Assembly: GCF_900104965.1 (NCBI RefSeq)
Contig: NZ_LT629757.1
Location: forward strand, 1,922,001-1,986,000
DNA length: 64,000 nucleotides
Direction: 5' to 3'
DNA from: Nocardioides scoriae
GTDB taxonomy: Bacteria; Actinomycetota; Actinomycetes; Propionibacteriales; Nocardioidaceae
The translations under genes were made by a program, and so were the position numbers. The notes below the pieces were generated by a model. The model did not search any database. It was not told the DNA's origin and saw nothing but the letters and a program-made list of their open reading frames with translations. Shown piece after piece: positions 1 through 64,000 of this stretch (position 1 is the stretch's first letter; each line of letters starts with the position of its first letter).

Positions 1-95
1 GGCGTCAGCGGGGTGATCTGCTCCAGGACCCGGCGCCGGTAGTCCTCCATGGACAGCGGCGCGACGTCGGTGGGGCGGGGTGGGTCCGTGGCCAT
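1..95 (-). CDS. molybdopterin molybdotransferase MoeA/Glp, N-terminal fragment
   Basis: Only the first 31 codons are present; the gene leaves the window at its left edge. The ATG at 95 gives MATDPPRP followed by MEDYRRRVLEQITPL, which resembles the N-terminus of MoeA/Glp, the enzyme that inserts molybdate into molybdopterin. The start lies 9 bp after the stop of the UDP-glucose pyrophosphorylase gene on the same strand, so the two are probably co-transcribed. The neighbour order (glucose-1-phosphate uridylyltransferase then moeA, with a divergent formyl-THF cyclo-ligase) is the one known from mycobacteria and supports the call. The fragment is too short for any catalytic motif, so identity rests on N-terminal resemblance and synteny. 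Confidence 0.6.
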   Translation of the reverse strand, partial: MATDPPRPTDVAPLSMEDYRRRVLEQITPLT

Positions 96-104
96 GGCGC
101 GAAT

Positions 105-1517
105 CTAGTCGCCGGTGCCTCGGTCCCGGGTGCGGGCGGGGCTCGCCTCACCCAGGGTGGAGCCGGCGTCGACGCGGCCGCGCTGGCCCTCGAGGGTCGC
201 CCGGCCGGTGACCTTGACGCCCTCGCCGAAGCTCCAGTCGCCGTGGACGACCAGCGACTCGGCCTCGCGCAGCGACGGGACGCCGGCGGCGAAGCGCTTG
301 TCGAAGTCCCCGACCAGCTTGTAGTGCTCGGCGTCGAGGTCGACGAAGGGCAGCTCGGCGGCCTGCTGGTCGAGCACGAAGTCCTGGCCGAGCTCGTAGG
401 CGTCCGAGCGCAGCACCAGCAGGTCGTTGGTCGTCTTGACCGGCACGAAGCGCTCGCGGGTGACCTCGATGAGGGTGGAGTCCTCGAAGACCTCGATCGC
501 AGCGCCCATGGCCGTCTCGACCTGGATGACCTCGGGGCTCCTGCTGTCCGCCGGGTCGACGTTCTTCTCGTTGCGGATCAGCGGCAGCCCCAGCACGCCC
601 TCGCGGCGGGCGATCTCGGCGCGCATCCGCTCCAGGTCGAACCACAGGTTGTTGGTGGAGCAGAACTGGTGGCGCGAGAGGTCCTGCAGCGCCTCCTGGT
701 CGGCCGCGGGCGTCTGCGCGGTCTCGCGCAGCACGATCCGGCCGTCGGCCTTGCGGCGCGCGAAGTGGCCGCCCTTGCGGTCCGAGGGGGTACGCCGCAC
801 CGCCTCGATCGCGAAGGGCGCCCCGCTGCTCGCGAACCAGCCGGCGACCCGGGCGTCGGGCACCGCCCCGAGGTTGTCGGAGTTGGAGACGAAGGCGTAG
901 CGGTAGCCCTGGTCGATGAGCCGGTCGAGCAGACCGGTGCCGACGAGCGCGGTGTAGAGGTCGCCGTGGCCGGGCGGACACCACTCCATCGCCGCGTCCT
1001 TGGTCCACGTGACGGGGGTCAGGTCGTCCTTGCGGAGCTTGGGCTCCTTGTTCTGGAGGAACTCCAGCGGCAGGCCGTCGACGGCGAGGTCGTCGTAGCG
1101 GGCCAGCGCGGCCAGGGTGTCGGCCGAGGTGCGGAAGCTGTTCATGAACACGAGCGGGAGCGTGGCGCCGTACTCGCGGCGCAGGTGGAGCACCTGGCGG
1201 GCGATGACGTCGAGGAAGGACAGCCCGCGGCGCACGCACAGCAGCGACTTGGCCCGCTCCATGCCCATCGAGGTGCCGAGCCCGCCGTTGAGCTTGATGA
1301 CGACGGTCGCGCCGATGGCCTCGGCGGCCACGTCGTCGGCCACCTCGACGTCGGCGAGGGAGTCCATGCCGACCGGCTCGATGGTGTCCTCGGCGATCAT
1401 GCCGGTCTCGCCGTGCTCGAGCTGGCGGTAGTAGTGCGAGAACACCTCGATCGCCACCGGGTCGACACCCTCGGCGGTCATCTTCTCGCGGGCCTGCGTG
1501 AGTCCCTTCGACTTCAT
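105..1517 (-). CDS. UTP–glucose-1-phosphate uridylyltransferase, UDPGP (eukaryotic UGP2-like) type
   Basis: Converts glucose-1-phosphate and UTP to UDP-glucose for cell-wall and glycan synthesis in the cytoplasm. The 470-residue product has the UDPGP-family nucleotide-binding loop KLNGGLGTSMG at residues 75–85, a following AKSLL segment, and FLQNKEPKL in the substrate-binding region. Length and motifs match the eukaryotic-type UGPase rather than the ~300-residue bacterial GalU. The ATG at 1517 is the only sensible start because the divergent gene begins at 1541. A TACGAT -10 candidate 7 bp upstream of the ATG suggests a leaderless message. It is followed after 9 bp by the moeA fragment. Confidence 0.92.
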   Translation of the reverse strand: MKSKGLTQAREKMTAEGVDPVAIEVFSHYYRQLEHGETGMIAEDTIEPVGMDSLADVEVADDVAAEAIGATVVIKLNGGLGTSMGMERAKSLLCVRRGLSFLDVIARQVLHLRREYGATLPLVFMNSFRTSADTLAALARYDDLAVDGLPLEFLQNKEPKLRKDDLTPVTWTKDAAMEWCPPGHGDLYTALVGTGLLDRLIDQGYRYAFVSNSDNLGAVPDARVAGWFASSGAPFAIEAVRRTPSDRKGGHFARRKADGRIVLRETAQTPAADQEALQDLSRHQFCSTNNLWFDLERMRAEIARREGVLGLPLIRNEKNVDPADSRSPEVIQVETAMGAAIEVFEDSTLIEVTRERFVPVKTTNDLLVLRSDAYELGQDFVLDQQAAELPFVDLDAEHYKLVGDFDKRFAAGVPSLREAESLVVHGDWSFGEGVKVTGRATLEGQRGRVDAGSTLGEASPARTRDRGTGD

Positions 1518-1524
1518 GCTCCCG

Positions 1525-1534
1525 ATCGTAGGCT
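1525..1534. promoter_or_regulatory. overlapping divergent -10 hexamers (candidate)
   Basis: The 23 bp between the divergent UGPase and formyl-THF cyclo-ligase genes holds TACGAT reading leftward (1525–1530) and TAGGCT reading rightward (1529–1534). Each lies 6–7 bp before its own start codon, the spacing expected for leaderless transcripts in actinobacteria. No Shine-Dalgarno is visible on either side. The hexamers share two bases, so the promoters may exclude each other. No clear -35 element is seen. Confidence 0.4.
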
Positions 1535-1540
1535 CACCTG

Positions 1541-2152
1541 GTGCTCGACCACACAGGGACCGTGAAGGCGGCCAAGCTCGCCCTGCGCGACCAGCTGCTC
1601 GCCGGGAGGCGCCGGATCGGGCTGCTGGAGCTGGGCGAGCGCGCCCGGGCCAGCGCCGACCACCTCCTCGACCTCCCCGAGGTACGCCGCGCGGCGACCG
1701 TCGCGGCGTACGTCTCGGTGGGCCACGAGCCCGGCACCGGTCCCCTGCTCGACCGGCTCCACGACCGCGGGGTCCGGGTGCTGCTGCCCCTGCTGCAGCC
1801 CGACGGCGACCTCGACTGGGCGCCGTACGCCGGGTCCGGCGACCTGCGCTCGGCCCGGCGCGGCCTGCTCGAGCCGGGCACCGCCGCCCTGGGGCCGGAC
1901 GCGGTCGCCGGCGCCGACGTCGTGCTCGTGCCCGGGCTGGCGGTCGGGCGCGACGGCACCCGGATGGGCCGCGGCGGCGGCTCCTACGACCGGGCGCTGG
2001 CCCGGGTCCCGGCCGGCACCCTGCGCTGCGTGCTGCTCCACCGCGGCGAGCTGCTCGACGCCGTGCCCGCCGAGCCCCACGACCTGTCCGTCGACGCGGT
2101 CGTCACCGACGAGGGCGTGGTGCGGCTACCCCTCGCCGCCGGAGGGGCGTAG
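1541..2152 (+). CDS. 5-formyltetrahydrofolate cyclo-ligase
   Basis: ATP-dependent conversion of 5-formyl-THF to 5,10-methenyl-THF in one-carbon metabolism. The 203-residue length is normal. The C-terminal half has the family ATP/Mg-binding loop MGRGGGSYDR and the preceding VPGLAVGRDGTR segment. It starts at GTG 1541, 23 bp from the divergent UGPase gene. Its last 27 bp overlap the 3' end of the convergent penicillin-acylase gene, so the two messages are complementary at their tails. Position beside the UGPase and FmdB genes reproduces a conserved actinobacterial neighbourhood. Confidence 0.93.
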   Translation: MLDHTGTVKAAKLALRDQLLAGRRRIGLLELGERARASADHLLDLPEVRRAATVAAYVSVGHEPGTGPLLDRLHDRGVRVLLPLLQPDGDLDWAPYAGSGDLRSARRGLLEPGTAALGPDAVAGADVVLVPGLAVGRDGTRMGRGGGSYDRALARVPAGTLRCVLLHRGELLDAVPAEPHDLSVDAVVTDEGVVRLPLAAGGA

Positions 2153-4735
2153 CACCAGCCGGTCCGAGGTCGCGGCCTCGACGGCGTCGCGGCTGAACGG
2201 CCAGGCCAGCGAGCGGCCCTCGACCAGCAGGTCGACCTGGTCGGTGTAGTGGGAGGACGCCGCGTGGCCCGAGGCGCCGCCCAGGGTCACCCAGCGGGAG
2301 TCGTCGAGGTCGGCGAGGTCGACCACCATCCGCATCGACGGCGCGGTGGTGACGTCGTACCCCTCGGCGGCGTCCCACGCGGTCGAGTCCACGCTGGTGC
2401 CGCCCCCGCCGACCGCCCACGGCCCGCGGTTGAACAGCCACCGCAGCGGGGCGAAGCCACTCTGGCCGACGGTGGCGTTCTCGAGGTCGAGGCGGTGCAG
2501 CCGGCCCCAGCTCCAGTCCTCGGGCCGCACCGACTCGCGGCGGGTGATCTCGTCGCGGGCCGCGCGCAGCGACGCGGCGAGCACCATGTCGCGGTCCTCG
2601 ATGACGCCCTCCGTGCGGGAGTCGTCCCACCAGGGGCTGTCGGGCTGGCGCAGCAGGTTGGACACCACGGCCACCCAGCGCTGCCCACCGTCGGGCCACT
2701 GCGCCTCGGGGAGGTCGTCGTGGAAGGTCTCCTCCAGCACGGTGCGCCAGACCACGTTGAAGTAGGCGGCCGCCGCCGACCCGGCCTCCTGGCGGCCGTC
2801 CCAGTCGAGGAGCAGGCGCTGGCCGTCGGCGTCGTACTGCGAGGTCATCAGCTGGCGCATCAGGTAGGGCACCAGCACCGGCGCCATCGGGTGGCGGGTG
2901 TCGCGCTGCACCGCCTCGAGGTCGCGGACGTCGAGCCGGGCGTCGTCGGCGAGACGCGCGGTCAGCAGCCGGCGGATCCGCTCGCTGCGGTAGCCGTGGT
3001 CGGGCTCGTCGGTCAGCAGGAAGGGGTACGACGGCCCGGTGACCGCCTGGTTGGCCGCCACGACGAACCCCTCGGCGGGGTTGAGCCGGCTCGGCAGCCG
3101 GTCGAAGGGGATGGTGCGCCCGGTCCAGTCGTCGGCGGGGTCCCAGCCGGCGGCCGGGTAGCGGCCGTCGCGCCCGCCCTTGCGGATCGGGATCGCGCCC
3201 GGCGCCTGGTAGCCGATGTTGCCCTGCCGGTCGGCGTACACCAGGTTCTGGCTCGGCACCGCGAAGGACTCGGCCGCCGCGCGGAACTGCGTCCAGTCGG
3301 CGGCCCGGTCGAGGGCGAAGATCGCGTCGGCGGTGGGGCGCGGGGTCAGCGCCGTCCAGGCCAGCGCGACGGCGTACCCGTTGCCGCGCTCGGGGGCCTC
3401 CGGCCCGACCTGGGCGTTGGCGCCCACGCTGGACAGCTCGGCCGAGACGTCGGAGAGCAGCGGGCCGTGGCGCGTGGAGCGCACCGTGAACAGCCGGGGC
3501 GTGCCGCCCGCCACGCGGATGGTCTCGTCGCGCTCGGTGAGGGGGAGCTGCTGGTCGCCGTACTGGTAGGTGCGGCCCTCGAGCTTCTCGAGGAAGAGGT
3601 CGCTCACGTCGGGGTCGAGGTTGGTCAGCCCCCAGGCGATGTCGCGGTTGTGGCCGATCACCACCCCGGGCATGCCGGCGAAGCTGAAGCCCGAGACGTC
3701 GAAGGGGCAGCTCTCGTCGACGGTGCGACAGTGCAGCCCCACCTGGGTCCAGACCCCGGGCAGCGAGACCCCGAGGTGGGGGTCGTTGGCCAGCAGCGGC
3801 TGGCCGGTCACGGTGTGCTCGCCCGAGAGCACCCAGCTGTCGGAGCCCAGGCCGTCACCTGTGCCGAGCAGGTGAGGAACCTGCTCCAGGCTCGCGGCGA
3901 CCGCGTCGAGGGCCGCGGCACGGCTCCCGTCGCCCCCGCCGCCGGCTCCGGGGGCCACCCGCGGCGCCGGGCGGGCGGGCGGGACGTCCTCGTCGGGCAG
4001 GATCGGCGCCCGGTCGTAGTCGTAGCGCGGCCACAGCTCGTCGACCTGCTCCGGCGTGCGGTTCACGGCCAGGCGGGTGCGGGCGATCTCGTCCTGCATG
4101 TTGCCGCGCAGGTCCCACGCCATCGCCTTGAGCCAGGCCAGCGAGTCGATCGGCGTCCACCGCTCGGGCTGGTAGTCGAGCCCGCCCAGCGCCAGCGCGG
4201 TGTACTCCGCGGACAGCTGGGTGGTGGGACGGCCGCGCAGCCACGCGTTGACCCCGTCGCTGTAGGACTGCAGGTAGCTGCGGGTGCTGGGCGCCAGCAG
4301 GTCGTACTCCTGCGCGGCCACGCGGCGCCAGCCCAGCGTCCGCACCACCAGGTCGGACTCGACCGCCCGCTCCCCCACCAGCTCGGCGAGCCGGCCGGCG
4401 GTGACGTGGCGACGCACGTCCATCTCGTAGAACCGGTCCTGCGCCTGCACGAACCCCTGGGCGAGGAAGAGGTCGCCGGGCTCGTCGGCGTACACCTGGG
4501 GGACGCCGTGGTCGTCGCGCAGCACCTCGACGTCGGCGGACAGACCGGGCACGGTGAGGGTGCCCTCGGTCTGCGGCAGCGGGCGTCGCAGCATCGCCAG
4601 GGTGGCCACCAGGGCGACCACGACGAGCAGCACCAGGGCGGCGACGGCGTACGTCGTGGCGCGTGCCCACCCGGGCCAGCCCCGGAACGTCGCGACGGTG
4701 CTGGCCGGGCGGCTCGGGGACGTCACTCGGAGCAT
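2126..4735 (-). CDS. penicillin acylase family protein (Ntn hydrolase)
   Basis: An 869-residue member of the penicillin amidase family, which self-cleaves and hydrolyses amide bonds of beta-lactams or acyl-homoserine lactones; the substrate here cannot be read from sequence. One membrane segment lies at about residues 29–49, so the enzyme is probably anchored outside the membrane. The beta-subunit start is GSDSW at 297–301 with Ser298 as N-terminal nucleophile, followed by LANDPHLG. The spacer rich in Pro/Gly/Asp just before it fits the excised linker. I chose ATG 4735 because an upstream in-frame extension would run into the divergent FmdB gene and carries no signal. The 3' end overlaps the folate gene by 27 bp. 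Confidence 0.88.
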   Translation of the reverse strand: MLRVTSPSRPASTVATFRGWPGWARATTYAVAALVLLVVVALVATLAMLRRPLPQTEGTLTVPGLSADVEVLRDDHGVPQVYADEPGDLFLAQGFVQAQDRFYEMDVRRHVTAGRLAELVGERAVESDLVVRTLGWRRVAAQEYDLLAPSTRSYLQSYSDGVNAWLRGRPTTQLSAEYTALALGGLDYQPERWTPIDSLAWLKAMAWDLRGNMQDEIARTRLAVNRTPEQVDELWPRYDYDRAPILPDEDVPPARPAPRVAPGAGGGGDGSRAAALDAVAASLEQVPHLLGTGDGLGSDSWVLSGEHTVTGQPLLANDPHLGVSLPGVWTQVGLHCRTVDESCPFDVSGFSFAGMPGVVIGHNRDIAWGLTNLDPDVSDLFLEKLEGRTYQYGDQQLPLTERDETIRVAGGTPRLFTVRSTRHGPLLSDVSAELSSVGANAQVGPEAPERGNGYAVALAWTALTPRPTADAIFALDRAADWTQFRAAAESFAVPSQNLVYADRQGNIGYQAPGAIPIRKGGRDGRYPAAGWDPADDWTGRTIPFDRLPSRLNPAEGFVVAANQAVTGPSYPFLLTDEPDHGYRSERIRRLLTARLADDARLDVRDLEAVQRDTRHPMAPVLVPYLMRQLMTSQYDADGQRLLLDWDGRQEAGSAAAAYFNVVWRTVLEETFHDDLPEAQWPDGGQRWVAVVSNLLRQPDSPWWDDSRTEGVIEDRDMVLAASLRAARDEITRRESVRPEDWSWGRLHRLDLENATVGQSGFAPLRWLFNRGPWAVGGGGTSVDSTAWDAAEGYDVTTAPSMRMVVDLADLDDSRWVTLGGASGHAASSHYTDQVDLLVEGRSLAWPFSRDAVEAATSDRLVLRPSGGEG

Positions 4736-4810
4736 TGTGCCGTAGCATCTGGCCGCGACGTCGACGAGTGCCGACCCCTTGTCCGTGTGACTTCCCCGGA
4801 GGATCCAGCC

Positions 4811-5140
4811 GTGCCCACGTACCAGTACTCCTGCACCGAATGCGGCCACTTCTTCGAGGTGGTGCAGAGCTTCTCCGACGACTCCCTGACCGTCTGCCCC
4901 GTGTGCGAGGGCAAGCTCCGCAAGGTCTTCAACGCCGTCGGCGTGGTGTTCAAGGGCTCCGGCTTCTACCGCAACGACAGCCGCAGCGAGTCCAAGGGCG
5001 GCACCGGGTCGAGCACCCCCTCCAAGCCCGCCGCCCAGGACTCCGGCTCCACGTCGTCCACCTCGTCCTCCTCGGACTCGGGCAGCAGCAGCTCCTCGAC
5101 CGCCTCGACCTCGAGCAGCAGCGACTCCAAGCCGGCCTGA
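4811..5140 (+). CDS. FmdB-family zinc-ribbon protein, serine-rich tail
   Basis: A 109-residue protein starting at GTG 4811 behind a GGAGGA ribosome-binding site. Residues 1–50 form the FmdB/CxxC_CXXC_SSSS zinc ribbon, with CTEC near the start and CPVC about 20 residues later, then VFKGSGFYRND. The last 50 residues are almost only Ser, Thr, Asp and Gly, the usual low-complexity tail of actinobacterial members. The molecular function is unknown; the name comes from a putative regulator near formamidase. It sits at its usual place between the folate and SAF/mscL genes. Confidence 0.9.
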   Translation: MPTYQYSCTECGHFFEVVQSFSDDSLTVCPVCEGKLRKVFNAVGVVFKGSGFYRNDSRSESKGGTGSSTPSKPAAQDSGSTSSTSSSSDSGSSSSSTASTSSSSDSKPA

Positions 5141-5145
5141 CGCCC

Positions 5146-5186
5146 CTCGGTCCCTGAGGAAGGACGGAGTCCTGTCTCGAAGGGCC
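5146..5186 (+). repeat. REP-like intergenic element, copy 1
   Basis: A 41 bp sequence immediately after fmdB, with conserved ends CTCGGTCCCTGAGGA and TGTCTCGAAGGGCC around a stem GGAC-gga-GTCC. The reverse complement of 63871–63911 matches it at 38 of 41 positions, and two of the three differences are a compensatory base-pair change in the stem. It overlaps only an implausible upstream extension of the SAF gene. Confidence 0.75.
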
Positions 5187-5235
5187 TGTGGACGACGCGA
5201 CGCACGGATCGCGGCGGCCGCCTAGCGTCGCGGCC

Positions 5236-5877
5236 ATGACCCTCGCCCGCCTGCTCGCTCCCCTGCGCCGGCTCCGCCGGCGGGTCCTGCTGCACCGGCG
5301 GTCGCTGGCAGCGCTGTGCGCCGCGGCGGCGGTGCTGGTCGGGTTCGAGGTGGCCTCGCCGCCACCTGCGCCGACCGTGGCGGTGTGGACGGCGGGACGC
5401 GCGCTGCCGGGCGGGGTGGTGCTGACCGGGTCGGACCTCGCGCCCCGCGAGCTGCCGCCCGAGGCGGTGCCCGACGACGCGGTCACCGACCCGCGCGAGG
5501 TCGTGGGGCGGGTGCTGGCGGCCCCGGTGGCGCGGGGCGAGACGGTCACCACCCTGCGTGTCGTGCGCCGCGGTCTGCTGCGCGGCTACCCCGGGAGCAC
5601 CGCCGTGCCGCTGCGCGTGACCGACGGCGAGGTCGTCTCGCTGCTGCGCGTCGGCGACCGGGTCAGCTTCGTGGTCGCCGACCCCGACGGCCGGGGCGAG
5701 CCGCAGCTGCTCGTCGAGGACGTGCCGGTGGTCGCCGTGCCGCGGGCCTCCGCAGGTCTCGGCGGGGTGGCGGGCGGTTCGGGACGACTGGTGGTGGTCG
5801 CCGTGCCCGACGGGGAGGCCGCCGACGTCGCGGCACGCGCGGCGACGTCGATTCTCATCCCCGTCTGGAGGGACTAG
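5236..5877 (+). CDS. SAF-domain protein (RcpC/CpaB-like), membrane anchored
   Basis: A 213-residue protein with a basic N-terminus and one hydrophobic segment at about residues 25–45, then a SAF fold: ALPGGVVLTGSDLA, the GRVLAAPVARGETVT strand and a VGDRVSFVVAD segment. SAF domains occur in CpaB pilus proteins and FlgA chaperones. Here the gene sits next to mscL, far from pilus genes, and the role is unknown. I chose ATG 5236; an in-frame GTG at 5188 would force translation through the intergenic REP element. FlgA-like duty for the flagellum is conceivable but nothing in the sequence shows it. Confidence 0.8.
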   Translation: MTLARLLAPLRRLRRRVLLHRRSLAALCAAAAVLVGFEVASPPPAPTVAVWTAGRALPGGVVLTGSDLAPRELPPEAVPDDAVTDPREVVGRVLAAPVARGETVTTLRVVRRGLLRGYPGSTAVPLRVTDGEVVSLLRVGDRVSFVVADPDGRGEPQLLVEDVPVVAVPRASAGLGGVAGGSGRLVVVAVPDGEAADVAARAATSILIPVWRD

Positions 5878-5934
5878 CCTCGTGCGCGGGCCGATCCCGC
5901 GCCCCCCCGCCCTCGGAACGGAGAGCCCAGCGAC

Positions 5935-6336
5935 ATGAACGGCTTCAAGAACTTCATCCTGCGCGGCAACCTGATCGACCTCGCGGTCGCGGTCATCATC
6001 GGCTCGGCCTTCGGGGCCGTCGTGACGACGTTCACCAACTGGCTGACGGCCCTGCTGCCCGACACGGCGTCGAAGTACTTCGAGAACACCGCCAACAGCT
6101 TCGGCGCCTTCCTCAACGCCGTGATCTCCTTCGTGTTGCTGGCCGCGATCGTCTACTTCTTCGTGGTGCTGCCCTACACCAAGGCGAAGGAGAAGTACTT
6201 CCCCGCCGAGGCCCCCGGCACCCCGGCCGACATCGCCCTGCTCGAGGAGATCCGCGACCTGCTGGCCGCCCAGGCCACCGCGGCCGGCGGCTCGACGCGC
6301 CCCGGCACCCCTCCCGGCGGCACCAGCTCGGTCTGA
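5935..6336 (+). CDS. mscL: large-conductance mechanosensitive channel MscL
   Basis: A homopentameric inner-membrane channel that opens under osmotic downshock. The 133-residue protein has the diagnostic N-terminal amphipathic helix MNGFKNFILRGN, TM1 with AVAVIIGSAFG as pore-lining helix, and TM2 around residues 66–87. The C-terminal cytoplasmic helix LLEEIRDLLAAQ is also present. Length is typical. A GGAGAG-type ribosome-binding site lies ahead of ATG 5935. It follows the SAF gene by 57 bp. Confidence 0.97.
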   Translation: MNGFKNFILRGNLIDLAVAVIIGSAFGAVVTTFTNWLTALLPDTASKYFENTANSFGAFLNAVISFVLLAAIVYFFVVLPYTKAKEKYFPAEAPGTPADIALLEEIRDLLAAQATAAGGSTRPGTPPGGTSSV

Positions 6337-6361
6337 CCGGCCCGCCCGCGGTCCGGTCGGC

Positions 6362-6544
6362 TCAGCCCACCGGGCCGTGGTGCGGGGGCACGTCGCGACG
6401 CAGCCGGTCCTCGGCGGTCTCGGTGCGCTCCACCTCGACCCGGTCGTCACGGGTCTGCTCGGGCAGCACGTCGCCGAACACCTCGGCCAGCCGGCGGCGT
6501 CGCGCCTCGCGCTCCGCGGCGGTCAGTGGCTCGCGCTGGTGCAT
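6362..6544 (-). CDS. small conserved actinobacterial protein ending in VPPHHG-type motif
   Basis: A 60-residue charged protein: MHQREPLTAAEREARRR, then LAEVFGDVLPEQT, then an acidic stretch and a C-terminal DVPPHHGPVG. Short proteins with a VFGDVLP core and a PPHHG tail recur in actinobacteria as uncharacterised products, which is why I accept it. It begins inside the last codons of the SDR gene (22 bp overlap), pointing to translational coupling. No Shine-Dalgarno is obvious. Function unknown. Confidence 0.68.
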   Translation of the reverse strand: MHQREPLTAAEREARRRRLAEVFGDVLPEQTRDDRVEVERTETAEDRLRRDVPPHHGPVG

Positions 6545-7452
6545 CGCTGCAGGGCGGCGTCCAACCAGCCCGCGTCGAACTTCGGGCGGTGCGGCTGGTA
6601 GCCCGTCATCGAGGCGAAGTGGTCGGAGCACACCCGCAGGGAGCGCGCCTGCGGCTCGAAGCGCGGGCCGATCCACCACCGGCCGACCGGGCCGATGAAG
6701 GAGCGGGACTCCACGCCCATCGCGTCGGCGTACCCCTGCACCAGCTCGTGGCGCTGCACCGGCTCGGCCCCGACGTTGTAGACGCCGCTGGGGGCGTGCA
6801 GCGCGCAGCGCACGATCTCGCCCAGGTCGTCGGTGTGCACGACGTGCGACCAGCCCTCGGGGTGGCCCATGCCGATGCGGCGTCCGGCCTGCACGGCGCG
6901 CAGCCAGTAGCGGGTCTGCGGGTCGTCGCCGACGATCGTGCCGAAGCGCAGCACGACCCCGGTGCGCGAGCCGCAGCTGAAGTCCTGGACCAGCGACTCC
7001 CCCACCGCGGCGGGCTCGGTCATGGCCGTGATCTCCAGCGGGCTCTGCTCGGTGATCCAGTCGTCGCCCTGGTCGGCGTAGAGGTAGCTCGCGCCCTCCT
7101 GCACCACCCGTCGTACGCCGGCGCGGCGGGCCGCCTCGACCACGTGGCGCACCCCCGCGGTCCGCAGCAGGTCCTGGCGCCGCCAGGCGCTGGCGAGGAA
7201 GGCGCTGTGGCCCACGGGCACGTGGCTGGCCAGGTTGACCACCGCGTCGGCCCCGGCGAAGGCGGCCTCGAGGCTGTCGAGGTCGAGCACGTTGCCGCGC
7301 ACGGAGCGCACGCCCAGCTGGTGGGCGACGGCGTCGGCGCGCGCCGAGCGGGTGACGAGCCGGACGTCGTGCCCGGCCGCCAGCAGCGACGGCACGGCAG
7401 CCCGCCCGATCACGCCGGTGCCGCCGGTCAGAACGATCCTCACGGCCGACAT
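6523..7452 (-). CDS. NAD(P)-dependent epimerase/dehydratase (extended/atypical SDR)
   Basis: The Rossmann motif GGTGVIG at residues 10–16 and the later NLASHVPVG segment identify an extended SDR that binds NAD(P). The substrate is unknown. A canonical catalytic YxxxK is not evident; the nearest tyrosines are in SYLYADQ, so it may be an atypical SDR. I chose ATG 7452 (MSAVRIVLTGG), since an upstream in-frame start adds nine residues with no family resemblance. The product is 309 residues. The small VPPHHG gene overlaps its end. Confidence 0.82.
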   Translation of the reverse strand: MSAVRIVLTGGTGVIGRAAVPSLLAAGHDVRLVTRSARADAVAHQLGVRSVRGNVLDLDSLEAAFAGADAVVNLASHVPVGHSAFLASAWRRQDLLRTAGVRHVVEAARRAGVRRVVQEGASYLYADQGDDWITEQSPLEITAMTEPAAVGESLVQDFSCGSRTGVVLRFGTIVGDDPQTRYWLRAVQAGRRIGMGHPEGWSHVVHTDDLGEIVRCALHAPSGVYNVGAEPVQRHELVQGYADAMGVESRSFIGPVGRWWIGPRFEPQARSLRVCSDHFASMTGYQPHRPKFDAGWLDAALQRCTSASH

Positions 7453-7557
7453 GATCCGATAACGATCCGGTGACGGCAACTCGACGCGGCGGTGTCGGGC
7501 GAGGCGTTCGTGGGTACTCCCATCCCCTCGAGTGTACGCCGCGCCGGCTCCAGGCCC

Positions 7558-7573
7558 CCGGGGTCACCCCCGG
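7558..7573 (-). terminator. GC hairpin after the LCP gene (candidate terminator)
   Basis: CCGGGG and CCCCGG form a 6 bp perfect stem around a 4-base loop (GTGA on the minus strand, a GNRA tetraloop). It lies about 22 bp past the LCP stop. No U-tract follows, as is common in actinobacteria. Confidence 0.45.
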
Positions 7574-7594
7574 CGGCGCCTCGTCGGGCGAGGG

Positions 7595-8809
7595 TCAGGC
7601 GCAGAGCCCGGCGTCCTCGGCGGCCTGCTTGCGGGCGGCCTCGGCGGCGGCGCGCGCGGCCGCCTGGTCGGGGGTGGTCGTGGGGCTGGGCGAGGCGGAC
7701 GCCGAGCCGGACGGCGACGCGGACGGCGAGCCGGAGGCGCCGTCGGTCGGCAGCTCGCCGGGCTTGCGGCCCGGGACGAGCGCGTCGGCGCCGTAGCTGC
7801 CCAGCGCCTTGTCGAAGCGGATCTTGCGCCACAGGCCGGTGGCCTCGGGCGCCAGCTGGAGCCGGTTGGGGTCGGGCTGGTACTCCTCGTTGGGCACCGT
7901 CACGAAGGCGATGTTGTCCAGGCCGATGTCCTGCAGCGAGGTGCCGAGCGAGACGAGCTCGCGCAGCTTGGCGAAGCCGCGGTCGGTGGTCAGCGAGCTG
8001 GTGGCGGCGTCGAGGAAGCGGTAGAGGCGCAGCGGGTTGGCCAGGGTGCCGCGGCTGACGACCTTGGCCACCATGGCGGCGATGAAGGCCTGCTGGCGCT
8101 TCATCCGGCCGATGTCGCCGTTCTCCAGTCCGAGGCCGTGGCGCACGCGCACGTAGTCGAGCGCCTGGTTGCCGTTGACCTTGTAGGTGCCCGCCGGCAG
8201 GTAGATGTTGCCGATGGTGTCGTTGACCTCGTTGGGCACGCAGACCTTGACCCCGTCGACGGCGTTGACCATGTCCTTGAACCCGGCGAAGTTGATGACG
8301 ACGAAGTGGTCGATGCGCACCTTGGTGATCGCCTCGACGGTGCGCACGGTGCAGGCGGGGCCGCCGTCGGCGTACGCCTCGTTGAACTGGGTGAGACCCG
8401 CGGGGATCGTCTTGCCGTTCTTGCCGGGGCAGGCGGGGCGCTGGACCATCAGGTCGCGCGGCAGGCTGACGCCGTAGGCGCGCCTCCGGTCGGCCGAGAG
8501 GTGCAGCAGCATCGTGGTGTCGGACAGCCCGGGCGTCTCGCCGCCGATGTCGGTGCCGCTGCGGTCGTCGGAGCCCATGACCAGGACGTTGAGCGGCTCC
8601 TCGGGTCCCTCCACCTCGACCTGCGCCGGGCGGTTGTCGCCGAGGTCGGGCGCGATGGCGTTGATGTTGTTCTCGAGCTTGTTGTAGGTGAAGACGAGGA
8701 AGCCGACCACCACCAGCGCCAGCACCAGGAACCCGATGGCGACACGCGTGAGGATGCGACGCCGACGCGAACGACCCTTCTCGGGGCGTACGGTCTCGAC
8801 GTCGGACAC
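7595..8809 (-). CDS. LytR-CpsA-Psr (LCP) family cell-wall ligase
   Basis: LCP proteins transfer glycopolymers (teichoic acid, arabinogalactan, capsule) from lipid carriers to peptidoglycan outside the membrane. The protein has an arginine-rich cytoplasmic N-terminus, a TM helix at about 21–40 and the LCP domain. Signature residues are in LVMGSDDRSGT, SLPRDLMV and DYVRVRHGLG, the arginine/aspartate residues that bind pyrophosphate. The C-terminus is a Ser/Pro/Ala-rich tail then an alanine helix. Two GTG starts have good ribosome-binding sites: 8830 and 8809. I chose 8809 because GGAGGA sits 8 bp before it; 8830 adds seven residues. Confidence 0.92.
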   Translation of the reverse strand: MSDVETVRPEKGRSRRRRILTRVAIGFLVLALVVVGFLVFTYNKLENNINAIAPDLGDNRPAQVEVEGPEEPLNVLVMGSDDRSGTDIGGETPGLSDTTMLLHLSADRRRAYGVSLPRDLMVQRPACPGKNGKTIPAGLTQFNEAYADGGPACTVRTVEAITKVRIDHFVVINFAGFKDMVNAVDGVKVCVPNEVNDTIGNIYLPAGTYKVNGNQALDYVRVRHGLGLENGDIGRMKRQQAFIAAMVAKVVSRGTLANPLRLYRFLDAATSSLTTDRGFAKLRELVSLGTSLQDIGLDNIAFVTVPNEEYQPDPNRLQLAPEATGLWRKIRFDKALGSYGADALVPGRKPGELPTDGASGSPSASPSGSASASPSPTTTPDQAAARAAAEAARKQAAEDAGLCA

Positions 8810-8940
8810 GGGCGTTCCTCCACTGTTCACGGGCAGGCTCCTGCGGGCGGGCGCACCCGGGGCCGGGTCATTCTGGCACGCGCACCTGTGCCGCGCCTGA
8901 AGATCGCGCCAGGACGCCTCCGTGACAAGATGCCGCGGAC

Positions 8941-9013
8941 GCCCCAGTAGCTCAGTGGATAGAGCAGCCGCCTCCTAAGCGAAAGGTCGCCAGTTCGACT
9001 CTGGCCTGGGGCA
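8941..9013 (+). tRNA. tRNA-Arg (anticodon CCU)
   Basis: A 73-nt cloverleaf. The acceptor stem GCCCCAG/CTGGGGC is perfect, as are the D stem GCTC/GAGC and the T stem GCCAG/CTGGC with loop TTCGACT. The variable loop is AGGTC. The anticodon loop CTCCTAA places CCT at 8974–8976, reading AGG codons. No CCA is encoded; the discriminator is A. The anticodon stem GCCGC/GCGAA has only three pairs, with G·A and C·A at positions 27·43 and 28·42. Confidence 0.93.
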
Positions 9014-9084
9014 CGCGCGATCCCCTCCGGCGCTTCTCGCAGGCGTCCCGCCCGCGGCGTGAGGTGCGGCACGGTGGACCGGCG

Positions 9085-9114
9085 TTGCGTGGCACGACCC
9101 GGCCCGGCTACCTT
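9085..9114 (+). promoter_or_regulatory. candidate promoter of efeUOB
   Basis: TTGCGT (9085–9090), an 18 bp spacer and TACCTT (9109–9114) form a weak sigma-70-like promoter directly before the iron box. Transcription would start at about 9121, inside the box, so a bound repressor would block initiation. Confidence 0.4.
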
Positions 9115-9116
9115 GA

Positions 9117-9135
9117 TTAGGCAAGCCTTACCTGT
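9117..9135 (+). promoter_or_regulatory. DtxR/IdeR iron box upstream of efeU
   Basis: TTAGGCAAGCCTTACCTGT matches the DtxR/IdeR 19-mer at 14 positions, and 12 of 15 in the core AGGTTAGSCTAACCT. It lies 14 bp before the efeU start codon. IdeR with Fe(II) binds such boxes as two dimers and represses iron uptake. The ideR gene is in this window at 15034–15720, so efeUOB repression in iron-replete cells is a direct prediction. Confidence 0.8.
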
Positions 9136-9148
9136 CAGGAGCCGCGCT

Positions 9149-10021
9149 ATGACGTCCTTCCCCCTCGGCAACTACCTCATCGGCCTCCGCGAAGGCCTCG
9201 AGGCGAGTCTCGTCGTGGTCATCCTGGTCGCCTACCTCGTCAAGTCCGGCCGGTCCCACCTGCTGCCGCGGATCTGGGCCGGCGTCGGCGCCGCCGTCGC
9301 CCTGTCGTTCGGGTTCGGCGCGCTGCTCACCTTCGGTCCCCGCCGCCTCACCTTCGAGGCCCAGGAGGCGCTCGGCGGGATCCTGTCGATCGTCGCCGTC
9401 GGCTTCGTGACCTGGATGGTCTTCTGGATGGCGCGCCACTCGCGCGAGATGAGCGGCGAGCTCAGGGGCAAGATCGACCACGCCGCCTCGGCCGGCCGTG
9501 CCAGCCTCGCCGTCGTGGCCTTCTTCGCCGTCGGCCGCGAGGGCCTCGAGACGGCGCTGTTCCTCTGGTCCGCGACCCAGGCCACCGGCTCGGGCGGGTC
9601 CCAGCTGGTGCCGCTGCTCGGCGCCCTCGGCGGCATCCTCACCGCCGTCGCGATGGGCTTCGCCTTCTACAAGGGCGTGCTGAGGATCAACCTGTCGCGC
9701 TTCTTCACCTGGACCGGCGCGATCCTCATCGTCGTCGCGGCCGGCGTGCTGGCGTACGGCGTCCACGACCTGCAGGAGGCCGGGATCCTGCCTGGGCTCA
9801 ACACCTTGGCCTTCGACGTCAGCGACGCGATCCCGCCCGCCTCCCTGCTCGGCACGATCCTCAAGGGCACCCTCAACTTCTCCCCCGCCACGACCTGGCT
9901 CGAGGCGGTCGTCTGGGTGGCGTACGTCGTCCCGACGATGGCCTTCTTCCTGCACCGCGTGCGCACCCCCGCCGCGCCCCGCCGCACCGCCCCGCGCGCG
10001 GCCAGCCCCGCCGGCGTCTGA
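9149..10021 (+). CDS. efeU: ferrous/ferric iron permease EfeU (FTR1/OFeT family)
   Basis: The membrane permease of the EfeUOB iron importer. The 290-residue protein has about seven TM helices and both REGLE iron-ligand motifs: LREGLEAS near the N-terminus and GREGLETALFLW about residue 130. ATG 9149 follows an AGGA ribosome-binding site; longer in-frame starts would be inside the iron box. Followed by efeO and efeB. Expected to be repressed by IdeR through the box at 9117–9135. Confidence 0.95.
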   Translation: MTSFPLGNYLIGLREGLEASLVVVILVAYLVKSGRSHLLPRIWAGVGAAVALSFGFGALLTFGPRRLTFEAQEALGGILSIVAVGFVTWMVFWMARHSREMSGELRGKIDHAASAGRASLAVVAFFAVGREGLETALFLWSATQATGSGGSQLVPLLGALGGILTAVAMGFAFYKGVLRINLSRFFTWTGAILIVVAAGVLAYGVHDLQEAGILPGLNTLAFDVSDAIPPASLLGTILKGTLNFSPATTWLEAVVWVAYVVPTMAFFLHRVRTPAAPRRTAPRAASPAGV

Positions 10022-10066
10022 CGCCGTCCCCTCCCCTTCCCCGCCCAGACAAAGGATCCCCACCCC

Positions 10067-11233
10067 GTGAAGCACGTCCTCGTGGCCGCCTGCGCCGGAG
10101 CCCTCCTGCTCGGCACGTCCGCCTGCTCGCTCACCGAGTCCAACGACCAGGCCGCGGCGGCCGGCGACGGCACCATCACGGTCGACTCCTCGGCCGACGC
10201 GTGCGACCTGACCAGCACGAAGGCGCCCTCGGGCAACCTGGTCTTCAACGTCAAGAACACCGGCGACGAGGTCACGGAGTTCTACTTCTACGCCGAGGAC
10301 GGCCTGCGCATCGTCGGCGAGATCGAGAACGTCGGCCCCGGGCTGTCGCGCGACCTCGTCGTCCGCGCCGCCCCCGGCACCTACGTCGCCTCCTGCCGCC
10401 CCGGCATGAGCGGCAAGGGCCTGCGCTCGGAGTTCACCGTCACCGACTCCGGCGCGGACACCAAGATCACCGGCGTCGACCAGGCCGACATCGACCAGGC
10501 GACCACCCAGTACGCCGCCTACGTCAAGGACCAGGCCTCGCAGCTGGTCGACCAGACCACCGCCTTCGTCACGGCGTACGCCGCGGGCGACGACGCCAAG
10601 GCCCGCGCGCTCTACCCCGTGGCCCGCACCTACTGGGAGCGGATCGAGACCGTGGCCGAGTCCTTCGGCGACCTCGACCCGAAGATGGACCTGCGCGAGG
10701 CCGACCTGGCGCCGGGCCAGAAGTGGACCGGCTGGCACCGGATCGAGAAGGACCTGTGGCCGCCGGCCAGCGGCTACACCCCGCTGAGCAAGGCCGAGCG
10801 GACGACGTACGGCCAGGACCTGCTGGCCAACACCAAGGTCCTCGACGAGCGCGTGCAGGACCTCGACTACACCGTCGACCAGATCGGCAACGGCTCCAAG
10901 GGCCTGCTCGACGAGGTCGCCAGCGGCAAGATCACCGGCGAGGAGGACATCTGGTCGCACACCGACCTCTTTGACTTCCAGGCCAACGTCGACGGCGCGC
11001 GGGTGGCCTACGAGGGCCTCCAGCCGCTGCTCGACGTGAAGGACCCCGCGCTGTCGCAGAAGATCAAGACCGCCTTCGACGCGCTCCAGGCCGAGCTCGA
11101 CACCTTCCGCCAGGGCAAGGACGGCTTCGTGTCCTACGACACCGTGACCGACCCGGAGCGCAAGAAGCTCTCCGACCTGGTCAACGCGCTGGCCGAGCCG
11201 CTCTCGAAGCTCACCGGGGCCATCACCCTGTGA
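10067..11233 (+). CDS. efeO: iron uptake lipoprotein EfeO (cupredoxin + M75 imelysin)
   Basis: Extracytoplasmic iron-binding component that delivers iron to EfeU. The 388-residue product from GTG 10067 begins with a lipoprotein signal whose lipobox ends LGTSAC|S. An N-terminal cupredoxin-like domain (about 35–130, with YVASCRPGM) precedes an M75/imelysin domain containing the HxxE motif GWHRIEKDLW. The order matches full-length EfeO. It overlaps efeB by GTGA, so translation is coupled. Confidence 0.95.
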   Translation: MKHVLVAACAGALLLGTSACSLTESNDQAAAAGDGTITVDSSADACDLTSTKAPSGNLVFNVKNTGDEVTEFYFYAEDGLRIVGEIENVGPGLSRDLVVRAAPGTYVASCRPGMSGKGLRSEFTVTDSGADTKITGVDQADIDQATTQYAAYVKDQASQLVDQTTAFVTAYAAGDDAKARALYPVARTYWERIETVAESFGDLDPKMDLREADLAPGQKWTGWHRIEKDLWPPASGYTPLSKAERTTYGQDLLANTKVLDERVQDLDYTVDQIGNGSKGLLDEVASGKITGEEDIWSHTDLFDFQANVDGARVAYEGLQPLLDVKDPALSQKIKTAFDALQAELDTFRQGKDGFVSYDTVTDPERKKLSDLVNALAEPLSKLTGAITL

Positions 11234-12510
11234 GCGAGACCCCGACCTCCGCCACCTCGGCCGTCAGCCGGCGCCGCCTCCTCGGCGTCGCCGGCGCCGG
11301 CGCGCTCGCCGTCGGCGCGGCAGGCGTGGGCGGCTACGCCTACGGCCACACCGAGGACGACCCGGGCCGCGAGGGCCAGGCGACGTACCCCTTCGCGGGG
11401 CGGCACCAGGCCGGCATCGTCACGCCCGCGCAGGACCGGCTCCACTTCGCCTCCTTCGACGTCACCACCGAGTCGCGCGACGACCTGGTGCTGCTGCTGC
11501 GCGCCTGGACCGCGGCCGCGCGGGCGATGACGTCGGGGCTGCCCGTCGGCGAGGGCGTCGCGACGTCGTACGACGCGCCGCCGGACGACACCGGCGAGGC
11601 CCTCGACCTCGACGCCTCGGGCCTGACCCTCACCTTCGGCTTCGGCCCCTCGCTCTTCGAGCGCAACGGCAAGCCGCGCTTCGGGCTGGGCGGCAAGCAG
11701 CCGAAGGCGCTGCGCGAGCTGCCCCACTTCCCCGCCGACCAGCTCGACCCGGCCCGCAGCAACGGCGACCTGTGCGTGCAGGCCTGCGCCCACGACCCGC
11801 AGGTGGCCGTGCACGCGATCCGCAACCTGTCGCGCATCGGGTTCGGCACGGTCGCGCTGCGCTGGGCCCAGCTCGGCTTCGGCCGCACCTCCTCCACCTC
11901 GACCAGCCAGGTCACGCCGCGCAACCTGTTCGGCTTCAAGGACGGCACCGCCAACCTCAAGTCCGAGGACCGCGCGGGCATCGCCGACTTCGTGTGGGTC
12001 GGCGAGGGCGACGACGCCGGGGCCGACTGGCTGGCGGGCGGCAGCTACCTGGTCGCGCGCCGCATCAACATGCAGATCGAGACCTGGGACCGCACCAGCC
12101 TGCGCGAGCAGGAGACGCTGGTCGGTCGCGACCGGGAGCAGGGCGCCCCGCTCTCGGGCGGCACGGAGTTCAGCGAGCCCGACTTCGAGCTCCAGGGCCG
12201 CGAGGGCCCGCTGGTGGCGATGGACTCCCACGTCCGCCTCGCCCACCCCACGCAGAACGGCGGCGTGAAGATGCTGCGTCGCGGCTACAACTTCACCGAC
12301 GGCAGCAACGCGCTCGGCCGGCTCGACGCGGGCCTGTTCTTCGTGGCCTTCGTGCGCGACCCCGACCAGCACTACATCCCGATGCAGACCAGGCTCTCGG
12401 GCCAGGACGGCCTCATGGAGTACCTCCAGCACACCGGCTCGGGCCTGTTCGCCGTACCACCCGGCGTACGCACCAAGACCGGGTTCATCGGGGACACCCT
12501 GTTCGTCTGA
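11230..12510 (+). CDS. efeB: Tat-exported DyP-type heme peroxidase EfeB
   Basis: Dye-decolorizing-type peroxidase of the EfeUOB system, thought to oxidise Fe(II) or take iron from heme outside the membrane. The N-terminus has a twin-arginine signal (SRRRLLGVAGAG) and a hydrophobic stretch. The DyP signature GFKDGTAN lies near residue 236, and a conserved histidine region SHVRLAHP near 333. The 426-residue length is normal. The GTG start at 11230 overlaps the efeO stop. A strong hairpin follows the gene. Confidence 0.95.
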   Translation: MSETPTSATSAVSRRRLLGVAGAGALAVGAAGVGGYAYGHTEDDPGREGQATYPFAGRHQAGIVTPAQDRLHFASFDVTTESRDDLVLLLRAWTAAARAMTSGLPVGEGVATSYDAPPDDTGEALDLDASGLTLTFGFGPSLFERNGKPRFGLGGKQPKALRELPHFPADQLDPARSNGDLCVQACAHDPQVAVHAIRNLSRIGFGTVALRWAQLGFGRTSSTSTSQVTPRNLFGFKDGTANLKSEDRAGIADFVWVGEGDDAGADWLAGGSYLVARRINMQIETWDRTSLREQETLVGRDREQGAPLSGGTEFSEPDFELQGREGPLVAMDSHVRLAHPTQNGGVKMLRRGYNFTDGSNALGRLDAGLFFVAFVRDPDQHYIPMQTRLSGQDGLMEYLQHTGSGLFAVPPGVRTKTGFIGDTLFV

Positions 12511-12525
12511 GGCGTCCGGGACGGA

Positions 12526-12584
12526 TAGTCCGAGACGTTCGGCAGGTGGTTCGTCCCTTTCGGCATGCCGAACGTCTCGGACTA
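12526..12584. terminator. 19 bp perfect inverted repeat between convergent genes
   Basis: TAGTCCGAGACGTTCGGCA (12526–12544) and its exact reverse complement (12566–12584) flank a 21-base loop. The hairpin sits between the ends of efeB (stop 12510) and the convergent reductase gene (stop 12602), so it can serve as a two-way terminator. No T-run is present. Confidence 0.7.
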
Positions 12585-12601
12585 CCCGACCACCGGCGCC
12601 C

Positions 12602-13780
12602 TCAGACCACCTCGAACCTCATCCCCGCCGCCTCGAGGCGGGGCAGCAGGTGCGCGGCCATCGCCTCGGCCGTGGTGACCTGGCCGGAGGTCTCCGGGTT
12701 GTCGTCGAGCAGCAGGCACAGCGCCGACTCGGCGAGCATCTTGGCCGTCTCGGTGTAGCCCGGGTCGCCGCCCGAGACCCGGGTGCGGACGGTGCGCCCG
12801 GCGCTCTCGCCGACGAAGTCGACGGTGAACCACGACGTCGCGCGGCGCGACTCCGAGGGACCCTGGCCCTGCGGCACCCGCTTCTCCAGCACCGAGCGCA
12901 GCGGCGGCACCTGCACCGCGGCGACGAGCGCGCCCAGGCCGACCACCGCACCGGCGGTGTAGCGCAGCGTCTTCAGGCCGGCATAGTGGCTGTAGCGGAA
13001 GTCCGGGCCGTACGCCGCCAGCGCGGCCCCCGACCGGGCCACGACGAACGGGTCGATGGTCGGCAGGGGCAGCAGCCACAGGCCGAGCACGGAGTCGCGG
13101 TGCGGCTTGCCCGCGACGGCCCGCGAGCTGCGTCCCTCGGGCCGGCCCTGCTTGGCCCGGCGCGCCTTGCCGGCCTCGCGCATCTGCTTGGCCCGGCTCA
13201 TCGCGCCCAGCGCGGAGTGGAAGGTGCCGCCGGAGAAGGTGCCGACCGAGCGGACCACGCCGCGCAGCCGGATCGGCTCGGTCTCGCCGAGCTGCTGCAC
13301 CGTGAACCACGCGCCGAGGTCGTGCGGGATCGAGTCGAAGCCGCAGGCGTGGACCAGGCGGGCTCCGGAGGCGACGGCGGCGTCGTGGTGGTCGAGGTAC
13401 ATCTGGTCGACGAACTCCGGCTCGCCGGTCAGGTCGACGTAGTCGGTGCCCTCGGCCGCGCACGCCGCCACCAGCGGGGCGCCGTGGGCCAGGTAGGGAC
13501 CGACGGTCGTGATGACGAGCCGGGTCGAGCGGGCGAGCGCGCGCAGCGAGCCCTCGTCGCCGCTGTCGGCCTGGAGCAGCGGCAGCTCGGCCAGCGCTGG
13601 GTCGATCGCGGCCAGCCGGTCGCGCACGGCCTCGAGCTTGGCGCGGTTGCGCCCGGCCAGCGCCCAGCGCAGGTCCGCCGGGGCGTGCTCGGCCAGGTAG
13701 GCGGCGGTCAGCTCGCCCGTGAAGCCGGTGGCGCCGAGCAGCACCAGGTCGTGGTCGCGGGTGGGGCGAGCGTCGGGCAC
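12602..13780 (-). CDS. saccharopine dehydrogenase-like NAD(P)-binding protein / trans-acting enoyl reductase family
   Basis: A 392-residue protein starting at GTG 13780 behind AGGAGG. The N-terminal Rossmann domain has LLGATGFTGELTAAYL, then TVGPYLAHGAPLVAAC and YVDLTGEPEFVDQM, typical of the actinobacterial saccharopine-dehydrogenase-like family that includes the mycobacterial trans-acting enoyl reductase for phthiocerol lipids. True lysine catabolism is unlikely given the family. No partner polyketide genes are in the window, so the substrate is unknown. Confidence 0.82.
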   Translation of the reverse strand: MPDARPTRDHDLVLLGATGFTGELTAAYLAEHAPADLRWALAGRNRAKLEAVRDRLAAIDPALAELPLLQADSGDEGSLRALARSTRLVITTVGPYLAHGAPLVAACAAEGTDYVDLTGEPEFVDQMYLDHHDAAVASGARLVHACGFDSIPHDLGAWFTVQQLGETEPIRLRGVVRSVGTFSGGTFHSALGAMSRAKQMREAGKARRAKQGRPEGRSSRAVAGKPHRDSVLGLWLLPLPTIDPFVVARSGAALAAYGPDFRYSHYAGLKTLRYTAGAVVGLGALVAAVQVPPLRSVLEKRVPQGQGPSESRRATSWFTVDFVGESAGRTVRTRVSGGDPGYTETAKMLAESALCLLLDDNPETSGQVTTAEAMAAHLLPRLEAAGMRFEVV

Positions 13781-13868
13781 GGGGCCTCCTGGGTCGGCTG
13801 GCGGGGCGGCTCATCCTGCCCCATGGCGGGCCCATGACGGGCGCCGGCCCGCGACGTACCCTCGGGGC

Positions 13869-14141
13869 ATGTGCCGCAACATCCGCACCCTGCACAACTT
13901 CGAGCCGCCGGCCACCCGTGACGAGGTGAGGGCCGCCGCCGTGCAGTACGTCCGCAAGATCAGCGGCTCGGCGCGGCCCTCGCAGGCCAACGCCGACGCC
14001 TTCGAGCAGGCCGTGGCCGAGGTCGAGGCCGCCACCCACCGGCTGCTCGACGGGTTGACCACGACCGCACCGCCCAAGGACCGCGACGTGGAGGCCGCCA
14101 AGGCCCGCCGCCGTGCCGAGGTGCGCTACGCCCGTGGCTGA
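13869..14141 (+). CDS. DUF2277 family protein
   Basis: A 90-residue protein beginning MCRNIRTLHNFEPPAT, which is the hallmark of DUF2277, followed by VQYVRKISGS and a basic C-terminus. The family is common in actinobacteria and has no known function; the conserved Cys2 suggests metal or redox chemistry, which is only inference. The start at ATG 13869 is fixed by the family motif. The sirtuin GTG (14134) begins inside its last codons, suggesting a two-gene operon. Confidence 0.88.
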   Translation: MCRNIRTLHNFEPPATRDEVRAAAVQYVRKISGSARPSQANADAFEQAVAEVEAATHRLLDGLTTTAPPKDRDVEAAKARRRAEVRYARG

Positions 14142-15021
14142 GCCGGCCGCCCCCTCGGTGGCGGTGGTCCCGCCCGGCACGGCGACCGGCGCGGCGACGG
14201 GCCCCACCCCGGAGCTGCTCGACCTGCTCGGTGCCCGGACGGCGGTGCTGACCGGCGCCGGGCTCTCGACCGACTCCGGCATCCCCGACTACCGCGGCCC
14301 CGGGGCGCCGGTGCGGCGCCCGATGACCTACCAGGAGTTCGTCGCCGACGACGCCGGGCGGCAGCGCTACTGGGCCCGCGCCCACGTGGGCTGGTCGCGG
14401 ATGCGCGAGGCCGAGCCCAACGCGGGCCACCGGGCGCTGGCCCGGCTCGAGCGTCTCGGCCAGGTGTCGTTCCTCATCACCCAGAACGTCGACGGCCTGC
14501 ACGAGCGCGCCGGCCACCAGGCCCTGGTCGCCCTGCACGGGCGCATCAGCGAGGTCGTCTGCCTCGACTGCCGGCTCACGGTCCCCCGCCAGCAGGTGCA
14601 GCGCCGACTGGCCGAGCTCAACCCCGGCTGGCTCGAGACGTACGCCGCGGCGCCGGTCCGCCCCGACGGCGACGTCGACCTCGAGGACACCGGTCGGTTC
14701 GTCGTACCCCCCTGCGAGGCGTGCGGCGGCCGCCTCAAGCCCGACGTCGTGTTCTTCGGCGAGAACGTGCCCAAGGACCGGGTGGCCCGCTGCTACGACG
14801 CGGTCGACGCCGCCGACGCGCTGCTGGTCGCCGGGTCGTCGCTGACGGTGATGTCCGGCCTGCGCTTCGTGCGGCACGCGGCGAAGACCGGCACGCCGGT
14901 GGTGCTGGTCAACCGCGGCGCGACCCGCGGCGACGACCTGGTGACCGCGAAGCTCGACACCGGCTGCGGCCCGTGGCTGAGCGCCCTGGCCGACGCGGTC
15001 GAGGGTCGCCGCGCCGGGTGA
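14134..15021 (+). CDS. Sir2-family NAD-dependent protein deacylase
   Basis: Removes acyl groups from lysine using NAD+. The 295-residue product has the sirtuin motifs in order: GAGLSTDSGIPDYRG, TQNVDGLHERAG and LHGRISEVVC. Zinc ligands are in CLDC and CEAC, then DVVFFGENVP and AGSSLTVMSG. The GTG at 14134 is preferred over an upstream in-frame start at 14113 because it gives an 8 bp overlap with DUF2277 and avoids an unconserved extension. It converges on ideR with 12 bp between the stops. Confidence 0.93.
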   Translation: MAEPAAPSVAVVPPGTATGAATGPTPELLDLLGARTAVLTGAGLSTDSGIPDYRGPGAPVRRPMTYQEFVADDAGRQRYWARAHVGWSRMREAEPNAGHRALARLERLGQVSFLITQNVDGLHERAGHQALVALHGRISEVVCLDCRLTVPRQQVQRRLAELNPGWLETYAAAPVRPDGDVDLEDTGRFVVPPCEACGGRLKPDVVFFGENVPKDRVARCYDAVDAADALLVAGSSLTVMSGLRFVRHAAKTGTPVVLVNRGATRGDDLVTAKLDTGCGPWLSALADAVEGRRAG

Positions 15022-15033
15022 GCGGGACGCGGG

Positions 15034-15720
15034 TCAGGCGGGGGTGACGAAGATGTGCTCGGCGGCCTCGGGCACGATCTCGGCCGTCTCGCCCGAGCTG
15101 CCCAGCAGCACGCCCTCGGCGGTGGCCACGGCGGCCACCACGGCCCCCGGGATGGCGCCCGCACGCCGCAGCGCCCCCATGAGGGCCTCGTCCTTCTGCA
15201 TCTCCTCGCTGATGCGCCGCACCTGGACGCGGCGCGACTCGGGGCCGACCACGCTGGTGAGCGGCTCCACCCCGTCGCGGAAGTGCTCGCCCTCGTCGGC
15301 CTGCCCCAGCTCGGTCAGGCCGGGGATCGGGTTGCCGTAGGGCGACTCGGTGGGGTGGTCGAGCAGCTCGAGCAGCCGCCGCTCGACGGTCTCGCTCATC
15401 ACGTGCTCCCAGCGGCACGCCTCCTCGTGCACCAGCTCCCAGTCGAGGCCGATGACGTCGGTGAGCAGCCGCTCGGCGAGACGGTGCTTGCGCATCACGC
15501 GGGTGGCGAGGTGGTGGCCCTCGTCGGTGAGCTGGAGGTGGCGGTCACCCTCGACGGTCAGCAGGCCGTCGCGCTGCATCCGCGCGACCGTCTGGCTCAC
15601 GGTGGGGCCGCTCTGGTGCAGCCGCTCGGCGATGCGGGCGCGCAGCGGCACGATGCCCTCCTCCACGAGCTCGTAGATGGTGCGGAGGTACATCTCCGTG
15701 GTGTCGATGAGATCGCTCAC
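15034..15720 (-). CDS. ideR: iron-dependent transcriptional regulator IdeR (DtxR family)
   Basis: A 228-residue metal-dependent repressor. The N-terminal winged helix reads SDLIDTTEMYLRTIYELVEE and contains a SGPTVSQTVARM recognition helix. The dimerisation domain holds ACRWEHVMSE at 101–110, placing Cys102, Glu105 and His106 exactly at the known IdeR metal ligands, with Met10 also present. A C-terminal SH3-like domain follows. This is the Fe(II)-type regulator rather than the shorter MntR type. The GTG start at 15720 fits the family N-terminus. Its likely local target is the efeU iron box at 9117. Confidence 0.95.
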   Translation of the reverse strand: MSDLIDTTEMYLRTIYELVEEGIVPLRARIAERLHQSGPTVSQTVARMQRDGLLTVEGDRHLQLTDEGHHLATRVMRKHRLAERLLTDVIGLDWELVHEEACRWEHVMSETVERRLLELLDHPTESPYGNPIPGLTELGQADEGEHFRDGVEPLTSVVGPESRRVQVRRISEEMQKDEALMGALRRAGAIPGAVVAAVATAEGVLLGSSGETAEIVPEAAEHIFVTPA

Positions 15721-15801
15721 CGGGTCATTCTCGCATCGCCCGCCAGGGGCCCGATCCACCGGTTGGCCCACATCGTGGACTTGGGACGATAAGGTCATTC
15801 C

Positions 15802-16467
15802 GTGCACACGACTCGGATTCGCGTGGTGCTCCACGACGCTCACGACATCTTCCGTCGTGGGGTCGCTGCCGTCCTGCTCGACGACCCCTCCACGGACCTG
15901 GTCCGCGAGACCTCGTCGTTCGCGGAGCTGGCCGAGCTGCCGGACGACGTGCACGCCCACGTCGCGCTGGTCGGCGTGCGCGCCTTCGAGCTCGACGAGC
16001 TCGAGGTGCTCTCCCGGCTGCGGGTCCGCCACCCGTGGCTGCGGGTGCTGGTGATGACCACCGAGGAGAGCCCCGAGGTGCTCGAGAGCTCGCGGGTCGC
16101 GGGCGCCGACGCCCTCATCTCCAAGAGCGTCTCGGCCGAGCACCTGATCGCGGCCGCGCGCTCCATGGTCGACGGGCGTCCCCCCGCCGACCCCGAGCAC
16201 CGGGTGCGGATCGTGGCGCAGGCGACGGGGGCCGAGGTCGAGGCCCGTGCCGCTGCCGAGCCGGGGCCGCGCCTGACCCGCCAGGAGCAGCGGATCCTGG
16301 AGCTCCTCGCCCGCGGGCTGACCAACCGCCAGATCGCGGAGACGCTGACGCTGCAGGAGAAGACCGTGCGCAACCACGTCACGGCCGTCCTGGCCAAGCT
16401 GGGCGTCGAGCGCCGCACGCAGGCCGCGCTGCTGGCCGTGCGCACCGGTCTGACGACCGTCGACTAG
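15802..16467 (+). CDS. LuxR/NarL-type response regulator with atypical receiver
   Basis: A 221-residue DNA-binding protein. The C-terminal GerE helix-turn-helix is canonical: LTRQEQRILELLARGLTNRQ, then KTVRNHVTAVLAKLGV. The N-terminal receiver has VVLHDAHDIFRRGV and a conserved lysine in ISKSVSAEHL. At the expected phospho-acceptor strand it reads VALVGVRAF, with no aspartate. The acidic pocket also has His-Asp where Asp-Asp is usual. It probably acts without phosphorylation. No kinase is nearby. The stop codon shares CTAG with the convergent csrA stop. Its place at the end of the flagellar locus hints at, but does not prove, a flagellar role. Confidence 0.85.
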   Translation: MHTTRIRVVLHDAHDIFRRGVAAVLLDDPSTDLVRETSSFAELAELPDDVHAHVALVGVRAFELDELEVLSRLRVRHPWLRVLVMTTEESPEVLESSRVAGADALISKSVSAEHLIAAARSMVDGRPPADPEHRVRIVAQATGAEVEARAAAEPGPRLTRQEQRILELLARGLTNRQIAETLTLQEKTVRNHVTAVLAKLGVERRTQAALLAVRTGLTTVD

Positions 16468-16697
16468 CGGCGCTCGCCCAGGTCCCTGGCCAGCTGCGAG
16501 ACGACGTCCTCCGAGGGGGACGCGGACTCCCGGTTGCTCTGCTCCAGCTGCACCAGCAGCTCGGAGCGGTGGACGGCGATGGATCGGGGCGCGTCGACGC
16601 CCAGGCGGATGACGTCACCGCGGACCTCCAGCACGGTCACCACGATGCCGTCGCCGATGGTGACGCTCTCGCCGGGGCGGCGGCTCAGGACCAGCAT
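16464..16697 (-). CDS. csrA: translational regulator CsrA
   Basis: A 77-residue homodimeric RNA-binding protein that binds GGA motifs in leaders. The start MLVLSRRPGESVTIGDGI and the strand VIRLGVDAPRSIAVHRSEL are textbook CsrA, including the C-terminal RNA-binding arginine. It is the last gene of flgN-flgK-flgL-fliW-csrA and lies 16 bp after fliW, the CsrA antagonist. The fliC leader in this window has matching GGA sites at 21020–21062. Confidence 0.97.
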   Translation of the reverse strand: MLVLSRRPGESVTIGDGIVVTVLEVRGDVIRLGVDAPRSIAVHRSELLVQLEQSNRESASPSEDVVSQLARDLGERR

Positions 16698-16713
16698 GGG
16701 ACCAGGCTAGCGG

Positions 16714-17103
16714 TCAGGCCGGCACCAGCGGCGCAGCGATGGTCAACGAGGGGTCGTCGAGGATCACCTGGCGGGCCCGCCGGGTGCGGGTGTTGAGCAC
16801 CACGGGCGCCACCAGGTTGGCGCTGGACTCGGCCAGGCTGCGTCCGGCGTTGACCACCACGAGCAGCAGCACCTCCTCCACCTGGGTGATGTCGAGCTCG
16901 GAGACGGTGCTGTCGTCGATCTCGGGCTCGTAGCCCGGGAAGAAGGCGTGCGGCGCGGTCACGAGGAACCGCACCTGGGGCTCCTCGAGGGAGCGCAGGG
17001 CGCACAGCACCCCGGCCTCGTCGAGCTCGACGAGGGCGAAGTCGTGCAGCTGCGGGAACCCCAGCATGGGCTCGACGAACTCGATGACCGGCAGGTCGCT
17101 CAT
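16714..17103 (-). CDS. fliW: flagellar assembly factor FliW
   Basis: A 129-residue protein that binds either CsrA or flagellin, linking free flagellin to fliC translation. Family features are VIEFVEPMLGFPQLHDFALV at the start, FLVTAPHAFFPGYEPEI in the middle and an NLVAPVVLNTRTRRARQVIL segment. I chose ATG 17103 because GAGGAG lies 5 bp upstream. A GTG at 17145 overlapping the flgL stop is possible but adds a non-conserved 14-residue leader. Lies between flgL and csrA. Confidence 0.95.
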   Translation of the reverse strand: MSDLPVIEFVEPMLGFPQLHDFALVELDEAGVLCALRSLEEPQVRFLVTAPHAFFPGYEPEIDDSTVSELDITQVEEVLLLVVVNAGRSLAESSANLVAPVVLNTRTRRARQVILDDPSLTIAAPLVPA

Positions 17104-17141
17104 GCTGCTCCTCGAACGCAGGGACGGTGGCGCGGTGATCG

Positions 17142-18032
17142 TCACCGCAGGTAGTCCATCAGACTGGGCTGCAGGACACGAGCCGTGGCGCCCAGCGCCG
17201 CCTGGTACGCGGCCTCCTGGAGCTTGAGGTCGATGATCGTCTCGGGCAGGTCGGCGTCCTCGACCGAGGAGAGCGACGACCGCAGGTCCAGCTCGCGGGC
17301 CGCGGTGGCCGACACGGCGGCCTCGACGCGGGCCTGGCGGGTGCCCATCTCGGCGCGCGAGGTGGTGACCTGCTCGAGGTCCCGGTTGAGGGCACCGATG
17401 CCGGTGCGCACCCCCGCCTCGTCGCCGGCCCGCAGGGCCGTCGAGAGGGCCGTGAGGTGGTCGAAGACCGTGTTGCCCGCGGCACCGAAGACGCTGGCGC
17501 CGTCGACGTCGACGCGGACCTGCTCCTGGGGCCCGACCGTGCGCAGGACCGCTCCCCCGTCACCGACGTAGCTCCCGTCCTGGGCGTACGCCGCCTCGCC
17601 CGCCGTCGTGCCCCCGAAGACCGGGCGGCCGAGCAGCGTGGTGTTGGCCGTGGCGAGCAGCGAGGACCGGAGCCCGTCGACCGTGCTGGCGAGCGCGTCG
17701 CGCGCCGCCTGGCCCATGGCCGCCGAGCTCCCGCCCTGGAGCGCGACGTCGCGGGCCTGGCGGGTCTGCTCGGTGACCGACGCCAGGGCGGCGTCGACGG
17801 TGCCCATCCAGCCCTGCGCGTCCTGGGCGTTGCGCTGGTGCTGCTGGTTCATCGCGACAGCATCGCGCAGCCGCAGCGACGTGGTGGTGTCGACCGGCGA
17901 GTCGGAGGGGCGGTTGAGGACCCGACCGGTGGTGAGGCGCTCCTGGAGGCGGGCCAGCTTGACCAGGCCGTCCTGGGAGGCGGCGAGCGAGAGCCGGCCG
18001 ACCATCCCCTCGGTGACGCGGGTGAGTGCCAT
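17142..18032 (-). CDS. flgL: flagellar hook-associated protein FlgL (HAP3)
   Basis: The junction protein between hook and filament. The 296-residue protein has flagellin-like D0/D1 ends: RVTEGMVGRLSLAASQDGL and QERLTTGRVLNRPSDSPVDT at the start, and ETIIDLKLQEAAYQAALGAT near the end. The RPSDSPV segment is typical of FlgL. The ATG shares one base with the flgK stop (TGATG). Confidence 0.95.
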   Translation of the reverse strand: MALTRVTEGMVGRLSLAASQDGLVKLARLQERLTTGRVLNRPSDSPVDTTTSLRLRDAVAMNQQHQRNAQDAQGWMGTVDAALASVTEQTRQARDVALQGGSSAAMGQAARDALASTVDGLRSSLLATANTTLLGRPVFGGTTAGEAAYAQDGSYVGDGGAVLRTVGPQEQVRVDVDGASVFGAAGNTVFDHLTALSTALRAGDEAGVRTGIGALNRDLEQVTTSRAEMGTRQARVEAAVSATAARELDLRSSLSSVEDADLPETIIDLKLQEAAYQAALGATARVLQPSLMDYLR

Positions 18033-19420
18033 CAGCGCACCAGCCCGGTGCGGTTGATGAGCGTGTCGAGCATCGAGTCGACCGCGGTCATCACCCGCGA
18101 TGCCGCCTCGAAGGCCCGTTGGGCCGAGACCATGGCCACCATCTCCTCGTCGGTGCTGACTCCTGCCAGCTGGTCGTGGGCCGTGTCGGCCTGGCCGGTC
18201 ACGACCTTCTGCACGGTGGCGCGACGCCCGGCGTCGGCCACGGTCGTCCCGAACCCGCTGAGCACGCGGGAGTACTCCGCCGACACCCCGGTCCGGGCGA
18301 GGGCCTCGCCGTTGCCGGTCCCGAGCCCGCCGCCCGGCACCGCGGAGACCGCGAGCTTGCGGCCGTCGGTGACGGCCACGGCGAAGCTGCCCAGGACGTC
18401 GGCCGGGTCGTAGGTGAAGACGTCGCCGCCGGCGTTGCCATCGGCGTCGAAGCCCTGGCGGTGCTGGGCGTTGACCTTGTCGGCGAGCGAGGACACCAGG
18501 CGCGAGAGGTCGGCCAGGTAGTCGGGCACGGCGTGGTCGAGCACGTCGGTGATGCCGCCCACCTCGCCCCCGAGGGGGCCGGTCGCGGTGGTGGCGCCCG
18601 CCAGGGTGACGGCCAGCGCGACGGGACGACCGTCGGCGTCCCCGGCGGGGGTGATGCCGGCGGTGACCGCGAGCGTGCCGGCCCTGGCGCCGGCGACCCA
18701 GGGGGTGCCGCCGACGGAGACCTGCGCCGTGCCGTCGAGGGCGATGGTGGTGCTGGCCCCGGTCAGCTCGGCGAGCCGGCGGGCGAACCCGTCGCGGGCG
18801 TCGAGCAGGGAGTTGACGTCGGTGCCGGCGAGGTGGCCGGCCGCGATCGCCTCGTTGGTCTGGGCCAGGTTGGCCGCGACGCCGTTGGCCTCGACGAGGT
18901 CGCCCTGGAGCCGCACCCGCTGGTCGGCCGCCTCGTCGCCGAAGGCCGCGACCTGCCCGGCCACGCCGCGCACCACGGCCTCGGCGCGCTGCAGCACCTG
19001 GCTGCGCGCCGAGCTCGAGGTCGGCGAGGTGGAGACCTCCTGCCAGGAGGCCTGGAGCGCGGTGAGCGCGGCGGCGAGGCCGTTCTCCCCCGGCTCGGCC
19101 AGGCCGCCCTCGATGCGCCCGAGGCTCCGGCTGCGGACGTCGAGGTAGCTCTGGGTGCCGTGCTCGCGGCGGACCCGGGCGGTGAGCAGCTCGTCGGTCA
19201 TCCGCTGGACGCCGTCGACACGCACCCCCTCCCCCTGGCCGTCGTAGCGCGACCACAGGGCCGGGACCGCCGGCGCGCCCACGGAGGACGTCTCGAGGCG
19301 GCGGCGCACGTAGCCCTCGGTGCCGGCGTTGGCGACGTTGTTGGCCGCCACGTCCAGCGCGGCCCGGCTGGCGCGCAGGCCGCTCATGGCGGTCCCGAGG
19401 GTGCTGAAGCCGGTCCCCAC
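18032..19420 (-). CDS. flgK: flagellar hook-associated protein FlgK (HAP1)
   Basis: A 462-residue junction protein. The N-terminus FSTLGTAMSGLRASRAALDV followed by NNVANAGTEGYVRR is the rod/hook-family motif. The C-terminus EEMVAMVSAQRAFEAASRVM and the LDTLINRTG tail are FlgK hallmarks. I chose GTG 19420, one base after the flgN stop, because the family N-terminus needs it. It is shorter than the ~550 residues of enteric FlgK, mostly in the central region. Confidence 0.95.
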   Translation of the reverse strand: MGTGFSTLGTAMSGLRASRAALDVAANNVANAGTEGYVRRRLETSSVGAPAVPALWSRYDGQGEGVRVDGVQRMTDELLTARVRREHGTQSYLDVRSRSLGRIEGGLAEPGENGLAAALTALQASWQEVSTSPTSSSARSQVLQRAEAVVRGVAGQVAAFGDEAADQRVRLQGDLVEANGVAANLAQTNEAIAAGHLAGTDVNSLLDARDGFARRLAELTGASTTIALDGTAQVSVGGTPWVAGARAGTLAVTAGITPAGDADGRPVALAVTLAGATTATGPLGGEVGGITDVLDHAVPDYLADLSRLVSSLADKVNAQHRQGFDADGNAGGDVFTYDPADVLGSFAVAVTDGRKLAVSAVPGGGLGTGNGEALARTGVSAEYSRVLSGFGTTVADAGRRATVQKVVTGQADTAHDQLAGVSTDEEMVAMVSAQRAFEAASRVMTAVDSMLDTLINRTGLVR

Positions 19421-19421
19421 G

Positions 19422-19898
19422 TCAGAGGCTCCGGTCCACGAGGGAGCTGGAGGCGCCCGCGGCGACGGCCGCGCCGTCGGCGGCGTACCCGGTGACGGCG
19501 CTCTCAAAGCTGAGCAGGGTCTCGCGCGCCGAGCGCAGCCCGGCGGTGAGCAGCTCGCGGTTGGTCTGCGCCAGGGCAGCGATCTCGGCCCCGAGGGCCT
19601 GGAACACGGTCCGGTGGTCGTCGAGGATGGAGCTCCACGGCTCCTGGGCCGCGGCGGCGAGGTCGCGCAGGCTCGCGTCGGGGGGCAGGCCCACGCTCTC
19701 GGCGGCCTCGTCCGAGACGACGGCGCGCAGGACCTCGGTCTCGCGCAGCAGGCCGAGCACCATCTCGACCTCCTCGGCCGAGCGTGCCAACCACCGGGTG
19801 CGGCCGGAGCTGACGACGAGCTGTTCGACCTCGAGCTTGAACAGCAACGACTCCATGAGCTCCCGCTCGCGCCACAGGATCTGCGACAGCTTGTCCAC
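19422..19898 (-). CDS. flgN: flagellar export chaperone FlgN-like protein
   Basis: A 158-residue mainly helical protein beginning VDKLSQILWRERELMESLLF, the length and helical pattern of FlgN (PF05130), which keeps FlgK and FlgL export-competent. Position directly before flgK supports it; sequence similarity in the family is low. GTG 19898 has GGAGG 7 bp upstream; an ATG 21 bp further upstream lacks one. First gene of the leftward operon, 40 bp after the promoter-like box at 19938–19966. Confidence 0.83.
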   Translation of the reverse strand: MDKLSQILWRERELMESLLFKLEVEQLVVSSGRTRWLARSAEEVEMVLGLLRETEVLRAVVSDEAAESVGLPPDASLRDLAAAAQEPWSSILDDHRTVFQALGAEIAALAQTNRELLTAGLRSARETLLSFESAVTGYAADGAAVAAGASSSLVDRSL

Positions 19899-19937
19899 CG
19901 GGCACCTCCACGAACGCACGACCTTCGTGCTTCCCTA

Positions 19938-19966
19938 CCCATCGGCCACCCCCGCGGGGACGTGAG
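19938..19966 (-). promoter_or_regulatory. flagellar sigma-28-type promoter of flgN-flgK-flgL-fliW-csrA
   Basis: Reading leftward: CTCACGTC-N13-CCGATGGG. The first box differs from the consensus CTCAGRTC at one position; the second matches. It has the same 13-base spacer as five other boxes in the window and lies 40 bp before the flgN start. Confidence 0.75.
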
Positions 19967-20040
19967 GGGAAATCTCGCGACAAGAAAGTTCGACGCGACA
20001 CGCCGCTGGTCTAGTCCGTTCCAGCCGGGGCGGTCTAGGT

Positions 20041-20074
20041 CAAATGTCCCAAAGGCCTGCTGCAAACGTCCCAA
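20041..20074 (+). repeat. tandem 12-mers upstream of fliA (candidate activator sites)
   Basis: CAAATGTCCCAA (20041–20052) and CAAACGTCCCAA (20063–20074) differ at one base and are 22 bp apart, two helical turns. They end 51 bp before the fliA start. A second pair, GGTCTAG at 20008 and 20032, lies just upstream. The sigma-28-type box is absent here, so these may be sites for the regulator that turns on fliA. Confidence 0.5.
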
Positions 20075-20124
20075 GCGTCCGATTCCGCCACCTTCGTCAC
20101 CCCTGCCCGCTGAGGCTTCTCCTC

Positions 20125-20955
20125 GTGAGCACGCACCTGGGAACCACCGTCGACGACCTGGCCAGCCAGCACCTCCCGCTGGTCGCGCACCTCGTGCGCG
20201 AGGTGCGGGGCAAGGTGCCCAGCCACGTGGACGCCGCGGACCTGCACTCCGCCGGCCTGATGGCGCTGGTCCAGGCGGCCCGCAGCTTCGACGCCTCGCG
20301 CGGCGTGCCCTTCGGCGGCTACGCCACGGTCCGCGTCCGCGGCGCCATCCTCGACGAGCTCCGGAGCGTCGACTGGGCCTCGCGCTCGGTCCGCCGCCGG
20401 GCCCGCGACCTCGACGCCTCGCGCAGCGCCCTGGCGACCGCCCTGGGCCGCACCCCCTCGACCGAGGAGCTGGCCGCCTCGCTGGGCCTCACCAGCGAGG
20501 AGGTGGCCGCCAACGAGCACGACGTCGCCCGCGCACAGGTCATCTCGCTCCAGGGCTCGGAGGACCACGACCTCGCGGGCCTGCTGGTGAGCAGCATCCC
20601 CAGCCCCGAGCAGGCCCTGGAGGACCAGGAGCAGCTCCGCTACCTGCGAGCGGCCGTCGTCGAGCTGCCCGAGCGGCAGCGGCTCGTGGTCGAGCAGTAC
20701 TTCCTGCACGAGCGGCCCATGGCCGAGATCGCCGAGCAGCTCGGCGTCAGCGAGTCGCGGGTCTCCCAGATCCGCGCCGAGGCGCTGGTGCTGCTGCGCG
20801 GCGCGCTCGCCCGGACCCTCGACGCCGCCCCGGCCGAGGCCGGCACCGGCTGCGCCGTGCGCCGCCGCGAGTCCTACTACGCCGCCGTCGCGAGCCGCGC
20901 CGACCTCCTGGTCTCCGCCGGCTCCGCGCAGGCGGCGTACGACGCCACGGCCTGA
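20125..20955 (+). CDS. fliA: flagellar sigma factor FliA (sigma-28 / WhiG class)
   Basis: A 276-residue sigma factor. Region 2 reads ADLHSAGLMALVQAARSFD and the core-binding segment GVPFGGYATVRVRGAILDEL. Region 3 has LGRTPSTEELAASLGL. Region 4 ends with PMAEIAEQLGVSESRVSQIR as helix-turn-helix. This is the FliA/WhiG group. GTG 20125 gives the family-like start STHLGTTVDDLASQHLPLV; upstream in-frame codons are in regulatory DNA. It sits between the divergent flgN operon and fliC, and the six shared promoter boxes in the window are its probable targets. No FlgM is encoded here. Confidence 0.94.
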   Translation: MSTHLGTTVDDLASQHLPLVAHLVREVRGKVPSHVDAADLHSAGLMALVQAARSFDASRGVPFGGYATVRVRGAILDELRSVDWASRSVRRRARDLDASRSALATALGRTPSTEELAASLGLTSEEVAANEHDVARAQVISLQGSEDHDLAGLLVSSIPSPEQALEDQEQLRYLRAAVVELPERQRLVVEQYFLHERPMAEIAEQLGVSESRVSQIRAEALVLLRGALARTLDAAPAEAGTGCAVRRRESYYAAVASRADLLVSAGSAQAAYDATA

Positions 20956-20979
20956 CCGAAAAAGAAAACGGCCGTTCCC

Positions 20980-21007
20980 CTCAGATCCACCTCGGACCAA
21001 CCGATGG
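20980..21007 (+). promoter_or_regulatory. flagellar sigma-28-type promoter of fliC
   Basis: CTCAGATC-N13-CCGATGG, 64 bp before the fliC ATG and 25 bp after the fliA stop. Read as TCAG-N15-ACCGATGG it has the spacing of FliA promoters. Transcription would start near 21014. Confidence 0.8.
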
Positions 21008-21019
21008 TCCAGGTACGGC

Positions 21020-21062
21020 GCCCACGGACGGGCTCCAGCACGTGACTCACTTCCAGGAAGGA
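21020..21062 (+). promoter_or_regulatory. probable CsrA target in the fliC leader
   Basis: A stem GCCC/GGGC (21020–21023, 21030–21033) presents the loop ACGGAC, which contains the CsrA core ANGGA in a hairpin loop. The second element is the ribosome-binding site AGGAAGGA (21055–21062), with two GGA triplets, 9 bp before ATG. One loop site plus one site over the Shine-Dalgarno is the arrangement known from the Bacillus hag leader. csrA and fliW are encoded nearby. Confidence 0.65.
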
Positions 21063-21070
21063 AATCCATC

Positions 21071-22189
21071 ATGGGTCTTCGCATCAACCAGAACACCGAC
21101 GCCTTCAACAGCTACCGCAACCTCTCGGTCACCCAGGGCCAGATGTCCAAGTCGCTGGAGAAGCTGTCGAGCGGCTTCCGGATCAACCGGGCCGCCGACG
21201 ACGCCGCCGGCCTCGCGATCTCCGAGGGCCTGCGCTCGCAGGTCGGCGGGCTCAAGGTCGCGGTCCGCAACGCCCAGGACGGCATCTCCGTCGTCCAGAC
21301 CGCTGAAGGTGCGCTGACCGAGGTCCACTCGATCCTGCAGCGCATGCGTGACCTGGCTGTCCAGTCCGCCAACGACACCAACAGCCCCGACGCCCGTCAG
21401 GCCATCACGACCGAGGCCAACCAGCTCCAGCAGGAGCTGGGTCGCATCGCCGGCTCGACGAACTTCAACGGCAAGAAGCTGCTCGACGGCTCCGCCAACA
21501 CCCTCAGCTTCCAGGTGGGTGCGGGTGCCGCCGCCGGCGACAACGCGATCTCCTTCGACTTCGACACCGCCAACGTGGCCGGCGTGGCCTCCGCGCTCTC
21601 CACCGGTGGTGGCCAGAAGTTCGACGTCGTCACGCCCACCGCCGTCACCGGGGCCCAGGCCTTCACCGACGGCACCACCTCGGTCAGCGTCACGCTGGGC
21701 GCGGCGGGCACCTACAAGTCGACCGGCGACGTGGCCCAGGCCCTCAACTCGGACACCGGGTTCGCCCAGTCCTTCACGGCCACGGTCAACCAGGACCAGC
21801 AGCTGGTCGTCACGGCCAAGTCGGGCGCGACGGTCACCACGACCGCTCCGGGCACCGGCGTGGCCAACGGCACCGCCAACACCGGCGGCATCTCCTTCGC
21901 GACGGCCACCTCGTCGCGCTCGGCGATCACCGCCATCGACACGCAGATCCAGAGCATCTCCACGGCCCGCGCCAACCTCGGTGCCGTGCAGAACCGCTTC
22001 GAGCACACCATCAACAACCTCAACGTGGCCGTCGAGAACCTGTCGGCCTCCGAGAGCCGGATCCGCGACACCGACATGGCGCAGGAGATGATGAGCTTCA
22101 CCCGCTCGCAGATCCTGTCCCAGGCCGGCACGGCGATGCTCGCCCAGGCCAACCAGGCCCCCCAGGGCGTCCTGCAGCTGCTGCGCTGA
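21071..22189 (+). CDS. fliC: flagellin FliC
   Basis: The filament subunit, 372 residues. The N-terminal D0/D1 domain (1–140) has MGLRINQNTDAFNSYRNL, EKLSSGFRINRAADDAAGLA and ILQRMRDLAVQSAND. The C-terminal D1/D0 (about 285–372) ends AQANQAPQGVLQLLR. The middle 140–285 is variable, Thr/Gly/Ala-rich, and would form the exposed domain. Only one flagellin gene is in the window. Its codon use is strongly biased to C-ending codons, as expected for high expression. Control appears triple: sigma-28 box, CsrA leader and a strong hairpin downstream. Confidence 0.98.
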   Translation: MGLRINQNTDAFNSYRNLSVTQGQMSKSLEKLSSGFRINRAADDAAGLAISEGLRSQVGGLKVAVRNAQDGISVVQTAEGALTEVHSILQRMRDLAVQSANDTNSPDARQAITTEANQLQQELGRIAGSTNFNGKKLLDGSANTLSFQVGAGAAAGDNAISFDFDTANVAGVASALSTGGGQKFDVVTPTAVTGAQAFTDGTTSVSVTLGAAGTYKSTGDVAQALNSDTGFAQSFTATVNQDQQLVVTAKSGATVTTTAPGTGVANGTANTGGISFATATSSRSAITAIDTQIQSISTARANLGAVQNRFEHTINNLNVAVENLSASESRIRDTDMAQEMMSFTRSQILSQAGTAMLAQANQAPQGVLQLLR

Positions 22190-22199
22190 TCCCCACCAC

Positions 22200-22244
22200 G
22201 GTGACGAGGGGGCGGGCCGCTGCCCGGACCGCCCCCTCGTCACC
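22200..22244 (+). terminator. 16 bp perfect stem-loop between fliC and fliD
   Basis: GGTGACGAGGGGGCGG (22200–22215) pairs with its exact complement at 22229–22244 around a 13-base loop, 10 bp after the fliC stop. No T-run follows and only 28 bp remain before fliD, too little for a separate promoter. It probably works as a partial terminator that lowers fliD and fliS expression below fliC, or stabilises the fliC 3' end. Confidence 0.75.
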
Positions 22245-22272
22245 TGCCCCGTGAGCACGAGAGGAGGCCGAG

Positions 22273-23589
22273 ATGGCCAACGCATCCATCGGCGGTCTCG
22301 CCAGCGGTCTCGACACGGCCACGATCATCGACCAGTTCATGTCGATCGAGGCGGTCCCCCAGACCAAGCTGAAGACCTCCCTCTCGACCCAGCAGCGGGA
22401 CCTCAAGACCCTCCAGGACCTCAACGCCCGGATCGCCTCGCTGGCGACCACGGCCAAGGCCCTGACCACGGACAAGGCCTGGCAGCCGCTGACGGCGACC
22501 AGCTCCAGCACCGCCCTGGTCGCCACCGCCGCGACCGGCAGCGCGTCGGGGAGCTACGAGGTCACCGTCAACCGGCTGGCCTCCACCCACCGGCTCACCT
22601 TCGGCACCAGCGTCGCGTCCACCGCGTCGGTCGTCACCGGCCCGGTGACGCTGACCCGCGGGGGCGAGAGCCAGACCATCACGCCGGACGACGACACGCT
22701 GGCCGGCCTGGTCTCCGCGCTCAACCGAGGGGGCACCGGCGTCCGGGCCACGACGGTCAAGCTCGACGACGGCACCCAGCGGCTGATGGTCACCTCCGTC
22801 GAGCCGGGAGCCGGGGCGTCGTTCACGCTCTCCGGGGTCGACGGCCTCGGGACGGCCTCCGTCCGCGCCGGCGCCGACGCCGAGATCCAGATCGGCCAGG
22901 ACACCGTCCACTCCAAGACCAACACCTTCTCCGGCGTGGTCCCGGGCCTGACCCTGACCGCCACCGCCGCGGCCGTGGGCCAGACGGTCCAGGTCGAGGT
23001 GGCCACCGACACCTCGTCGATGCAGAACAAGGTCAAGGCGCTGGTCGACCAGGTCAACGCAGCGCTGTCCACCATCGACAGCCTCACCAACTACGACGCG
23101 GGCACCAAGACGTCCGGGCCGCTCGCGGGCGACTCGGCCGTCCGGAGCCTGCGCAACGCCCTGCTCGACAGCATCTACCCGGCCGACGGGTCGTCGCTGG
23201 CCTCGATCGGCCTGCAGACGGACCGGTCGGGCAAGCTGGTGCTCGACTCCGACGCCTTCGGCAAGGCGTACGCCGCGGACCCCGCCAAGATCACCGCGGC
23301 CTTCACCGCGGGCACCACCGCCTCCCCCGCCGACGGGTTCGCCGAGCGCCTCCGCAAGGCGGCCGCCGGCGCCAGCGACAGCTACACCGGCACCCTCACC
23401 TCGGCCATCACGGGCCGTGGCACCGCCATCACCCGGACCCAGGGCGACATCTCCGCCTGGGACACCCGGCTGGAGATGCGGCGCACCACCCTCACCCGTC
23501 AGTTCACCGCCATGGAGACGGCGCTGAACCAGATGAACAGCCAGTCCCAGTGGCTCGCTGGCCAGATCAGCTCACTCGCGCAGTCCTAG
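22273..23589 (+). CDS. fliD: flagellar filament cap protein FliD (HAP2)
   Basis: The capping protein that folds incoming flagellin. The 438-residue product has the FliD N-terminal motif IGGLASGLDTATIIDQFM and, in the C-terminal part, VKALVDQVNAALSTIDSLTN and SLASIGLQTDRSGKLVLD, with a final coiled coil ETALNQMNSQSQWLAGQISS. Lengths of 430–470 are usual. A GAGAGGAGG ribosome-binding site precedes ATG 22273. Confidence 0.96.
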   Translation: MANASIGGLASGLDTATIIDQFMSIEAVPQTKLKTSLSTQQRDLKTLQDLNARIASLATTAKALTTDKAWQPLTATSSSTALVATAATGSASGSYEVTVNRLASTHRLTFGTSVASTASVVTGPVTLTRGGESQTITPDDDTLAGLVSALNRGGTGVRATTVKLDDGTQRLMVTSVEPGAGASFTLSGVDGLGTASVRAGADAEIQIGQDTVHSKTNTFSGVVPGLTLTATAAAVGQTVQVEVATDTSSMQNKVKALVDQVNAALSTIDSLTNYDAGTKTSGPLAGDSAVRSLRNALLDSIYPADGSSLASIGLQTDRSGKLVLDSDAFGKAYAADPAKITAAFTAGTTASPADGFAERLRKAAAGASDSYTGTLTSAITGRGTAITRTQGDISAWDTRLEMRRTTLTRQFTAMETALNQMNSQSQWLAGQISSLAQS

Positions 23590-23610
23590 GGAAGCCAAGG
23601 AGGGCACCCC

Positions 23611-23997
23611 ATGACGACATCCACCCTCGCTCGAGCCGCCTACGTGCAGGCCTCGATCGCCACCGCCGACCCGCAGCGCCTCCTCGTGATGCTCTGCGAC
23701 CGGATGGTCCTCGACGTGCAGCGCGCGCTCGCGTGCCAGCAGGCCGGTGAGCACCTCGCTGCGGGCGAGCAGCTGATCCACGCCCAGGACATCGCGTTGG
23801 AGCTGCGCAGCAGCCTCGACCCATCGGGCTTCGAGGGCGGCGTGCAGCTGGCCGCGATCTACGAGCACCTGTTCGCCGAGCTCGTCCGCGCCAACGTGAG
23901 GCGCGACCCCGAGATCACGCAGCACTGCGCCAGCCTCGCGACCCAGATCGCCGACACCTGGCGGCAGGCCGCCCTCGCCCTGGCCCTGCCGGCATGA
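23611..23997 (+). CDS. fliS: flagellin export chaperone FliS
   Basis: Binds the disordered C-terminus of flagellin before export. The 128-residue helical protein has YVQASIATADPQRLLVMLCD and VQRALACQQAGEHLAAGEQL, the family helix-1/helix-2 pattern, with the AAIYEHLFAELVRANV segment later. An AAGGAGG ribosome-binding site is upstream. It overlaps the next gene by ATGA. Confidence 0.94.
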   Translation: MTTSTLARAAYVQASIATADPQRLLVMLCDRMVLDVQRALACQQAGEHLAAGEQLIHAQDIALELRSSLDPSGFEGGVQLAAIYEHLFAELVRANVRRDPEITQHCASLATQIADTWRQAALALALPA

Positions 23998-24329
23998 GCG
24001 CCGGGTCACCCCTGGACGACCGGGTCCCGGGCGCGTCCCGGCTGGCCTGGGAGACCGAGCTGGACCGCCTCGAGCTCGACCTGCACCGCGCCGAGCGGCT
24101 GCTGGCGGCCTCGCGCAGCCTCGAGGCCCCGCCCGAGTGGATCGCCCCCGCGGACCGCGGCCCGATGCCGGCGTACCTGCTCCCCCGCGCCCGCGAGCTC
24201 CACGCCCGGCAGCAGGAGCTGATGCAGCGCCTCGCGGTCTCGCTCGAGGCCACGATGCGTCGCCAGGAGGCCTCCGAGCGCGCGTCGAGCTCGCTGTCGC
24301 CGTCGGTGTACGTCGACCTCGTCGGCTGA
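23994..24329 (+). CDS. small helical protein in the fliT position
   Basis: A 111-residue protein with heptad-like helices: LAWETELDRLELDLHRAERL and RARELHARQQELMQRLAVSL. It overlaps fliS by ATGA and closes the fliC operon, the place where FliT (the FliD chaperone) is found in other bacteria. I cannot see a specific FliT motif, as that family is poorly conserved, so the function is inferred from position, length and helicity only. Confidence 0.78.
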   Translation: MSAGSPLDDRVPGASRLAWETELDRLELDLHRAERLLAASRSLEAPPEWIAPADRGPMPAYLLPRARELHARQQELMQRLAVSLEATMRRQEASERASSSLSPSVYVDLVG

Positions 24330-24375
24330 CCCGAGCCCGCTCCCCCGTCCCGGACGAAAGTTCGTGACGAAACCT

Positions 24376-24403
24376 CTCAGGTCGGGCATCTGGGTGCCGA
24401 AGC
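24376..24403 (+). promoter_or_regulatory. flagellar sigma-28-type promoter of the flgB–flgE operon
   Basis: CTCAGGTC-N13-CCGAAGC. The first box is perfect; the second is the weakest of the six (CCGAA). It lies 68 bp before the flgB GTG. An inverted repeat ACGAA-AG-TTCGT (24354–24365) sits 10 bp upstream and may be a regulator site. Confidence 0.7.
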
Positions 24404-24470
24404 ACAGGGCGAGCACGGACCGCTCACCCCCGCCGAAGGACCGGCACCCTCCTTGCACTGGGAGTCCCCT

Positions 24471-24839
24471 GTGTCCTTCGCCGTGTCCGACAACGTCAAC
24501 CGGGTGCTCGGCCTCGCCCTGGACGGCGTGTCGCTGCGTCAGAGCGTCATCGCCGACAACATCGCGAACGTCGACACCCCGGACTTCCGTGCGTCGAGCG
24601 TCGACTTCGAGTCGTCGCTGCGGGGTGCGCTGGAGAGCGGGGACGTCGACCGCGGCCGCCTGAGCGGCATCGAGGCGGTGAGCACCGCGACCGACACCCC
24701 GGTGGGCCCCAACGGCAACAACGTCGACCTGCGCAAGGAGACCCTCGCCGCGGTCCAGACGCAGTACCAGTACCAGCTGCTGAGCCGGGCGGTCTCGGAC
24801 CGCCACGCGCTCCTGCGCTCCGCCCTCGGGAGCATGTGA
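24471..24839 (+). CDS. flgB: flagellar basal-body rod protein FlgB
   Basis: Proximal rod subunit, 122 residues. Family motifs are [20 protein letters not shown] followed by DTPDFRAS, then [11 protein letters not shown] and a [18 protein letters not shown] helix. GTG 24471 has GGGAG upstream; an in-frame TTG at 24453 is less likely. The stop overlaps the flgC ATG (TGATG). First gene of a long rod/export/hook operon. Confidence 0.95.
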
Positions 24840-25231
24840 TGGGCGCCTTCGACACCCTGCGCATCGCGGGATCGGCGCTGGGGATGCACCAGACGTGGCT
24901 CGACACGCTGGCGCACAACATCGCCAACATCAACACCGTCCGCCCGACCAGCGAGGCCGCCTTCCGACCCCAGTACGTCGTGGCCAGCGCCCAGGCCGGC
25001 GGCGGCGTCGGCGTCGCCCGGATCGTCGAGGGCTCCGCGGAGGGCCGCCTCGAGCAGGCCCCCGACAACCCGATGGCCGACGCGCAGGGCTTCGTCCGCG
25101 CTCCCGACACCGACCTGGCCTCCCAGATGTCGCAGCTGGTCATGGCCCAGCGCGGCTTCCAGGCCTCGGTCCAGGTGACCAAGCAAGCACAGGAGGAGTA
25201 CGCCGCGGCGCTCCAGATCGGTCGTGGCTGA
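24839..25231 (+). CDS. flgC: flagellar basal-body rod protein FlgC
   Basis: Proximal rod subunit, 130 residues. N-terminal [20 protein letters not shown] and [19 protein letters not shown] match FlgC, which usually has NTxTxxG after the ANIN motif. The C-terminus [20 protein letters not shown] is the conserved D0 helix. ATG 24839 shares a base with the flgB stop. Confidence 0.94.
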
Positions 25232-25566
25232 TGAGCGTCTCCGGCATCGAGGGCATCGGCGGCTTCGCGCCCCTCGCCACCCCGCGGCTCGACCCCGCCT
25301 CCGACCTCACCTCCCCCCGCGGCCCCGACGGCGCCAGCGGTGCCGGCGGCGGCTTCGGCGACCTCGTCGTCAAGGGCGTCGAGCGGCTCCAGCAGACCCA
25401 GGCCACGAGCGACCAGCTCGCGGTCAAGGCCGCCACGGGTGACCTGCAGGCCATCCACCAGTACACGATCGCCGCCTCCGAGGCCCAGGTCACCACCCAG
25501 CTGACCGTCGCGATGCGCAACAAGGCGCTCGAGGCGTTCACCGAGATCATGAGGATGCCGGTCTGA
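25231..25566 (+). CDS. fliE: hook–basal body complex protein FliE
   Basis: Adapter between MS ring and rod, 111 residues. The C-terminal half carries the family signature: [16 protein letters not shown], then [20 protein letters not shown] and [17 protein letters not shown]. The N-terminal 40 residues are flexible and Gly/Pro-rich. TGATG overlaps exist at both ends (flgC and fliF). Confidence 0.95.
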
Positions 25567-27176
25567 TGAAGGACCAGGTGATGAGCCGCCTGAGCGGCTG
25601 GGGACGCAGCTTCGGCGGGTACACCGCCGGGCAGAAGGCGGTCGCCCTCGTCGGCACCGCCGCCCTGCTGATGGCCGGGTTCATGATGTTCCAGTGGGCC
25701 TCGCGCCCCGACTACGCCCCGCTGTTCAGCAACCTCTCCGCGGCCGACGCCTCGGCCGTGGTCGAGGAGCTCGACACCCAGGGCATCGCCTACGAGCTGA
25801 CCAACGGCGGCGCCACCGTGATGGTGCCCCGCAACGACGTCTACAAGACGCGCATCCAGCTCAGCGGCCAGGGCATCCCCTCGGGCAGCGACGGCGGCTA
25901 CTCGCTGCTGGACTCCCAGGACATCTCGACCTCCGAGTTCAAGGAGCAGACCGACTTCAAACGGGCCATGGAGGGCGAGCTCGCCAAGACCATCGGCGCG
26001 ATGGACGGCGTGCAGAGCGCCGTCGTGCACCTCGCGCTGCCGCCCAAGGAGGTCTTCGCCGACGAGCAGGCCCCGCCGACCGCCTCGATCCTGGTCTCGA
26101 CCAGCCCGGGCCAGACCCTCGACCCCCAGCAGGTCCAGTCGGTCGTGCACCTCGTGGCCGCCAGCATCGACGGGATGAGCCCCGACAAGGTCACCGTGGC
26201 CGACTCCTCGGGCCGGCTGCTCTCCGACGGCTCGGGCCAGGGCGGTGGCATCTCCAGCAACCGCGCCCAGACCGTCAACGACTTCCAGGACCAGGTCAGC
26301 GGCAAGATCCAGGCGATGCTCGACCGCGTCGTCGGCCCGGGCAACTCCGCCGTCCAGGTGACCGCCGACCTCGACTTCGACAAGGCCCAGATCAACTCGC
26401 GCACCTACCGCGCGGCCGACCCGAACAAGATCCTGGCCCTCTCGGAGAACGTCGACAAGGAGAAGTACGTCGGCGCCGACGGCGCGGCCGTGCCCAACGG
26501 CGTCGTGGGCCCCGACGGCCAGATGGACACGACCACCGGCACCACGGGCGCCGACGGGTCGACGTACGACAAGTCCTCGGTCACCCGCGACAACGCCGTC
26601 GACACCACGGTCGAGCGCCGCGACACCGCCCCCGGCTCGCTGAAGTCGATCCACATCGGCGTCGCCCTGGACCGCACCGCGGCCGCCAACAACGACCCCA
26701 ACGAGATCCAGTCGATGATCGAGTCGGCGGTCGGCATCACCCCCAAGCGTGGCGACAGCGTGCGCGTCTCGGTGCTGCCCTTCGACCGCACCGCCGAGCA
26801 GGCGGCGGCCAAGGACCTCGCGGCCCAGACCAAGGCCGAGGCGGCCAGCTCGCGCAACGCCCTGATCCGCAACGGCGGCGTCGCGCTGCTGCTCCTGCTC
26901 GCCGGCCTGCTGGCCTGGCTCCGGGCCCGTCGCCGCCGCAAGCAGCGCCAGGACGCGACCGAGTACGTCGTGGAGCAGCTGCGCACCGACGCCCTCCAGC
27001 GCGAGCAGGAGCGCGAGCTCACCGCTCCCAACAACCGGGTGCTCAGCCTGGGCGCGCCGCCCTCGGGCTCGGCCAACCGCGAGGACGACATGCGCGAGGA
27101 GCTCGTCGAACTCATCGAGCGCCAGCCCGAGGACGTCGCCGCGCTGCTGCGGGGCTGGCTGGTGGAGAGCCGATGA
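25566..27176 (+). CDS. fliF: flagellar MS-ring protein FliF
   Basis: The membrane ring on which the motor is built, 536 residues. TM1 is at about 20–42 and TM2 at about 437–457 (ALLLLLAGLLAWLRARRR). Between them are the two ring-building motifs, with LSAADASAVVEELDTQGIAY and DGVQSAVVHLALPP in RBM regions and a Gly/Asp/Thr-rich beta-collar insert (about 300–350). The C-terminus, EELVELIERQPEDVAALLRG, is the FliG-binding helix. It overlaps fliG by ATGA. Confidence 0.97.
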   Translation: MKDQVMSRLSGWGRSFGGYTAGQKAVALVGTAALLMAGFMMFQWASRPDYAPLFSNLSAADASAVVEELDTQGIAYELTNGGATVMVPRNDVYKTRIQLSGQGIPSGSDGGYSLLDSQDISTSEFKEQTDFKRAMEGELAKTIGAMDGVQSAVVHLALPPKEVFADEQAPPTASILVSTSPGQTLDPQQVQSVVHLVAASIDGMSPDKVTVADSSGRLLSDGSGQGGGISSNRAQTVNDFQDQVSGKIQAMLDRVVGPGNSAVQVTADLDFDKAQINSRTYRAADPNKILALSENVDKEKYVGADGAAVPNGVVGPDGQMDTTTGTTGADGSTYDKSSVTRDNAVDTTVERRDTAPGSLKSIHIGVALDRTAAANNDPNEIQSMIESAVGITPKRGDSVRVSVLPFDRTAEQAAAKDLAAQTKAEAASSRNALIRNGGVALLLLLAGLLAWLRARRRRKQRQDATEYVVEQLRTDALQREQERELTAPNNRVLSLGAPPSGSANREDDMREELVELIERQPEDVAALLRGWLVESR

Positions 27177-28186
27177 CCGTCTCCACCCTGGCCACGACCG
27201 GCACCCGCAAGGCGGCCATCGTGCTGCTGCAGCTGGGCCGCGAGGCCGCGGCCGCCGTGCTGAGCCGGCTCGAGGAGTCCGAGATCGAGGCCATCTCCGC
27301 CGAGATCGCCCGGCTGCAGAACGTCTCCGCCGAGGAGGGCGCCGCGGTGCTGGGCGAGTTCCACGGCCTGGCCACCGGCCAGGGCGTGCAGCAGGGCGGC
27401 ATCGGCTTCGCCTCCCAGCTGCTCGCCGAGTCCGTCGGCGACGAGCGCGCCGCCCAGATCGTGGGGCGGATCAACGCCGCCAGCGTGCAGGCACCCTTCC
27501 GGGCTCTGCAGCACGTGGAGCCCGCGCAGCTGCGCAGCTTCATCATCGACGAGCACCCGCAGGTCGTCGCCCTCGTGCTCGCCCACCTGCCGGCCGAGCG
27601 GTCCTCCGCCGTGCTGGCGGGGATGCCGCCCGCCGCCCAGGCCGAGGTCGCCCACCGGATCGCCGTGATGGACCGCACCTCCCCCGAGGTCGTGCGCACC
27701 GTCGAGCGCACCCTCGAGCGCCGCCTCTCGGCGATGCTCCAGCCCGTCGAGACCTCCCGCGTCGGCGGCGTCGCCCCCCTCGTCGACATCATCAACCGCT
27801 CGGACCGCTCCACCGAGCGCCAGATCGTGGAGGGACTCGCCTCCCTCGACCCGGCGCTGGCCGACGAGGTCCGCAGCCGGATGTTCATGTTCGAGGACAT
27901 CGTCCACATCGAGGACCGCGGCCTGCAGCTGGTGCTGCGCCAGGTCGACCCCGCCCAGCTGGCGCTGGCCCTCAAGGGCGTCACCCCCGAGGTGCGCGAC
28001 AAGATCGCCTCCAACCTCTCCGAGCGGGCCGCCAGCGACCTGCTCGAGGAGGTCGAGATCCTCGGTGCCGTGCGCCTGGCCCAGGTCGAGGAGGCCCAGC
28101 AGGGCGTCCTGCACGTCATCCGCGAGCTCGAGGAGCAGGGCCAGGTCACGGTCCGACGGGGAGGCGACGATGACTTCGTCGTCTGA
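27173..28186 (+). CDS. fliG: flagellar motor switch protein FliG
   Basis: Torque-transmitting rotor protein, 337 residues. It has the FliG N domain (TGTRKAAIVLLQLGREAAAA), the middle EHPQVVALVLAHLPAERSSA motif and the C domain with FMFEDIVHIEDRGLQLVLRQ as torque helix. RDKIASNLSERAASDLLEEV follows. All expected armadillo modules are present. The last 17 bp overlap fliH, whose ribosome-binding site lies in fliG codons. Confidence 0.97.
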   Translation: MTVSTLATTGTRKAAIVLLQLGREAAAAVLSRLEESEIEAISAEIARLQNVSAEEGAAVLGEFHGLATGQGVQQGGIGFASQLLAESVGDERAAQIVGRINAASVQAPFRALQHVEPAQLRSFIIDEHPQVVALVLAHLPAERSSAVLAGMPPAAQAEVAHRIAVMDRTSPEVVRTVERTLERRLSAMLQPVETSRVGGVAPLVDIINRSDRSTERQIVEGLASLDPALADEVRSRMFMFEDIVHIEDRGLQLVLRQVDPAQLALALKGVTPEVRDKIASNLSERAASDLLEEVEILGAVRLAQVEEAQQGVLHVIRELEEQGQVTVRRGGDDDFVV

Positions 28187-28856
28187 GCCCCGCGTGCTGC
28201 GCCTCGCCGACCACGTCGAGACCACGCCGCTGGTCGTCACCGACCTGCGCAGCGGCCACTGGACCCGGCTCGGCAGCGGGGGCGTCCTGGGCGACCGCGT
28301 CACCGAGGAGGCCATGTCGGACCTCGCGGAGAAGGCCCGCACCGCCGGGCACGCCGAGGGGTACGCCGTGGGCTGGTCGCTCGGCAGCCGCCGCGCCGAC
28401 CAGGAGGCCCGCGCCCGCCGCGAGGCCGAGGAGCGCCAGCACGCCGAGGACCGCGACCGCCGGGAGCAGGAGCACGCCCGCGCGCTGGCCGACCTGGTCC
28501 GCGCCGCCCACGCCCTGGACGCCGCGATCGCCGACGCCGTCGCCCGGGTGGAGCAGCAGGCGGCCGCCCTGGCCCTCGAGCTCACCCGCGAGCTGGTCGG
28601 CGAGGCCGCTGCCACCGCCGGCGTCGGCGCCGTCGCGGCCCGCGTCCGCTCCGCGCTGCCGGTGCCGCCGCCCGGGGCCGTGCTGCACGCCCACCCCGAC
28701 GTCGCGCACCACCCCGACGCCGACTGGCCCGCCGGCGTCACGGTGCGGGCCGACGCGAACCTGGGTCGCGCCGACGTGCTCGTCGACCTCGACGAGGGCG
28801 TCCTCGACCTGCGCGTCGACCACGCCCTGCAGCGCCTCGGCGAGGTGCTCGCGTGA
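28170..28856 (+). CDS. fliH: flagellar export apparatus stator protein FliH
   Basis: Regulator/stator of the FliI ATPase, 228 residues. The central coiled coil (about 65–115) is rich in Arg/Glu/Ala, with RRADQEARARREAEERQHAE. The C-terminal V-ATPase-E-like domain includes ANLGRADVLVDLDEGVLDLR. It begins at ATG 28170 behind GGGAGG within the end of fliG, and overlaps fliI by GTGA. FliH sequences diverge greatly; the position between fliG and fliI is strong support. Confidence 0.9.
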   Translation: MTSSSEPRVLRLADHVETTPLVVTDLRSGHWTRLGSGGVLGDRVTEEAMSDLAEKARTAGHAEGYAVGWSLGSRRADQEARARREAEERQHAEDRDRREQEHARALADLVRAAHALDAAIADAVARVEQQAAALALELTRELVGEAAATAGVGAVAARVRSALPVPPPGAVLHAHPDVAHHPDADWPAGVTVRADANLGRADVLVDLDEGVLDLRVDHALQRLGEVLA

Positions 28857-30160
28857 GCGCCCTGCTGGCCCCCGACCTCGTCGCGCGGGCCCACGAGGCC
28901 GTGCGCCCGGCGGTGCGCGGCACCGTCGGCGAGCTGCTCGGCCTCCAGGTCACCGTGACGGGGCTGCGGGCAGCGGTGGGTGACCTGCTCGAGATCGAGC
29001 ACCAGCCGCCCGTGCTCGCCGAGGTCGTGGCGAGCAACCGCCGCGGCCTGGTGTGCCTGCCCCTCGGCTCGCTGCCCGGGGTCTCCCCCGGCGCGCTCGT
29101 GCGGCCCTGCGGCGGCCCGCTGACGATCGGGGTCGGCGACGCGCTGCGCGGCCGGGTCCTGGACGGCCTGGGCCGTCCCGTCGACGGCGGGCCGAGCCTG
29201 GCCGCGCTGCCCCGCGTCAGCGTCGAGCACCCCGCCCCCGCCGCCCTCTCGCGGCCCCGGATCTCGCGCCAGGTGGGCCTCGGCGTCCGGGCGCTGGACT
29301 CGCTGGTCCCCTGCGGGCGCGGCCAGCGCATCGGCATCATGGCCGGCTCCGGCGTCGGCAAGTCGAGCCTGCTCTCGATGGTCGCCCGTGGCACGGACGC
29401 CGAGATCTCCGTGATCGCCCTGGTGGGCGAGCGCGGTCGCGAGGTCCGCGAGTTCATCGAGAACGACCTCGGCCCCGAGGGCCTGGCCCGCTCCGTGGTG
29501 GTCGTGGCCACCTCCGACGCGCCCCCGGTCGAGCGGGTCCGCTCGGCCTTCGTCGCCACCCGCATCGCCGAGTGGTTCCGCGACGACGGCCGCGACGTCG
29601 TGCTCATGATGGACTCGCTGACCCGGGTGGCGATGGCGCAGCGCGAGATCGGCCTCTCGGCCGGCGAGCCCCCGGCGACCCGCGGCTACCCGCCGAGCTC
29701 CTTCACGCTGCTCCCCCGCCTGCTCGAGCGCGCCGGCACCAGCAGCACGGGCAGCATCACCGGCCTCTACACCGTGCTCGTCGAGGGCGACGACCTCCAG
29801 GACCCGGTCGGCGACACCGCCCGCTCGATCCTCGACGGCCACGTCGTGCTCTCCCGCCGCCTGGCCACCGCCGGCCACTTCCCCGCGATCGACGTGCTCG
29901 AGTCGATCTCCCGCGTCACCAACGCGGTCACCGACCCCACCCAGCAGCGCGACGCCCGGCTCGTGCGCCGGCTGCTCGCCGCCCACCGCGACGTCAAGGA
30001 GCTGGTCGAGATCGGTGCCTACGTGCCCGGCACCGACGGCGACGCCGACGTCGCCCTGGCCCTGATGCCCCAGATCGAGGAGTTCCTGCAGCAGCCCATG
30101 GACGACCACGACGACCTCTCCGACACCTGGCACCGCCTCAGCCGGCTGGTGACCCCGTGA
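28853..30160 (+). CDS. fliI: flagellum-specific ATPase FliI
   Basis: Hexameric ATPase that assists type III export, 435 residues. It has Walker A GSGVGKSSLL near residue 165, GERGREVREFIENDLG, Walker B VVLMMDSLTRVAMAQREI near 250, and the FliI/YscN segment GEPPATRGYPPSSFTLLPRL. All catalytic parts are intact. It starts at GTG 28853 and overlaps fliJ by GTGA. Confidence 0.97.
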   Translation: MSALLAPDLVARAHEAVRPAVRGTVGELLGLQVTVTGLRAAVGDLLEIEHQPPVLAEVVASNRRGLVCLPLGSLPGVSPGALVRPCGGPLTIGVGDALRGRVLDGLGRPVDGGPSLAALPRVSVEHPAPAALSRPRISRQVGLGVRALDSLVPCGRGQRIGIMAGSGVGKSSLLSMVARGTDAEISVIALVGERGREVREFIENDLGPEGLARSVVVVATSDAPPVERVRSAFVATRIAEWFRDDGRDVVLMMDSLTRVAMAQREIGLSAGEPPATRGYPPSSFTLLPRLLERAGTSSTGSITGLYTVLVEGDDLQDPVGDTARSILDGHVVLSRRLATAGHFPAIDVLESISRVTNAVTDPTQQRDARLVRRLLAAHRDVKELVEIGAYVPGTDGDADVALALMPQIEEFLQQPMDDHDDLSDTWHRLSRLVTP

Positions 30161-30594
30161 GCGCCCGTCGCGACCCCCTCGCCGTCGTGGCGCGGGTCCG
30201 CCGGGTCCGCGAGCAGGACAGCCTGCTCGGCTACCACCAGGCCGCGCGCGAGCAGCGCCAGGCCGAGGACGCCCTCGCGGTGGCCCGGGCGCAGGTGCTC
30301 GCCGCGCCGCGTCCCGGCACCGCCGACGCCGCCCAGTTCGTGGCGCAGCGCGAGCTCGCGCTCGGCCTGAGCGCCGTGGTCACGCTGCGCGAGCAGGAGG
30401 CCGACGCCGCCCGCGGTCTCGCGGCCTCCGCGATGTCGCACTGGCAGCTGGACCGCAGCCGGCTGCGCTCGATCGAGATGCTGCAGGAGCGCCGCCGCCT
30501 GGCGCGGCTCGAGGAGCGTCGCGTCCTCGAGGCCGCCGCCCAGGACGAGGCCGCCACGCAGCTGTGGCGGCGCACCCGCGGGCAGGCGTCGTGA
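30157..30594 (+). CDS. fliJ: flagellar export protein FliJ-like
   Basis: A 145-residue protein that is almost entirely coiled coil (LGYHQAAREQRQAEDALAVA, then EEQxAxxxR-type helices and LQERRRLARLEERRVLEAAA). FliJ inserts into the FliI ring and connects it to FlhA. Sequence identity in this family is low; assignment rests on position after fliI, length and coiled-coil pattern. GTGA overlaps at both ends. Confidence 0.85.
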   Translation: MSARRDPLAVVARVRRVREQDSLLGYHQAAREQRQAEDALAVARAQVLAAPRPGTADAAQFVAQRELALGLSAVVTLREQEADAARGLAASAMSHWQLDRSRLRSIEMLQERRRLARLEERRVLEAAAQDEAATQLWRRTRGQAS

Positions 30595-31658
30595 CCGTCA
30601 CCGGCGTCACCGGACGCATCGCCGAGCTCCAGGCCGCGCTGGCCAAGCTGGCCGCCCCCGGGGCGGCACCGACCTCCGGCACCGACTTCGCCCAGAGCCT
30701 GTCGTCGGCCGTCGCCGCCGCGACCGCCACCGACGGCACCGACCCGCTGACCGCCGGCGCGACGGTCGGCGCGGCCGGCGTCACCCCCAGCACGTCCGTC
30801 GCCGTCCCCGGCGTCCCCGTCACGGGCAGCAAGGGCTCGGGCGTCACGGGCGCCGACGTGGTCACCGAGGCGTCGAAGTACATCGGGCTGCCCTACGTCT
30901 GGGGCGGCACCAGCCCCACCAAGGGCATGGACTGCTCCGGCCTGGTCCAGGTCGTCTACAAGAACCTCGGCTTCGACCTGCCCCGGGTCTCCTACCAGCA
31001 GGCCGCCGCCGGGCGTCCCGTCGCGAGCATGGCCCAGGCCAAGCCGGGCGACCTCATCGCCTGGGACAACAGCAGCCGCAACAACGGCGTCGACCACATC
31101 GCCATCTACATCGGCGGCGGCAAGATGATCGAGGCGCCTCGCACGGGCCTCGACATCCGCCTGGTCGACGTCCCCAGCAAGCCCGACGTCATCCGCCGGA
31201 TCCTGCCCGAGGCGGGTGCGGCCTCGGCCGGCCGCGCCTCCACCGTCTCCGCCACCACCGGCGCCGGGGGCGCCGCGCAGGGGCCGTACGCCGACCTGTT
31301 CAACCGGGTCGGCACCAAGTACGGCGTCAGCCCCGCGCTGCTGTCGGCCGTCGCCAAGGCCGAGTCCAACTACGACCCCCGCGCGGTCAGCCCCGCCGGC
31401 GCGCAGGGCCTGATGCAGCTGATGCCCGGCACCGCCCGCGGCCTCGGGGTGGCCAACTCCTTCGACCCGGCCCAGGCCGTCGACGGTGCGGCCCGGATGC
31501 TGCGCGACCTCATCCACCGCTTCGGGCGGACCGACCTCGCGCTGGCGGGCTACAACGCCGGTCCGGGCGCGGTCATGAAGTACCACGGCATCCCGCCCTA
31601 CCAGGAGACCCAGAACTACGTGCGCAAGATCATGACCTCCCTCGGGAGGGCCGCATGA
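30591..31658 (+). CDS. bifunctional peptidoglycan hydrolase: NlpC/P60 + SLT lytic transglycosylase
   Basis: A 355-residue fusion. Residues 85–205 are NlpC/P60 (C40), with Cys115 in MDCSGLV and His169 in VDHIAIYIGGG, an endopeptidase of stem peptides. Residues 230–350 are a GH23 lytic transglycosylase, with catalytic Glu258 in AKAESNYDP, then GLMQLMPGTA and YNAGPGAV. No signal peptide is seen; the 80-residue N-terminus is Ala/Thr/Gly-rich and resembles a flagellar export leader. The gene is locked by 4 bp overlaps between fliJ and fliK. It likely opens the thick cell wall for the rod, the job of FlgJ in proteobacteria. Confidence 0.92.
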   Translation: MTVTGVTGRIAELQAALAKLAAPGAAPTSGTDFAQSLSSAVAAATATDGTDPLTAGATVGAAGVTPSTSVAVPGVPVTGSKGSGVTGADVVTEASKYIGLPYVWGGTSPTKGMDCSGLVQVVYKNLGFDLPRVSYQQAAAGRPVASMAQAKPGDLIAWDNSSRNNGVDHIAIYIGGGKMIEAPRTGLDIRLVDVPSKPDVIRRILPEAGAASAGRASTVSATTGAGGAAQGPYADLFNRVGTKYGVSPALLSAVAKAESNYDPRAVSPAGAQGLMQLMPGTARGLGVANSFDPAQAVDGAARMLRDLIHRFGRTDLALAGYNAGPGAVMKYHGIPPYQETQNYVRKIMTSLGRAA

Positions 31659-33082
31659 GCCTGACCTCGTCGGCGCCCCTCGGCGCCGCCACCGTCCCCG
31701 GGACGGCCGGGACCGCCGCGGGCGCGGCCGGCGGCACCGGAGTGCCCGACGCCGAGGCCGGTCTCTTCGCGCTGCTCATGGCCGCCATCACCGGCTCCGC
31801 CGGGGCGACCACCGCTGCGACCACGGCACCGGTGCCGGCCGGCGCCACCCCGACGGGCGCCCCCGCCGCCGCCACGACCACCGCCACGACCACCGGCACC
31901 GGGATCGCGGACGTCACCGAGGGTGCCGCCGACGGGGACGCCGACGACGCGTCGACGACGGGCGACACCGTCGTCACGACCCCGGTGGGCCTCAGCGAGC
32001 TGGTGTTCTCGGTGCTGCACCTCGTGCCCGGACTCGCCGCCAGCCTGCCCGCCACCTCGGCCGCCGCGCCGACCGCCGACCCCGGCGTCGCCGCGGTGGA
32101 CGCCGCCGCTGCGTCCGGCCCTGCGTCGGGCGCCGCGTCCGGCGCCGCCGCCGACCCCGGCACCGCACCCGCGGCAGCGGACGCCCTCGCGGCCGTCCCG
32201 GCCGCCCCCGCCGACGCCGCAGCGGCTACGACGGCGACGACCGACCCCACCGCGGCGGCGCCGACCCCCGACCCCGGCACGTCCGTCACCACCGACCTCC
32301 CGGCCGCACCTGACACCCCGGTCCCCTCCGGCGGGACCGACCAGCCGGGTCCGGACAGCGGGCAGACCGGTCCGGACGGCAGGTCCGGCCAGGGCAGCCC
32401 GGACGGACAGGCCAGCCAGGCCGGCCCGGCCGGCCAGGGCCAGGCCACGCCGGGCCAGGCGGCAGTCCCTGCTCCCGCAGGCGTGACCGTCCCGACCGCG
32501 CTGCTCGGCGCGGCCGGCGCCGCGGGCGCGGGCTCGCCCCTCGCGAGCGTGCTGCCCACCGCCCCCGCGGGCCACGCACCGGCGCGGGTGAGCCCCGCCG
32601 AGGTCGGCTCCCACCTGACGTCGCTGGTCCGCCGCGGCGACGGCGTGCACCGCCTCACCCTCGACCTCGCCCCCGCCGCGCTCGGCGACGTCCGCGTCGT
32701 GCTGACCGTCCGCCAGGGCGAGGTGCACGTGCGCCTCGCCGCCGGCGACGAGGCACGCGCGGCGCTGGCCCGCTCCGGCGGCGAGCTGACCCGCGCCCTC
32801 GAGCAGGTCGGGATCCGGGACGCCCGGATCGTCCTGACCGACCTCTCCTCCCCGACCGGCGGCGACCTGCCAGGCCGCTCCCACGACCCGTCCGCTCCCC
32901 AGCAGCAGCTCCTTGGAGGCCACGACCCGCAGCAACGACACAGCGCCCGTCATCCACGGACGGATGAGCACGGCGCGGCCACGGAGGGCACCCCGACCAC
33001 CACTGCCGGCTCCACCTGGAGCTCCCGGCATCCCTCGGTCGTGCCTGACTCCCCACCGGGAGCGGTCGACCTCCGCATGTGA
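31655..33082 (+). CDS. fliK: flagellar hook-length control protein FliK
   Basis: A 475-residue molecular ruler. The first 300 residues are Ala/Thr/Pro/Gly low complexity, as in other FliK. The conserved C-terminal substrate-switch domain contains HRLTLDLAPAALGDVRVVLT and VHVRLAAGDEARAALARSGG, then LEQVGIRDARIVLTDLSS. A further 80-residue His/Ser/Pro tail follows the domain, which is unusual. It overlaps the hydrolase gene by ATGA; flgD begins 9 bp later. Confidence 0.9.
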   Translation: MSLTSSAPLGAATVPGTAGTAAGAAGGTGVPDAEAGLFALLMAAITGSAGATTAATTAPVPAGATPTGAPAAATTTATTTGTGIADVTEGAADGDADDASTTGDTVVTTPVGLSELVFSVLHLVPGLAASLPATSAAAPTADPGVAAVDAAAASGPASGAASGAAADPGTAPAAADALAAVPAAPADAAAATTATTDPTAAAPTPDPGTSVTTDLPAAPDTPVPSGGTDQPGPDSGQTGPDGRSGQGSPDGQASQAGPAGQGQATPGQAAVPAPAGVTVPTALLGAAGAAGAGSPLASVLPTAPAGHAPARVSPAEVGSHLTSLVRRGDGVHRLTLDLAPAALGDVRVVLTVRQGEVHVRLAAGDEARAALARSGGELTRALEQVGIRDARIVLTDLSSPTGGDLPGRSHDPSAPQQQLLGGHDPQQRHSARHPRTDEHGAATEGTPTTTAGSTWSSRHPSVVPDSPPGAVDLRM

Positions 33083-33091
33083 GGAGGACAC

Positions 33092-33574
33092 GTGTCCATC
33101 GCAGCCACCGAGCCCGTGACCCACACGGGCATGCTCGGCACCGTTCCCGGGGCCGACACGAGCGCCAAGACCAAGCTGGGCAACTCGCAGGACAAGGACA
33201 TGTTCCTGCAGCTGCTGGTCGCCCAGATGAAGTACCAGGACCCCACCAACCCCACCGACTCGGCACAGTTCCTCGCCCAGTCGGCGCAGTTCACCGCGCT
33301 GGAGAAGATGCAGGCGGTGGCCGACCAGACGGCGCAGCTGGTCTCGGCCCAGCTGTCCTTCGGGGCGAGCGGCCTGGTGGGTCGCACCGTGACCTGGACC
33401 GACACCGAGGGGACCTCGCAGACCGGTCTCGTCAACGGGGTCAGCTTCGGGGCTGACGGACCCAGCCTGGACGTCGGCGGCACGACCGTCGCGCTCGGCC
33501 AGGTCCAGCGCGTCGACGACGGCACCCGCACGGCCACGCCGTCCGTCCCGACGGTTCCCTCCACGAGCGTCTAG
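33092..33574 (+). CDS. flgD: hook assembly cap protein FlgD
   Basis: Scaffold for hook polymerisation, 160 residues. The N-terminal signature DKDMFLQLLVAQMKYQDPTN with SAQFTALEKMQAV is intact. The C-terminal portion is short: only a single beta region (VGRTVTWTDTEG…GLVNGVSFG), without the tudor/Fn3 pair of enteric FlgD. Short FlgD forms are common in Gram-positives. GTG start at 33092 with GAGGAGG upstream. Confidence 0.94.
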   Translation: MSIAATEPVTHTGMLGTVPGADTSAKTKLGNSQDKDMFLQLLVAQMKYQDPTNPTDSAQFLAQSAQFTALEKMQAVADQTAQLVSAQLSFGASGLVGRTVTWTDTEGTSQTGLVNGVSFGADGPSLDVGGTTVALGQVQRVDDGTRTATPSVPTVPSTSV

Positions 33575-33599
33575 GCGCTCCCACCCCCGCTGCTCCGCA

Positions 33600-33621
33600 C
33601 CGAGGACCGACCGGTCCTCGG
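33600..33621 (+). terminator. 9 bp perfect hairpin between flgD and flgE
   Basis: CCGAGGACC and GGTCCTCGG flank the tetraloop GACC, 25 bp after the flgD stop and 26 bp before the flgE ATG. No T-run. No sigma-28-type box lies between it and flgE, so flgE depends on read-through or mRNA processing here. Confidence 0.6.
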
Positions 33622-33647
33622 CCACTGCTCTCCTCGAAGGACACACC

Positions 33648-34502
33648 ATGCTTCGTTCCCTCTTCGCCGGCATCAGCGGCCTGCGCGTCAACCAGGTCAT
33701 GCTCGACGTCACCGGCAACAACATCGCCAACGCCAACACCATCGGCTACAAGGGCAGCTCCACGGTCTTCCAGGACACCCTGAGCCAGATGCTGACGGCC
33801 GCGTCCGGCCAGAGCCCCGCCCGGGGCGGCACCAACCCGGTGCAGGTCGGGCTGGGCGTCCAGGTCGCCGCGACCAGCAGCAACCTCAACCAGGGGTCGA
33901 CCCAGACCACGGGCCGGTCCACCGACCTGCTGATCCAGGGCGACGGCATGTTCGTCACCCGGCGCAGCGGCGAGCAGCTCTACACCCGGGCCGGCTCGTT
34001 CACCTTCGACAACTCCGGCACCCTCGTGACCCCCACGGGTGCGCGGGTCCAGGGCTACAAGCTCGACGCCGCGGGCCAGCGCACGGGCGGCCTGAGCGAC
34101 ATCACGCTGTCGACGGCCGGCGCCACTCCCGCCGTGCCCGCCGGCGTCGAGCTCACGTCGTACTCCATCGGTCCCGACGGCAAGCTGCGCGGCCTGTTCA
34201 CCGACCAGGTGCAGCGCGACATGGCGCAGGTGGCGGTCGCGGACTTCAACAACCCGATGGGCCTCGAGCGGGTCGGCGAGACGTCGTTCCGCGAGTCGGC
34301 CAACTCGGGCGCGGCCCAGCTCGGCGTGCCCAGCGAGGGCGGCAACGGCGTCCTGGTCGCGGGTGCGGTCGAGATGTCCAACGTCGACCTCGCCGCCGAG
34401 TTCACCAACCTGATCCTCGCCCAGCGCGGGTTCCAGGCCAGCTCGCGCGTCATCACCACCTCGGACCAGGTGCTCGAGGAGCTCGTCAACATCAAGCGCT
34501 GA
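33648..34502 (+). CDS. flgE: flagellar hook protein FlgE (short Gram-positive form)
   Basis: The hook subunit, 284 residues. N-terminal MLRSLFAGISGLRVNQVMLD with VTGNNIANANTIGYKGSSTV and C-terminal SNVDLAAEFTNLILAQRGFQ plus VITTSDQVLEELVNIKR are classic hook/rod D0–D1 elements. The FQDTLSQ segment and the place after flgD favour FlgE over FlgG, although the length is close to FlgG. It is the only hook/distal-rod-like gene here. A GAAGGA ribosome-binding site precedes ATG 33648. Confidence 0.9.
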   Translation: MLRSLFAGISGLRVNQVMLDVTGNNIANANTIGYKGSSTVFQDTLSQMLTAASGQSPARGGTNPVQVGLGVQVAATSSNLNQGSTQTTGRSTDLLIQGDGMFVTRRSGEQLYTRAGSFTFDNSGTLVTPTGARVQGYKLDAAGQRTGGLSDITLSTAGATPAVPAGVELTSYSIGPDGKLRGLFTDQVQRDMAQVAVADFNNPMGLERVGETSFRESANSGAAQLGVPSEGGNGVLVAGAVEMSNVDLAAEFTNLILAQRGFQASSRVITTSDQVLEELVNIKR

Positions 34503-34510
34503 CGTCGTCG

Positions 34511-34538
34511 CGGGGGCCGGGAGCGATCCCGGCCCCCG
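34511..34538 (+). terminator. 12 bp perfect hairpin with GNRA loop after flgE
   Basis: CGGGGGCCGGGA and TCCCGGCCCCCG enclose GCGA, 8 bp after the flgE stop and 15 bp before the next promoter box. A probable intrinsic-like terminator of the flgB–flgE operon, lacking a T-run. Confidence 0.75.
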
Positions 34539-34553
34539 TGCACGCCGGAACCG

Positions 34554-34581
34554 CTCAGGTCCGCCCGCAGGCGGCCGATGA
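34554..34581 (+). promoter_or_regulatory. flagellar sigma-28-type promoter of flbD-motA-motB-fliL
   Basis: CTCAGGTC-N13-CCGATGA, a perfect consensus copy, 52 bp before the flbD GTG and directly after the terminator hairpin. Confidence 0.82.
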
Positions 34582-34633
34582 CCCAGGTATCCGGGCCACG
34601 GACGGCCAGGAACCGCACTAGGAAGGTGCAACC

Positions 34634-34912
34634 GTGATCTCCCTGACCCGTATCTCGGGCTCCCCGCTGGTCTTGAACTGCGACCTCATCGAGCGCGTCG
34701 ACCAGACCCCCGACACCGTCGTCACGCTCGTGGACGGCAAGAAGTACGTCGTCCTGGAGAGCCCCCGCGACATCACCGCGCTGGCCATCCACTTCCGCAG
34801 CCAGGTGCTCGCGCTCAGCCACCGGATGTCCTCGGCCGAGCTGCCCGAGCTGCCGGCGCAGCCGGACCGGTCGCGACTGTCCAGCGTCACCCCGATCTCC
34901 CAGGAGCACTGA
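34634..34912 (+). CDS. flbD: FlbD/SwrD family flagellar protein
   Basis: A 92-residue protein with the FlbD core: MISLTRISGSPLVLNCDLIE followed by RVDQTPDTVVTLVDGKKYVV. In Bacillus the orthologue SwrD raises motor torque by supporting MotA/MotB. The gene is directly before motA here, the same context. GTG 34634 has AGGAAGG upstream. The C-terminal 30 residues are a non-conserved Pro/Ser tail. TGATG overlap with motA. Confidence 0.92.
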   Translation: MISLTRISGSPLVLNCDLIERVDQTPDTVVTLVDGKKYVVLESPRDITALAIHFRSQVLALSHRMSSAELPELPAQPDRSRLSSVTPISQEH

Positions 34913-35676
34913 TGGACGCGGCACCCGCGATCGGCATCGGCGCCGGTTTCGCCGTCGTCGTCACCGCCAACGTCCTCGAGGGCGGCAACCCCATGAGCCT
35001 GCTGCTCATGCCGCCCCTGCTCCTCGTCTTCGGCACCACCATCCTGGTCACCATCGCCGGCGGGACGATGAAGGACGCCAAGACCGCCGGCCTCTCCCTC
35101 AAGCGCGCCTTCACCAGCGACGCCGCCGATCCGGAGGAGCTGCTGCCCCAGGTCGTCACGCTCGCCGAGAAGGCCCGCAAGGAGGGCCTGCTCGCCCTCG
35201 AGCAGGCCGCCCGCGACGTCGACGACGACTTCCTGCGGCGCGGCATCACCATGGCCGTCGACGGCACCGACCCCGAGGAGTTGCGCGAGATCCTGGAGTC
35301 GGAGGTCTACACCAAGCGGGCCAACGACAAGCAGGCCGCGAAGTTCTTCGCCGACGCGGGTGCCTACGCCCCCACCATCGGCATCATCGGCACCGTCATG
35401 GGCCTCGTGCACGTGCTGGAGAACCTGTCGGCGCCCGAGGAGCTCGGCCACCTGATCGCCGCGGCGTTCGTGGCCACGCTGTGGGGCGTCACCTCGGCGA
35501 ACGTCATCTTCCTGCCCCTGGGCAACCGCCTCAAGCGGCTCAGCGAGCTGGAGGTGGCCCACATGGAGGTCGCCATCGAGGGCATCGCCGCCATCCAGGC
35601 CGGCGCCAACGCCCGCGTCGTGACGCAGCGGCTGCGCTCCCTGATCGGCTCGCCCGGCACGGCCGAGGCGGCGTGA
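34912..35676 (+). CDS. motA: flagellar motor stator protein MotA
   Basis: Proton-channel stator subunit, 254 residues, four TM helices. The cytoplasmic loop between TM2 and TM3 holds charged residues contacting FliG (KEGLLALEQAARDVDDDFLR). TM3 starts with FFADAGAYAPTIGIIGTVMG, containing the channel prolines; TM4 has AAAFVATLWGVTSANVIFLP. This is the MotA rather than PomA layout, but ion choice cannot be fixed from MotA alone. One base separates it from motB. Confidence 0.96.
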   Translation: MDAAPAIGIGAGFAVVVTANVLEGGNPMSLLLMPPLLLVFGTTILVTIAGGTMKDAKTAGLSLKRAFTSDAADPEELLPQVVTLAEKARKEGLLALEQAARDVDDDFLRRGITMAVDGTDPEELREILESEVYTKRANDKQAAKFFADAGAYAPTIGIIGTVMGLVHVLENLSAPEELGHLIAAAFVATLWGVTSANVIFLPLGNRLKRLSELEVAHMEVAIEGIAAIQAGANARVVTQRLRSLIGSPGTAEAA

Positions 35677-35677
35677 G

Positions 35678-36568
35678 GTGTCCAAGGGCCGCCGCGGCTC
35701 CCACGAGGAGGAGCACGAGAACCACGAGCGCTGGTTGGTGACGTACGCCGACATGGTGACGCTGCTGATGGTGCTGTTCATCGTCATGTTCGCCATGAGC
35801 CAGGTCGACGAGAAGAAGTTCAACGCGCTCAAGGCCGGCCTGGCCGCCGGCTTCGGGCAGTCGGTCTCGATCCAGGACGGGTCGGACAACATCCTCAACG
35901 AGACCGGCCTCGCCGTCGCCATGCCGATCGCCCCCGGCCAGTCCTCGCCCGGCCAGCGCAAGCAGGACGCCGGGCTGGCCGCGCAGCTGGCCAGGTACGA
36001 CGAGCTCCGCGAGCAGCAGGTGCGCAAGGACGCGCAGGTGGAGGCCCAGCGGCTCTCCGGCCTGCAGCGCAAGGTCGAGGCGGCCCTGGCCAAGCGCGGC
36101 CTGGGCAGCGACGTGCGCGCCACCATCGACGAGCGCGGGCTGGTGCTGAGCCTGGTCTCGCGGCACGTGGTGTTCGAGCCCGACGTGGCCGAGCTGTCGG
36201 CACGCGGCCGGGAGGTCCTCGACCAGCTGGCCCCCGTGCTGGCCGACCTGACCGAGCCGCTGTCGATCGAGGGCCACACCAACCAGGAGCCGGTGAAGCC
36301 GCGCTACTTCGCGACCGACTGGGAGCTCTCGGCAGCCCGCGCCGTCGGGGTGCTGCGCTACCTCAACGAGGAGGAGGGCATCCCCAACCGGCGGATGACG
36401 GCCAGCGCCTACGGCCACGAGAAGCCGCTGATCGACCCCTCGAAGCCCGACTCCCAGGCCGTCAACAAGCGGGTCGACATCGTGATCCGCTCCACCCAGC
36501 CCGCCGAGACCAGGGCCCTGCTCGCCGGGGCCTCCCGTGACCAATCCCCGAGAGGAGACGGCTCGTGA
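35678..36568 (+). CDS. motB: flagellar motor stator protein MotB
   Basis: Peptidoglycan-anchored stator subunit, 296 residues from GTG 35678. The single TM helix follows WLVTYADMVTLLMVLFIVMF, with Asp25 as the ion-binding residue; the surrounding residues (YADMVTLL) look proton-type. A plug/linker with coiled coil (about 90–135) follows, then an OmpA-like domain: SIEGHTNQEPVK, WELSAARAVGVLRYL and NKRVDIVIR. It overlaps fliL by GTGA. Confidence 0.96.
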   Translation: MSKGRRGSHEEEHENHERWLVTYADMVTLLMVLFIVMFAMSQVDEKKFNALKAGLAAGFGQSVSIQDGSDNILNETGLAVAMPIAPGQSSPGQRKQDAGLAAQLARYDELREQQVRKDAQVEAQRLSGLQRKVEAALAKRGLGSDVRATIDERGLVLSLVSRHVVFEPDVAELSARGREVLDQLAPVLADLTEPLSIEGHTNQEPVKPRYFATDWELSAARAVGVLRYLNEEEGIPNRRMTASAYGHEKPLIDPSKPDSQAVNKRVDIVIRSTQPAETRALLAGASRDQSPRGDGS

Positions 36569-37002
36569 CCGTGACCACCATGCCCCCGGCCACCGGCGAC
36601 GCCGCCGACGCACCCGCCAAGGGCGGCAAGAAGAAGCTGATCATCATCGTGCTCGTGGTCGCGCTGCTGGCCGGCGCGGCGTACTGGTTCGTGCTGCGGC
36701 CCAAGCCCGAGACCGCCCCCGAGCCCGGCGAGGTCGTGGCGCTCGACCCGATCCAGATCAACCTGGCCCAGAGCCACTACCTCCGGATGGGGATGGCGCT
36801 GCAGATGACGGCCGACGCGCACGAGGCCGACGGGTCCAAGGCGCTGGACGCCGCGATCGACACCTTCAGCGGGGCGAAGCTGGAGCAGGTCCTGGACCCG
36901 AAGGAGCGGCGGGCGATGAAGAAGGAGCTGGAGAAGGAGCTCGGCGAGCTCTACCACCACGAGGTGATGGAGGTGTACTTCACCGAGTTCGTCACCCAGT
37001 GA
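36565..37002 (+). CDS. fliL: flagellar basal-body-associated protein FliL
   Basis: A 145-residue single-pass protein. After a short cytoplasmic Lys-rich segment comes a TM helix at about 28–46, then the FliL domain with LDPIQINLAQSHYLRMGMAL and the C-terminal HHEVMEVYFTEFVTQ. FliL surrounds the stator and increases torque. Last gene of the flbD unit. Confidence 0.95.
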   Translation: MTVTTMPPATGDAADAPAKGGKKKLIIIVLVVALLAGAAYWFVLRPKPETAPEPGEVVALDPIQINLAQSHYLRMGMALQMTADAHEADGSKALDAAIDTFSGAKLEQVLDPKERRAMKKELEKELGELYHHEVMEVYFTEFVTQ

Positions 37003-37090
37003 GTGGCCGCTGAGCCACCGGTGAGCCTCACCGACCCACCCGGGTCCGGTGCCCACGACGGACCGACGAGATCCGATACCTGATTTTCTC

Positions 37091-37118
37091 CTCAGGTCCG
37101 GTCGCTGCTGGTCGATCG
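37091..37118 (+). promoter_or_regulatory. flagellar sigma-28-type promoter of fliM–flhB
   Basis: CTCAGGTC-N13-TCGATCG; the second box has one substitution in CCGAT. It ends only 7 bp before the fliM ATG at 37126, so transcription would begin at or next to the start codon, making a leaderless mRNA. Confidence 0.7.
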
Positions 37119-37125
37119 GTACGGC

Positions 37126-38073
37126 ATGACCTCCTCCGCGCCCGGTGTGCGCAGCCCCCACGCCACCCGGCGTCAGGGGCGCACCGGCGAGCGTCCGGTC
37201 GCGGCGTACGACTTCCGTCGGCCGATCCAGCTCTCGCGCGAGCACGCCCGCGCGCTGCAGCTCGCGTTCGACGAGTTCGCCCGCCAGGCGGGCGCGGTCT
37301 TCAGCTCGACGCTGCGCCGGGTCTCCCAGGTCAGCGCCGACCTGGTCGAGCAGCGGACCTACGCCGAGTACGCCGCCTCGGTGCCGAGCAGCACCTGCCT
37401 CACCCTCTTCCGTGCCGAGCCGCTGCCCGGCCTCGGCGTGCTCGAGATCCCCACCTCGGCCGCGATGACCTGCGTCGATCACATGCTCGGCGGCGCCGGC
37501 GGCCCCCAGCCGGACCGGCCGCTGTCCGACATCGAGGAGAGCGTCTTCTCCGGGCTGACCAGCCGGCTGCTGACCGGCCTGACCGCCTCGCTGCAGGAGA
37601 TCGTGCCCCTGGAGCCCGAGGTCACCGGGGTGGAGTACAACCCGCAGTTCGCCCAGGTCGGGGCACCGAGCGACACCGTCGTGGTCGCCGTGCTGCACCT
37701 GCGCCTGGACGCCGCGGAGTTCCGCTTCACCGTCTGCCTGCCCTTCAGCGGGCTGCTGCCGTTCCTGCGCACCGCCGTCGCCCCGGCGCCGGTGTCGGAG
37801 CGCGAGCGCGCCGACCGGGCCCGCTCGGAGGTCCTGCTGCGGGAGCAGTTCGACACCATCCCGGTCGAGGTCGGCGTCCGCTTCCGGCCCACCACCATCT
37901 CCCCCGACGTCCTCGACGACCTGTGCGTCGGTGACGTCATCCGCCTCGGACACCCGTCCGGTGCGCCCCTCGACGTGGTCACCGACGCCACGTCGTTCGC
38001 CCACGCCACCGCCGGGACGAAGGGGACGCGTCTCGCGGCCCTCATCGTCGCCGCCTCGCTGGAGGACCGATGA
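37126..38073 (+). CDS. fliM: flagellar motor switch protein FliM
   Basis: C-ring protein, 315 residues. The middle CheC-like domain has YDFRRPIQLSREHARALQLA, ALEIxTSAAMTCVDHMLGG-type residues and LSDIEESVFSGLTSRLLTGL. The C-terminal SpoA domain follows (DTIPVEVGVRFRPTTISPDV). The usual N-terminal CheY-binding motif LSQxEIDALL is missing; the first 27 residues are basic and Ser/Arg-rich. It starts at ATG 37126 and overlaps fliN by ATGA. Confidence 0.95.
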   Translation: MTSSAPGVRSPHATRRQGRTGERPVAAYDFRRPIQLSREHARALQLAFDEFARQAGAVFSSTLRRVSQVSADLVEQRTYAEYAASVPSSTCLTLFRAEPLPGLGVLEIPTSAAMTCVDHMLGGAGGPQPDRPLSDIEESVFSGLTSRLLTGLTASLQEIVPLEPEVTGVEYNPQFAQVGAPSDTVVVAVLHLRLDAAEFRFTVCLPFSGLLPFLRTAVAPAPVSERERADRARSEVLLREQFDTIPVEVGVRFRPTTISPDVLDDLCVGDVIRLGHPSGAPLDVVTDATSFAHATAGTKGTRLAALIVAASLEDR

Positions 38074-38813
38074 CCGCCCCCGCCTTCGCCCCCACCGACG
38101 CCGGGACCCCCGCGGCCCGCGCCGCGGCCCGCGCCGCCGAGCTGCTGCCGTCCTCGACCCCGGTCGAGCCCGGCGTCGCCCAGGCGCTCACCCCCGACCT
38201 CGCCCAGGCCTTCGCCGCCGGTGTGCTCGTCCCCACGGGTGGGTCCGCCACCCACCTGCTGGGGCTGCTCGTCGGTCACGAGCTGGTCGACGCGATGGCC
38301 GCCAGCCCCACGCCCGGCCTCACCGTCGCCGCCGCCACCCAGCCGGCCGTCGACGCGGCGGCCGCGGCGCTGGGCCGCAGCGCCGACGCCGCCCAGGACA
38401 TCGGCGTGGCCGACCTGCTCGGCATCATGGGGCCCGGTGCCACCGCGGTGCCGCTGCAGGGCCTCGGCCCGGTCGCGGCCCTGCTGATCAGCGAGGACCT
38501 GCTCGCCGCGGTCGTCCCCGCCGCTGCCCCGACCCCGACGCCGGCGCCCGCGGCACGGCCCGCCACCGGACGCGGCATCGAGCTGCTCCACGGCGTCGAC
38601 ATGGAGCTGACCGTCGAGCTGGGACGCACCCGGATGGCGGTGCGCGACCTGCTCTCGCTCGCGCCGGGCGACGTCCTCGAGCTGGACCGGGCGGCCGGCA
38701 GCCCCGCCGACCTGCTGGTCAACGGCCGGCTCATCGCCCGCGGCGAGGTCGTCGTGGTCGGCGAGGAGTTCGGCCTCCGGGTCACCCAGATCATCGACTC
38801 GCGGGCGAGCTGA
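38070..38813 (+). CDS. fliN: flagellar motor switch protein FliN with degenerate N-terminal CheC-like domain (FliY-like)
   Basis: A 247-residue protein. The C-terminal SpoA domain is clear: ELLHGVDMELTVELGRTRMA, then LSLAPGDVLELDRAAGSPAD and NGRLIARGEVVVVGEEFGLR. The N-terminal 150 residues are Ala-rich, with GLLVGHELVDAM resembling a CheC/FliM-type fold as in Bacillus FliY, but no CheC phosphatase motif (E/DxxxN pair) is clear. A Pro/Ala linker joins the halves. Longer than the ~130-residue enteric FliN. Confidence 0.93.
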   Translation: MTAPAFAPTDAGTPAARAAARAAELLPSSTPVEPGVAQALTPDLAQAFAAGVLVPTGGSATHLLGLLVGHELVDAMAASPTPGLTVAAATQPAVDAAAAALGRSADAAQDIGVADLLGIMGPGATAVPLQGLGPVAALLISEDLLAAVVPAAAPTPTPAPAARPATGRGIELLHGVDMELTVELGRTRMAVRDLLSLAPGDVLELDRAAGSPADLLVNGRLIARGEVVVVGEEFGLRVTQIIDSRAS

Positions 38814-38815
38814 CC

Positions 38816-39601
38816 GTGCTCGACCTGACCGTGCGGCTGCTGTCGTCGCTGGCCGTCGTCGTCGGCCTCGTGCTCGTGCTCGCCCGCCTCGCCCGCCGCC
38901 GCGGGGGCGGTGGCAGCAGCGCGCCCCTCCGGGTGGTCCACCGCCAGCCGCTGAGCCGATCCACCGCCGTGGCCGTCGTCGAGGTCGGGGGCCGCACCCT
39001 CGTGCTGGGCACCACCGAGCACCAGATCAGCCTGCTGACCGAGCTCGACCCCGAGTCGCTGCTCGCCCCGGCCCGCGCCCAGGCCGGCACGAGTGGCTCC
39101 GGCCGCGCGGGTCGCCCGGGCCGCTCCGGCGGCTCCGAGGCCCGTCCCGACCGGCGGACCCGTCGGGCCGCCCGCCGCGCCCCCGCGGCCGGGCCCGCCA
39201 GCACCCCCGGTGGCCACGTCTCCCCCGTCGCGGCCCCGGTGGCCGCCCGCGCGGCCGCTCCTGCCCCTGTCACCGCTCCCGCACCGGCCTTCGCGCCCGT
39301 CGTCGCCCCCGTCGTCGCGCCCGTCGTCGCCCCGGCCGTCGCGGCAGCACCCGCCGCGGCACTGCCCGCCGACTTCGCCGCCACCTTCGACGCCGCGCTG
39401 GCCCGGCTCCAGCCGCTGCCCGTCCCCGCCGAGGAGGTCGTGCCCCGGACGCCCGCGACGCTGCTCTTCGACGACCTGGACGCCGGCGACGCCCTCGCCC
39501 CGACCCGCTCCGAGCCCGTCACCCAGGGCCCCCTGCACGGCTCGATCCTCAGCCCCGGCACCTGGCGTCAGGCGATGACCGTCGCCATGGGGCGTGCATG
39601 A
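38816..39601 (+). CDS. fliO: flagellar biosynthetic protein FliO with long C-terminal tail
   Basis: A 261-residue protein. It has an N-terminal TM helix (about 3–22), then the FliO core with LRVVHRQPLSRSTAVAVVEV and LVLGTTEHQISLLTEL. After residue 85 comes a basic stretch and an Ala/Pro/Val tail with repeated PVVA units, then FDAALARLQPLPV and a final SILSPGTWRQAM. FliO aids FliP ring assembly. GTG 38816 is two bases after the fliN stop; ATGA overlap with fliP. Confidence 0.88.
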   Translation: MLDLTVRLLSSLAVVVGLVLVLARLARRRGGGGSSAPLRVVHRQPLSRSTAVAVVEVGGRTLVLGTTEHQISLLTELDPESLLAPARAQAGTSGSGRAGRPGRSGGSEARPDRRTRRAARRAPAAGPASTPGGHVSPVAAPVAARAAAPAPVTAPAPAFAPVVAPVVAPVVAPAVAAAPAAALPADFAATFDAALARLQPLPVPAEEVVPRTPATLLFDDLDAGDALAPTRSEPVTQGPLHGSILSPGTWRQAMTVAMGRA

Positions 39602-40512
39602 CCCGCCGTCTGCACCTCCTCGCGGCCCTCGTGCTGGGCGGTCTCGCCCTGGCGCTGCCGCTGGCCCTCGCGGCTCCCGCGCAGGCCGACCCGCTGACCT
39701 CGCGGACCACCACCGGCCAGACCACCACTGCCCAGGTCACCGGTCAGGTCACGAGCCAGGTCGCCGACCGCGTCGCGAGTCGCGTCGGCGTGCCGCAGGC
39801 CGACGTCAGCGGCCCCGGTGGCCCCGTCGGGCCGAGCAGGAAGGGCGACGGCGACGTCACGGTCCGGCTCGACGGGCTGACCGACAAGCCGAGCACCTCG
39901 GTCACCACGATCCTGGCGCTCACGCTGCTCTCGCTGCTGCCGGCCATCGTGCTGACCTGCACCAGCTTCACCAAGATCCTGGTGGTCCTCAGCCTCACCC
40001 GCAACGCGCTGGGGCTGCAGCAGACGCCCCCCAACCAGGTGCTCGCGGGGCTGGCGCTGTTCCTGAGCCTGTTCATCATGAGCCCGGTGCTCTCGAGCAT
40101 GAACGACGAGGGCGTGCGGCCCTACATGGACGGCACCAAGACGGCCGCCCAGGCGTGGGACGACGGCAGCGCGCCGCTCAAGGCGTTCATGCTCGACAAC
40201 ACCGAGGACGCCCAGCTCGAGCTGCTGACCAACGTGGCCAAGCGCGACCTGCCGAAGGACCGGGCCGAGACGCCGCTCTCGACGCTGGTGCCGGCGTTCG
40301 TGCTGAGCGAGCTCAAGCAGGCCTTCACGATCGGCTTCATCATCTTCATCCCCTTCCTGGTCATCGACATCGTGGTCAGCGGCGCGCTGATGGCGCTCGG
40401 CATGATGATGATGCCGCCGGTGATGGTGAGCCTGCCGTTCAAGCTGCTGCTCTTCGTCCTGGTCGACGGGTGGGCGCTGCTCATCAAGGCCCTCGTCGCG
40501 AGCTACGGGTAG
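39598..40512 (+). CDS. fliP: flagellar type III export gate protein FliP
   Basis: Core of the export gate, 304 residues. The cleavable signal peptide (1–30, ending APAQA|DP) is followed by an unusual 60-residue Thr/Val/Asp-rich spacer. The conserved domain then has LTCTSFTKILVVLSLTRNAL and GLQQTPPNQVLAGLALFLSL, and ends with MMMMPPVMVSLPFKLLLFVL. Family residues are intact. Confidence 0.97.
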   Translation: MTRRLHLLAALVLGGLALALPLALAAPAQADPLTSRTTTGQTTTAQVTGQVTSQVADRVASRVGVPQADVSGPGGPVGPSRKGDGDVTVRLDGLTDKPSTSVTTILALTLLSLLPAIVLTCTSFTKILVVLSLTRNALGLQQTPPNQVLAGLALFLSLFIMSPVLSSMNDEGVRPYMDGTKTAAQAWDDGSAPLKAFMLDNTEDAQLELLTNVAKRDLPKDRAETPLSTLVPAFVLSELKQAFTIGFIIFIPFLVIDIVVSGALMALGMMMMPPVMVSLPFKLLLFVLVDGWALLIKALVASYG

Positions 40513-40517
40513 CTGCC

Positions 40518-40787
40518 GTGACCGACACCGCCATCATCGAGCTCGCGCTCAAGACCATGCTGGTCGCGCTGAAGCTCTCCGCCCCGATCCTCGTCACCTC
40601 GCTGGTGATCGGCTTCGCGGTCTCGCTGTTCCAGTCGATGACGCAGATCCAGGAGTTCACGCTCTCCTTCGTGCCGAAGCTCGTCGGCGTGGGCGTGGTC
40701 CTGCTCTTGTGCGGCAACTGGATGCTGCACACCCTCGAGACCTTCACCGTGCAGCTCTTCGAGAGCATCCCCGGCCTCCTCGGGTGA
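40518..40787 (+). CDS. fliQ: flagellar type III export gate protein FliQ
   Basis: Two-helix gate subunit, 89 residues: KTMLVALKLSAPILVTSLVI and FVPKLVGVGVVLLLCGNWML, with the SLFQSMTQIQEFTLSF loop between. Length and motifs are canonical. GTG start 5 bp after the fliP stop; fliR follows after 7 bp. Confidence 0.97.
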   Translation: MTDTAIIELALKTMLVALKLSAPILVTSLVIGFAVSLFQSMTQIQEFTLSFVPKLVGVGVVLLLCGNWMLHTLETFTVQLFESIPGLLG

Positions 40788-40794
40788 GCACGCC

Positions 40795-41562
40795 ATGACC
40801 CTGACCGTCCCCGGCGACGCCCTGGTGGGCTACCTGCTGGCCTCGCTGCGGATCGCGGCGTGGCTGGTGGTGGTCCCGCCGTTCATGGGCCGCTCGATCC
40901 CGGCCACGGTCAAGGTCGTGCTCTCGCTGGGCCTGGCGGTGACCGTGGTGCCGAGCGTCGCCGCGACCGGCGTACCGACCGACCTGCTGGGGCTGGTGAC
41001 CGCCGCCGTCACCCAGGTCGCCATCGGCGCCGCCATGGGGATGACCACCTTCCTGCTGTTCGCCGCGCTGGCGGCCGCCGGCAGCCTCATCGACGTCTTC
41101 GGAGGCTTCGCGCTGGCCCAGGCCTACGACCCGCTGGGCATGAACTCCAACACCGTCTTCGGCAACTTCCACCAGATGCTGGCCACGATGCTGCTCTTCG
41201 CGAGCAACGCCCACCTGCTGGTCATCGGGGGGCTGCTCAGCACCTTCCGCTTCCTGCCCCTGGGCGAGAGCCCCGACATCGGCACCACCACCCAGGTCAT
41301 CAGCAAGGCCTTCGAGGTCTTCTTCGTCACCGCCGTCCAGATCGCGCTGCCGATGATCGGGGTGCTGTTCCTGGCCGACGTCGGGCTCGCGCTGCTGACC
41401 AAGGTGGCGCCGCAGCTCAACGCCATCAACGTGATGTTCCCGGCCAAGATCGGCCTCACGCTGCTGCTCCTCGGGCTCTCCTTCCCCGTGCTCCCCCTGG
41501 CCATGGACAAGCTGGTCCAGCTCAGCCAGGAGGCCATGGCCGCCATCGCCGGGGCGGGGTGA
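40795..41562 (+). CDS. fliR: flagellar type III export gate protein FliR
   Basis: Gate subunit with about six TM helices, 255 residues. Characteristic segments are MGRSIPATVKVVLSLGLAVT, FGGFALAQAYDPLGMNSNTV and ADVGLALLTKVAPQLNAINV followed by MFPAKIGLTLLLL. ATG 40795 lies 7 bp after fliQ, flhB 7 bp after its own stop. Confidence 0.97.
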   Translation: MTLTVPGDALVGYLLASLRIAAWLVVVPPFMGRSIPATVKVVLSLGLAVTVVPSVAATGVPTDLLGLVTAAVTQVAIGAAMGMTTFLLFAALAAAGSLIDVFGGFALAQAYDPLGMNSNTVFGNFHQMLATMLLFASNAHLLVIGGLLSTFRFLPLGESPDIGTTTQVISKAFEVFFVTAVQIALPMIGVLFLADVGLALLTKVAPQLNAINVMFPAKIGLTLLLLGLSFPVLPLAMDKLVQLSQEAMAAIAGAG

Positions 41563-41569
41563 GCCACGG

Positions 41570-42718
41570 ATGTCGTCGGAGGAGAAGACAGAGCAGGCCA
41601 CACCGCAGAAGCGCAAGGAGAACCGCAAGGAGGGGCGGGTCGCCCGCACCCAGGAGCTGGGCGGCTGGACCACCGTGCTGATCGCGGGCATGGCCGCGCC
41701 CGTGCTGCTGCGCGAGGAGCTCTCCGCGTGGCAGGACATCATGGCCCGCTCGCTCGGGGCCGTGCAGGACGCGTCCCTCGACGTCGCGGCCGGACTGCTC
41801 AAGGACGCCGTGATGCACGTCTTCACGAGCCTGCTGGTGCTCGGCGCCTGCGTCATGGTGGTCGGCGTCGCCGCCGCGCTGGCCCAGGGCGGCTTCCTGC
41901 TGGCCACCAAGCAGGTCAAGCCCAGCGCCAAGAAGCTCAACCCGATCTCCGGCTTCAAGCGGATCTTCGGGCCGCAGGCGCTGTGGGAGGGCGTCAAGAT
42001 GATCATCAAGAGCGCCCTGGTGGGGCTGCTCGTGTGGTCGGCGGTCGCGCACCTGGTCCCGCTGGTCGGCGGCATGGTGCCGCTCGGCGCCACGATCGGG
42101 CTGGTCAACGACGAGGCCATGACCCTGCTGCGCAACGTCGCCCTCGCCGGCCTGGTGCTGGCGGCCGTCGACTACGCCGTCGCGCGTCGCCGGATGGGCA
42201 AGCAGACGCGGATGACCAAGCAGGAGGTCAAGCAGGAGCACAAGCAGAGCGAGGGCGACCCGCAGCTCAAGGGCGCGATCCGCTCCAAGCAGATGGCGAT
42301 GGCGCGCAACCGGATGATCGCGGACGTGGCGTCGGCCGACGTCGTGCTGGTCAACCCCACCCACATCGCCGTCGCCCTGCGCTACGACCCCGAGCGGTCC
42401 GCCCCCCTGGTGGTGGCCCGTGGCGCCGGTGCGGTGGCGCTGAAGATCCGTGAGAACGCCGCCGCGGCCCGGGTCCCGATCGTGCGCGACGTGCCCCTGG
42501 CACGCGCCCTGCACCGCTCCACCGAGGTCGGGCAGACCATCCCCGCCGAGCTGTTCGCGGCCGTCGCCTCCGTGCTGGCGTTCGTCATCAGCCGCAAGGC
42601 GTCGGGACAGCACGGCGGCGAGCACCGCTCCCCCCGGCTCGAGGACGCCGTGCCCGACGTGCTGCCCCGCGGACGACGTCGCCGGTTCTCCTCAGGACCG
42701 GCCGCCACCGGCCGATGA
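41570..42718 (+). CDS. flhB: flagellar export switch protein FlhB
   Basis: Substrate-specificity switch, 382 residues. The N-terminus EEKTEQATPQKRKENRKEGR is a family signature, followed by four TM helices and QVKPSAKKLNPISGFKRIFG. The autocleavage motif Asn262-Pro-Thr-His265 lies in VLVNPTHIAVALRYD and is intact. The C-terminal 35 residues are a basic, unconserved tail. The end of the gene contains the promoter box for flhA (42691–42718). Confidence 0.97.
   Translation: MSSEEKTEQATPQKRKENRKEGRVARTQELGGWTTVLIAGMAAPVLLREELSAWQDIMARSLGAVQDASLDVAAGLLKDAVMHVFTSLLVLGACVMVVGVAAALAQGGFLLATKQVKPSAKKLNPISGFKRIFGPQALWEGVKMIIKSALVGLLVWSAVAHLVPLVGGMVPLGATIGLVNDEAMTLLRNVALAGLVLAAVDYAVARRRMGKQTRMTKQEVKQEHKQSEGDPQLKGAIRSKQMAMARNRMIADVASADVVLVNPTHIAVALRYDPERSAPLVVARGAGAVALKIRENAAAARVPIVRDVPLARALHRSTEVGQTIPAELFAAVASVLAFVISRKASGQHGGEHRSPRLEDAVPDVLPRGRRRRFSSGPAATGR
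42691..42718 (+). promoter_or_regulatory. flagellar sigma-28-type promoter of flhA
   Basis: CTCAGGAC-N13-CCGATGA, within the last 28 bases of flhB (its TGA is the end of the box). Placement inside coding sequence with the exact spacer argues that it is kept by selection. The distance to the flhA start is 56–80 bp. Confidence 0.75.
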
Positions 42719-42798
42719 GCCAGGAGTCGCCAGGACGGTGACGGAGGCGCCAGGGACGGTGCGACCCCACAGTCGTGCCCGATCCCGGAAGGCTTCCG

Positions 42799-44850
42799 TT
42801 GCCCCTCAAGCGCCTGACACAGCTCGGTGTCCCGGTCGGCATCGTGATGATCGTGGTGATGCTGGTCGTCCCGCTCCCCCCGATCGTGCTCGACCTGCTG
42901 ATCGCCCTCAACATCGTCGTCGCGCTGCTCATCCTGCTGACCGCGATGTTCGTCAGCCGCCCCCTCGACTTCTCGGCGTTCCCGGCGCTGATCCTGGTGA
43001 TGACGCTGTTCCGGCTCGCGCTCAACGTCAGCGCCACCCGGCTCGTCCTCCTCGACGGGTACGCCGGCAAGGTGATCGACACCTTCGGCCACTTCGTCGT
43101 CGGCGGCTCGCTCATCGTCGGCCTGATCGTGTTCTCGATCCTGCTCGTCATCCAGTTCGTCGTCATCACCAACGGTGCCGGCCGCGTCGCCGAGGTGGGG
43201 GCGCGCTTCACCCTCGACGCCATGCCCGGCAAGCAGATGGCCATCGACGCCGACCTCAACTCCGGCCTCATCGACGAGGACACCGCCCGGCTGCGCCGCA
43301 GCGAGGTCCACGCGGAGGCCGACTTCTACGGCGCGATGGACGGCGCCTCGAAGTTCGTCAAGGGCGACGCGATCGCCGCCATCGTGATCACGCTGGTCAA
43401 CCTGGTCGGCGGCTTCGCCGTCGGGGTCGCCCAGAACGGCATGTCCATGGGCGAGGCCGTCACGACGTACAGCCTGCTCTCGGTCGGTGACGGCCTGGTC
43501 TCCCAGGTCCCCGCCCTGCTGCTCTCGGTCGCCACCGGCCTCATCGTCACCCGCAACACGGGCAAGGACGACATGGGCTCGGAGATCGTGCGGCAGGTGA
43601 CCGCGCAGGCGATGCCGCTGCGCGTGGCCGGCTTCGCCGGGCTCTCGCTGTGCCTGATCCCCGGGCTGCCCAAGCTGCCGTTCATCCTGGCCGGCGGCCT
43701 GCTGCTGCTGGCCTCCACCCGCGCCGGCAAGGAGCAGGCGGCCGCCGCGGCCGCGGCCGAGGAGGTGCCCGCGGTCGAGGCCCGCTCCCAGGACACGCCC
43801 GAGGACCTCGCCCAGGAGATCCAGGTCGACCCGCTCGGCCTCGACCTCTCCGCCGACATCATCGACGTCGTCGACCCGGCGAGCGGCGGCGACCTGCTGC
43901 CGCGGGTCAAGGCGCTGCGGCGCAAGATCGCCGGCGACCTCGGCATCGTGATCCCGCCGCTGCGGACCCGCGACAACCTCGACCTGCCGGCCCAGACCTA
44001 CGCCATCAAGGTCTTCGGGGTCGAGGTCGCCCGCGGCGAGGCCCCGCGCGGGCACGTCCTGGCCATCGGGGAGTTCCTGGGCTCGCTGCCCGGCACCCCC
44101 ACCCAGGAGCCCGTCTTCGGCCTCGACGCCAAGTGGATCGCCACCGAGCTCAAGACCCAGGCCGAGCTGAGCGGCGCCACCGTCGTCGACCGGACCTCCG
44201 TCATCACCACCCACCTCGCCGAGGTGGTGCAGACGCAGGCCTCGCGGCTGCTCTCGCGCGAGGACGTGCGGCTGCTGACCGACGTGGTCAAGCGCACCCA
44301 CCCGGTCGTGGTCGAGGAGCTGACGCCGACGCTGCTCAGCCTGGGCGAGGTGCAGCGCGTGCTCCAGGCGCTGCTCGACGAGGGCATCTCGGTGCGCGAC
44401 CTGGTCCGCATCTTCGAGGCCCTCTCGCTGCGGGCCCAGGTCACCAAGGACGTCGACCTGCTCGTGGAGAGCGCCCGCGCGGCGCTCGGCCCCGCCCTGG
44501 TCGCCGCCCACACCCGCGACGGCACCGTGCACGTGCTGAGCCTCGAGCCGAGCCTCGAGCAGCGGATGCTGGAGTCGATGCGGCCCGGCGAGCATGGCGC
44601 CGTCCTCGCCCTCGACCCCGAGGTCGGGCACCGGCTGCTCACCCAGCTCGACCAGCTCGTCCGCGCCAGCCAGGAGACCGGCCAGGAGCCGGTGCTCGTC
44701 TGCGCCCCGCAGATCCGTCCCGCCCTGCGGCGGCTGCTGCGGCCCAGCCAGCCCGGTCTCGGCGTGCTGTCCTACACCGAGCTCCACGGGACGGCCCAGA
44801 TCCGCTCGGTCGGCGTCGTGGACGCCGAGGCCATGCTGGTCGCGCCGTGA
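42799..44850 (+). CDS. flhA: flagellar export gate protein FlhA
   Basis: Largest export component, 683 residues. It has eight TM helices in the first 320 residues and the FHIPEP-type loop region ARFTLDAMPGKQMAIDADLN with SGLIDEDTARLRRSEVHAEA. The cytoplasmic nonameric ring domain has RDNLDLPAQTYAIKVFGVEV and LTDVVKRTHPVVVEELTPTL. I prefer TTG 42799 because GGAAGG lies 6 bp upstream; an in-frame GTG at 42775 lacks a ribosome-binding site. It overlaps the next small gene by GTGA. Confidence 0.95.
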   Translation: MPLKRLTQLGVPVGIVMIVVMLVVPLPPIVLDLLIALNIVVALLILLTAMFVSRPLDFSAFPALILVMTLFRLALNVSATRLVLLDGYAGKVIDTFGHFVVGGSLIVGLIVFSILLVIQFVVITNGAGRVAEVGARFTLDAMPGKQMAIDADLNSGLIDEDTARLRRSEVHAEADFYGAMDGASKFVKGDAIAAIVITLVNLVGGFAVGVAQNGMSMGEAVTTYSLLSVGDGLVSQVPALLLSVATGLIVTRNTGKDDMGSEIVRQVTAQAMPLRVAGFAGLSLCLIPGLPKLPFILAGGLLLLASTRAGKEQAAAAAAAEEVPAVEARSQDTPEDLAQEIQVDPLGLDLSADIIDVVDPASGGDLLPRVKALRRKIAGDLGIVIPPLRTRDNLDLPAQTYAIKVFGVEVARGEAPRGHVLAIGEFLGSLPGTPTQEPVFGLDAKWIATELKTQAELSGATVVDRTSVITTHLAEVVQTQASRLLSREDVRLLTDVVKRTHPVVVEELTPTLLSLGEVQRVLQALLDEGISVRDLVRIFEALSLRAQVTKDVDLLVESARAALGPALVAAHTRDGTVHVLSLEPSLEQRMLESMRPGEHGAVLALDPEVGHRLLTQLDQLVRASQETGQEPVLVCAPQIRPALRRLLRPSQPGLGVLSYTELHGTAQIRSVGVVDAEAMLVAP

Positions 44851-45101
44851 GCGTCCCGCTGCCCGTCGTGGTCGCCGCCAGCGCGCTGGTCTCCTCCCCC
44901 GTCGCCTGGCTGCTGCACCGCGGCCTGCTGACCGGTCAGGACGCCGTCGAGCGGGTGCTGGTGCTGGCCGTGGTCACCTGGCTGGCCCTCAACGTGCTGG
45001 CGCTGCTCGCCTTCCCGGACCCGCCGCGCCCCTCTGCGGTCCCGAAGGCACCCGAGACCGACGAGTCCGGCGGTCAGCCGGTCTCGAGTGACGCGTTGTA
45101 G
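44847..45101 (+). CDS. small two-helix membrane protein coupled to flhA
   Basis: An 84-residue protein with two predicted TM helices (about 6–24 and 36–57) and a Pro/acidic C-terminal tail. I do not recognise the family. Its GTG overlaps the flhA stop (GTGA), so it is translated with flhA and is plausibly a flagellar accessory membrane protein. Its last 28 bp overlap the convergent marR gene. Confidence 0.72.
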   Translation: MSVPLPVVVAASALVSSPVAWLLHRGLLTGQDAVERVLVLAVVTWLALNVLALLAFPDPPRPSAVPKAPETDESGGQPVSSDAL

Positions 45102-45514
45102 CGCGCCATCACGTCGACGAAGCCCCGCAGGTCGTCGTGGGTCCAGTCGCCGAGCTTCTCGCGGAACTCCGCCCGCCGGTCGAGCGTCACCGCCTCCATC
45201 CGCTCCAGGCCGTGCGGCGTCAGCGCCAGGATCGCCGCCCGCCGGTCGTCCGGGTCGGGCGTGCGCTCGATGAGCCCCAGCTCGAGCAGCGTCGAGACCT
45301 GCCGGCTGATCGCCCCCTTGTCGACGGCGAACAGCTCGACCAGCGCGCTCGCCCGCTGCGGCCCGCCGTCGTGCAGCGCCATCAGCATCGAGTAGGCGAC
45401 GGGCGCCAGGTCGGGGTGCACCATCCGCGCCCTCAGGGCGATGCGGCGGCGCAGGCGCCGGATGAGCACGCTCATCTCGTGCTCCAGCGCCAGGATCGTC
45501 TCGTCGTCGGCCAT
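45074..45514 (-). CDS. MarR-family transcriptional regulator
   Basis: A 146-residue winged-helix regulator: LAPVAYSMLMALHDGGPQRA, then VDKGAISRQVSTLLELGLIE as recognition helix and TPDPDDRRAAILALTPHG as wing. The ligand is unknown. The ATG at 45514 is preceded by AGGATCC as weak ribosome-binding site and by an unusually long (~200 nt) structured leader with a 12-codon reading frame. The nearest drug-type transporter is the ABC pair at 46403–50151, but that has its own TetR. Confidence 0.92.
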   Translation of the reverse strand: MADDETILALEHEMSVLIRRLRRRIALRARMVHPDLAPVAYSMLMALHDGGPQRASALVELFAVDKGAISRQVSTLLELGLIERTPDPDDRRAAILALTPHGLERMEAVTLDRRAEFREKLGDWTHDDLRGFVDVMARYNASLETG

Positions 45515-45531
45515 GGGCGGATCCTAGTGAA

Positions 45532-45616
45532 AAGCAGCGACCCGCAGACGTGGCCCCGGGATGGGGCCGCTCCGGGGGACGTGTTCCCGGATCGTCTGCG
45601 GGTCGGGTGACTGCTT
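45532..45616 (-). ncRNA. structured leader RNA of marR (candidate attenuator)
   Basis: Reading leftward, a long stem pairs AAGCAG (45611–45616) and CGACCCGCAGACG (45593–45605) with CGTCTGCGGGTCG and CTGCTT (45532–45550), with a 5-base bulge, 19 pairs in all. Its top carries two smaller hairpins: TCCGGG/CCCGGA (45571–45591) and GGCCCC/GGGGCC (45552–45568). The stem is followed at once by T4 and then, 17 bases later, by the marR ATG. This is the shape of an intrinsic terminator or a translation-blocking structure in a leader. Confidence 0.65.
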
Positions 45617-45656
45617 GGAATTCACCAGCGCGCTCACGCGGCTGGGCGGTGCGCTG

Positions 45657-45695
45657 CTAGTGGGCAGCCACCTCACGCGTCCTCGAAGAACTCAT
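45657..45695 (-). CDS. 12-residue leader peptide MSSSRTREVAAH
   Basis: ATG 45695 to TAG 45657. It is preceded by an exceptionally complete Shine-Dalgarno, GGAAAGGAGGTGGTCC (45701–45716), the best in the window. The tiny frame starts about 26 bases after the predicted transcription start and ends 41 bases before the large stem-loop of the marR leader. It contains two Arg codons (AGG, CGT), both non-preferred here. A ribosome-sensing leader peptide is the simplest reading. Confidence 0.65.
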   Translation of the reverse strand: MSSSRTREVAAH

Positions 45696-45727
45696 TCCTC
45701 GGACCACCTCCTTTCCCGTGTCCGACC

Positions 45728-45756
45728 ACGGTAGATCGCCCGACGCCCGGACTCAA
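45728..45756 (-). promoter_or_regulatory. promoter of the marR leader
   Basis: Reading leftward: TTGAGT (45756–45751), a 17 bp spacer and TACCGT (45733–45728). Predicted start near 45721, 5 bases before the leader-peptide Shine-Dalgarno. Confidence 0.65.
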
Positions 45757-45793
45757 CGACTTTTTTTCCGGGGGTCTCGCGGGGCCGCTGATT

Positions 45794-45809
45794 ACCCGGA
45801 CGTCCGGGT
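45794..45809. promoter_or_regulatory. 16 bp perfect palindrome (candidate operator)
   Basis: ACCCGGAC followed by its exact complement GTCCGGGT, about 38 bp upstream of the marR -35 element and 131 bp before the acidic-protein gene. A second inverted repeat ACACCT-gcc-AGGTGT lies at 45835–45849. Either could bind the MarR dimer or another regulator. Apart from these sites, the marR leader and promoter, and a T7 run at 45761–45767, I see nothing else in 45515–45940. Confidence 0.45.
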
Positions 45810-45940
45810 GATCGGTGACCTGACGTCTGTTGCAACACCTGCCAGGTGTCCGGGAAGGACGTCCAGTGGGACGCACGAGGCGTAAGACGACCCGCCGGTC
45901 GGTCGCGTGTGCACCGAGCGGACGGGGGTACGTCGCACCC

Positions 45941-46318
45941 ATGAGTGAGACCCCTGACGAGACCGCCTCGACCGACACGTCCGAGGAGACCAGCTCGACC
46001 GAGGAGCTCGACCAGGGAGGGCCGGGCGACGTGGCCGACGCCGACCTGCCCGAGGACCTGCGCCCCACCGAGGACAACCCGCTGGCCCGCCACCCGGAGC
46101 AGACCGGTGACGAGGACGACGCGATCGGGGCCGACCGCGAGGAGGACCCGGAGACCGCGCCGCTGACGGCCGCCGACGCCGACTACGGCTCCGGCGGCTC
46201 GGACGGCTCGGGCGGGTCCGGCTCGTCGGGGGGCGACGGCACCTCCGACGGCCGCGCCACCGCCGAGGAGGACGACGGCTCCGACACCCTGGACAACGGC
46301 GGGGGCGGCGCGGGCTGA
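45941..46318 (+). CDS. small acidic low-complexity protein
   Basis: A 125-residue protein, very rich in Asp, Glu, Ser, Gly and Thr, nearly without aromatic residues. A more ordered middle part reads ADLPEDLRPTEDNPLARHPE, and the rest is a Gly/Ser/Asp tail. It appears intrinsically disordered and cytoplasmic (no signal or TM). I do not recognise a functional family. ATG 45941 was chosen as the first start after the likely promoter region. A strong hairpin follows. Confidence 0.72.
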   Translation: MSETPDETASTDTSEETSSTEELDQGGPGDVADADLPEDLRPTEDNPLARHPEQTGDEDDAIGADREEDPETAPLTAADADYGSGGSDGSGGSGSSGGDGTSDGRATAEEDDGSDTLDNGGGGAG

Positions 46319-46342
46319 GCCTGCTCCTCCCCACCACGGCAC

Positions 46343-46380
46343 GAGGGGCCGGTCCCGGGACACCCCGGGTCCGGCCCCTC
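46343..46380. terminator. bidirectional hairpin between convergent genes
   Basis: GAGGGGCCGG (46343–46352) pairs with CCGGCCCCTC (46371–46380); an inner CCCGGG pair continues the stem after a T·T mismatch. It lies between the acidic-protein stop (46318) and the ABC-gene stop (46403). Confidence 0.75.
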
Positions 46381-46402
46381 CTCGCGTCGCGGACGCGTCG
46401 GC

Positions 46403-48421
46403 CTAGGTCGTGAGGGGCGCGGCGAACTGCGCCGCGTGCAGCCGGGCGTAGGCACCCTCGGCGGCGAGCAGCTCCTCGTGGCTGCCCTGCTCGACGATCG
46501 AGCCCGCCTCCATCACCAGGATCAGGTCGGCGTCACGGATCGTCGAGAGCCGGTGGGCGATGACGAACGACGTCCGGTCGCTGCGCAGGGCCCGCATGGC
46601 GTGCTGGAGCAGCAGCTCGGTGCGGGTGTCGACCGACGAGGTGGCCTCGTCGAGGATCAGCAGCGCGGGGTCGGACAGGAACGCGCGCGCGATGGTGACC
46701 AGCTGCCGCTCCCCCGCCGACAGGTTGGAGCCGTTCTCGTCGACGAGGGTGTCGTAGCCGTCCGGCAGCGAGTGCACGAAGCGGTCCACGAAGGTGGCGC
46801 GCGCCGCTGCGAGGACGTCCTCGGGGCCGGCGTCGGGGTTGCCGTAGGCGATGTTGTCGCGGATCGTCCCGGCGAACAGCCAGGTGTCCTGCAGCACCAT
46901 CCCGGTCTGGCGGCGCAGCTCGGCCCGGGGCACCGAGGCGACGTCGACGCCGTCGAGGGTGATGCGGCCGCCGCTGACCTCGTAGAAGCGCATCACCAGG
47001 TTGACCAGCGTGGTCTTGCCCGCCCCGGTCGGCCCCACGATGGCCACGGTCTGGCCCGGCCGGGCGACGAGCGACAGGTCCTGGACCAGCGGCCGCTCGG
47101 GGTCGTAGGAGAAGTCGACGTGCTCGAAGCGCACCTCCCCGCGGCGTACGCCGGACGGCCCCGGCCGGGTGCCGCCGGCCACCGCGGGCTCGGGGTCGGG
47201 GCTCTGCTCCTCGGCGTCGAGCAGCTCGAAGACCCGCTCGGCCGAGGCCACCCCGGACTGCAGCAGGTTGGCCATCGAGGCCACCTGGGTGAGCGGCTGG
47301 GTGAACTGGCGGGAGTACTGGATGAACGCCTGCACGTCACCCAGCGACAGCGAGCCGCTCGCGACCCGCAGGCCGCCGACGACCGCGATGACGACGTAGT
47401 TGAGGTTCCCGACGAACATCATGATCGGCATGATCAGGCCGCTGACGAACTGCGCCCCGAAGCTCGCGCGGTAGAGCTCGTCGTTCTCCACCGCGAAGAC
47501 CTCCTCGGCCTCCTGGCGACGGCCGAACACGGTCACCAGCGCGTGCCCGGAGAAGGACTCCTCGATGTGGGCGTTGAGCCGCCCCGTGCGCCGCCACTGC
47601 GTCACGAACAGGCCCTGCGAGCGGCCCATGACGACCTTGGCCACCAGCACCGAGACCGGCACCGAGACCAGCGCGACCAGGGCCAGCAGCGGCGAGATCC
47701 AGAACATCAGCGAGATCACCGCGAGCACCGTCAGCAGCGAGGTCAGCAGCTGGCTCATCGTCTGCTGCAGGGTCTGGCTGACGTTGTCGATGTCGTTGGT
47801 GACCCGGCTCAGCAGCTCGCCGCGGGCCTGGCGGTCCACGAAGCCGAGCGGCAGGGCGTTGACCTTGTCCTCGACCTCGGCCCGCAGCCGCCGCACGGTC
47901 TTCTGCACGACGTCGTTGAGCAGGTAGCCCTGGACGAACGCGAGCAGCCCCGCGACGGCGTACACCGCCAGGACGACGAGCAGCACGCGCCCGACCGCGT
48001 CGAAGTCGACGCCCCGACCCGGCACCAGGTCCATGGAGGACACCATCGCGGCCAGCTCGTCCTGGCCGCGCCCGCGCAGCTGGGCCACGGCCTGGGCCCG
48101 GGACAGCCCCTCGGGCAGGCGTGCGCCGAGGAGCCCGGCGAAGATCAGGTCGGTGGCCCGGCCGAGCAGCCACGGCCCCAGCGCGGTGAGGCCGGTGCTG
48201 ACCACGGCCAGCACCACCACGGCGACCGCCTTGGCGCGCTCCGGCGCCAGCCGTCCGACCAGCCGTCGGGCCGAGGGACCGAAGCTGGAGGCCTTCTGGC
48301 CGACCATGCCGCCACCGAAGGGACCACCCCGCCCGGGGCCTCCCCCGGACTGGACGCGCTCGGTCTCCTGGAGCTGGCCGGGGGCCTGCTCGCCCTCGGG
48401 ACGCGCGACGTCGGCGCTCAT
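46403..48421 (-). CDS. ABC exporter half-transporter B (consensus Walker B, altered signature)
   Basis: A 672-residue TMD–NBD protein of the multidrug/lipid exporter type. A 50-residue cytoplasmic leader precedes six TM helices. The NBD has Walker A GPTGAGKTT, an NLSAGERQ signature (LSAGE instead of LSGGQ) and Walker B LLILDEATSSVD with catalytic Glu. Combined with its partner's altered Walker B this gives one degenerate and one active ATP site, as in TM287/288-like heterodimers. ATG 48421 overlaps the upstream gene's stop by 4 bp. Confidence 0.93.
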   Translation of the reverse strand: MSADVARPEGEQAPGQLQETERVQSGGGPGRGGPFGGGMVGQKASSFGPSARRLVGRLAPERAKAVAVVVLAVVSTGLTALGPWLLGRATDLIFAGLLGARLPEGLSRAQAVAQLRGRGQDELAAMVSSMDLVPGRGVDFDAVGRVLLVVLAVYAVAGLLAFVQGYLLNDVVQKTVRRLRAEVEDKVNALPLGFVDRQARGELLSRVTNDIDNVSQTLQQTMSQLLTSLLTVLAVISLMFWISPLLALVALVSVPVSVLVAKVVMGRSQGLFVTQWRRTGRLNAHIEESFSGHALVTVFGRRQEAEEVFAVENDELYRASFGAQFVSGLIMPIMMFVGNLNYVVIAVVGGLRVASGSLSLGDVQAFIQYSRQFTQPLTQVASMANLLQSGVASAERVFELLDAEEQSPDPEPAVAGGTRPGPSGVRRGEVRFEHVDFSYDPERPLVQDLSLVARPGQTVAIVGPTGAGKTTLVNLVMRFYEVSGGRITLDGVDVASVPRAELRRQTGMVLQDTWLFAGTIRDNIAYGNPDAGPEDVLAAARATFVDRFVHSLPDGYDTLVDENGSNLSAGERQLVTIARAFLSDPALLILDEATSSVDTRTELLLQHAMRALRSDRTSFVIAHRLSTIRDADLILVMEAGSIVEQGSHEELLAAEGAYARLHAAQFAAPLTT

Positions 48422-50151
48422 GCGACCGCCTCCGCGCCCAGCTGGGAGGCGACGATCTCCTGGTACGTCGCGCACGTCTCGAGCAGCTCGTCGTGCGTGC
48501 CGCGCCCCACCACGGCGCCGTCCTCGACCACCAGGACCAGGTCGGCGTCGCGGATGCTCGAGACCCGCTGGGCCACGACCAGCACCGTCGCGTCGCGCGT
48601 CACCGGTCGCAGGGCTTCACGCAGGCGGGCGTCCGTGGCCAGGTCCAGCGCGCTGGACGAGTCGTCGAACAGGTAGACCAGGGGTCGCCGCACGAGCGCC
48701 CGGGCGATCGCGAGCCGCTGCCGCTGGCCACCGCTGAGGTTGGTGCCGCCCTGCGAGACCGGGGCGTCGAGCCCCTCGGGCAGCGCCTCGACGAAGTCGC
48801 GGGCCTGCGCGGTCGTCAGCGCCTCCCACAGCTCGGCCTCGGTCGCGTCGGGGCGGCCGTAGGCCAGGTTGGAGCGCACCGTGCCGGAGAACAGCCACGC
48901 CTGCTGGGGCACCAGCCCGACCGAGCGGTGCAGCACGTCGGGGTCGAGGCGCCGCACGTCGACCCCGCCGACCAGCACCCGGCCCTCGGTGACGTCGACC
49001 AGCCGCGGCACCAGGTCGACCATCGTCGTCTTGCCGGCGCCGGTCGAGCCGATGATCGCCACCACCTGGCCCGGCCGGGCCTCGAAGGAGACGTCGCGCA
49101 CCACCGCGGACGCGGCGCCCGGGTAGCTGAACCCGACGTGCTCGAAGCGGAGCGTGCCGGCGTCGGCCAGCTCGGTCACCGGCTCGCGGGGCGGCACCAC
49201 CGACGACTCGGTGTCGAGCACCTCCATGATCCGGTCGGCGCAGACCGCCGAGCGCGGCACCATCATCAGCATGAAGGTGCCCATCATCACCGACATCAGG
49301 ATCTGCATCAGGTAGGCGAGGTACGCCGTCAGCGCCCCCACCTGCATCTGCCCGGCCTCGACGCGGTGGCCGCCGAACCACAGCACCGCCACCGAGGAGA
49401 CGTTGGCGATGAGCATGACCGCGGGGAACATCGCCGCGAGCCACCGCCCGGCGCGGATCGAGACGTCGGTCAGGTCGCCGTTGGCGCGGGCGAAGCGCTC
49501 GGTCTCGTAGGGCTCGCGCACGAACGCCCGCACCACGCGCACGCCGGTGATCTGCTCGCGCAGCAGCCGGTTGACCTCGTCGATGCGCTCCTGCATCGCG
49601 CGGAAGCTGGGCACCATCCGGCGGATGATCAGCCCGATCACCAGCACCAGCACGGGCACCGCCACGGCCAGCAGCCACGACAGCCCGAGGTCCTCGCGCA
49701 TCGCCATCACGACGCCGCCGACCATCATGATCGGCGCGGTCACCATCAGGGTGCAGCTCATCAGCACCAGCATCTGCACCTGCTGGACGTCGTTGGTCTC
49801 GCGGGTGATGAGCGACGGCGCCCCGAAGCGGGTCACCTCGCGCTGGGAGAAGCTGCCCACCCGGTGGAACAGCTCGCGGCGCACGTCGCGGCCGAAGCTC
49901 ATCGCCGTGCGCGCCGAGAACCACACCGCCGCGATCGAGCACGCCACCTGGAGCAGGGCGACGACGAGCATCACGCCGCCGGTGCGCACGACGTACGCCG
50001 TGTCGCCGGTCGCGACGCCGCGGTCGATGATGTCGGCGTTGAGGCTGGGCAGGTACAGCGCCGCCATGGTGCCGACCAGCTGGAGGAGCACGACCGCGCC
50101 CAGCCAGGTCCGGTAGGGGCGCAACCGGGTGCGCACGAGCCGCAGCAGCAT
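48418..50151 (-). CDS. ABC exporter half-transporter A (degenerate catalytic site)
   Basis: A 577-residue TMD–NBD protein. Six TM helices come first, then Walker A GSTGAGKTT, Q-loop VPQQAWLFSG, canonical signature NLSGGQRQRLAIAR, and Walker B VYLFDDSSSALD, where the catalytic Glu is Asp. This is the usual non-hydrolytic half of heterodimeric exporters. It starts at ATG 50151, one base shared with the tetR stop, and is translated with its partner. Probable substrates are drugs or lipids. Confidence 0.94.
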   Translation of the reverse strand: MLLRLVRTRLRPYRTWLGAVVLLQLVGTMAALYLPSLNADIIDRGVATGDTAYVVRTGGVMLVVALLQVACSIAAVWFSARTAMSFGRDVRRELFHRVGSFSQREVTRFGAPSLITRETNDVQQVQMLVLMSCTLMVTAPIMMVGGVVMAMREDLGLSWLLAVAVPVLVLVIGLIIRRMVPSFRAMQERIDEVNRLLREQITGVRVVRAFVREPYETERFARANGDLTDVSIRAGRWLAAMFPAVMLIANVSSVAVLWFGGHRVEAGQMQVGALTAYLAYLMQILMSVMMGTFMLMMVPRSAVCADRIMEVLDTESSVVPPREPVTELADAGTLRFEHVGFSYPGAASAVVRDVSFEARPGQVVAIIGSTGAGKTTMVDLVPRLVDVTEGRVLVGGVDVRRLDPDVLHRSVGLVPQQAWLFSGTVRSNLAYGRPDATEAELWEALTTAQARDFVEALPEGLDAPVSQGGTNLSGGQRQRLAIARALVRRPLVYLFDDSSSALDLATDARLREALRPVTRDATVLVVAQRVSSIRDADLVLVVEDGAVVGRGTHDELLETCATYQEIVASQLGAEAVA

Positions 50152-50774
50152 CAGGCGTCCCCCTCCTGGCGGGAGTCGGGTCGCGCGAACCCCTCGAGCA
50201 GCAGCCGGGTCACGACCTCGGGAGTGAGCGGGGAGGGCGAGGGCATCCCGGGGCTGTGCGCGCCGAGCATGAGCGCCCGGAAGGCGGCCGCGGCCACCAG
50301 CGGCTCCACGCGCAGCTCGTCGGCGGAGAGCTCGAAGACCCGGGTCAGGCGCTCCATCAGCGCCTCGTTGGCCTCGACGAGGAAGCGCGGCGGGCCCAGC
50401 GGCGCTCCACGGCCGTGGGCGGCCTGCTCCATCAGCGGCCGCATCACCATCATCGTGGCGTGGACCTCGCGCATCCGCGCCTGGGACCGCTCGGCCAGGA
50501 CGAGCAGCCGCGTCGCGAGCCCCGGCAGCGAGGCCATCAGCCCGACCAGCTGGTCGGCGGTGTCGGGCGGTCGCAGCACCTCCTCGAGGACGGCGTGCAG
50601 CAGCGCGCCCTTGTCCTCGAAGACGCGGTAGATCGTCCCCTCGGCGATGCCGGCCGCCTGCGCGATCTCGCGGGTGCTGGGCATCCGGCCGTGCTCGAGC
50701 ACCAGCGGCGCCACGGCCGACACGATCGCCGCCCGTCGCTCCTCGGGCGCCATCGGCGTCGCGCGTGGGGTCAT
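50151..50774 (-). CDS. TetR-family regulator of the ABC exporter
   Basis: A 207-residue repressor with N-terminal helix-turn-helix: MPSTREIAQAAGIAEGTIYR followed by VFEDKGALLHAV. The C-terminal ligand-binding domain is Leu/Met/Ala-rich. First gene of a three-gene operon with both ABC halves (TGATG, ATGA overlaps). An operator palindrome sits directly upstream, overlapping the promoter, so autoregulation is likely. Confidence 0.94.
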   Translation of the reverse strand: MTPRATPMAPEERRAAIVSAVAPLVLEHGRMPSTREIAQAAGIAEGTIYRVFEDKGALLHAVLEEVLRPPDTADQLVGLMASLPGLATRLLVLAERSQARMREVHATMMVMRPLMEQAAHGRGAPLGPPRFLVEANEALMERLTRVFELSADELRVEPLVAAAAFRALMLGAHSPGMPSPSPLTPEVVTRLLLEGFARPDSRQEGDA

Positions 50775-50787
50775 GGGCCGATCCTAA

Positions 50788-50807
50788 GTGAGTGAGCACT
50801 CACTCAC
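50788..50807. promoter_or_regulatory. TetR operator between -35 and -10 of the tetR–ABC operon
   Basis: GTGAGTGAG-CA-CTCACTCAC: two 9 bp arms, a perfect inverted repeat around two central bases. Reading leftward, TTGTGA, a 17 bp spacer and TAGGAT form a promoter whose spacer is filled by the operator. The -10 lies about 7 bp before the ATG, so the mRNA is probably leaderless. Confidence 0.8.
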
Positions 50808-50861
50808 AAGACTGGTGGTGGGGATCCACGGCGCACGAGGTGGTCGCCGCGCCGGCGCGGG

Positions 50862-50986
50862 CGTCGTGCGAGGTGGTCGCCCCGGCAGCCACCTCGTACG
50901 ACGTCCGCCGGGACGTCATGCGGAGCGGTCGTCCGGGCAGCCACCTCGCATGACGTCCCGCCACACGACGACCGCCACACGACGAC
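50862..50986. repeat. cluster of inverted and tandem repeats
   Basis: In the gap between tetR and pdxH (50775–51024). First hairpin: CGTCGTGCGAGGTGG (50862) with CCACCTCGTACGACG (50889), 14 of 15 paired. Second hairpin: GGGACGTCATGCG (50910) with its exact complement at 50947–50959. Both enclose a loop ending in GGGCAGCC or CGGCAGCC. Then the 14-mer CGCCACACGACGAC occurs twice in tandem (50959, 50973) plus 6 bases. A solitary GCACGAGGTGGTCGCC precedes at 50833. Confidence 0.65.
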
Positions 50987-51024
50987 CGCCACCGGCCACC
51001 CGGCCACCGCGAGCCGACCTCCCG

Positions 51025-51720
51025 TCAGGGAGCCAGCCGCTCGAGCGTCCACCCCTCCCCCGGGGCGGCGTCCGCCCCCCGGCGGTAGACCAGCCGGTCG
51101 TGCATCCGCCCCGACCGGCCCTGCCAGAGCTCGACGACCTCGGGCACCACGCGGTAGCCGCCCCAGTGGGACGGGACCGGGACCTCGGCGTCGTCGGCGA
51201 AGCGCTGCTCGACCGCGGCGTAGCGCTCGTCGAGCTCCTCGCGGGAGGCCACGGGCTGTGACTGCGGGGAGGCCCAGGCGCCGAGCTGGGAGCCGCGGGG
51301 GCGCTGGGCGAAGTACGCCGCGCTCTCCTCGGGCGCGACCCGGGCGACGCTGCCCTCGACGCGGACCTGGCGCTGCAGGTCGTGCCACGGGAAGAGCAGC
51401 GCGGCGCGGCCGGTGGCCTCGAGCTCGTGGCCCTTGCGGGAGTCGTAGTTGGTGTAGAAGACCAGGCCGCGCTCGTCGAGCCCCTTGAGCAGCACGATCC
51501 GCGCTGACGGCTGACCCTCGGGCGAGACCGACGCGACGACCACGGCGTTGGGCTCGTGGATCCCAGCCGCCTCGGCCTCGTCGAGCCAGCGCGCGAGCAC
51601 GACCAGCGGGTCGGGGTCGACGTCGGCGGCGTCGAGGCCGGTGTCGGCGTACTCGCGGCGCAGCGAGGCCAGCCGCTCGCTCGCGTGCGCGGGGCTCGGG
51701 GAGGGGTCGGGGGTGGTCAT
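51025..51720 (-). CDS. pdxH: pyridoxamine 5'-phosphate oxidase PdxH
   Basis: FMN enzyme that makes pyridoxal phosphate. The 231-residue protein has SARIVLLKGLDERGLVFYTN, SRKGHELEATGRAALLFPW and the C-terminal signature HWGGYRVVPEVVELWQGRSG with RMHDRLVYRR. All substrate and FMN residues appear intact. It is divergent from citA, an arrangement known in other actinobacteria. Its product serves SerC, encoded 5 kb away. Confidence 0.96.
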   Translation of the reverse strand: MTTPDPSPSPAHASERLASLRREYADTGLDAADVDPDPLVVLARWLDEAEAAGIHEPNAVVVASVSPEGQPSARIVLLKGLDERGLVFYTNYDSRKGHELEATGRAALLFPWHDLQRQVRVEGSVARVAPEESAAYFAQRPRGSQLGAWASPQSQPVASREELDERYAAVEQRFADDAEVPVPSHWGGYRVVPEVVELWQGRSGRMHDRLVYRRGADAAPGEGWTLERLAP

Positions 51721-51887
51721 GGGGCCAACCTAGGAGGTGCCCCCGACGGCTCGGACCGACCACCCCTCGCGACGCCCCTCACTGCTCCCGGGGGCAGCCC
51801 CGGCGGCCAGCCCGTGGGCGGGCACGGGCAAAGTGCGTGCGGACCAGCGCGTTGGGTGCAGAATGCCCCGCAGACGGAAGGGGTCAG

Positions 51888-53018
51888 ATGACCGAGGTTC
51901 ACCACGGGCTCGAAGGCGTCGTCGCGTTCGAGACGCAGATCGCGGAGCCCGACAAGGAAGGATCGGCGCTGCGCTACCGCGGCGTCGACATCGAGGAGAT
52001 CGTGGGGCGCATCCCCTTCGAGAAGGTCTGGGGGCTCCTGATCGACGGGGCCTACGACCCGGGCCTGCCGCCCGCCGAGCCGTACAACATCCCGATCCAC
52101 ACCGGTGACGTGCGCGCCGACGTGCAGGCCGGCGTCGCGATGCTGGCGCCGATGCTCGGGATGAAGCAGACCTACGACATCAGCGACGCCGAGGCCCGCG
52201 AGGACCTCTCCCGCGTCGCCGTCATGGTGCTGTCGTACGCCGCGCAGGCCGCCCGCGGGCTGGGCCAGCCGATCGTGCCGCAGCGCGAGGTCGACGAGGG
52301 CACCACGCTGGCGGAGAAGTTCCTGATCCGCTGGAAGGGCGAGGCCGACCCCAAGCACGTCAAGGCCATCGACGCCTACTGGAGCTCGGCCGCCGAGCAC
52401 GGCATGAACGCCTCGACGTTCACCGCCCGCGTCATCACCTCCACCGGTGCCGACGTGGCCGCGGCGTTCTCGGGCGCGATCGGTGCCATGAGCGGCCCGC
52501 TGCACGGCGGGGCCCCCGCCCGGGTGCTGACGATGATCGAGGACGTCGAGAAGAGCGGCGACGCCACGGCGTACGTCAAGAAGCTGCTCGACGACGGCGA
52601 GCGCCTGATGGGCTTCGGCCACCGCGTCTACCGCGCCGAGGACCCCCGGGCCCGGGTGCTGCGCCGCACGGCCAAGGAGCTCGACGCGCCGCGCTACGAG
52701 GTCGCCGAGCGGCTCGAGCAGGCGGCCCTGGCCGAGCTGCGCGAGCGTCGTCCCGACCGCGTGCTGGAGACCAACGTGGAGTTCTGGGCGGCCATCGTCC
52801 TCGACTTCGCCGAGGTGCCGGCGCCGATGTTCACCTCGATGTTCACCTGCGCCCGCACGGGCGGCTGGTCGGCGCACATCCTGGAGCAGAAGCGCACCGG
52901 CCGGCTGATCCGTCCCTCCGCGATCTACACCGGTCCGGGCGAGCGCCCGGCCAGCTCGATCGACGGCTGGAACGACGCCTGGGGCAACGCCTCGGCCGAC
53001 GACGACCTCGTCGTCTGA
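51888..53018 (+). CDS. citA: citrate synthase 2 (CitA)
   Basis: Condenses oxaloacetate and acetyl-CoA. The 376-residue product has EIAEPDKEG-type start (IAEPDKEGSALRYRGVDIEE), the active-site regions SGPLHGGAP and MGFGHRVYRAEDPRARVL, and EFWAAIVLDFAEVP near the C-terminus. This is the actinobacterial CitA group, distinct from the GltA main enzyme. ATG 51888 follows GGAAGGGG. An upstream extension to 51837 is not supported. Confidence 0.95.
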   Translation: MTEVHHGLEGVVAFETQIAEPDKEGSALRYRGVDIEEIVGRIPFEKVWGLLIDGAYDPGLPPAEPYNIPIHTGDVRADVQAGVAMLAPMLGMKQTYDISDAEAREDLSRVAVMVLSYAAQAARGLGQPIVPQREVDEGTTLAEKFLIRWKGEADPKHVKAIDAYWSSAAEHGMNASTFTARVITSTGADVAAAFSGAIGAMSGPLHGGAPARVLTMIEDVEKSGDATAYVKKLLDDGERLMGFGHRVYRAEDPRARVLRRTAKELDAPRYEVAERLEQAALAELRERRPDRVLETNVEFWAAIVLDFAEVPAPMFTSMFTCARTGGWSAHILEQKRTGRLIRPSAIYTGPGERPASSIDGWNDAWGNASADDDLVV

Positions 53019-53028
53019 GCCCAGTCGC

Positions 53029-53628
53029 CTACTTCGGGGCGGGCAGGCGGCCGGCATACCAGCTGGTGGTGCCGGCGCCTCCCGCCCTGGAGAGCGAGAC
53101 GTGCAGGTGGTCGCGGTGCCGCAGCGTCTTGCTGCACTTGCTCAGCGGCTTGCCCTTGCACGCGCTGCTGACGTACGGCGTGGGCGCGAACTGGCGGTAG
53201 GAGGCGTACATCTTGTCGTTCCAGATGATGTACATGACGCCCATCCGGCGGGCCAGCTCGGCGGCATCGCCGTCCGGGCCCTCCGCGAACAGCGCCTTGC
53301 GCAGCTTGGCCGCGCGGATCCGGTCGGCCTCCTTCGCGGCGTCCAGCGTCCAGTCGAAGGCGCGCCCCTCCTTGTGCTCGGAGACCGAGCCGCCGCAGGG
53401 CCGCGAGATGCCGCCCTTGGCGCCGCCGTACGTCGCCACGACGTAGTCGAGCGCCACGACGGTCCCGGGCTTGGCCTTGGGGCTGCAGGTGCTCTGGGGG
53501 TCGTACTTCGCGTAGGCCTCGACCGGGGGCGGCGGGTCCGGCTCGTCGGCACGCGCCGAGGTCGTCGGGCCGACGACCAGCAGGGCCGAGACGACGGCGA
53601 GGGGCAGCAGCGAGAGCGATCGGCGCAC
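53029..53628 (-). CDS. secreted M15-like (VanY/ARB_07466-type) zinc peptidase
   Basis: A 199-residue exported protein; signal peptide 1–27 ([16 protein letters not shown]). The domain has the LAS-type zinc layout: [13 protein letters not shown] (His and Asp ligands) and [10 protein letters not shown] (final His), plus [12 protein letters not shown] in between. This resembles the actinobacterial ARB_07466-like C-terminal domain, whose substrate is probably peptidoglycan stem peptides. Convergent with citA (10 bp between stops) and divergent from the ADH gene. GTG 53628 has GGGAGG upstream. Confidence 0.8.
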
Positions 53629-53723
53629 GGGGACCTCCCAGGGGTCCTCTCGAGGTTAGGTTCGTCACTTCGTATTTGTCCGGATTTTGCTTCAGCTGGC
53701 CGCGATTGGGCACAGTGCTGGGC

Positions 53724-54800
53724 ATGAGTGAAGCGACAACTACTTCCCGCACCGCCGACGCCCTCGTCACGCGCGGTGCCTCCCAGCCCTTCGAGCGCAG
53801 CACCATCGAGCGCCGCGCCCCCCGTGCCCACGACGTCGTCATCGACATCAAGTTCGCCGGCATCTGCCACTCCGACATCCACCAGGGTCGCGAGGAGTGG
53901 GGCTCGGCCCTGTTCCCGATGGTCCCCGGCCACGAGATCGCCGGCATCGTCTCCGAGGTCGGCTCCGAGGTGAGCAAGTACTCCGTCGGCGACCGCGTCG
54001 GGGTGGGCTGCTTCGTCGACTCCTGCCGCGAGTGCGAGAACTGCAAGGCCGGCGAGGAGCAGTACTGCCTCCAGGGCGAGGTGCCGACGTACAACGGCAA
54101 GCAGTACGACGGCGAGCCCACCTTCGGTGGCTACAGCACCTCGATCGTCGTCGACGAGAACTACGTGCTCGGCATCCCCGAGGGCGTCGAGCTCGACGTG
54201 GCCGCTCCCCTGCTCTGCGCCGGCATCACGCTGTTCTCCCCCCTGCACCACTGGGAGGCCGGCCCCGGCAAGAAGGTCGCGATCGTCGGCATGGGCGGCC
54301 TGGGCCACATGGGCGTCAAGATCGCCGCGGCGCTCGGCGCCGAGGTGACCGTCCTGTCGCAGACCACCTCCAAGGAGGAGGACGGCAAGAAGTTCGGCGC
54401 CGACCACTACTACGCGACCAAGGAGGAGGAGACCTTCGAGAAGCTCGCGGGCCACTTCGACCTGATCGTCAACACGGTCTCCGCCGACCTGCCGATCGAC
54501 AAGTACCTCGGCCTGCTCGGCCTCAACGGCACCCTGGTCCACGTCGGCATCCCCGAGGGCGACAGCTCCTACCAGGCGTTCTCGCTCGCCGGCATGCGCC
54601 GCAGCATGGCCGGCTCGAAGATCGGCGGCATCCGCGAGACCCAGGAGATGCTCGACTTCTGCGCCGAGCACGGCCTCGGCGCCGAGATCGAGGTCATCTC
54701 GGTCGACGACGTCGACAAGGCCTGGGACCGCGTCGTCGACTCCGACGTGCGCTACCGGTTCGTGATCGACGTGTCGACGTTCGGGTCGTCCGCGGCCTGA
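53724..54800 (+). CDS. zinc-dependent NAD(P) alcohol dehydrogenase (CAD/YahK type)
   Basis: A 358-residue MDR enzyme. Catalytic zinc ligands are in GICHSDIH and PGHEIAG. The structural zinc loop has four Cys in [18 protein letters not shown]. The Rossmann motif is GMGGLGHMG. The sequence is of the cinnamyl-alcohol-dehydrogenase group that usually prefers NADPH and reduces aldehydes. ATG 53724 was chosen over a longer in-frame start lacking similarity. It ends 10 bp before a palindromic repeat. Confidence 0.94.
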
Positions 54801-54809
54801 GGCTCCTGG

Positions 54810-54913
54810 CGGCGGGCAGTTTCCCCGGTCGACCGGGGAAACTGCCCGCCGGCGCCCGGAATGCCCGCCCCGGCGGGCAGTTTCGGCCGACATCGACGCC
54901 CGCTTCGTCCCCT
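54810..54913. repeat. palindromic intergenic repeat, copy A (~100 bp)
   Basis: The left part is a perfect 42 bp palindrome (54810–54851), whose 17-base half is GGGCAGTTTCCCCGGTC. After a 27 bp spacer the half-site GGGCAGTTTC returns (54875–54884), followed by a stretch ending CCCGCTTCGTCCCCT. Copy B at 60149–60248 has the same layout with identical spacing. It lies between convergent genes, so it also may terminate transcription. Confidence 0.8.
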
Positions 54914-54979
54914 CGGGGACGGAGCGGGCGTTCGTCGTTCGCCCGCCCGGCACTCCCGTACGTCGGCCCGGCCCCGACC

Positions 54980-57196
<2,217 letters not shown>

Positions 57197-57211
57197 GCGC
57201 TCGCGCGCCGC

Positions 57212-58228
57212 TCAGCGGCGCCGGCGGCCCAGGGCCAGTCCCGCGCCGGCCAGCGCGAGGACCGCGATCCCGCCGCCGGCCAGGGCCGCCCGGTGCTCGC
57301 GGGCCCAGGAGCCGACCGTCGGGGCCGTCGGGCGCCCGCTCCCGGGCTCGACCGGGTCCTGCGCCGGCTCGTCGGACGGCCCGGACGATGTCCCGCCCCG
57401 CAGCACCGCGCGCACCTCGTCCGGGAGCGCGACCTGCCACACCGGTGTGCCGGCGCCCTCGCTGCTGACCCGGACCCGCCCGCCGGGGCCGACCGAGATC
57501 CCCTCGCCCTGGGGCTGGGCGGGCAGCGGCAGCGTGGCGAGCCGCTCCCACGACGGCAGCGCGTAGACGCCCGCCTCGCCCGGCCCGCGCACCAGCGCGT
57601 GCCGGCCGTCGCGGGTGAGGGCGGCGTCGGTCGCCAGCTCGGCGACGCGGCCCACGGGCTCGAGCCGGTTGGTGCGGTCGGGATCCAGGCGGCGGGGTGC
57701 GGCGTACGCCGTGCCGCCGAAGAGCGCCTTGGTGACCACGAGCAGCCGACCGTCGGGACCGACCAGCAGCGACTCGGCGTCGTGGGGGCCGTCGGGGTAG
57801 GCCAGGTCGTACGCCGGCGCGGCCACGGTCCGCTCCCCCGGCAGCACCTCGACGTCGTGGACGGTGATCGTCTCCCGCACCCGGCGGTTGTCGCCGATGT
57901 CGCCGACCCAGACCCGGTCGCCGCGACCGGGGGCCAGGGCCTCGACGTCGAGCGTCCGCGCGGCGTACGTCGTGACGCCGGTCGTGCGCCCGGCCGCGTC
58001 GAGCAGGTAGAGGACGGGGTCGCTGCCGGAGTCGTCGGTCGTCACCATCGTGGCGCCGCGGTCGACCAGCCCGCTGGACTCGTCGATGCGCGGGTCGGTG
58101 AGCGAGAAGACCTGCCGCGAGCCCCCGCCGTCGTCACCCCCGCCGTCGGCGGCCGACGCGGCCCCGGGCGTGGTCGCGCCCACGAGGAGCACCAGCCCCG
58201 CCGCGAGGCCGACGAGCGGTCGGGTCAC
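57212..58228 (-). CDS. secreted, C-terminally anchored propeller-like protein
   Basis: A 338-residue protein with signal peptide (about 1–27, GATTPGAASA|ADG), a beta-rich body with repeated short blades (for example SGLVDRGATMVTTDDSGSD, VWVGDIGDN, ESLLVGPDGRLLVVTKALFG), then a Pro/Ser linker and a C-terminal TM helix followed by GRRRR. The body resembles an esterase-like/WD propeller, but I recognise no catalytic motif. It overlaps the methyltransferase stop by GTGA. Confidence 0.8.
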   Translation of the reverse strand: MTRPLVGLAAGLVLLVGATTPGAASAADGGGDDGGGSRQVFSLTDPRIDESSGLVDRGATMVTTDDSGSDPVLYLLDAAGRTTGVTTYAARTLDVEALAPGRGDRVWVGDIGDNRRVRETITVHDVEVLPGERTVAAPAYDLAYPDGPHDAESLLVGPDGRLLVVTKALFGGTAYAAPRRLDPDRTNRLEPVGRVAELATDAALTRDGRHALVRGPGEAGVYALPSWERLATLPLPAQPQGEGISVGPGGRVRVSSEGAGTPVWQVALPDEVRAVLRGGTSSGPSDEPAQDPVEPGSGRPTAPTVGSWAREHRAALAGGGIAVLALAGAGLALGRRRR

Positions 58229-59436
58229 GCCCCGCGGCCGGCGAGCAGCTCGGCCAGCGCCGGCCGCAGCCGCCAGGTGCCGACCAGGCGGTCGTAGTCC
58301 TCGCGGTCGCCGCTGCGGTCGCGGCCCGGGCCGGACGTCCGGACGGCACGCAGCAGGGTGTTGCGCGGGGTGTGGGCGCTGTCGACGAACTCCACGACGT
58401 CGACGCGGTAGCCCTCGATCCGCAGCAGCGAGGCCCGGACGGCGTCGGTGAGGGTGTCGGCGAGGCGCTCGCGCAGGATGCCGTCGCGGGTGAGGGCGTC
58501 GTACCCGGGCGGCGTCGGCTCGCGCCGCAGCTGGGCCGAGAGGTCGTGGTGGCAGCACGGTGCCGCCAGCACGAGGTCGGCCTCCCACTCCACGGCGCGG
58601 AACAGCGCGTCGTCGGTCGCGGTGTCGCAGGCGTGCAGGGCCAGCACCACGTCGGGCGCCTGCTCGAGCTGCACGTCGGCGATGCCGGCCTGCACGAAGC
58701 GCACCGAGCCGTCGACGCCGAGCCCGGCCGCGACCTCGCTGTTGTGGCGGCGCGACTGCTCCTTGACGTCGACGCCGGTCAGCGCGACCGGGAGCCGCTC
58801 GCTGAGCCAGGCGTGGGCGGCGAAGGTGAGGTAGGCGTTGCCGCAGCCGAGGTCGACGACCCGCAGCGGGTCCTCGGTGGTGGGCACCCGCAGCCTGCCC
58901 GCGCGGGTGGCGTCGTCGAGCGCGGCGTCGAGGGCGCGCAGGAACTCCTCGACCTGGCGGTACTTCGCCTGCCGCGACGGCTTCACCCGGCCCTGCTCGT
59001 CGGCGATCCCCAGGGCGCGGAGCACCGGGTGGTCCTCGGCCAGGAGCCGCTCCTTGGCCTGGTCGTGGGAGCGCTGCGGCGCGGTGGCCTCGGCGCGCTC
59101 GGTGGTGTGGAGCAGCGCCTCGCCCTTCTTGGTGACCCGCAGCTGGTGGCTGCGCACGTCGGTGTCGACGTGCCAGTTGCCGAACGGCAGGTCGAGCAGG
59201 TCGTCGAGGACCTCGCGCGGGTCGCGGTGGTTGGAGGTGAGCGCCTGCGTCCCGTCGTACGCCGTGACCTGGAGGTGGCGACCGCCCTTGAGGTCGACGT
59301 AGCGCAGCTCGACGCGGCGGTAGCGCGGCTCCTCGCGGCCGCGTCGGCGACCGGTGGCCAGGGCGCGGACGAGGTGCTCGTCGTCGAGGATCTCGGCGCG
59401 CAGCCGGGACAGGGCGGGGAGCAGGGGCTCGGCCAC
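58225..59436 (-). CDS. class I SAM-dependent methyltransferase (METTL25/RRNAD1-like)
   Basis: A 403-residue protein. The SAM motif I is VVDLGCGNAYLTFAAHAWL, followed by LTGVDVKEQSRRHNSEVAA. Motif IV is VVLALHACDTATDDALF, then LVLAAPCCHHDLSAQLRR. The ALHACDTATD plus PCCHHD pair is the mark of the DUF-type RNA methyltransferase-like family found in eukaryotic METTL25. The first 150 residues are a separate, partly beta domain. Target unknown, probably RNA. Confidence 0.85.
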   Translation of the reverse strand: MAEPLLPALSRLRAEILDDEHLVRALATGRRRGREEPRYRRVELRYVDLKGGRHLQVTAYDGTQALTSNHRDPREVLDDLLDLPFGNWHVDTDVRSHQLRVTKKGEALLHTTERAEATAPQRSHDQAKERLLAEDHPVLRALGIADEQGRVKPSRQAKYRQVEEFLRALDAALDDATRAGRLRVPTTEDPLRVVDLGCGNAYLTFAAHAWLSERLPVALTGVDVKEQSRRHNSEVAAGLGVDGSVRFVQAGIADVQLEQAPDVVLALHACDTATDDALFRAVEWEADLVLAAPCCHHDLSAQLRREPTPPGYDALTRDGILRERLADTLTDAVRASLLRIEGYRVDVVEFVDSAHTPRNTLLRAVRTSGPGRDRSGDREDYDRLVGTWRLRPALAELLAGRGA

Positions 59437-59492
59437 GATCAGGGGGCTCCGTGGGACTGGTGGGGCTGGTGGGGCAGGAGGAGGCGTGGGCG

Positions 59493-59579
59493 CTACTTGG
59501 TGAGGGCGGCGATCACGACGACGAGGATGAGCCCGCCGAGGGCGACCGGGATGACCAGTCGGCGGTAGCGGGGGTTCAT
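59493..59579 (-). CDS. 28-residue single-pass membrane micropeptide
   Basis: MNPRYRRLVIP followed by a 15-residue hydrophobic helix and a final Lys. The positive-inside N-terminus and one TM make a complete tiny membrane protein. Peptides starting NPRYRRLVIP are, to my knowledge, widespread in actinobacteria and often unannotated. It lies between the methyltransferase (start 59436) and the divergent thioesterase (59649). Function unknown. Confidence 0.7.
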   Translation of the reverse strand: MNPRYRRLVIPVALGGLILVVVIAALTK

Positions 59580-59648
59580 GCGGCGAAGTCTAGGGCGGCT
59601 GCGAGCAGGTCCAGCGCCGTGGGGCGGCGACCCGGTACGGTCGCGGGC

Positions 59649-60143
59649 GTGAGCACCCTTCCGACGTACGCCCAGATCGCCGCCCTGCCGTCCTACAGCG
59701 AGCGGCCGGTGCCGGTCTTCTTCGAGGACATCAACGGGCACATGAACGTCCGCTACTACCTCGGCATGGCCAGCGAGGGCCTCGACGAGGCGCTGACCGA
59801 GGTCGGCATCCCCACCAACTGGGTCGACAAGGGCTTCGCGATCTTCTCCGCCGAGCACCACCTGACCTACATCTCCGAGCTGCTGACCGGCGACCGGGTG
59901 TCCTCGCGGGTGCTGCTGCTCGGCCGCTCCGAGCGCGCGATGCACGTGCTGGTCTACCTGCTCGACGACACCCGCGAGCAGATCAGCTGCGTGATCGAGG
60001 AGATCTGCCTCCACATGGACATGTCCACCCGCACCACCTCCCCCTGGCCCGACGACGTCGCCGCCCAGATCGACGCCCGGGTCGCCGAGCACCGCGGGGT
60101 CGAGTTCGAGCCGACGGTGTCGGGGTCGATGGCGCTGCGCTGA
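59649..60143 (+). CDS. hotdog-fold acyl-CoA thioesterase
   Basis: A 164-residue protein with the 4HBT/FcoT-like pattern: VFFEDINGHMNVRYYLGMAS (the D-x-N-G-H-M-N active-site strand) and FAIFSAEHHLTYISELLTGD, followed by IEEICLHMDM. It hydrolyses acyl-CoA thioesters of unknown chain. GTG 59649 is the family-like start (STLPTYAQIAALPSYS). It ends 6 bp before a palindromic repeat. Confidence 0.87.
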   Translation: MSTLPTYAQIAALPSYSERPVPVFFEDINGHMNVRYYLGMASEGLDEALTEVGIPTNWVDKGFAIFSAEHHLTYISELLTGDRVSSRVLLLGRSERAMHVLVYLLDDTREQISCVIEEICLHMDMSTRTTSPWPDDVAAQIDARVAEHRGVEFEPTVSGSMALR

Positions 60144-60148
60144 GCTGG

Positions 60149-60248
60149 GGGCAGTTTCCCCGGTCGACCGGGGAAACTGCCCGCGGAGTCGGACATGTCG
60201 CCCACCGCCGGGCAGTTTCGCCCGCCCCGACCACCCGTTTCGCCCCCT
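60149..60248. repeat. palindromic intergenic repeat, copy B (~100 bp)
   Basis: Perfect 34 bp palindrome (60149–60182, half GGGCAGTTTCCCCGGTC), 27 bp spacer, half-site GGGCAGTTTC (60210–60219) and a tail ending CCCGTTTCGCCCCCT. It is the same layout as 54810–54913, again between two convergent genes. The end touches the stop of the App1-like gene. Confidence 0.8.
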
Positions 60249-61312
60249 CAGCCCCCGGCCGTACGCCGCGCGGCGGCCGCCGCGACCACGGCGACGTCGG
60301 CGTCGGTGATCAGCCCGAGCTCGCCGAGCCGGCGGGCCATCACGCCCGAGTCGGCGGCGAGCACGAACGGCACCTCGTGGGACCAGCCGTCGGTGACCGC
60401 CTCGACGCGGCCGTCGCCGGGGTCGAGCCGGACCTCGCGGACGAGCACGGCCAGCACCCGGCCGGGGTGGCGGCGCACGGTCTCGGCGTAGATCTCCGGG
60501 TCGTGCTCGCCCGAGTCGCCGATGAGCACGAACCGCAGGTCGGGGTGCAGCCGCAGCACCTCCTCGATCCGGTCGCGCTTGTGGCCGCCGGTGACGAAGT
60601 CGCGCAGCAGCACCGGGCCGGCCGGGAAGCCGCGGTGGGCCAGGAAGCCGAGCACGAACTCGTGCAGGTTCCACGGGCTCGAGGACACGTACGCCACCGG
60701 GTTGCGGTCGTCGGCGCGCGCCAGGGCGCGGTAGAGCTCCGGCGCCCCCGGGAAGGTGGTGCGGGTCAGGGCCGAGCCGGTCAGGGTCTGGCGGACCATC
60801 GCGCGGGTGCGCTGCACGCCGGTCACCAGCACGGTGTCGTCGACGTCGGAGACCACCCCGAGCTCGGCCCGGCCGTCGCTGACCCGGACCCGCACGGGGG
60901 CGGAGGCCTCCGCGACGCCGCGGTAGGGCTCGTCGAGCACGATCCGGCCCGTCGTCCAGGGCGCCCGGAGCGACGCGCCCTCGAGCTCGGCGCGGACGTA
61001 GCCGTCCTGGTCGCTCTCCACCACCACCGACGCGCCGCCGACCTCGACCCGCAGGCGCACGCCGGGCAGCTCGGTGGTGACGAAGCCGTGGACGGTGCGC
61101 CGCACGGCCGCCCACACCCTCTCGCCGGCGATGGTCTCGGCCGGCTCCTCGTCGTCGAGCACCCGGGCGCGCACCACCACCCGGCCGGCCGCGCCGTGGG
61201 CGACGTAGGCCACGATGCGGAAGTCCAGCGGCACCCGTCCGGCCGCGCGCGCCCGCCGGGCCCCCTCGACCCGGCGCTCGACCCGGCCGGCCCAGGCGCG
61301 CAGCCGGCTCAC
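60248..61312 (-). CDS. App1-type (DUF2183) phosphatase-like protein
   Basis: A 354-residue protein. The HAD-like core has GVVSDVDDTVLVTG (DxDxT) and VAYVSSSPWNLHEFV, then LIGDSGEHDPEIY with the terminal acidic pair. The family includes yeast App1 phosphatidate phosphatase. The N-terminal half is a beta-sandwich (RIVAYVAHG…). It begins at GTG 61312, overlapping the crotonase stop. Confidence 0.88.
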   Translation of the reverse strand: MSRLRAWAGRVERRVEGARRARAAGRVPLDFRIVAYVAHGAAGRVVVRARVLDDEEPAETIAGERVWAAVRRTVHGFVTTELPGVRLRVEVGGASVVVESDQDGYVRAELEGASLRAPWTTGRIVLDEPYRGVAEASAPVRVRVSDGRAELGVVSDVDDTVLVTGVQRTRAMVRQTLTGSALTRTTFPGAPELYRALARADDRNPVAYVSSSPWNLHEFVLGFLAHRGFPAGPVLLRDFVTGGHKRDRIEEVLRLHPDLRFVLIGDSGEHDPEIYAETVRRHPGRVLAVLVREVRLDPGDGRVEAVTDGWSHEVPFVLAADSGVMARRLGELGLITDADVAVVAAAAARRTAGG

Positions 61313-62082
61313 CGCTCGGCTCTCCCCTCGAAGGCCGGCCGCTCCTTGGCCAGGAAGGCCCGCACGCCCTCGGTGAAGTCGGGGCCCGTGTAGACCTCGC
61401 GGAGCAGCTCCTCGTCGCCGTCCGGGGCGACCTCGAGCCGCTGCGCCCGGTCGAGCAGCTGGCCCTTGGTGGCCCGCAGCGTGACGCCCGAGGCGTGGGC
61501 CAGCCCCTCGAGCAGGGTGGCCAGCTCGCCGTCGAGGTCGTCGGTCACCACCATCACCGCCCCCACGGCGTGGGCGCGGTCGGCGCCCACGAGCCGCGAG
61601 GCGAGCAGCATCTCCCGGGTCAGCGACTCCCCGAAGACGGCGGCGGTGCGGTAGACGATCGGCGCCGCGAGCGCGTTGCCCAGGGTGCGCGCGATCGGGT
61701 AGCCGAACCGCGAGCCCGGCGTCGCCAGCCGCAGGTCGCAGTGGGCGGCGACGGCCAGTCCCCCACCGACGCAGACGCCGTCGACGGCCGCCACGGTCAC
61801 CTGGGGCAGCGTGAACAGCGAGCGCAGCAGCTCGCCGATCCACTGCTCGTACGCCACGGCGTCGGCCCCGACGAAGTCGCGGATCTCGTTGCCCGCGGCG
61901 AACGCCCGACCTCCCGCACCGCGCAGCACCAGCGCCCGCACCTGCGGGCTGTCGTGCAGCTCCTCGCACAGGTCGCGCAGGGCGGCGTACATCTCCCGCG
62001 TGAAGGCGTTGCGGCGCTCCGGCCGGTGGAAGGTCACCTCGACCACGCCGTCGGCGCGGCGTACCAGCAGCTCGTCGCTCAC
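61309..62082 (-). CDS. crotonase-superfamily protein lacking hydratase glutamates
   Basis: A 257-residue enoyl-CoA hydratase/isomerase fold protein: VTFHRPERRNAFTREMYAAL, RAFAAGNEIRDFVGAD (oxyanion Ala-Ala-Gly) and VTVAAVDGVCVGGGLAVAAH. In true hydratases the segments are GGGCELA and QPEILLG with two catalytic Glu; here they read GGGLAVA and YPIARTLG, so both are absent. It may be an isomerase, thioesterase or lyase of the superfamily. Co-transcribed with the App1-like gene. Confidence 0.88.
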   Translation of the reverse strand: MSDELLVRRADGVVEVTFHRPERRNAFTREMYAALRDLCEELHDSPQVRALVLRGAGGRAFAAGNEIRDFVGADAVAYEQWIGELLRSLFTLPQVTVAAVDGVCVGGGLAVAAHCDLRLATPGSRFGYPIARTLGNALAAPIVYRTAAVFGESLTREMLLASRLVGADRAHAVGAVMVVTDDLDGELATLLEGLAHASGVTLRATKGQLLDRAQRLEVAPDGDEELLREVYTGPDFTEGVRAFLAKERPAFEGRAER

Positions 62083-62116
62083 CCGCCGGAGCCTAGTCAC
62101 CCCGGCGCGCGCCGCC

Positions 62117-63385
62117 TCAGGCGCTGGCGGCCACGGCGACGCGCTCGGGCACCACGACGGCCTCGCCGAGGCGGTGCCGGCTGCGGGCGAACAGCGCCAC
62201 CGAGCCGAGCACTCCGACCAGCACCAGCGCACCACCGCCGATGAGGGTCCAGCGCGCGCCGAAGGTCTCGCCGATCCAGCCGATGAACGGCGACCCGATC
62301 GGGGTGCCGCCCATGAAGACCATCAGGTAGAGCGCCATCACCCGGCCGCGCAGGTGGGGCGCGGTGGCCAGCTGCATGGTGGTGTTGGCCGCGGTGATCA
62401 TGGTCAGCGCCGACAGGCCGAGCAGCGGCACGATCACGGCGTACGCCGTGTAGGTCGGCATCAGGCCGGCCGCGATCTCGACCACGCCGAACAGCAGCGC
62501 CGACCCGACCACCAGCCGCAGCCGCACCCGGGTCCGCCGGGCGGCCAGCAGCGCACCGCTGAGCGAGCCGATGGCCATGATGGAGCCGAGCAGGCCGTAC
62601 TCCGTGGCGCCCTTGTCGAAGACCTGCGTGGCCATCAGGGCCGAGGTCATCTGGAAGTTGAGCCCGAAGGTGCCCGCGAAGCCCACCACGCTCAGCACCA
62701 TCAGCAGGTCGGGCCGCCCCCGCAGGTAGCGCACGGCGTCGCGGATCATGCCCTTGTGGCGCTTCTCGGCGGGCGTCAGGTGCAGCAGCGCGGGGTTCAT
62801 CCGGGCCAGCGCCAGCAGCACCGCGCTGTAGCTGAGGCCGTTGATCACGATCACCCAGCCGGTCGCCTCGACGCCGCCGCCGAAGGCCGCGATCAGCAGG
62901 CCGGCGACCGCGGGGCCGAGCATCCGGGCGGCGTTGAAGGACGCGGAGTTGAGGCCGACGGCGTTGGTGACCTCGTCGGGACCGACCATCTCGCTGACGA
63001 AGCTCTGGCGGGCCGGGGCGTCGAAGGCCGAGCCGATCCCGAAGGTGAACGCCAGCACGTAGACGTGCCAGACCTGCACCGTGCCGGTCACGGCCAGCGC
63101 GCCGAGCACCAGCGCGGTCAGGGCCATCACCGTCTGGGTGATCTTGAGCAGGCGCAGCTTGGGCATCCGGTCGGCGACCAGGCCGGCGTACGGCGAGAGC
63201 AGCAGGGCGGGCAGGAACTGCAGCCCGGTGGTGATGCCGAGCGCCGTGCCGGCGTTGGTGGCCAGCAGCACCACGAGCCAGTCCTGCGCGACCCGCTGCA
63301 TCCAGGTGCCGGTGTTGGAGACGACACCGCCGGCGGCGTACAGCCGGTAGTTGCGGTTGTGCAGGGCGCGGAACGTGGGGCTCAA
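62117..63385 (-). CDS. MFS exporter
   Basis: A 422-residue, 12-TM transporter. Typical segments: NRNYRLYAAGGVVSNTGTWM and RVAQDWLVVL at the N-terminus, LVADRMPKLRLL in the loop 2–3 and FMGGTPIGSPFIGWIGE late. This is the enterobactin/macrolide exporter-like (MFS_3) group. The start is TTG 63385, sharing TTGA with the marR stop; a rare start tightly coupled to its regulator. Drug export is likely but not shown. Confidence 0.92.
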   Translation of the reverse strand: MSPTFRALHNRNYRLYAAGGVVSNTGTWMQRVAQDWLVVLLATNAGTALGITTGLQFLPALLLSPYAGLVADRMPKLRLLKITQTVMALTALVLGALAVTGTVQVWHVYVLAFTFGIGSAFDAPARQSFVSEMVGPDEVTNAVGLNSASFNAARMLGPAVAGLLIAAFGGGVEATGWVIVINGLSYSAVLLALARMNPALLHLTPAEKRHKGMIRDAVRYLRGRPDLLMVLSVVGFAGTFGLNFQMTSALMATQVFDKGATEYGLLGSIMAIGSLSGALLAARRTRVRLRLVVGSALLFGVVEIAAGLMPTYTAYAVIVPLLGLSALTMITAANTTMQLATAPHLRGRVMALYLMVFMGGTPIGSPFIGWIGETFGARWTLIGGGALVLVGVLGSVALFARSRHRLGEAVVVPERVAVAASA

Positions 63386-63831
63386 CTGGTGGCCAATCTC
63401 TGGATCAGGGGGGCGGCCTGCCGCAGCAGGGCGCGTTCGTCGGGGGTCAGCTCGCGCAGGCGCTGCGCGAGCCAGGCGTCGCGGCGCCGGCGGTCGGCCA
63501 GCAGGACCTCGCGGCCCTGCTCGGTCAGCGCGACCAGCCAGGCGCGGCCGTCGGTCTCCGAGGGCCGCCGCGTGGCGTACCCCTCCTCGACCAGGCTCGC
63601 GACCGTGCGCGTCATCGACGGGGGCTGCACCCGCTCGTGGGCGGCCAGGGCCCCGACGGTGCACTCCCCCTCGCGGAACAGGATCCCCAGCGCGCTCAGC
63701 GCCGCCACGCTCAAGGTGTTGTCGGGCTCCCGCTCGCTGCGCAGCCGACGCGAGAACCGCATCACCGAGAGCCGGAGCTCGCTGGCGAGCCCGGTGTCGG
63801 TGCGCGAGGCGGCCTGCACGGAGGGGGTCAT
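63382..63831 (-). CDS. MarR-family regulator of the MFS exporter
   Basis: A 149-residue winged-helix protein: LSVAALSALGILFREGECTV, then RVQPPSMTRTVASLVEEGYA as recognition helix, and RRPSETDGRAWLVALTEQG as wing. It overlaps the MFS gene. A TTAGCA-type inverted repeat lies just upstream, so it probably represses its own two-gene operon. Confidence 0.93.
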   Translation of the reverse strand: MTPSVQAASRTDTGLASELRLSVMRFSRRLRSEREPDNTLSVAALSALGILFREGECTVGALAAHERVQPPSMTRTVASLVEEGYATRRPSETDGRAWLVALTEQGREVLLADRRRRDAWLAQRLRELTPDERALLRQAAPLIQRLATS

Positions 63832-63836
63832 GGTTG

Positions 63837-63864
63837 CTTAGCATAACTCATTAGTCGTGCTAAG
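63837..63864. promoter_or_regulatory. MarR-type operator
   Basis: CTTAGCA (63837–63843) and TGCTAAG (63858–63864) form an inverted repeat with a 14 bp spacer, 5 bp before the marR start codon. The region is AT-rich compared with its surroundings. Reading leftward, TATGCT (63845–63840) can serve as -10 inside the operator. Confidence 0.6.
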
Positions 63865-63870
63865 TATTTC

Positions 63871-63911
63871 GGCCCTTCGAGACACGACTCCGTCGTTCCT
63901 CGGGGACCGAG
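63871..63911 (-). repeat. REP-like intergenic element, copy 2
   Basis: The reverse complement matches 5146–5186 at 38 of 41 positions. The stem reads CGAC-gga-GTCG, against GGAC-gga-GTCC in copy 1: a compensatory change. Flanks TGAGGA-type (here CGAGGA) and GTCTCGAAGGGCC are kept. Confidence 0.75.
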
Positions 63912-63924
63912 CCGGTTCGCTGGC

Positions 63925-63953
63925 TGAGGAGGGCCGCCAGGCCCGTCTCGAAG
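63925..63953 (+). repeat. REP-like intergenic element, copy 3
   Basis: TGAGGA, then stem GGGCC-gcca-GGCCC, then GTCTCGAAG. Flanks equal those of copy 1 while the stem is entirely different but still perfectly paired. It is inverted relative to copy 2, forming a pair. The remaining bases to the window end hold no gene I can support. Confidence 0.65.
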
Positions 63954-64000
63954 CCCCGCCGCCGTTCACCCCACCCTTCTCAGGGAACGACGGCCGACCG

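Follow-up and report, generated by a model that had tools for sequence, protein, structure and literature searches.

Ms_IGR-5 upstream of marR in Nocardioides scoriae: a widespread actinobacterial small RNA that seems to carry a translated mini-frame within its fold

What is the short transcription unit that lies directly upstream of a marR-family gene in Nocardioides scoriae, and does it control that gene? The window analysed here is a 64,000-nucleotide stretch of this genome, and an earlier note had read the element as a ribosome-sensing attenuator in the leader of marR. The minus strand carries, in order, TTGAGT-N17-TACCGT, the predicted RNA start A45721, the ribosome-binding site GAAAGGAGGTGGTCC, a reading frame, a branched stem, TTTT and the marR ATG at 45514. 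The promoter with its predicted start, the strong ribosome-binding site with its 12-codon frame, and the succession of stem, TTTT and marR start are all present as the note described them. Elsewhere in the window, two adjacent ABC exporter genes occupy 46403-50580 on the minus strand (Pfam ABC_membrane, ABC_tran), and an FHIPEP-family gene (flhA-like export protein) at 42775-44850 on the plus strand reads toward marR. The features of the locus are:

45756-45751, minus strand: -35 box TTGAGT of the sRNA promoter, from the sequence
45733-45728, minus strand: -10 box TACCGT, N17 after the -35 box
A45721, minus strand: predicted RNA start, from the spacing of the -10 box
45721-45532, minus strand: whole RNA, Rfam RF02471 Ms_IGR-5, by cmscan
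45717-45720, minus strand: 5′ strand CACG of helix P0, pairing with 45674-45677 (covariation)
45715-45701, minus strand: extended ribosome-binding site GAAAGGAGGTGGTCC; can form 15 pairs, one of them G-U, with the 16S rRNA 3′ tail
45704-45701, minus strand: 5′ strand GUCC of the putative helix P1, within the ribosome-binding site
45695-45657, minus strand: 12-codon frame ATG...TAG, MSSSRTREVAAH; 114 of 116 distinct same-class relatives share the length exactly
45679-45682, minus strand: GGAC in the frame, either the 3′ strand of P1 (with 45701-45704) or the 5′ strand of a pseudoknot (with 45577-45580)
45674-45677, minus strand: 3′ strand CGTG of P0, inside the frame (covariation)
45664-45672, minus strand: 5′ strand GGTGGCTGC of helix P3, at the frame end (covariation; mean pair probability 0.99)
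45606-45614, minus strand: 3′ strand GCAGTCACC of P3, at the terminator foot, pairing with the frame end
45538-45605, minus strand: P4, branched terminator-like stem with two hairpins on top; 13 pairs, 45605-45593 with 45550-45538
45577-45580, minus strand: GTCC, in the first of the P4 apical loops; pairs with the frame GGAC in the pseudoknot
45530-45537, minus strand: CTGCTTTT, optional P4 foot plus U4, the foot pairing with 45616-45611
45533-45530, minus strand: TTTT after the stem, from the sequence
45521-45526, minus strand: TAGGAT, probable -10 box of a leaderless marR promoter (TANNNT-N6/7-start in 10 of 11 marR loci, by eye)
45074-45514, minus strand: marR-family regulator gene, the downstream neighbour (Pfam MarR_2 and MarR above cut-off)

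The earlier note could name no described Rfam family for this element, which proved wrong. Rfam RF02471, Ms_IGR-5, matches it in cmscan with 127.5 bits against a gathering cut-off of 45 (E = 1.9e-28) over model positions 1-184 of 184, that is, above the cut-off over the full model, and this is the sole RF02471 match in the source genome. The folding energy of the element has a z-score of -4.1, and none of 200 dinucleotide shuffles folds as well. An automated promoter and simple terminator scanner run on the window made no call at the element, and P4 was absent from its output. The Rfam model finds matches in 97 of 120 genomes sampled from the bacterial family, Nocardioidaceae; 96 of the 97 have a single match and one (G102) has two that overlap. 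Across the phylum, 70 of 396 sampled genomes match at E <= 0.001, 35 of these over the Rfam cut-off, while the same model gave no match in 14 control genomes. Eight far or deep relatives tested against Ms_IGR-5 yielded none at the Rfam cut-off. A second model, R1, comprising the 5′ domain of the RNA with P0 and P1, finds the RNA in 146 of the 396 phylum genomes against 70 with Rfam, its E-values being rough and the control genomes having been run with the Rfam model only. Within the family R1 and Rfam agree at 97 of 120 genomes, so the genomes of genus g19 without a match seem truly to lack a copy rather than to hide one; among the genomes listed for that genus, 6 have the RNA and 13 do not. 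Ms_IGR-5 RNA is found widely in Actinomycetota.

The accessible portions of PMC8079986, PMC8780764 and PMC10454040 class Ms_IGR-5 as an sRNA. Discrete expression in other species is reported in the accessible portions of PMC4974804, PMC10454040 and PMC8780764, the first of which also records ribosome-protected reads on the homologues of M. abscessus and M. smegmatis. In these same portions, and in the literature listings searched, no frame or pseudoknot is described for Ms_IGR-5. PMC11133741 was considered as a description of the frame and set aside, because the small frame in its accessible text sits at a different place. In the window, the features of a discrete sRNA that can be read from the sequence are a promoter and a terminator-like stem.

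We compared 298 loci: 158 selected with the Rfam model (159 less L041, where the contig is cut and the element was not located), 120 found with a degenerate pattern (there are at least 120 such loci) and 20 deep loci. The deep loci were picked from the 146 R1 matches so as to represent weak and unfamiliar families; the very weakest matches lay outside this choice. Seven of the 70 phylum Rfam matches fell outside the first locus set, and one was added later (L328). Duplicates were removed before counting, leaving 155 loci for the pseudoknot, 120 for the P3 pairs, 233 with a P4 arm for the foot of that stem and 175 for the P3 duplex. The RNA has its own promoter at a fixed distance: in 126 of 145 Rfam-selected loci (distinct by their first 60 nt, with more than 50 nt available upstream) the last base of TANNNT lies 6 or 7 nt 5′ of the A of AC, and TTG lies 18-26 nt 5′ of the -10 box in 110 of the 128 relatives that have one.

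The source genome has two copies of 16S-like 3′ ends reading TGGATCACCTCCTTTCT, and the ribosome-binding site can thus pair with this tail along 15 nt; with the source-genome tail assumed for all, 292 of the 298 loci allow 15 or more contiguous pairs (G-U included). In genus g19 the site is altered (ATTGGAGG) in four of the six copies (L215, L217, L220 and L224). Frames were counted in 150 distinct Rfam-selected loci, 116 near (same-class) and 34 far. In the near loci the start codon, 21 nt before GAG, is ATG (88), GTG (16) or TTG (12), its T and G invariant and the adjacent bases variable. The frame has 12 codons in 114 of them, the other two having 13 and 17, and this length stays fixed while the spacing from GGAGG to the start ranges from 10 to 12. 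The stop stands at the same codon as TAG (107), TGA (4) or TAA (3). The pattern-selected loci give 12 codons in 119 of 120, a count in which the search pattern itself fixes part of the frame.

Could the frame be a by-product of conserved sequence in an ordinary trans-acting sRNA, with no purposeful translation? The stand-alone transcript, the terminator-like stem and the sRNA annotation in the accessible portions of PMC8079986, PMC4974804 and PMC8780764 fit such an account, as does the far group, where 19 of 34 relatives show no ATG, GTG or TTG start in the register tested. The remaining 15 carry a frame of 13-14 codons with one of these starts. At the expected start, CTG occurs in L249, L252, L255, L264, L266, L270, L273 and L275, ATT in L257 and L258, and ATC in L262 and L268, all of them far relatives and all perhaps weak starts. 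What speaks against a by-product is that the start varies at its first base alone, that the stop changes in type and keeps its place, and that frame length is constant despite a variable spacer; the ribosome footprints in the accessible part of PMC4974804 point the same way. Deep relatives, moreover, re-create the frame in another register. Nineteen of the 20 deep loci keep a frame of 10-15 codons to the conserved stop, in two registers and with unrelated peptides. Two of the 19 far relatives mentioned above, L277 and L278, carry a 10-codon TTG frame in another register. A frame in a different register (for example LHSTSGGGSS) occurs in L277, L278 and L322-L325, with the same ribosome-binding site before it and the same stop. 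We regard an ordinary sRNA with an incidental frame as unlikely.

A conserved 12-residue micropeptide with a function of its own would also explain a frame length held in 114 of 116 near loci. The commonest peptide core, RTREVAA, is found in 37 of the 116, and [RW]T[RC]EVA[AV] fits 69; a near-universal peptide pattern was ruled out by this last count. Codons 8 and 9 (GAG GTG) are identical in all 116 loci, without even a synonymous change, and codon 10 differs once, at its third position; codons 5, 7, 11 and 12, in contrast, often differ in the amino acid encoded, and codons 2-4 also vary. Third positions are free to vary in codons 6 and 11, at sites that belong neither to P0 nor to the first nine pairs of P3. 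In deep relatives the encoded peptide is, for example, LHSTSGGGSS or MSSDQRVTVEVMSR, with start region and stop shared. A functional micropeptide is on this evidence very unlikely. The frame is real and its translation looks conserved, while the peptide is not; what selection maintains seems to be the act of translation, not the product.

The comparison also altered the picture of the fold. P0 joins RNA nucleotides 2-5 to NGUG inside the frame. Its second pair is A-U in 121, G-C in 13, C-G in 12, U-A in 1 and G-U in 1 of 150 distinct loci, with 2 mismatches; the helix shows all four Watson–Crick pair types, pairs 2-4 are each reached by 0 of 2000 shuffles, and a register slid by one fails the covariation test. 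An alignment of 71 sequences gave P0 and P1 together a covariation score of 0.282 against 0.103 when shuffled and at most 0.093 for slid versions. Both-sided changes filled 43 cells in P0 against 1 in P1, and one of five measures, the number of pairs with both-sided change (4), was no better than in shuffled alignments (238 of 500). Thermodynamics alone do not predict P0: in ViennaRNA its pair probability in the window sequence is 0.000, that of P1 is 0.23, and imposing both costs about 8 kcal/mol. P1, in which GUCC at the end of the ribosome-binding site pairs with the frame GGAC, hardly varies. Its covariation was not convincing, the two varying pairs being reached by 65 and 68 of 2000 shuffles. 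All covariation shuffles disregard the relatedness of the sequences.

P3 pairs the frame end with a conserved GCAGUCACC strand before the terminator. Among the 120 distinct loci of the same class, none of 2000 shuffles reached pairs 8-10, 313 of 2000 reached pair 5, and pairs 1-4 and 6 were uninformative; the inner pairs are nearly invariant. Compensation is seen for example in CUAC/GUAG, CUAGC/GUUAG and CCGAG/CUCGG. The 3′ strand was placed by a profile anchor, which left 2 of 278 loci without a placement and misplaced it in several far and deep ones; a first anchor, which misplaced some loci and missed 24 of 278, was dropped in its favour. With anchored strands, 0 of 200 permutations gave as good a duplex energy in the near (120), far (35) or deep (20) group. 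The unanchored test was nearly flat, with a mean of -19.2 for own and -18.3 for swapped partners in the 120 near loci, and the own partner was best in 24 of 120 near, 2 of 35 far and 2 of 20 deep loci.

The pseudoknot, examined in 155 loci, joins GGAY of the frame to RUCC in the terminator loop. GGAC finds GUCC in 107 of 133 loci, GGAU finds AUCC in 11 of 14 and CGAC finds GUCG in 3 of 3; the loop test missed 26 of the 133 GGAC members, 3 of the 14 GGAU members and all 4 with AGAC, partly because strands are misplaced in far loci. Deep loci offer longer versions (GUGACC/GGUCAC, GUGACG/CGUCAC), and in several deep lineages no pseudoknot partner was seen. A recurrent CCATGTCC-like tail 3′ of P4 occurs in many loci, and its extra GUCC could pair with the frame GGAC. 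By these comparisons P0, P3 and the pseudoknot are helices new to Ms_IGR-5, each with compensatory changes.

The earlier note had described a 19-pair stem topped by two hairpins. The pairs are present, 13 in P4 and six in a foot beyond an internal loop, AAGCAG (45616-45611) with CTGCTT (45537-45532), but the foot does not belong to the favoured fold. When the transcript beginning at A45721 is folded, GCAG joins the frame end in P3 (mean pair probability 0.99), and the foot has a probability of 0.005. Of 233 distinct elements, 69 have an exact complement for the foot, where shuffles average 55 and reach 66 at most; in the 60 elements with a strand other than GCAG there is no compensation. These two counts ruled out the foot as a conserved terminator base.

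Is the RNA nevertheless a leader of marR? A true leader would have a co-directional gene after it throughout. A crude GC-frame gene caller found the next gene over the 298 loci to be co-directional in 127 (74 of 158 Rfam-selected, 45 of 120 pattern and 8 of 20 deep loci), convergent in 134 (68, 54 and 12) and uncalled in 37 (16, 21 and 0). Neighbours are thus mixed, often convergent and unrelated, and the element is not a marR leader in general, contrary to what the note had proposed. A marR homologue lies within 450 nt downstream in 11 of 278 loci, and four further loci carry one farther off, about 2 kb downstream and on the same strand; a co-directional gene kept with the leader, as attenuation would entail, was not found among the 298. 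By eye, L024 and L025 show, 3′ of the sRNA stem and ahead of an MFS-transporter-like gene, an inverted-repeat sequence resembling an operator, and in L038, L072, L108 and L152 a convergent TIR-like gene (MPLFISYSSQDRATVDALTSALRRAQQQVWFDQ...) adjoins the RNA.

The marR genes themselves have a promoter pattern. In 10 of the 11 marR loci, judged by eye, TANNNT stands 6 or 7 nt before the start (L180 is without it), the loci overlapping in that L003 and L004 are nearly identical at the marR start and L199 and L101 are identical. As background, TANNNT-N6/7-start occurs at 15 of 3217 ATG/GTG triplets in the window. The pattern is a leaderless-promoter signature, by which the marR transcript probably starts at 45514 from its own promoter; a start downstream of 45532 is the outcome that the note had named as refuting its reading. 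Neighbourhood and promoter pattern together ruled out marR attenuation as the general function of the element, which, judged by the comparison, is a separate small RNA gene independent of marR.

A narrower proposal is that this lineage has adapted the sRNA locally as a ribosome-mediated marR attenuator: an untranslated frame would leave P3 as antiterminator, and a ribosome at the stop would allow the GCAG-CUGC foot, followed by U4, to terminate transcription before marR. Local use of this kind is conceivable because CTGC, which follows P4 in all 11 marR loci (8 distinct elements), could compete with P3, and blocking 45715-45645 in silico does convert P3 into the P4 foot. P3 and the foot can thus exclude each other in the window, but across relatives the foot is patchy, with the 69 of 233 complements and the absence of compensation given above, and TTTT follows the stem in just 3 of 11 marR loci (L001, L003 and L004; L010 has TTT). 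Foot complements are somewhat commoner before same-strand (40 of 107) than before convergent neighbours (25 of 98), and 25 of the called co-directional neighbours fall into a single cluster, judged by eye to be MFS-transporter-like, while 9 are marR genes; about half of all called neighbours, on the other hand, are convergent, and the leaderless pattern at marR again weighs against termination upstream of it. A translated short frame is present by comparison, whereas neither control codons nor a conserved arrest peptide is seen, the core fitting 69 of 116 near loci and the deep peptides differing wholly. We consider a local marR attenuator improbable. From the scheme of a ribosome-sensing attenuator, the translated mini-frame, the coupled structure and the ribosome-alterable pairings are retained by comparison, and the role as marR leader is not.

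The element is probably a stand-alone Ms_IGR-5 sRNA with its own promoter and terminator and a fold that ribosomes would open, marR being only its neighbour in this lineage. Comparison across genomes shows the family membership, the frame with its start and stop, P0, P3, the pseudoknot and the independence from marR; we infer translation in the source organism, switching, the order of events and an output in trans. The RNA would double as a miniature mRNA, the 16S 3′ tail pairing with 15 nt and ribosomes reading the 12 codons. Codons of the frame would at the same time serve as strands, of P0 with the RNA 5′ end, of P1 or the pseudoknot through GGAC, and of P3 with the terminator foot. With no ribosome, the RNA would stay folded closed. 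Docking of a 30S subunit would occupy GUCC of P1, which would release GGAC to pair with the terminator loop. By moving on to the stop, the ribosome would then remove P0 and P3, and the loop and the GCAGUCACC strand, which is conserved, would be exposed. The RNA would probably act in trans, through the exposed strand or loop, or by retaining the ribosome.

The architecture of Ms_IGR-5 RNA suggests that it responds to ribosomes. More tentatively, and with the balance of our judgement against it, it may be an ancient sensor of ribosome supply in Actinomycetota, in which 15-nt docking lets GGAC clamp the loop, translation resets the fold irrespective of codon content, and a strand is exposed to act in trans. 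If true, it would be a general translation sensor, neither leader nor peptide gene. The wider interest lies in a mostly single-copy RNA across the phylum of streptomycetes and mycobacteria that is filed, in the accessible literature, as an sRNA without a stated role. For this RNA the comparison yields a corrected structure, a frame seemingly selected for translation and a concrete switching scheme, and it corrects the tempting label of marR attenuator. That a frame persists in two registers points with unusual clarity to translation itself as the function.

The accessible part of PMC8388888 lists scr2736 of Streptomyces coelicolor, with Rfam, as a conserved Streptomyces sRNA and describes no frame or pseudoknot for it. 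Its locus number and, in a Streptomyces-like locus, a convergent neighbour that is PdxH-like (both judged by eye) suggest that scr2736 belongs to Ms_IGR-5. The whole window element matches Rfam Ms_IGR-5 (127.5 bits), and the Rfam consensus structure differs from the fold found here: it is without P0, P1, P3 and the pseudoknot, it leaves the 3′ strand of P3 unpaired, and in it the frame end serves as partner of the ribosome-binding site. Ms_IGR-5 is a known sRNA family by name; a translated, pseudoknotted RNA seems to be a new view of it. In attenuators of the trp type and of the whiB7/wblC uORF type, translation of a short frame competes with RNA pairing beside a terminator. Ms_IGR-5 shares with them the short frame and the opposition of translation and pairing next to a terminator, but it has no fixed downstream gene, shows no control codons and does not conserve the peptide. 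SgrS and RNAIII are dual-function sRNAs with a small frame and, like Ms_IGR-5, stand-alone RNAs; Ms_IGR-5 differs from both in keeping the start and stop rather than the peptide, and in that the frame itself makes the helices.
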